Program-made: the position numbers and the translations under genes
NCBI GenBank assembly: GCA_947650285.1
Contig: CANTFL010000948.1
Coordinates: 1-18,227, forward strand
Direction of reading: 5' to 3'
Source: Hyaloperonospora brassicae
Taxonomy: Eukaryota; Oomycota; Peronosporomycetes; Peronosporales; Peronosporaceae
DNA: 18,227 nucleotides
Shown: piece after piece, positions 1 to 18,227 of the stretch
How the letters are laid out: each line of letters starts with the position of its first letter
How positions within the stretch are numbered: position 1 is the first letter of the stretch
Notes under the pieces: model-generated
Told to the model about the DNA's origin: nothing
The model's input: only the letters and a program-made list of their open reading frames with translations
The model's database searches: none

Positions 1-1561
1 GCATCGCCAACCAACGCTGCTACTCAGTATTTCATCAAAGAGGATCAAAGTCAATCAACTACGTTGGCTGAACCGTATTCCGAACTCAAGCTGGACGCGT
101 GACAGGGTGTGGAGTGTACGATGTGTTGCATGATTGTCGCTGCGACGATTCAGTGGAGTGATCATTACTACGGCGATATTGGTCGTCGGACACCAGTAAT
201 CTCATCTCATCGATTACGGTATAGTACGTAATCGCTTAAGGCAACGAGTGATGATTCTCGTTCAGCTTGTGTCCACATTTATCGCAGTCAATGATGGCCT
301 TTTGTTTTGTTGCAAGAAATGCGATCGATTTGTCGTATATATCCTTGTGTGAAAGCACACAAGTTGGTAAATGTATGCACGTATGCACGCATCACAAGAC
401 TGGCTCTTCTCCTTGGTCTTTTTTTGGACCATTTGAGCAAGGCAAAAAGTGGGCTAAGGGGACATTCACAAGGAGTCGCGAGGGAAAGGATAGCGAAACA
501 CTGAGTATGTTTGTAATGACCTAAAGCCCTACAAACTTGTCCAGTAGTCACGACAAGCGCGTTTAGTAGATCAATCTATACACCGTCTCGGCATAAACAG
601 GCCCGCGTCGCGTTGTATCATACTTCCTTGCATAGCCTGATATGGCGAGATGACCGCCCATTTGATCATGCGCAGCCGCAGCCATCGTTGTGTTGCCGAC
701 CAATGTATGGTTGCTTTTAGTACTCTGATACAGACTTTGCCGAATCAGATCAATCAAGCAAGCAGCCTGGCGATTGCCGCTGATCAGGCTTGCTATACAT
801 CTTGTGAGATCGTTTCGACATTTCGTAAATCATCATGCACGTATCTTGTACTCGCACCACTTTGATCAATGGCTCACTAGACATCGGCCACAGACTGCTG
901 TGTACGGGCCTTGTACCCAAGTAGAACGTGCGCAGCCATCATCGATTACTTTTTTTGCCAGAATTGCACAGACGCTACAGGAAGGTACATACCACTATGT
1001 TTGCACAGTTGGAAATAGGGAAAAGAAGCCGCTTCTCCAGTGTCTCAAACACAGTCTCCGGCAAAGCTGGTTCAGATTGTACTAAAAGCTCGCCGCATGA
1101 CCAGGACTAGTCTCGCGGTAGAACATTTGTTCGCTGAACGTGCTGTACATAATCGCTCCTAAACCACTAGCGGCAAATTGAGTCGCCCGAAAATGCAAAC
1201 TGAAAAGGGGGGGCAGCTTCACATATGCATTTCTACCAAAACATTAGTTCCTTACTTCCTCTGTGCTCTAGCATCAAATCGCTTCCTCGACGCTGTGCTG
1301 TGTCATCTTTCATCCATCACATACGGTCCACAATGAGGATCCTTGAGCGAATGTCTGCTAACTAGTCCTTTTCTAAACAAACAACCAGAACGGTCGATCG
1401 TTTTCGATCACTTGCTCTGCGGTGACATCAGATCGAAATCACCGTTTGGACTACGACTCGAGGAACTTCTGTCGCAAGCACAATGACGATGTAGAGTACA
1501 CCGAAGCGCATTTGCGCTCGATCACTTCTGCATGTTCAAGTGCGTACACTCTCACACAATC
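1..1561. other. No recognisable gene
   Basis: I see no conserved protein motif, RNA gene or repeat array here. The open frames are short, overlap on both strands and resemble nothing I recognise. The right edge is the 3' flank of the acyl-CoA synthetase gene that ends at 1562 on the minus strand. Confidence 0.5.
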
Positions 1562-4061
1562 CTACTTGCCTGTAATGACAGAATTCGACGAAGCGTAGCC
1601 TAGCTTTTCGAGTACCGAGCGAATACCGTCCAGTGCCGCAAAATTGTCGATGGTAGCCGGTACGCGAAACGGAGTCGAGTCAGCAATAGCTTGCATAGTA
1701 GCGCGCATGACCTTACCAGACCTTGTTTTTGGAAGCGCGTCGACTAGGCCGACACTTTTCAGGCACACAAAGCTGCCCATCTGCTCACGCACGTCGCTTA
1801 TTACCTGCTGAATGATCTGCAGTCAAGCAATAAACGCATAGCGAGGATCAGATACGTTAACTGCAACATGTGTCGCTCGAATGGCAGCATTTCGTAGAAG
1901 CACGTGCCTCTTCGTTGGATCGATCGGTCCTCTCATCAATTACCAAAAGAGCGAGCGGGACGTGTCCCTTGAGCGTATCGACGACGCCAAACTGCATCCG
2001 AAAAGAAAATAATCGAATTACAACAAGCACGACTTGTTGCATTCAACTATCACTGGCACGCACCACGGCACACTCGACAACTTTCGGGATCTCGATGATG
2101 ACTTTCTCAATAGATCCCGTAGTGATACGGTGTCCTGCAACGTTTATGACGTCATCCGTTCGTGACATGACCTGGCAATAAGTTAGCACCCACGATTCGT
2201 TTACAGTGAGTACAGAATGCAACGGGCGCAGAGTAGCTCATGCAGTTCACTTACGTAGACAAAACCTTCTTCATCAATGCGCCCAGTATCTCCAGTGTGG
2301 TAGTAGCCGGGGAATCGCTTGAAATACTTGGCGTCGAAATCGTCTGGGTTGTTGTGCAAGGCAATCAAAGCACCTGAGCAGAAGAGAGAACATTTACGTA
2401 AGAGGCACCCACAGCCTCGTTCACACTTGTAAGGTCTTGCCTGGAGGAAGAGGCAGTTTAACCACAAGCTCAGCATCTTGTTCCACATTTTTGTCGCTGT
2501 AGTCGCAATGCTCGTCGTCATTTATTTCACTGGCGACTGTTAGTAGCCGGACGTCCCACCCCGGCACTGGCCTACCAACCGAACCCTCTTTGATGCGTGG
2601 GTACCCTTCTTCGCTTTTGTCATCATTTTGCATCCCAAGACACGGCGCAGTGATGGGCCATCCCGTTTCCGTTTGCCACCTGGACATTACCCGTACAAGC
2701 GTGAAGATCGTACACAGGACATGTCACAAGATGACAACATACCAGTGGTCAATGAGAGGCACGCCAAGTTGCTGTGAGAAAAAGCTGAAGGTCTTGGGGT
2801 CACCGCGCTCCCCTGCCACGAAGATCGTTCTGCACACAGCAATCGACGACGTGTTGGTCCTCAATTGAATGACGTCCACCATCGAAGTGCGCCACTTACT
2901 TCAACGTCTTTCGGATGTCCTCTCTCAGGTGCTTGATCAGCAACCCTTCTGGATCTTCTCTGCGAATCGCCCGCAATGCAGTAGGTGCCGTGAACATCGA
3001 CTTGATGCCGTATTCCGTGATCAAACGCCAATATGCACTCGCGTCAGGCGTTTTAACTGGCTTGCCTGCGTACAGAATCGACTGCAAAAAACAGATCACG
3101 AGTCAATAACGTGCAAGCACTGGTCAAGCCGATACACAGGATGATCCTACCGTGCATCCATGTACAAGAGGACCATAGACACCGAGCGAGTGACCAACCG
3201 TCCAGCCCATATCCGAAGCGGCAAAGAACGTATCGTCCGGTGCGATATCGAAAACATTGCGCATGGCCCATTTGAGGGCAACCGCGTGGCCGCCATTATC
3301 ACGAACCACACCCTTTGGACGGCCGGTTGTGCCTGACGTGTACAACAAATAGAGCGGGTCCGTCGCAAGCACCGGTCTCGCATCGATGGGACCTCCCATC
3401 GCCATGACATCCCTCCAGTCAATATCACGTCCCTTTGCCGTCTCGAACGGACACAGATCGCGCTGTAGCATGACAACGTGACTCGGCTTCCACTTTGATC
3501 GCTTCAGCGCTCCATTCAGCAGCGGTCCGTAGTCGACAATCCCCTTGGGCTCGACACCACAACTCGCCGAGATGATCAGCTTAGGGCTTGCGTCTTCGAT
3601 CCGCGCAGCAAGCTCCAAGGTAGCAAACCCGCCAAACACGACCGAGTGAACAGCTCCAAGCCGCGCGCACGCGAGCATTGCCACTGTCGTCTCGAGAACT
3701 GCCGGCATGTAGATGACGACACGGTCACCTTTCTCGACGCCAAGCTTTTGCAGTCCACCAGCAAACGTGGACACTACAAGTAACGAACAAACACAGTACG
3801 TCAGATCGGCCCGAGTCAACATCGTGTGTATCGACGATACATGCAGATCTATCGATCGATCGAATGCTTTGGACACAGGGAAAACGATGACCTTCTTGTA
3901 GGAGCTGACTGAACGTCCTTGTCGTCTTGGTATCGGTCAGTGGACAGTCGTAGTGCAATGCGACGACGTCGCCCCGCCCATTGTTTACGTGCACATCAAG
4001 TGCATTGTAGCACGTGTTTATCTCTCCCCCCACAAACCATCGCGCGGACGGGCCACGTGTG
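1562..4061 (-). CDS. Propionyl/acetyl-CoA synthetase (ACSS3/PrpE type), nine exons, amino end missing
   Basis: This enzyme activates short-chain acids, probably propionate, to acyl-CoA through an acyl-AMP intermediate. In eukaryotes the family is usually mitochondrial or cytosolic. Exons on the minus strand: 4061-3892, 3773-3151, 3081-2900, 2829-2743, 2679-2441, 2373-2255, 2171-2064, 1991-1908 and 1816-1562 (stop TAG). All splice phases from 3892 onward are mutually consistent. Motifs in order: RWFVGGEINTCYNALDVHV, the AMP-binding loop YTSGTTGRPKGVV, SDMGWTVGHS, WWQTETG, GYYHTGDTG, SRTDDVINVAGHRI, and the carboxy-terminal PKTRSGK with the catalytic, acetylation-prone lysine. The phrase PLVHGCTSILYAGKPVKTPD is typical of the propionyl-CoA synthetase branch. 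About 620 codons are visible. No in-frame ATG exists before the first exon, and the usual N-terminal domain is absent because the region upstream belongs to a glycosyltransferase. The first exon start (after a TATACAG acceptor) is inferred. Two introns appear to use GC donors. Confidence 0.88.
1817..1907 (-). other. Second probable GC-AG intron in the synthetase gene
   Basis: The exon ends ...AACGAAGAG and the intron starts GCACGT and ends GACTGCAG. The following exon (IIQQVISDVREQMG) is in phase 0. All GT dinucleotides between 1908 and the following in-frame stop lie in phase 1 and cannot join to it. The GC donor is therefore the only simple solution I found. Length is 91 bp. Confidence 0.6.
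2374..2440 (-). other. GC-AG intron in the synthetase gene
   Basis: The exon ends ...CCTCCAG and the intron begins GCAAGA and ends CTCAG. Only this GC donor joins LPLPPG to ALIALHNN in frame, which gives the continuous family motif. The nearby GT at 2421 puts the next exon out of frame. Length is 67 bp. Confidence 0.75.
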
Positions 4062-4204
4062 CTGTATACAAGTGACGAGTGAAGATCGTTCGTCGCTCAA
4101 GTCGAGCGACGTAGGTGCGTCACTTGCCGGAACATTGGGAGGGGGTTAAAAGGGAGAGACTGATTGTGATGACGAAAAGGCGCTGTTGGTGGATCAAGAG
4201 ATAC
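4062..4204. other. Junction between two incomplete host genes, with palindrome
   Basis: This stretch separates the last glycosyltransferase exon from the first visible synthetase exon, both on the minus strand. It encodes neither the missing C-terminal half of the former nor the missing N-terminus of the latter. It holds a perfect inverted repeat CGTCGCTC/GAGCGACG at 4091-4098 and 4104-4111. It could be an intron of a chimeric gene (GTATCT donor at 4204, TATACAG acceptor ending at 4062), but the exon phases on its two sides do not match: phase 0 before, phase 2 after. Confidence 0.5.
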
Positions 4205-4981
4205 ATTTTCCGTCTCGTACCGCGCAGCAGTGGGCCCCTACACCGCATCCGATGAAACACAACCCCATCAGCAGCAGCGAGTGAGTCAGCAGCCGCCCCC
4301 AAAGTAAAACTACCAGACTCCTCGTCAGTGACCTACTGTCCGCGCGTTGTCAGCGTCGATCTGAGACGACACAAGTTGTGCGCGGTGACAGCCGTCTTCC
4401 CCAACGAGCTCACAAAATACGTCGGCGCACGAGCGCTCGTTCCTTGCAGGATAAATCTGACCATAAATGCTATTCTTGCGATTGGCCGGCGCTGCTGCTG
4501 CATTGTCAACGATCGACCGCAGCGACTCCGGGCACCTGAGCAGGTCAACGACGCATTCCACATCCACAAAAAGTCAGCAAATAATTATCCAGAAGTCGAA
4601 TTGAAACAGACACAAGAACCTCATTGTGTATATGTGGCACCTGCTTACTTGGTCGAGTGAGTCGCGGTAATTGGCCACCAAAACGATCGTGCGACGTCCA
4701 TTGGCCACAATCGACCGAGCAGCTATCAAGTGGCTACGACAGAGAAGTGACAGCTGCTGCGTTGTCGTCCGTGCGCAAACGCCGCTCTGCTCAGCAACGA
4801 GACGGTCTCCTGCGGTCGTGCAGGCAGCGTACTCTTGTGAATAGAGGAACTCGTACAGCACCACAACGAGACAGATGGCGGGCACGACAATGAGCAGATC
4901 ACCGCGCAGGTAACATGCTGCGCCTCTTTGCTTCCAGTCGCGGGAGCTCACGCGGCCGTTCGGCTGAATTGCTACCCGCAT
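4205..4981 (-). CDS. Type II membrane glycosyltransferase, GlcNAc-transferase (GT60-like), truncated
   Basis: Exons on the minus strand: 4981-4641, 4535-4337 and 4237-4205, with consistent phases (2, then 0). The ATG at 4981 opens a short cytoplasmic tail, then one membrane segment LLIVVPAICLVVVLYEFLYS at about residues 29-48, as in Golgi type II transferases. A stem follows, then the family signature RTIVLVANYRDS, then CPESLRSIVDNAAAAP, IYGQIYPARNERSCADVFC and GPTAARYETEN. From memory of oomycete members of this family, the NYRD and GP(T)xARYE motifs are characteristic. They act on nucleotide-sugar donors in the secretory pathway. Only about 190 residues are visible. The part that should carry the acidic metal-binding centre is absent, and the synthetase exons begin within 150 bp. 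The gene is probably a truncated pseudogene, or the 5' part of a chimera. Confidence 0.65.
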
Positions 4982-5924
4982 CTCAGGCGTTGTTGCCGTT
5001 GTTCTGGACGCTGTTTGAAATAGGGGAAATGGTAGTATTAGGGTACTTATAGGGGGTGTGCCGGATAATGAGAGTGGAAGAAGTCATACGCAAGGATGTG
5101 TGCTGACACATAAGAGGCCCGTATTACGGAGGTGTGTGTACAAAGCAAAGAATATTTAGCTTGCATTTTGCATGTATAAGTGTCCGGTACCTAGTTAGGA
5201 AGGTTACGGTACTTAAGTAGGGGCCTCTATTTCAGGTGGGTGTGTACGTATCAAAGGGTGGGTATGTACCGTAAATCTCCATATTTATATTGCTTTTTTA
5301 CTTATCACTGTGCAGTACGTAGTTAGGTAGGTTACGGTACTTAAGGAGGGGTCTCTATTTCAACGGGGGTACGTATCAAAGGGTGTGTGTGTACCTATAA
5401 ATCTCCTAAAAAAGAACACAATCTCCAGTCCATTTAATCTAGACCTCACAGCCCTAAATGAGTGCTATTCGAGGATTTCCAATCCGGTAGCTGACACTCG
5501 TTAGCCTCCATAAACCGATACGGCTGAAATCGATATTAAAATCGAGGGGATCTTCTCCGTGGTGTATCCCACACAAATGAATCTATTTTTAACCGACGTA
5601 CATCCCCCGTCACAAAAGGTGCTCGGTAAACGGGTAAAGTCGTATCGTATTCAATTTATAGTCAAAGCCTTCGAAATAAAATCTCTCTGATCTTCTTCAC
5701 ACTATAAGAGCGTACAATTACGTGATGTAGCAACTCGCCCTCCACCTATTTCGCGCACCTTGTAGCGATTGGTGGAGTAGTTGGAATATACAATCAATTG
5801 TATCAACGGACGAGTGGCGCGGCGCCGACTATCGTCTTTGGCGGTAAAATCCCGTGAATATTTACTTCGAGCGGTAAATAGTAGTGACATGTATCAATGG
5901 AAACAATACTTGCGTTGAACAAAT
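4982..5924. other. Intergenic region between glycosyltransferase and effector
   Basis: Apart from the 128-bp-period repeat, I see no gene. The stretch is AT-rich relative to its neighbours. The bases just upstream of 4981 should hold the glycosyltransferase promoter, but I could not identify a convincing initiator there. Confidence 0.4.
5181..5405. repeat. Two-copy direct repeat, period about 128 bp
   Basis: A block beginning near 5181 recurs near 5310. Shared segments are TAGTTAGG, GGTTACGGTACTTAAG, GGGGNCTCTATTTCA, GTACGTATCAAAGGGTG and AAATCTCC. Copies run roughly 5181-5277 and 5310-5405 and are clearly diverged. No protein is associated. A fragment resembling a third copy (GGTACTTATAGGGGGTGTG) lies just upstream near 5043. 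Confidence 0.7.
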
Positions 5925-5949
5925 TTGGTGTCAATGTTGTGTAACAGGC

Positions 5950-6051
5950 TGACCCGCTGCACACGGACCACCTATTCGGCCGCCCACATCAATCACTTTC
6001 TGACGCGTTGCACACGGACCACTCATTCGGTCGCCCACATCAATCACTTCC
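5950..6051 (+). promoter_or_regulatory. Tandem 51-bp duplication upstream of the effector, probable promoter
   Basis: Two adjacent copies (5950-6000 and 6001-6051) share TGCACACGGACCAC and CGCCCACATCAATCACTT and differ at 6 of 51 positions. The second contains TCATTCGG at 6023-6030, close to the oomycete initiator TCATTCC; the first has CTATTCGG. The copies end 53 bp before the effector ATG, a suitable distance for a start site. The promoter role is inferred from position and the initiator resemblance. Confidence 0.45.
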
Positions 6052-6104
6052 AGATTTGCGTCGAGTGCGCTAGTCCCTCTTGCAGCCGTCTCCGGACTTG
6101 GGCA

Positions 6105-6851
6105 ATGACGTTCACCCACCCCTTTGCACTCTTCTCCAGTGTCGCGTTGCTCTTCGTGGCCGATCTCGCCCCGGGTCTGAGCAGTCCAGCGGTTGCGACA
6201 CCTGGCGATTTCGTACTTGAAAAGAACGCCTCGAACGACCTGCCGAGGACTCGTTCTCTTGATGATGGCAAACACGAGGAGAGAGCGGGCGTCAATTTCG
6301 AGACCGTTGGATCTGCACTGGACCAGCTCGAGGCAAACGTAGCTATGACCAAAGCAGGGGGCTCTCTAGCTTATCTTTTCACGCAAGAACCGGCGACCGT
6401 TCACGGGCCAATTGACGATTTTCTGAAGTTCCTCAAGGAGTGGAATGTCGCCGAACGCTGGCCGAATTCAGAATTTCAGGTCGATCACCTCATGGAATTG
6501 AGACGGAAGGCGTTAATTTCACTCATCCTTAGGCTCGATTTAGGACGTTTGGTGAAAGGATTGTCTCAGGAAGATTCGTTCAGGTATTCATCTGCCGTAG
6601 TCAATACACTCGGGAAAATCTGGAGCGACTCAGAGATGGCGATTGCAATCCATGAGGCGCTGAAACATCCATCATCTGACTCTGCTATGCACCTTGAAGC
6701 AGCACAGTTTGAGTGGTGGCGGTCAAATTATCAGCTTGCAACTGTTACAGGCACACTCAAGAAGGATGCTGAAATGAACAAAGCCCTGGGTGATGTAGAG
6801 ACCGTAAACGCCATCTTAAAGCAGTACGATGCTTACCGCAGCGCTTCTTGA
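6105..6851 (+). CDS. Secreted RXLR-like (RSLD...EER) effector with WY/LWY-like helical domain
   Basis: This is a 248-residue protein likely secreted and delivered into host plant cells. I chose the ATG at 6105 because it opens a signal peptide: FALFSSVALLFVADLA at residues 7-22, then a likely cleavage site around residues 25-31. An upstream in-frame ATG at 5925 would bury that signal and translate the promoter repeat. Residues 50-53 read RSLD, where canonical effectors have RxLR. The acidic DDGKHEER follows, with EER at 58-60. The C-terminal domain is predicted helical. The stretch AMHLEAAQFEWW (about 194-205) resembles the A..L...QF..W signature of LWY modules. The gene is intronless. No molecular target can be deduced. 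The variant delivery motif makes it a non-canonical member. Confidence 0.82.
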   Translation: MTFTHPFALFSSVALLFVADLAPGLSSPAVATPGDFVLEKNASNDLPRTRSLDDGKHEERAGVNFETVGSALDQLEANVAMTKAGGSLAYLFTQEPATVHGPIDDFLKFLKEWNVAERWPNSEFQVDHLMELRRKALISLILRLDLGRLVKGLSQEDSFRYSSAVVNTLGKIWSDSEMAIAIHEALKHPSSDSAMHLEAAQFEWWRSNYQLATVTGTLKKDAEMNKALGDVETVNAILKQYDAYRSAS

Positions 6852-6874
6852 GTATCTGGTCGATAACTTTGATC

Positions 6875-6880
6875 AATAAA
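6875..6880 (+). terminator. AATAAA polyadenylation signal of the effector gene
   Basis: AATAAA lies 24 bp after the effector stop codon, a plausible 3'-end processing signal on the same strand. Oomycete genes do not always use a strict signal, so this is suggestive only. Confidence 0.35.
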
Positions 6881-7823
6881 ATGACAGTTGCTGCATTTCT
6901 CGTTCGAACTTTGTTTTGCAGAGAGATGTCTTTTTTTGGGTACACAATCGATACTTACTTTGAGCCTCATGCATTCGTACATCGCTCACGAGCTCGTGCA
7001 CAAGTTTGGCGTCACGTGCGTATATGCAATAGAGCCTCGGTCGAGGTATGCGCGACATTGGCGTAGTGATGACAAAGGGGGCTCAGGATGGTCGTATGAA
7101 GATTGCGCTTCCATCGTCATTGTGTCGACACGATAGAATATGCGATACGAGGCGCAAGGCGTCGGTAGGGCACGAGCGCCATGTTTCCAGCAAAAGGGAG
7201 CTAGATGATCACGAGGACAGAACAACATACAAGAGAGCGCGCGAGTCTTGTCTCGTGGAACGAGCACCTGCCGCTGAAGGATCCCCAAGCTGGTAGCACA
7301 TCGATTGACGTAGATGTGCTGTCCAAGTATGCCAAGCTAAAGCGACTGAAGCGAACTTGATGACCGCAGACGCAGTTGCAGGGTGCAGCGTAAACGAGAA
7401 TGTCGCTGCAGATGCGACCAATCTAGTCCATAGACAAGGTCGACTTGGCTGCGACGTTAACATTAGCAGCGCCAGCGCATGGCGCAGCCCTATTTTGCGA
7501 CAACGAGGGGGACCCCAAAGAGCATTACATGACCACTTTGTTGTGCGGGGTTGTGAGCGCTCTTTGTTGCAATCTACACTAGATATGGTCAATGAAACTG
7601 ATGTGGCAACAGCGGCAGGGCGGAGAGGACGTCATGTATCGTCGACTTAGTCACGATAGCTCTTGAGATGCCATGACTGTTGTGCTAGCGAGTCGAGAAG
7701 GCATGAGGAACAGATGTCAACGATTCTAGAAGATGCCGAGCTGTCCGTGCATGGAGGCGGCATTTTCCATATTGACGGGCCACCTCAGCGGTACACGGCA
7801 CGACTTCAGAACGTATCCGCCGC

Positions 7824-7955
7824 ATGTCGCTGGAATCAGAGCTGGTCTGTACGCACTGTAAAACCCATCGTTTGGACGTCTGCACTGAGTGATACAGAAT
7901 GCTCATGGCAGACTCCTATCGTTCACTTAAGAGCGAGTTGTCCAGCCTGACGTTG
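7824..7955 (+). pseudogene. Possible decayed exon with CxxC motif, family unknown
   Basis: The frame from ATG 7824 reads MSLESELVCTHCKTHRLDVC, then a TGA at 7890-7892, then continues YRMLMADSYRSLKSELSSL up to a potential GT splice donor at 7956. The amino-acid composition and the CxxC...C spacing look protein-like, which suggests an old exon broken by a single nonsense change. I do not recognise the family. It could equally be chance. Confidence 0.22.
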
Positions 7956-9224
7956 GTAAACACCCAAATTAAATGTTTCCTGCTGCTGCTGCTACATGTG
8001 CCGTGCCGCGGCAGAGAAGCCCTGTTTGCATCAGCTGCATATTCGGTGAGATGTGAGGAACAGCGCTTACAAGGGTTCACATAGCAGATCAATTGATCAA
8101 ATGGTGTGAGAACAAGACTAGTGACGGTAGTATACACAGGATTGTATAAACATAACACGTCGCGGCGATGTCTTGTGCTGATAGCGCGACCGTTTGTTGC
8201 CGATATGACACATATTATTGTCTTCGACTACTACGAAAATTGACGTCTCTGGCCCGGGGTCTATCCTTGCTAACGCGGTTTGCCCAAATGCAGCTGCTTC
8301 CAGCTGCAGGACAAAGCGCATTCGCACTTCGTCTTGCAAACACCACGACGTAGCGAATCATGGGTCAGGCTCGGTTCATTGCTGAAGCCACTCATTAACA
8401 CCTCCGTAGATATATTCCCCTCGAACCTATCATCAGCAAAATTTACAAGCACGTAGGATTCCGTTTGAAGGTCAGCAAGGAAGTTCGTGAAAGCTTGCAT
8501 CCATCGTTCCCGATCTCACCACTATGTTTATATCTTTGCACATACATAGTGCACCCACCAATTCGTGCCAGGAAAACTCCGCGCTTGGCGCGCAACGACT
8601 CTATTTCTGATAAAGTAAGCGTATGTTCGATCGTGACTCGTATCAGCGGAACACTAGGAGTAATGCCGTCATTGTCATCGTCGTAGCGCACAGTTTGCTG
8701 AAGCTACGTTTCGTATCGACAACAAGCCGATTAGCTCAACAAATGGCATCGCGTATCACCGATGCTTAAACTTACTTTCTTCCGAGATGTTCCCAGTTAT
8801 ATTGCAATACGAAGTCTCCAACCCATTGTGCTGCAGGAGCTTTCGCCTTGCTTCTTGACCTCGCATCTCCAGCACGCTGTATTTACGTTCATGGTAAAGG
8901 TACTGACTTGCGATGAGCTAGACAGCATATCCAGCAACTGAGCTGTAGCTGAGGAGAACTATTGCCACATTCACATTATTTGGTGATAAGCTCTTATATC
9001 AATTATCATATATGGAAGTGGGAGCCACACCTCGCGGAAATGGCATGTCGTCCTTTGGGGGCAAAACAGTAACCCCAAATATGGACCCGGAGTATGCTTC
9101 TTTGCTGGGCTCTTGCTTGGTATGTTTCTGTAAGCTCAACGTGACCCGCATGTTATACAGTACACACGGGCAAGATATTGTACATAACGTGCCCGCAGCT
9201 CCCCTCAGTGTGCAGATAAACTGG

Positions 9225-9229
9225 CCTCT
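9225..9229. repeat. 5-bp target site duplication (left), CCTCT
   Basis: CCTCT immediately precedes the left LTR and recurs at 16977-16981 immediately after the right LTR. This is the hallmark of integrase-mediated insertion and fixes the element ends. Confidence 0.95.
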
Positions 9230-9386
9230 TGTAACGGGGTAGCCCGTTACATGAAATTGTCATTGAAACAATTTGACAATAAAGAATATTTCGTCGAATA
9301 TTCTTTTAACAATATCATAGACATGGTGATATTGTTGAGATGGCCGAAGGGTCTACTCATTGGTTGATATCGTGATGCTATCAACC
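9230..9386 (+). repeat. Hairpin array in the 5' part of the LTR
   Basis: Five consecutive inverted repeats (left arm/right arm): 9230-9238/9243-9251 (TGTAACGGG, loop 4); 9256-9262/9274-9280 (ATTGTCA); 9281-9290/9297-9306 (AAAGAATATT, loop 6); 9308-9317/9327-9336 (AACAATATCA, loop 9); 9362-9369/9379-9386 (GGTTGATA, loop 9). A longer-range pair GTCTACTCA/TGAGTAGAC (9351-9359/9420-9428) encloses the fifth. The right LTR repeats the set at +7309. All arms are perfect. Confidence 0.9.
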
Positions 9387-9447
9387 CACAAATCGCTGCT
9401 AGACGCGCGCAATGGGGGGTGAGTAGACGTCATCATACACATAGTTA

Positions 9448-9644
9448 TATTAGTATAATTAAGTCAGGACAACAGAGATTCAAGGAGTTATAGGACTTAA
9501 TTATATTAATACAGTTTTACTTTTACCAGAGACTAGTCTGACTACTTAGTCTCCTTTCCTTCCTCTGTGTTCCTTCAACACCTAGCAGGGCACTGTCGAC
9601 CACTGTCGTCAGTGGAAGTATACTCCGTACTGGTCATCCAGTAC
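9448..9644 (+). repeat. Hairpin array in the 3' part of the LTR
   Basis: Inverted repeats (left arm/right arm): 9448-9465/9494-9511, an 18-bp stem with one G-T mismatch that would be a G-U pair in RNA; 9529-9535/9547-9553 (GAGACTA); 9600-9605/9610-9615 (CCACTG, loop 4); 9627-9633/9638-9644 (GTACTGG, loop 4). These would fold near the R-U5 region and close to the primer-binding site. Confidence 0.85.
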
Positions 9645-9669
9645 GTAGTCAACATTGCCCCGTTACACC

Positions 9670-9681
9670 TGGTAGCACTTT
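9670..9681 (+). other. Possible primer-binding site
   Basis: TGGTAGCACTTT begins two bases after the LTR, where a tRNA 3'-end complement (TGG...) is expected. It resembles the initiator-methionine type only in its first bases, so the priming tRNA is not assigned. Confidence 0.4.
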
Positions 9682-9717
9682 GTAGTCCGTTCAAGGAGCA
9701 CAACCCCATCGCCCAAC

Positions 9718-10644
9718 ATGAACATGTTGGACGATGTAGACGGCGACAACTATTACGGAACCCGTGAGGGCTACTCCCATTTGAGCTACATCGGATGTAG
9801 TGCGATCGAACGAATGAGTTCGACCGTTGGCGAGGAAGCCATATGGGCCATGCTATTCTCAAGGGATAGGGACCAGCAACATGCCGTCATTAGCAAGTTC
9901 TTGCAACGAGAACTTTATGAGTCGCGAGCGCAGGTGACCTTGTTACAACAACAAGATCACCAGCGTACCGAAGCACTGAGACAACAACAGTCTCAGTCCG
10001 CAGAGCCGACGCGTGAGCGTCGACGGGAGTCTCTAAAACTAGAGGTCTCCAAGTATCGGGGATTCGAGGAAGACTCCCTGTTGAGGTGGTTCGTCGAGCT
10101 GGACGATGCCATCGATGCTCGTCGCATCGACGATGAGCGAATGCAAGTCTCATTCGCTCAATCTAACCTGTCAGGAGAAGCCAGAGCTTGGGCTCTGAAC
10201 CTCAAGTTTCACGACCCAAATGTGTTTGGGTCGTTAGATGTCTTAAAGACCCTGCTCAGTGAGATGTTCGAGCCGCCCAGAGCAGAGTTCAGGACTCTTT
10301 CGGAGCTCCTGCAAATCAAGCAGGGTAAGCGTAAGGTTCAATCTTACGCCCATCACGTACGCTACCGTGCAAGCTGCATGGTAGTGAACCCTGTGAGTGA
10401 GTTTGTGTTGATCACAATCTTCATTAAAGGGCTTTCAGACGGTCCCGTTAGGGACCACCTGTTCCGCGGAGAGCTAAAGACGCTCTCAGAGGCAATCTTC
10501 GCAGCGGAGCAAGAAGATTATAGCGTGAGACAGTCTCACGCTACGTTGACCCCGCATCGTCCACAGAGACGATTAGCAGTCGGAGGTCCAGAACCAATGG
10601 ACCTCTGTAATGTCGAGGGCAAGAAACCTTTGTTCTGCGAATGA
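9718..10644 (+). CDS. Gag (capsid part), frame broken before nucleocapsid
   Basis: The 308 codons encode a Q/R-rich amino-terminal region (about residues 50-103, probable helix) and then a retrotransposon Gag core at about residues 105-268. The core includes KYRGFEEDSLLRWFVELDDA, GEARAWALNLKF and YAHHVRYRA, the usual capsid pattern of gypsy elements. The protein would assemble the cytoplasmic particle that packages element RNA. The ATG at 9718 lies 50 bp after the LTR. The frame runs into TGA at 10642-10644, and the nucleocapsid zinc knuckle continues in another frame, so Gag here lacks its RNA-binding tail. Many perfect short inverted repeats lie inside this reading frame. Confidence 0.88.
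   Translation: MNMLDDVDGDNYYGTREGYSHLSYIGCSAIERMSSTVGEEAIWAMLFSRDRDQQHAVISKFLQRELYESRAQVTLLQQQDHQRTEALRQQQSQSAEPTRERRRESLKLEVSKYRGFEEDSLLRWFVELDDAIDARRIDDERMQVSFAQSNLSGEARAWALNLKFHDPNVFGSLDVLKTLLSEMFEPPRAEFRTLSELLQIKQGKRKVQSYAHHVRYRASCMVVNPVSEFVLITIFIKGLSDGPVRDHLFRGELKTLSEAIFAAEQEDYSVRQSHATLTPHRPQRRLAVGGPEPMDLCNVEGKKPLFCE
9895..10605 (+). repeat. Short perfect inverted repeats inside gag
   Basis: Arms found by eye (left/right): 9895-9901/9909-9915; 9939-9944/9950-9955; 9975-9981/9991-9997; 10007-10012/10017-10022; 10031-10035/10040-10044; 10112-10118/10124-10130; 10192-10197/10202-10207; 10211-10220/10225-10234 (ACGACCCAAA, 10 bp, loop 4); 10329-10335/10343-10349; 10441-10446/10451-10456; 10469-10474/10482-10487; 10521-10530/10534-10543 (TAGCGTGAGA, 10 bp, loop 3); 10583-10590/10598-10605. 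They ignore codon register. Confidence 0.9.
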
Positions 10645-10819
10645 CAAGCGAATGGTGAGATGCCATCGCTGTCATAAACTGGGAAACTACGCATTTGAAT
10701 GCAGTATCGCCCACTCAGAACCTCGCGGTGCTGAGCGCAGTGTTCACCCACCAGCAAGAAGAACTGGAGGGAGAGGGTCCGTTGCTGTTGCGAAGTCGCA
10801 ACCGCGAGGTGGACCATAA
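10610..10819 (+). pseudogene. Gag nucleocapsid fragment with altered zinc knuckle
   Basis: In the +1 frame relative to Gag, 10661-10702 reads CHRCHKLGNYAFEC. This fits the CX2CX4HX4C zinc knuckle except that the histidine is asparagine. The frame ends with TAA at 10817-10819, which abuts a run of seven A at 10818-10824. Downstream coding resumes in a third register. In an intact relative this would be the RNA-binding carboxy end of Gag. The missing histidine and the frame change argue that it is non-functional. Confidence 0.7.
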
Positions 10820-11496
10820 AAAAACGGTCGGGATCAGTAGGTGCGGAGCGCCCTACTAATCCAGCAACATCAAGAGAATTTGCAAATCTCCTGAAGAAGG
10901 TTGCTCCCGACACACGATTTATGTGTGTCTCTGCACCTGGTGATGAGGTGTCTCTCATCACCTTGAAGTTAGAAGTGACAAAAGACGTGTCACTTCGCGC
11001 CCTAGTTGACTGTGAGCCGTCGAACATCTTTGTTCGTCGCCCGTCGCTAGAGGCAGAAACTTTTAACTTCGTGGAGCGGGAGATCCCTCCAACGAAGATG
11101 AAGGTGCGCCTAGCGACAGGCGCATCGGTCACTGTGACGAAACGTGTAGTCGGAATCCACTACACGTTAAAAGGCGAACAGTACGATGATGATTTCATCG
11201 TGCTAGACCTAGATAACAAGTCCGACGTCATCTTAGGGTTGCCTTGGCTCAGGAAATACGAGCCAAGGGTGAGTTGGCAGTATCGATCGGTTACGATACC
11301 TGCTACTGGTTCCTCAGATAACCACCTGACGAATATCTTGGAACGCCCACACTCACGTGGGTGTACTACGAGTGAGTGCGATGACCTCACTTGTGGTACG
11401 GTCGTTAGCACGACTGTACAAGAACACAATGTAGATGATCACTACATTGTGGAGAAGCCCACCCAGATCCTGTGGAACGAAGTTCCCAGGAGGTAA
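10813..11496 (+). pseudogene. Retropepsin (protease) fragment with lost active-site triad
   Basis: The frame is open from just before the seven-A run and reads through VAPDTRFMCVSAPGD into LKLEVTKDVSLRALVDCEPS. Gypsy proteases have LVDSGAS at this place. Here the aspartate remains but the following serine-glycine is cysteine-glutamate, which destroys the conserved D(S/T)G. The second family motif, DVILGLPWLRKYEP, is well kept near 11224-11265. The frame stops at TAA 11494-11496 and overlaps the RT frame by about 25 bp. The DNA change looks like a substitution plus a compensated single-base deletion and insertion. Confidence 0.75.
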
Positions 11497-12778
11497 TCGA
11501 GACGTTAAACGTCTTGTTCAATGACGGATCAAGTGTAAGCGCTTGCACACTTGATCTGGTTGCGCCTCCGAGGTTAACTTCCGAGATAACTCAGTTGCCA
11601 ACGCTAGAACCCAAACGGTTCTTGCGTGATCTGCTTAGTGGCAAAGTCAAGCAGATCTGTGTACTCGTCGCGGAGGATAAGTATGTGACCGATATTCGGT
11701 CGACAATGGTGTTTACTGAGACCGAAAGGGTTCTCAGCAGTTCGTCGATGGACGAAAGTGTCATCGATGAGAAGACTCGGATTGAGCGATACACGTCTCA
11801 ATCCTGGGAGTCACTTCAGGCAAATCCTTTGTATAAGGATTTGATCGAATTCAGGGATGTATTCCCTGAAACCGTGCCTTGCGAGTTGCCTAAGGATAAA
11901 GGCACTCGACATGAGATCGAGCTCAAACCGGGCTCCAAGTACTGTGTCATGAAGCAGTGGCCACTGCCTCGTAAACAAAAACTAGCGATCGACAAGTTCT
12001 TTGCCGATAGCTTAGCAGCGGGCCATGTGAGGGAATCGACATCACCTCACAGCTCTCCGACCTTCTGTGTGCGAAAGGCCACAGGAGGATGGCGGATAGT
12101 GCACGTGTTCAACAAGTTGAATGCTGCAACGGTACCGGCTCAGACGCCGATACCGAGGAAGGACGTTATCATAGATGGTATGTCAAAGAGTACCATCTTT
12201 TCGTCCATGGACCTGATGGATGGATTCTATCAGATCCTTATGCGTGGACGGGACACCCCGTACACGGCAGTGAGCACCCCTAGCGGTATGCTGTGGGAGT
12301 GGCTAGTGATCCACAGGGGCTGAGTAATGCCCCTGCAACATTCATTAGATGCGTTACAAATCTGCTGAGACCGGTGCGGGATTTCGCACCAAGTTATTTC
12401 GATGATGTGTTCGTCCGTAGCCGGGCTATGGACGGAAAGACGGACGTTGAAGTTCAGATAACTCACGTTCGTCAGGTTCTTCAACTCATGCGCAAGCATG
12501 AGTTGTACGCCAACCTCAAGAAGTGTATATTTGCGGCAAGCGAAATACCACATCTTGGGTGCCTCGTCGGCAAACACGGCGTCCGCCCTGATCCCGAAAA
12601 GATCAAGGCGATCACCAACTGGCCAGTGCCAGTCGATATCAAGGGACTAAGGAAGTTCCTTGGACTAGCGGCGTACTTGCATAAGCACTCGCGCAACTAC
12701 GCCGAGATGACGGTACATCTTTCTTGGTTACTCAAGAAAGATGTCAAATGGTCATGGAACGCTGAGTGCCAGCGTTCC
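10939..12778 (+). repeat. Short perfect inverted repeats in protease-RT-RNase H
   Basis: Arms (left/right): 10939-10947/10954-10962; 10972-10980/10988-10996; 11242-11250/11260-11268; 11527-11536/11547-11556 (GATCAAGTGT, 10 bp); 11628-11636/11649-11657; 11821-11829/11835-11843; 11850-11857/11863-11870; 12482-12491/12496-12505 (CAACTCATGC, 10 bp, loop 4); 12715-12726/12733-12744 (ACATCTTTCTTG, 12 bp, loop 6); 12756-12763/12771-12778. More with 6-7-bp arms lie between them. Confidence 0.9.
11472..12311 (+). pseudogene. Reverse transcriptase, amino-terminal part
   Basis: The open frame carries the approach to the polymerase (KQWPLPRKQKLAIDKFFADS, HSSPTFCVRKATGGWRIVHV) and the first catalytic aspartate in SSMDLMDGFYQILM. 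It then reads MLWEWLV and shifts out of frame at about 12310-12311, apparently by loss of one base before the expected proline-glutamine-glycine segment (PQGLSNAP continues in another frame). TGA follows at 12321. The enzyme would copy element RNA into DNA inside the Gag particle. Confidence 0.85.
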
Positions 12779-13195
12779 TTTGATGGTATCAAGAAAAGGT
12801 TGATGCAGTTGCCGATCTTGGCGATTGCCGACCAGGACAGACCGTTTCACGTGGTCTGTGACGCCAGCGACTATGCTATCGGCTGTGCGTTGATGCAATA
12901 CGACATAGAAGGCGCAGAGAGCGTCGTCTGTTATCAATCACGTCAGCTGCAGGCAGCTGAACGCAACTACCCAGTGCATGACAAGGAACTCCTTGCCATG
13001 AAGTATGCACTGGATAAGTTCCGGGTCTATATCTTGGGAGATAGATCTTTCATCGTCTATACGGACCATGCGTCACTACGCACGGCCGTAAACAGTTCAC
13101 ACCTCTCGCAAAGGTTGGCGAGGTGGCTGTCTTTCTTCGCGGAGTATAACTTCTCCGTGGAGTATAAACCAGGAACGACTCAATGTCGTCGCTGA
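12311..13195 (+). pseudogene. Reverse transcriptase palm/thumb and RNase H
   Basis: This frame begins with DPQGLSNAPATF and contains the catalytic YFDD box (SYFDDVFV near 12391-12414), the connection and thumb (GLRKFLGLAAYLHKHSRNYA), and a full RNase H. RNase H shows the aspartate in VVCDASDYAIGCAL, the glutamate in VHDKELLAMKYAL and the aspartate in IVYTDHASLRTAV. The polymerase and RNase H residues are intact, but the frame is severed from the RT amino end. It breaks again at about 13181, where one extra base moves coding to the integrase frame. TGA is at 13193-13195. Confidence 0.9.
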
Positions 13196-13723
13196 TGCGT
13201 TGTCACGTCGGCCCGACTTGAAGTCAACGTCCCGAGTCAACAGTGAGTATTTGCCCACTGTTGCTACACTGTCCATCAGTGTGCCGTCGTCACCTTTCCT
13301 CGACGACGTACGGAAAGCATACGCAGGAGACACGAATCTCCTCCGTTTGATGGGTCATCTTGCGAACCCATCCCGGAATTCCTTGTCGGATTTGCCGGCT
13401 CTGTATCGTTCCTCTTTGGATCATTACACGACTCGCAATGGCCTGCTGTAATATACAGCAGTTGCCAACGACACGCCTCGTGTCGTCGTTCCCGATCATG
13501 ATGACTTGCGATTACGCATCATGTTCGAATGTCACGATGCGCCGTCTGGCGGGCACCGTGGCCGAGAAAAGACTTACCTAACAGTCAGTCGTGACTTTTA
13601 CTGGCCCCGCCAGTATCAGTTTTCCGCAAGTACATTCGTTCTTGCGAGTTCTGTCAACGGGTGAAGCCTAGTCCTTCATCCCGTGCACCTTTACGACCTC
13701 TGTCGTTCCCGGCAGAGTGTTGA
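13182..13723 (+). pseudogene. Integrase amino-terminal zinc domain, broken
   Basis: Coding resumes at 13182 (NVVADALSRRPD) and runs to a TAA at 13449-13451 that sits inside an 8-bp hairpin. It then continues in the same frame with HDAPSGGHRGREKTYLTVSR, which supplies the two zinc-binding histidines. A frame change at about 13620-13624 precedes SCEFCQRVKPSPSS, which supplies the CxxC (13643-13654). TGA at 13721-13723 replaces a codon expected to be tryptophan. The HHCC zinc domain helps integrase multimerise on element ends. All four ligands exist but are split over two frames. Confidence 0.8.
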
Positions 13724-14271
13724 GAGTCCGTGTCAATGGACTGTGTCTTCAGGTTTCCCGAAGGCACTCACAAGAATAATGGTATTCTTGTGTTTGTGGA
13801 TCGTTTCAGCAAGATGGTACATCTTGCTGCAGTCCCAGAATCGATCAACGCCCACGGCTGTGCGCGTGTCTTCATCGACACTGTGTTTCGACTCCACGGT
13901 TTACCCCGTGAACTCGTTTCCGACTGAGCTTCACGGCGGCGTTTTGGCAATCCGTGTTCCGCATATTGGGAACACGGTTGAAGATGTCAATCTCTGATCA
14001 TCCTGAAACGGGTGGTCAGACTGAACGGGCGAACCGTGTCCTCGAAGCAATTCTTCGTGGATACGTCCACTCCTTTTCACATTGGAGTGAGTTCTTGCCG
14101 ATGGTTGAGTTTGACATCAAAAACTCCGTGCATGCGTCCACAAAGCATACACCGTTCTACGTGAATGGCTTACGCCACCCACGTATTCCCGCCCTCATAC
14201 AGAGTGACTCTGAGTTAAGGGGGGAGGGACTCGCTCGAGCAAAAACCGTTTTGGCTCTTGCTCATCACGTA
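13724..14271 (+). pseudogene. Integrase catalytic core (DDE), broken
   Basis: The first part (13724-13927) gives SMDCVFRFPEGTHKNNGILV with the first catalytic aspartate, then LPRELVSD with the second. A short deletion and TGA at 13925-13927 follow. A second frame continues from 13930 with FTAAFWQSVFRILGTRLKMS and GGQTERANRVLEAILRGYVH, which holds the catalytic glutamate, then EFLPMVEFDIKNSVHAST. The triad D, D, E is therefore present piecewise, but no single frame joins it. Homology becomes unclear after about 14271, where the register changes again. Confidence 0.85.
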
Positions 14272-14422
14272 TCACCGCTCACGCCGATACGTTTGATGTC
14301 GATGTCGACGTTGTCGACATCGAGGATATCGAGCTTAGCAGTAGCGATGACGCTGCTGCTACATCAGACAATGATGACTATCCTGGTATATTCAGCATCG
14401 TCAACGATATTCCAACGAGGTA
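14272..14422 (+). pseudogene. Acidic linker of pol in a third register
   Basis: In the frame with codons starting at 14286, the sequence encodes a strongly acidic stretch (DTFDVDVVDIEDIELSSSDD) followed by DNDDYPGIFSIVNDIP, ending at TAG 14421-14423. It appears to be a pol spacer between the integrase core and the carboxy domain. The assignment rests on its position and on continuity with the next frame, not on a recognised domain. Confidence 0.5.
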
Positions 14423-14872
14423 GAAGACAACATCGTTGAAGAAGAGAACGATCTCTTAGCAGTGCGCACGAAGCGCACTGAAAGACAAAAGAACGAGTCA
14501 GCAGAGAACTTCCTGCTGACTCGAGAGGCGGTAGTCCATTTTGTTCAGGACTCCATCGCAAATGCGGTGGACCGCCAGAAACGGAACGCAGACAAGAATG
14601 GAAGAGCGAATGTTCTTTCATTTAAAATTAATGACCTAGTACTACTGTCTACGGTAAAATTACCTGGACATGCAGTTACTAATGTCGGCAGTAGTAAACT
14701 ACTGCCGAAGTACATTGGTCCCTTTCGTGTGTTGCATCGCAAGGGCAATGCATACACGATTGACTTGCCTCGCAGGATGCGCACGCATCCTACGTTTTAA
14801 GTTGGTCGTCTCCGCCCGTACCATCAGTACGAGTCCTCTTGCGAGAACGGAGATAACCGGTGCGCTCAATAG
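14423..14872 (+). pseudogene. Integrase carboxy-terminal domain
   Basis: This frame runs EDNIVEEENDLLAVRTKRTE, then NGRANVLSFKINDLVLLSTV, SSKLLPKYIGPFRVLHRKGN and AYTIDLPRRMRTHPTF. This matches the GPF/Y-type carboxy domain of gypsy integrases (PKYIGPFRV). A TAA at 14798-14800 interrupts where tyrosine is expected. The same frame continues VGRLRPYHQYES to TAG at 14870-14872. The last 11 bp before 14800 are also the 3' end of the antisense gene. Confidence 0.85.
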
Positions 14873-16400
14873 TCCCTAACAGATTCTTGTGATCACGGAC
14901 CAAACACTGAAGTTGGTCCTTCGTCGAAAGGAGTTGGTCCTTCATCGACGCGGCCTCGCGACGAGCTGTCTCTACCTCGTCGCGCAAACGACGCCTCTCG
15001 CGTTCACTCTCAAGCTGAGCGAACGCGAGTTTCGATCGGTCCTTCTCCCGATCGGCACGAAGACGTCGCAAAATCGACTGCAAGGCGTGTCGACGATCAT
15101 ATTCGTGATCGACGTCCTCCCTCATCTCGGTCAGGTAACGCTCGTGGTTACCCAAAGTCTCGTGCAGGTCCGGCGGCTGAGCCGGACCTTGTCTTTCCAC
15201 CGCCACCGGAACCACTAGTGGATTCCCACGGTGGTTAACGCTTTCTTGTGGAGCGTATCTTGAACCACCGTGGCGATTCAGAATCAAGAACGAGTTACAT
15301 CGTCCGGTGGCGTGGGTACCCACCTTCCTTTGACAGCTGGGAACCTCTTTCCCAGCAGATGGATGACGTTGAAGGTCTCGTCCACCAGTATGACGAGACT
15401 CATCCAATTGGTCCGAGGGCCCATCGGTAAACACGCGCTTTTGGCGCTTGTAAACGGATTGCAAGTTTGCAATCGCGTCCCGCATCTCAGCCGAGATGTG
15501 TGCCCTTCCCCAGGGCGAACTTGGGGAATACACGTCCCTATGTGCACGCTGCGAGTTGTCAACACAACTCGCACAAGGGTATCCCCAAGTGAGGCAAGGA
15601 ATGTCTGCCTCACTCGACAAACGATGCAACCGGCACCTTGCACCGGTTGGCGTTCGCTTTTTGAACTTAATGCGTATCGCCTCAAGCTTCTTAAGCCACC
15701 CTTCTCGTCCAAAATTCTTGACGTTTTGGACGAAGGCGTTCCACGCTGCCAAAAGCGAGTTCTTGTCACGCTTTTGGTTGCCGTTATACCATCGATGCCT
15801 AAGGAAGGCATCGAGATAAAAATCTTCTTCAGCGCGGAAGTTTCTCGCGCTGGGACTTAAGCCATGAAGCTCCGATACAACGAATAATGGAATTCGATAA
15901 AGCTGGCTTGTCTCGTGAGACAGGCTATCGATGAGCTGGTTGGGCAAGCGCCACGGCTTGAGCTCATCACGCTTCAAAGTGGTACCTGTTTCGGTACCAC
16001 GGCTTTCAGAATGACGACGGCTCTCGCCATCGTCATCACGCTCTTGCCGGGAAGCGGGAGTTGATACTGGTGAGGCATAGTATTCCTCATCAAAGAGTCC
16101 ATCATCACTGACGAACAGACTGTGTTGCATTTCACGACTCCGCTCGTTCGACAGTGCTCTTGACAAACGATGAGGCACCGCCGGTGATCGGGATGCCTCT
16201 GGAACGTTGCGCGAGTCAGGCACGTCTGACTCGCCAGAATTGATGACCTCATTGACAAGGTCATCATGTTCACGTGGTGCGATACCGCGTGCGTCTGCAG
16301 CACCTTCTGCTGTAGATGGAGAACAAGTAGCAGACGACGAAGCGTCTGCTGCAGAGGCTGGCACAGCAGCAGGCTGTGTGGTCTTCGAATCACCTCGCAT
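14790..16400 (-). CDS. Antisense accessory ORF, 536 codons, coiled coil and Cys cluster, unknown function
   Basis: This is an unbroken reading frame on the strand opposite gag-pol, between integrase and the right LTR. I chose the first ATG (16398-16400); the open frame extends 18 codons further upstream without an ATG. Numbering from this ATG: a low-complexity Ala/Ser/Asp-rich amino region (about 1-140), a folded-looking segment (about 145-320) with RLPNQLIDSLSHETSQLYRI and LAAWNAFVQNVKNFGREGWL, a cysteine cluster C-x12-C-x6-C-x2-C at 256-279, then a segment antisense to the chromodomain (about 324-384). A charged coiled coil follows at about 440-510, and a basic RSRKRTR near the end could be a nuclear signal. 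Plant Tat-lineage elements are known to carry antisense ORFs in this position. I do not recognise this protein. It lacks lesions although adjacent pol has about ten. Confidence 0.6.
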   Translation of the reverse strand: MRGDSKTTQPAAVPASAADASSSATCSPSTAEGAADARGIAPREHDDLVNEVINSGESDVPDSRNVPEASRSPAVPHRLSRALSNERSREMQHSLFVSDDGLFDEEYYASPVSTPASRQERDDDGESRRHSESRGTETGTTLKRDELKPWRLPNQLIDSLSHETSQLYRIPLFVVSELHGLSPSARNFRAEEDFYLDAFLRHRWYNGNQKRDKNSLLAAWNAFVQNVKNFGREGWLKKLEAIRIKFKKRTPTGARCRLHRLSSEADIPCLTWGYPCASCVDNSQRAHRDVYSPSSPWGRAHISAEMRDAIANLQSVYKRQKRVFTDGPSDQLDESRHTGGRDLQRHPSAGKEVPSCQRKVGTHATGRCNSFLILNRHGGSRYAPQESVNHRGNPLVVPVAVERQGPAQPPDLHETLGNHERYLTEMREDVDHEYDRRHALQSILRRLRADREKDRSKLAFAQLESERERRRLRDEVETARREAASMKDQLLSTKDQLQCLVRDHKNLLGTIERTGYLRSRKRTRTDGTGGDDQLKT

Positions 16401-16421
16401 AGACACGTTAGCTATGCGAGG
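14957..16421 (+). repeat. Short perfect inverted repeats across chromodomain and antisense gene
   Basis: Arms (left/right): 14957-14965/14976-14984; 14997-15005/15021-15029; 15166-15174/15181-15189; 15312-15323 (12-bp palindrome GTGGGTACCCAC); 15336-15343/15349-15356; 15375-15382/15392-15399; 15457-15464/15467-15474; 15506-15512/15522-15528; 15550-15559/15564-15573 (TGCGAGTTGT, 10 bp, loop 4); 15588-15596/15606-15614; 15749-15757/15769-15777; 15792-15800/15806-15814; 15830-15836/15846-15852; 15979-15986/15993-16000; 16211-16219/16226-16234; 16241-16249/16258-16266; 16329-16336/16343-16350; 16393-16402/16412-16421 (CCTCGCATAG, 10 bp). Confidence 0.9.
15221..15430 (+). pseudogene. Chromodomain at the pol carboxy terminus
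   Basis: The frame reads DSHGG, a TAA at 15236-15238, then RFLVERILNHRGDSESRTSY, IVRWRGYPPSFDSWEPLSQQ and a tail ending at TAA 15428-15430. The VE.IL...Y.VRW.GYP...SWEP pattern is that of chromoviral chromodomains, which steer integration to chromatin carrying histone H3 marks. The two tryptophans expected in the binding fold are present. Pol cannot reach this segment in frame. The segment lies entirely opposite the antisense ORF. Confidence 0.85.
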
Positions 16422-16525
16422 CAAGGTCAGGAGTGAATGGGTCTGACCAAACAAGTGCTCCCTGTCCCACTGGTGTCCAACAGGTGGCCGCCAAGTTTTC
16501 GACAGTCACACGGTGACTATCAGAT

Positions 16526-16538
16526 AAGGGAGGGGTGA
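16526..16538 (+). other. Polypurine tract
   Basis: AAGGGAGGGGTGA lies directly against the right LTR, the expected primer for plus-strand DNA synthesis. The run is purine apart from one T just before the LTR. Confidence 0.75.
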
Positions 16539-16976
16539 TGTAACGGGGTAGTCCGTTACATGAAATTGTCATTGAAACAATTTGACAATAAAGAATATTT
16601 CGTCGAATATTCTTTTAACAATATCATCGACATGGTGATATTGTTGAGATGGCCGAAGGGTCTACTCATTGGTTGATATCGTGATGCTATCAACCCACAA
16701 ATCGCTGCTAGACGCGCGCAATGGGGGGTGAGTAGACGTCATCATACACATAGTTATATTAGTATAATTAAGTCAGGACAACAGAGATTCAAGGAGTTAT
16801 AGGACTTAATTATATTAATACAGTTTTACTTTTACCAGAGACTAGTCTGACTACTTAGTCTCCTTTCCTTCCTCTGTGTTCCTTCAACACCTAGCAGGGC
16901 ACTGTCGACCACTGTCGTCAGTGGAAGTATACTCCGTACTGGTCATCCAGTACGTAGTCAACAGTGCCCCGTTACA
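16539..16976 (+). repeat. Right LTR, 438 bp
   Basis: It is identical in length to the left LTR, with three substitutions. It has the same 10-bp inverted termini TGTAACGGGG/CCCCGTTACA and the same internal hairpin series. Antisense transcripts for the ORF starting at 16400 could originate in this LTR or in the 138 bp between, but I found no clear initiator. Confidence 0.97.
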
Positions 16977-16981
16977 CCTCT
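16977..16981. repeat. 5-bp target site duplication (right), CCTCT
   Basis: This is the right copy of the CCTCT found at 9225-9229. Joining the flanks would give back the empty target site. Confidence 0.95.
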
Positions 16982-17822
16982 CACACACACCGTCGTCTCG
17001 GTGGTGGTGATGGCGGCACAAAACATTGGGAGAAGACACACCAATTCGTCGACAACAGCTCACGATCGCGGAAACGATTGGTTCGCTGCAGCACCCGTCA
17101 AGGGTCCTGTTTCGCACCGCTTTTGTCCATCGTTGCACTCAAAGTGTCAATAGAGTAATATAAGTATAAGCACGGGCAGGGTACGCGGCGTTTGCTAACA
17201 TCAACGGGCGTACAAAATAGTGGGTTTGGCAATACATGTACACAATCTGACCCGATACATAAGGCGGCGACAACGCTGGACAATGGGCGGTGGCAGACTC
17301 ATAGCGGAAAGCACGCATCACGGATGTTCTCTTTAGTGCCCTCTAGGCGGGTCTTGTGTGCACCAGGATGGGAATATACTTCGTACATTCTCGTCCTCCA
17401 TACTTGCCATCTACTGCCGTCTGAAGGCATGCATCCAGGCGGATGCAACCGATAGCGCTGCAGCATTCGATCAGAATGTTGCCATGTTTTTATCCGCGAC
17501 GGACGGGCATAGGAAAAGCATACACCGACACTGCATGTGTCGATATTGCCGACATGTCCAGCGAATGTAGAAACAACTCGCTAAGAGAATACAGCACTCA
17601 GCCCTTTTGTCACACCAATCCGCGTGCGATCGAATGTTTTCGGCACGGCGCATGGGATGACCTTCTAGTGAGCGAGTGATTGGGCACCACTACAATGATG
17701 TAGCCCTTAACTGTACTTGCGTCACCTTCTTCGACTGTACAAGTGCGTGAACGCATACGTATGCAACGAGTTTGTAGCAGTCCGACAAAAGCGTTTTGTC
17801 ACTGATACATTGCTGGGATGCA
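16982..17822. other. No recognisable gene between retrotransposon and solo LTR
   Basis: Open frames here are short and overlapping, with no motif I recognise. The plus-strand frame 17443-17679 is the most protein-like, but has no family signature or supporting context. The dense hairpins of the retrotransposon are not seen here. Confidence 0.4.
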
Positions 17823-17827
17823 TTATC
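17823..17827. repeat. Target site duplication of the solo LTR, TTATC (left)
   Basis: It matches TTATC at 18221-18225 on the other side of the solo LTR. Confidence 0.88.
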
Positions 17828-18220
17828 TGTAACGGGGCACACCCTTGCGTGAACTTAACGCAAGGGTATCGGTGCCCCGACAGACGTACACAAGGCAAGC
17901 GAGGAAGCGTAGGTAGGGTAAAAGCAGAACTGTTATATTAATATAATTAAGTCTTTTAACTACTGTCTCTTTGTTTGACTTAACTTAATTATGCTAATCT
18001 AACTGAGTGTATGGTGACGTCTCGTCACCACTCATTGCGCGCGTCTTGCGGCGATTGGTGGGTTGATATCATCAAGATATCAACCAATGAACAGACTCTT
18101 TGGTCGACCCTTCAATATCACCGCTTCGGTGATATTGTTTAAGAAATATTCAACTTCATATTCATTATTGTCACTTTTCTTAAAGTGACAATTCTACATG
18201 TAACAGGCTGCCCCGTTACA
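17828..18220 (-). mobile_element. Solo LTR of a related gypsy family, 393 bp, reverse orientation
   Basis: Read on the minus strand it begins TGTAACGGGGCAGCCTGTTACA at 18220 and ends CCCCGTTACA at 17828, the same 10-bp termini as the complete element. It keeps recognisable blocks (GGTTGATATC, AATATCA, GACTTAATTATATTAATA, GACGCGCGCAATG) in the same order but is much diverged elsewhere. TTATC occurs at 17823-17827 and at 18221-18225 as a target duplication. This shows it is a solo LTR left by recombination between two LTRs, not the edge of another element. Confidence 0.93.
17833..18192 (-). repeat. Hairpin array of the solo LTR
   Basis: Arms in plus coordinates (left/right): 17833-17840/17872-17879 (CGGGGCAC) enclosing 17841-17850/17858-17867 (ACCCTTGCGT, 10 bp); 18012-18019/18023-18030 (TGGTGACG); 18061-18070/18076-18085 (GGTTGATATC, 10 bp); 18113-18123/18127-18137 (CAATATCACCG, 11 bp, loop 3); 18167-18177/18182-18192 (ATTGTCACTTT, 11 bp, loop 4). 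Several sit at the same relative place as hairpins of the full element but with different arms. Confidence 0.9.
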
Positions 18221-18225
18221 TTATC
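18221..18225. repeat. Target site duplication of the solo LTR, TTATC (right)
   Basis: It matches TTATC at 17823-17827 and so defines the right border of the solo LTR, two bases before the window ends. Confidence 0.88.
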
Positions 18226-18227
18226 AC

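What the first reader, a model, noticed from the sequence alone, without database searches (positions are those of the whole stretch)
9230..16976. A retrotransposon built of wall-to-wall short perfect hairpins, coding regions included
Perfect inverted repeats with 7-12-bp arms and short loops recur every few tens of bases through LTRs, gag, pol and the antisense gene. At least eleven pairs have arms of 10 bp or more with loops of 10 nt or less (for example 10211, 10521, 11527, 12482, 12715, 14494, 14686, 15550, 16393). With equal base use, about 7747 x 9 x 4^-10, that is well below one, would be expected. Host flanks show only isolated cases. Explanations to test: selection for folded genomic RNA (packaging, stability, evasion of pairing-based silencing), or reverse transcriptase switching strands and perfecting near-palindromes.
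Basis: seen in the sequence. Interest (0 to 1): 0.88.

Follow-up and report, generated by a model that had tools for sequence, protein, structure and literature searches.

The report
Retrotransposon armoured with selected RNA hairpins
A jumping gene in what is likely a downy-mildew-type genome carries short perfect hairpins from end to end, through its protein-coding parts as well, and changes shared by several copies spare the stems while changes seen in one copy only hit them as often as any other site, so selection likely preserves them, probably to keep its RNA genome folded and perhaps hidden from the host's silencing.

Summary
The element (9230-16976, Ty3/gypsy, 438-bp LTRs, CCTCT target duplication) has 34 perfect hairpins with arms >=9 and loops <=10, against 0.28 from dinucleotide shuffles; 9.2 kb of left flank has none. 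It is a decayed copy: the loci of two intact relatives (L035, L036) hold 68 and 74, and about 110 non-overlapping stems each. Codon-preserving shuffles give about 1% of the pol value. Stems are mostly 8-12 bp (mode 9), loops about 5 nt. Predicted folding excess is 47% (window copy 32%, host stretches about 0). Two sister Ty3 families have weaker versions, mostly at other positions; a Copia element and a more distant Ty3 family show no clear excess.

The discriminating test: changes private to one of nine older copies hit stems, loops and spacers equally (2.8, 2.7, 2.8%), but variants shared by two or more are halved in stems (4.8 vs 9.3%, p=2e-9), and compensated pairs are enriched among them. 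Mutation ignores the hairpins; selection likely keeps them. Reverse-transcriptase self-correction is unlikely as main cause, although three exact loop inversions point to template switching. The closest known property is genome-scale ordered RNA structure of RNA viruses. Shielding from silencing is inferred, untested.

The parts
9230..16976 (+). Ty3/gypsy LTR retrotransposon, decayed copy, 55 perfect hairpins with arms >=8 and loop <=10
9230..9667 (+). 5' LTR, 438 bp, TGTAACGGGG...CCCCGTTACA
   Evidence: 3 differences in 438 bp to the 3' LTR
16539..16976 (+). 3' LTR, 438 bp
9225..9229 (+). target-site duplication CCTCT, left
   Evidence: read in the sequence printed
16977..16981 (+). target-site duplication CCTCT, right
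   Evidence: read in the sequence printed
9718..10644 (+). gag, broken (308 aa piece)
   Evidence: PF03732 E 6.7e-10
10921..11496 (+). protease piece of pol
   Evidence: PF08284 E 7.9e-6
11472..12323 (+). reverse transcriptase, first piece
   Evidence: PF00078 E 2.4e-6 (27.9 bits, just under Pfam's cut-off of 29.6)
12293..13195 (+). reverse transcriptase end and RNase H
   Evidence: PF17917 E 1.5e-34, PF00078 E 1.5e-10
14462..14800 (+). Tf2-type SH3-like end of pol (after the integrase region)
   Evidence: PF24626 E 1.8e-11
14790..16454 (-). antisense open frame, 554 aa; eight related proteins found, three of them from named downy mildews; function unknown
9281..9306 (.). hairpin, arm 10, loop 6 (5' LTR)
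9308..9336 (.). hairpin, arm 10, loop 9 (5' LTR)
10134..10160 (.). hairpin, arm 10, loop 7 (gag)
10211..10234 (.). hairpin, arm 10, loop 4 (gag)
10521..10543 (.). hairpin, arm 11, loop 1 (gag)
11141..11168 (.). hairpin, arm 10, loop 8 (protease piece)
11425..11451 (.). hairpin, arm 10, loop 7
11527..11556 (.). hairpin, arm 10, loop 10; one pair is C-G in most copies and T-A in this one, L031 and L044
12482..12505 (.). hairpin, arm 10, loop 4 (RT)
12715..12744 (.). hairpin, arm 12, loop 6 (RT/RNase H)
13769..13792 (.). hairpin, arm 10, loop 4
13807..13829 (.). hairpin, arm 10, loop 3
14299..14323 (.). hairpin, arm 11, loop 3
14494..14523 (.). hairpin, arm 11, loop 8
14685..14708 (.). hairpin, arm 11, loop 2
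15550..15573 (.). hairpin, arm 10, loop 4 (antisense gene)
15705..15733 (.). hairpin, arm 10, loop 9 (antisense gene)
16393..16421 (.). hairpin, arm 10, loop 9 (start of antisense gene)
16590..16615 (.). hairpin, arm 10, loop 6 (3' LTR)
16617..16645 (.). hairpin, arm 10, loop 9 (3' LTR)
17828..18220 (-). LTR (partial) of a sister subfamily; carries the right flank's four long hairpins
   Evidence: 95% over 394 bp to the LTR in L025

Best explanation
The element carries perfect short stem-loops (stems mostly of 8-12 bp, loops of about 5 nt) along its whole length, and because changes shared by several copies spare the stems while changes private to one copy do not, they are likely held there by selection for a genomic RNA that folds on itself, which would probably shield it from pairing-based silencing by the host. 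How it would work: point mutations make and break stems at random; lineages that keep many stems leave more copies; lost pairs are restored by back-changes or by compensating changes; copies that stop being tested decay stem by stem. What counts is probably having stems, not where they are, because a related family carries the same kind of stems mostly at other positions. Shown: the stems, their excess over codon-preserving controls, the private/shared contrast, the covariation, the turnover between two families. Predicted: the folding of the RNA. Inferred and untested: that private changes are largely unfiltered and shared ones have passed selection, that the RNA (rather than its DNA copy) is the target, and the benefit (hiding from small RNAs or RNA nucleases while stems stay too short for dsRNA-processing enzymes).
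For: Excess over codon-preserving shuffles: L036 pol 40 vs 0.44, gag 9 vs 0.17, antisense gene 13 vs 0.23 stems of arm >=9, loop <=10 (200 shuffles each). Private changes in nine older copies: arm 392/13,962 (2.81%), loop 117/4,318 (2.71%), spacer 1,390/49,652 (2.80%), arm-spacer p=0.95; sites with a variant shared by two or more of the nine: arm 76/1,578 (4.8%), loop 66/488 (13.5%), spacer 521/5,589 (9.3%), p=1.8e-9; at fourfold-degenerate sites 7/159, 10/41, 77/612, p=0.002; private fourfold changes in the two intact copies: arm 0/318, loop 5/82, spacer 33/1,224, p=7e-4. With stems chosen only from older copies, intact L035 and L036 differ at 1/152 fourfold sites in arms and 51/717 elsewhere, p=0.001. 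Compensated pairs: of 886 scorable L036 pairs 24 differ on both sides from the commonest state of the older copies and still pair (2.7%; 101 further pairs not scorable), against 15 of 1,364 (1.1%) when partners are slid out of register over seven offsets, p=0.007; of changed pairs 24/132 against 15/276, p=1e-4. Shared changes 27 compensated: 88 broken on one side: 5 double and unpaired, private 17: 462: 26; compensated against broken p=1.6e-10, compensated against double-unpaired p=1e-4. Stem length has its own mode: maximal arms of 7, 8, 9, 10, 11, 12 bp occur 16, 25, 31, 24, 10, 4 times in L036 (shuffled 2.6, 0.2, 0, 0.1, 0, 0), none longer at loops 2-9. Folding excess 47.4% (L036), 44.5% (L035), 31.9% (window copy), -3.1 to 2.3% (three host stretches); 81 of 86 scored L036 stems appear in the minimum-energy fold. 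Loops are A-rich on the + strand in L036 (0.349 vs 0.246 in spacers; purines p=2.6e-4), also in the antisense-only part, which points to the + strand. Unpaired states that are shared or commonest in the nine older copies are G-U 35: A-C 17 (private 123:128), p=0.02. Positions not shared between L036 and L039 (3 of 47 centres, random 1.8).
Against: G-U pairs are not favoured over A-C where it should show best: interior single mismatches in intact copies are G-U 9: A-C 10 (L036) and 8: 13 (L035) for stems with 9 or more Watson-Crick pairs, and with all eleven copies the shared excess is 40:26 vs 133:128, p=0.17. The complementary strand is predicted to fold as well as the RNA strand (pol 46.6% vs 48.8%) and hairpin energies do not differ between strands, so selection on cDNA, on both RNA strands or on DNA is not excluded. 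The loop purine bias is significant in L036 and L035 (p=0.025) but not in L039 (p=0.29), L040 (p=0.76) or the window copy (p=0.4). In a 2.8-kb pol piece of seven younger copies the private/shared logic gives weak results: fourfold sites with shared variants arm 3/93, non-arm 25/359, p=0.23; any variant 13/93 vs 85/359, p=0.048; all sites p=0.16 and 0.35. The window copy has lost about half its stems relative to intact relatives, yet its LTRs differ at only 3 of 438 positions, so a stem-poor copy moved recently, or its LTRs were homogenised. Residues encoded in arms are somewhat less conserved among the 120 best-listed homologues (0.60 vs 0.70, p=0.01), so stems may cost the protein something. 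No RNA was probed; no silencing data were seen.
Confidence: 0.6

Rival explanations
1. Reverse transcriptase folds back on its own nascent cDNA and copies one arm into the other (quasipalindrome correction), so that hairpins are a mutational by-product needing no selection.
For: Exact loop inversions at three places, a known trace of template switching between inverted-repeat arms: two in L020, one in L012 (12 of 3,494 copy-to-copy comparisons of differing loops, shuffled-loop control 0). Mismatches in intact copies show G-U about equal to A-C. Among the families looked at the trait is confined to one RT clade. Nine of 106 L036 stems differ from every older copy by three or more pairs, a few of them in ways that one arm replacement could explain. 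In yeast, template switching between such short inverted repeats homogenises arms and inverts spacers (PMC8604942, passages read).
Against: Private changes are as frequent in arms as elsewhere, which continual correction would lower. Between L035 and L036 only 1 of 767 scorable pairs (stems chosen in older copies) or 4 of 966 (stems chosen in L036) is changed but still paired; my hand estimate under free arm-to-arm copying, not a call, is well above ten. 12 of 13 listed candidate gains need one or two point changes. Fourfold sites in arms are constrained.
Confidence: 0.15
2. Selection acts on the single-stranded DNA copy, on both complementary strands, or on cruciforms in the integrated DNA, rather than on the genomic RNA alone; for example to keep sense and antisense transcripts from annealing.
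For: Complement folds equally well; G-U and A-C mismatches about equal in intact copies; the element has its own antisense gene, and stem density in L036 is highest in its antisense-only part (18.4 per kb against 13 in gag and pol and 9.5-16.2 elsewhere).
Against: Loops are A-rich on the + strand in five of six regions of L036 including the antisense-only part; shared G-U exceed A-C in older copies; perfect or near-perfect palindromes (loop 0-1) are few (5 of 113 in L036), against a cruciform or dyad requirement.
Confidence: 0.2
3. The stems are repeated protein-binding sites, such as for Gag, used to package or compact the RNA.
For: Uniform module size, mode 9 bp with short loop, spread over the whole RNA including LTRs.
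Against: No common loop type (2 GNRA, 0 UNCG among 35 four-base loops of L036 and L035); a packaging signal normally needs few sites (recalled); the stem-poor window copy still moved.
Confidence: 0.1
4. Chance, composition, or an assembly artefact.
For: None found.
Against: Dinucleotide and codon-preserving nulls; many of the same stems in separate copies, and stems inside long open frames; no excess in Copia L037 and in eight of eleven host windows of the same assembly.
Confidence: 0.01

Closest known systems
[quoted passage not shown]
   Same: Folding excess along the whole genome including coding sequence; largely unbranched consecutive stem-loops; duplexes kept to about 14 bp or less; paired sites less variable; positions turn over between relatives.
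   Different: This is an LTR retrotransposon with a DNA stage; the excess is about 47% by my shuffles (that paper: about 15% for SARS-CoV-2, 23.4% the highest recorded in vertebrate RNA viruses, other shuffling method); stems are discrete perfect hairpins mostly of 8-12 bp; the complement folds equally well; within the family many positions are conserved with covariation.
Ty3 and Ty1 genomic RNA structures probed in yeast (PMC11381356, abstract and section 29 read)
   Same: LTR-retrotransposon genomic RNA with structured regions inside coding sequence.
   Different: Described there as a mosaic, with stable structured regions up to 30% of Ty1 and Ty3 RNA, and A-rich; no array of perfect hairpins in the parts read.
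Template switching between short inverted repeats in yeast coding DNA (PMC8604942, passages read)
   Same: Perfect inverted repeats with arms of 7-16 bp and spacer inversions, as in L020 and L012.
   Different: There events in some tens of genes attributed to DNA polymerase; here about a hundred stems per intact element, likely held by selection rather than by correction.
Oomycete Ty3/gypsy elements (Peronospora, Phytophthora, Globisporangium, Aphanomyces; listing, best 120 of 2,623 matches)
   Same: Reverse transcriptase-RNase H 57-80% identical among the listed matches that name an organism and cover at least 95% of the query.
   Different: Only proteins were available; whether their DNA carries the hairpins could not be tested.

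Membership tests
Ty3/gypsy LTR retrotransposon | Two direct LTRs with TG...CA ends and a short target duplication | tested here: met
   438-bp LTRs, 3 differences; CCTCT on both sides
Ty3/gypsy LTR retrotransposon | gag, protease, RT and RNase H in order | tested here: met
   PF03732, PF08284, PF00078, PF17917
Ty3/gypsy LTR retrotransposon | Integrase after RNase H | tested here: inconclusive
   Only the SH3-like end scored in the broken window copy (PF24626)
Ty3/gypsy LTR retrotransposon | Primer-binding site and polypurine tract | not tested
   none
Genome-scale ordered RNA structure | Native folding energy far below shuffled controls along the genome | tested here: met
   L036 mean 47.4% over 22 windows, minimum 26.5%; L035 mean 44.5% over 24, minimum 3.0%; window copy 31.9%; codon-preserving 39-48%
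Genome-scale ordered RNA structure | Unbranched short stem-loops, no long duplexes | tested here: met
   L036 arms at most 12 bp at loops 2-9, longest 14 bp with loop 0
Genome-scale ordered RNA structure | Paired sites less variable than unpaired | tested here: met
   (weaker)
Genome-scale ordered RNA structure | Pair positions turn over between related genomes | tested here: met
   L036 vs L039 3 of 47 centres shared, random 1.8; but many conserved within the family and 2 of 13 shared between L039 and L040
Genome-scale ordered RNA structure | RNA virus genome | tested here: not met
   The carrier is an LTR retrotransposon, so the claim is 'has this property', not membership of those viruses
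Genome-scale ordered RNA structure | RNA folds so in the cell | not testable with these tools
   needs probing
Quasipalindrome correction / template switching | Spacer inversions | tested here: met
   three places
Quasipalindrome correction / template switching | Most new stems made by multi-base arm replacement | tested here: not met
   12 of 13 listed candidate gains need one or two point changes, one not alignable; but 9 of 106 L036 stems differ by three or more pairs from every older copy

The most novel reading that the evidence does not exclude
A clade of oomycete Ty3 retrotransposons has turned its entire genome, protein genes included, into a strand-symmetric armour of about a hundred perfect hairpins, stem mode 9 bp, that fold sense and antisense RNA alike, long enough to hide from small-RNA pairing and short enough to escape dicing: the most heavily self-folded natural coding RNA that I know of, and a case of genome-scale ordered RNA structure in a retrotransposon.
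Probability: 0.3. Interest if true: 0.92.

Novelty: new variant of a known kind. Interest (0 to 1): 0.82.

Why it matters
Genome-wide RNA folding is known from RNA viruses but its purpose is unsettled. Here it appears at about twice the strongest value quoted in the paper read (by a somewhat different measure), in a chromosomal element with many copies in one genome. Changes private to single copies show the mutation pattern and shared variants show the filter, so selection and mutation can be separated inside one genome. Families with strong (L036), moderate (L039), weak (L040) and no clear (L027, Copia L037) structure share one host, which makes the silencing-evasion idea directly testable with small-RNA and RNA-probing data.

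Tried and rejected
Rejected: chance and composition; host-wide mutational process (Copia L037 and the distant Ty3 family in L027 lack a clear excess in the same genome); stems as fixed cis-elements (positions differ between L036 and L039); RNA tetraloop enrichment (2 GNRA and 0 UNCG of 35 four-base loops); strand preference by hairpin energy (no difference); arm-to-arm direction (changed arm L 52: R 45). An early test, G-U against A-C in one-mismatch stems, came out even and first pointed me to reverse-transcriptase self-correction; the later private-versus-shared comparison turned me back to selection. Led nowhere: scans of viral and prokaryote contigs for relatives' DNA (none); structure of the antisense protein (mean pLDDT 51; only the C-terminal coiled coil is high-confidence); an antisense gene downstream of pol in the L039 family (L045 stops at a contig end, no convincing match). 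Promoters and transcripts were not looked at.

Not all controls were clean. Of four Copia loci, L033 and L037 had 1 stem each of arm >=8, loop <=10; L034 had 7, six of them in its first kilobase, unexplained; L038 had 12 but also holds fragments of the Ty3 family. Three of eleven arbitrarily placed host windows (L020, L025, L026) also have excess because they hold a copy or LTR of the family; L020 was then used as an older copy, though not whole. L009, the allele of the window copy, and L031, only 3.3 kb, were left out of the eleven-copy counts; L009 is not in the alignment at all. In one search private double changes that still pair numbered 18 against 2.4 expected, but those that do not pair 31 against 4.8, so that count by itself showed no pairing bias.

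Full report
WHAT IS THERE. The window is contig C588 of an unnamed 100.6-Mb genome. Relatives of its proteins in Peronospora, Hyaloperonospora and Phytophthora and a sister family about 95% identical to a Peronospora matthiolae protein suggest a downy-mildew-type oomycete; that is an inference. Positions 9230-16976 hold one Ty3/gypsy element with 438-bp LTRs and a CCTCT duplication (duplication read in the sequence). gag, protease, RT and RNase H domains score, but the frames are broken: longest open sense stretch 322 codons against 1,666 in L036 and 1,339 in L035. An antisense frame of 554 codons (14790-16454, minus) has eight relatives, 40-79% identical over 47-94% of its length, three of them named (Hyaloperonospora arabidopsidis, two Peronospora matthiolae). 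Contig C64 carries the same insertion with the same flanks as far as compared, so it is likely the other allele.

Perfect inverted repeats with arms >=9 and loops <=10: 34 in the element, 0 in 9.2 kb of left flank. Shuffles keeping dinucleotides give 0.28; shuffles keeping the protein and codon counts give 0.02-0.12 for each of five coding pieces of the window, which hold 2-9. Nine fetched copies from elsewhere (allele included, one not whole) have 24-42 such stems. Of eleven arbitrarily placed 10-kb windows eight have 0 or 1; the other three contain a copy or an LTR of the family.

THE WINDOW COPY IS THE DECAYED VERSION. The 8.6-kb loci of intact copies of a sister subfamily, L035 and L036, hold 68 and 74 such stems and 110 and 113 non-overlapping perfect stems of arm >=8, loop <=20, spanning almost a third of the sequence. 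pol of L036 has 40 against 0.44 in codon-preserving shuffles, gag 9 against 0.17, the antisense gene 13 against 0.23. The module is uniform: maximal arm length peaks at 9 bp and falls away by 12, and loops peak at 4-6 nt. Density in L036 is 9.5-18.4 stems per kb in all six regions from LTR to LTR.

WHO HAS IT. In the same genome a related Ty3 family (L039, 52% amino-acid identity over 1,169 residues of pol) has 22 stems of arm >=8, loop <=10 against 0.84 expected; a third (L040) 7 against 0.58. A more distant Ty3 family (L027, 24-31% identity) lies in a 10-kb window with one such stem, and the Copia element L037 has one; other Copia loci are less clean (see tried and rejected). Stem positions are not shared between L036 and L039 (3 of 47, random 1.8, p=0.26) and hardly between L036 and L040 (2 of 33, random 0.5, p=0.08), while L039 and L040 share 2 of 13 (random 0.19, p=0.006). 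So the habit, not the site, seems conserved over long times, and sites over short ones. No DNA of relatives in other species could be reached.

SELECTION OR MUTATION. Within the family 61 of 106 L036 stems (arm >=8, loop <=10) have no mismatched pair in at least one of nine older copies. Of 886 scorable L036 pairs 24 (2.7%) differ on both sides from the commonest state of those copies and still pair, 108 are unpaired there; with partners slid out of register over seven offsets it is 15 of 1,364 (1.1%) and 261. The excess is 2.5-fold over all pairs (p=0.007) and 3.3-fold among changed pairs (18% vs 5%, p=1e-4). The discriminating comparison is between changes private to one copy, which I take as largely unfiltered, and variants found in two or more copies, which passed through a replicating lineage. 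Private changes in the nine older copies fall on arms, loops and spacers alike (2.81, 2.71, 2.80%) and nearly alike on the three codon positions (3.0, 2.5, 3.0%). Shared variants are halved in arms (4.8%) relative to spacers (9.3%) and highest in loops (13.5%), p=1.8e-9, and the contrast holds at fourfold-degenerate sites (4.4, 12.6, 24.4%). Two intact copies show 1 of 152 fourfold differences in arms against 51 of 717 elsewhere, with stems chosen from other copies. Among pairs changed relative to the commonest paired state, shared changes are 27 compensated, 88 broken on one side and 5 doubly changed and unpaired; private ones 17, 462 and 26. Thus the mutation process does not seem to see the stems and something downstream of it does. 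I read this as purifying selection on pairing. A smaller test on a 2.8-kb pol piece of seven younger copies points the same way but is weak (fourfold sites p=0.048 for any variant, p=0.23 for shared ones; all sites p=0.35 and 0.16).

REVERSE-TRANSCRIPTASE CORRECTION. It would copy one arm into the other; then arms should lose private changes, and changed-but-intact pairs should build up at a fair part of the neutral rate. Neither is seen (1 of 767 pairs, 4 of 966). Of 13 listed candidate gains 12 need one or two point changes and one could not be aligned. Still, template switching leaves traces: at three places a loop of 6-7 nt is the exact reverse complement of the loop of another copy, two in L020 and one in L012, the outcome described for yeast inverted repeats (PMC8604942, passages read). 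A shuffled-loop control gave none; for about 300 independent comparisons, my rough count, 0.02-0.07 would be expected by chance. Nine of 106 L036 stems differ from every older copy by three or more pairs; some of these could be arm replacements.

WHICH STRAND, WHICH MOLECULE. Local folds of L036 are about 47% more stable than dinucleotide shuffles (lowest of 22 windows 26.5%), L035 44.5% (lowest 3.0%), the window copy 31.9%, another older copy 31.6%, L039 14.9%, L027's Ty3 stretch 5.3%, L040 4.4%, Copia L037 2.4%, three host stretches -3.1 to 2.3% (8 shuffles per window). Codon-preserving shuffles give 39-48% for L036 genes. 81 of 86 scored stems of L036 are in the minimum-energy fold. For SARS-CoV-2 the cited figure is about 15%, the highest for vertebrate RNA viruses 23.4% (PMC7642675; other shuffling method, so only a rough comparison). 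For the RNA strand speak A-rich loops on the + strand of L036, in the antisense-only part too (the short pol/antisense overlap, 32 loop bases, goes the other way, and the bias is not significant in L039, L040 or the window copy), and a twofold excess of G-U over A-C among shared or commonest unpaired states in the older copies (35:17 against 123:128 private, p=0.02; gag and pol 22:9 against 83:93, p=0.02; overlap and antisense gene 11:8 against 26:27, p=0.6; all eleven copies p=0.17). Against it speak equal G-U and A-C in intact copies' imperfect stems and an equally folded complement. I hold genomic RNA the likeliest target, with cDNA or both strands open.

WHAT IT MAY BE FOR. The features match genome-scale ordered RNA structure as described for coronaviruses: consecutive unbranched stem-loops, duplexes not beyond 14 bp, less variable paired sites, shifting positions (PMC7642675, abstract and passages), for which shielding of the RNA from recognition is proposed there. 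In an oomycete the obvious recogniser is RNA silencing; a paper on small RNAs matching transposable elements in Phytophthora infestans (PMC3522703) appears in the listing (title and start of abstract only). That step is inference.

IN PRINT. Searches (open-licence PubMed Central only; 4-20 rows shown of up to 489 matches) listed no paper whose title or abstract start describes a hairpin-packed LTR retrotransposon or ordered RNA structure along one; subscription papers are not covered.

Noticed in passing
window 5925-6851 (+): 308-codon frame with a secretion-signal-like stretch and an RSLDD...EER-like motif, no Pfam match: resembles an RxLR-type effector (motif recalled). A 51-bp tandem duplication lies at 5949-6050.
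   Followed up: no
window 3124-3876 (-): AMP-binding domain frame, E 3.5e-40, perhaps part of an acetyl-CoA synthetase (name recalled).
   Followed up: no
window 14790-16454 (-): Antisense gene with relatives in Hyaloperonospora and Peronospora; the Hyaloperonospora one carries the source name 'Core-binding (CB) domain-containing protein'; AlphaFold mean pLDDT 51, high only for a coiled coil within residues 429-531.
   Followed up: partly
window 9230-16976: LTRs differ at 3 of 438 sites although the frames are broken and about 3% of arm sites carry private changes: a defective copy mobilised late, an error-rich last cycle, or LTR homogenisation.
   Followed up: partly
window 17828-18220 (-): Partial LTR of a sister subfamily at the window edge, 95% identical over 394 bp to an LTR in L025.
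   Followed up: partly
G000:C851:193172-193762: Two family LTRs in opposite orientation with no gap between the matches.
   Followed up: no
L020 and L012: Exact loop inversions inside hairpins at three places.
   Followed up: yes
L034 first kilobase: Six of this Copia locus's seven hairpins of arm >=8, loop <=10 sit in its first kilobase; the locus has no blastn match to the Ty3 element; unexplained.
   Followed up: no
G000:C313, C761, C786 and others: Sister Ty3 family with 1,795-codon frames, about 95% identical to a Peronospora matthiolae protein: close kinship or recent transfer.
   Followed up: no
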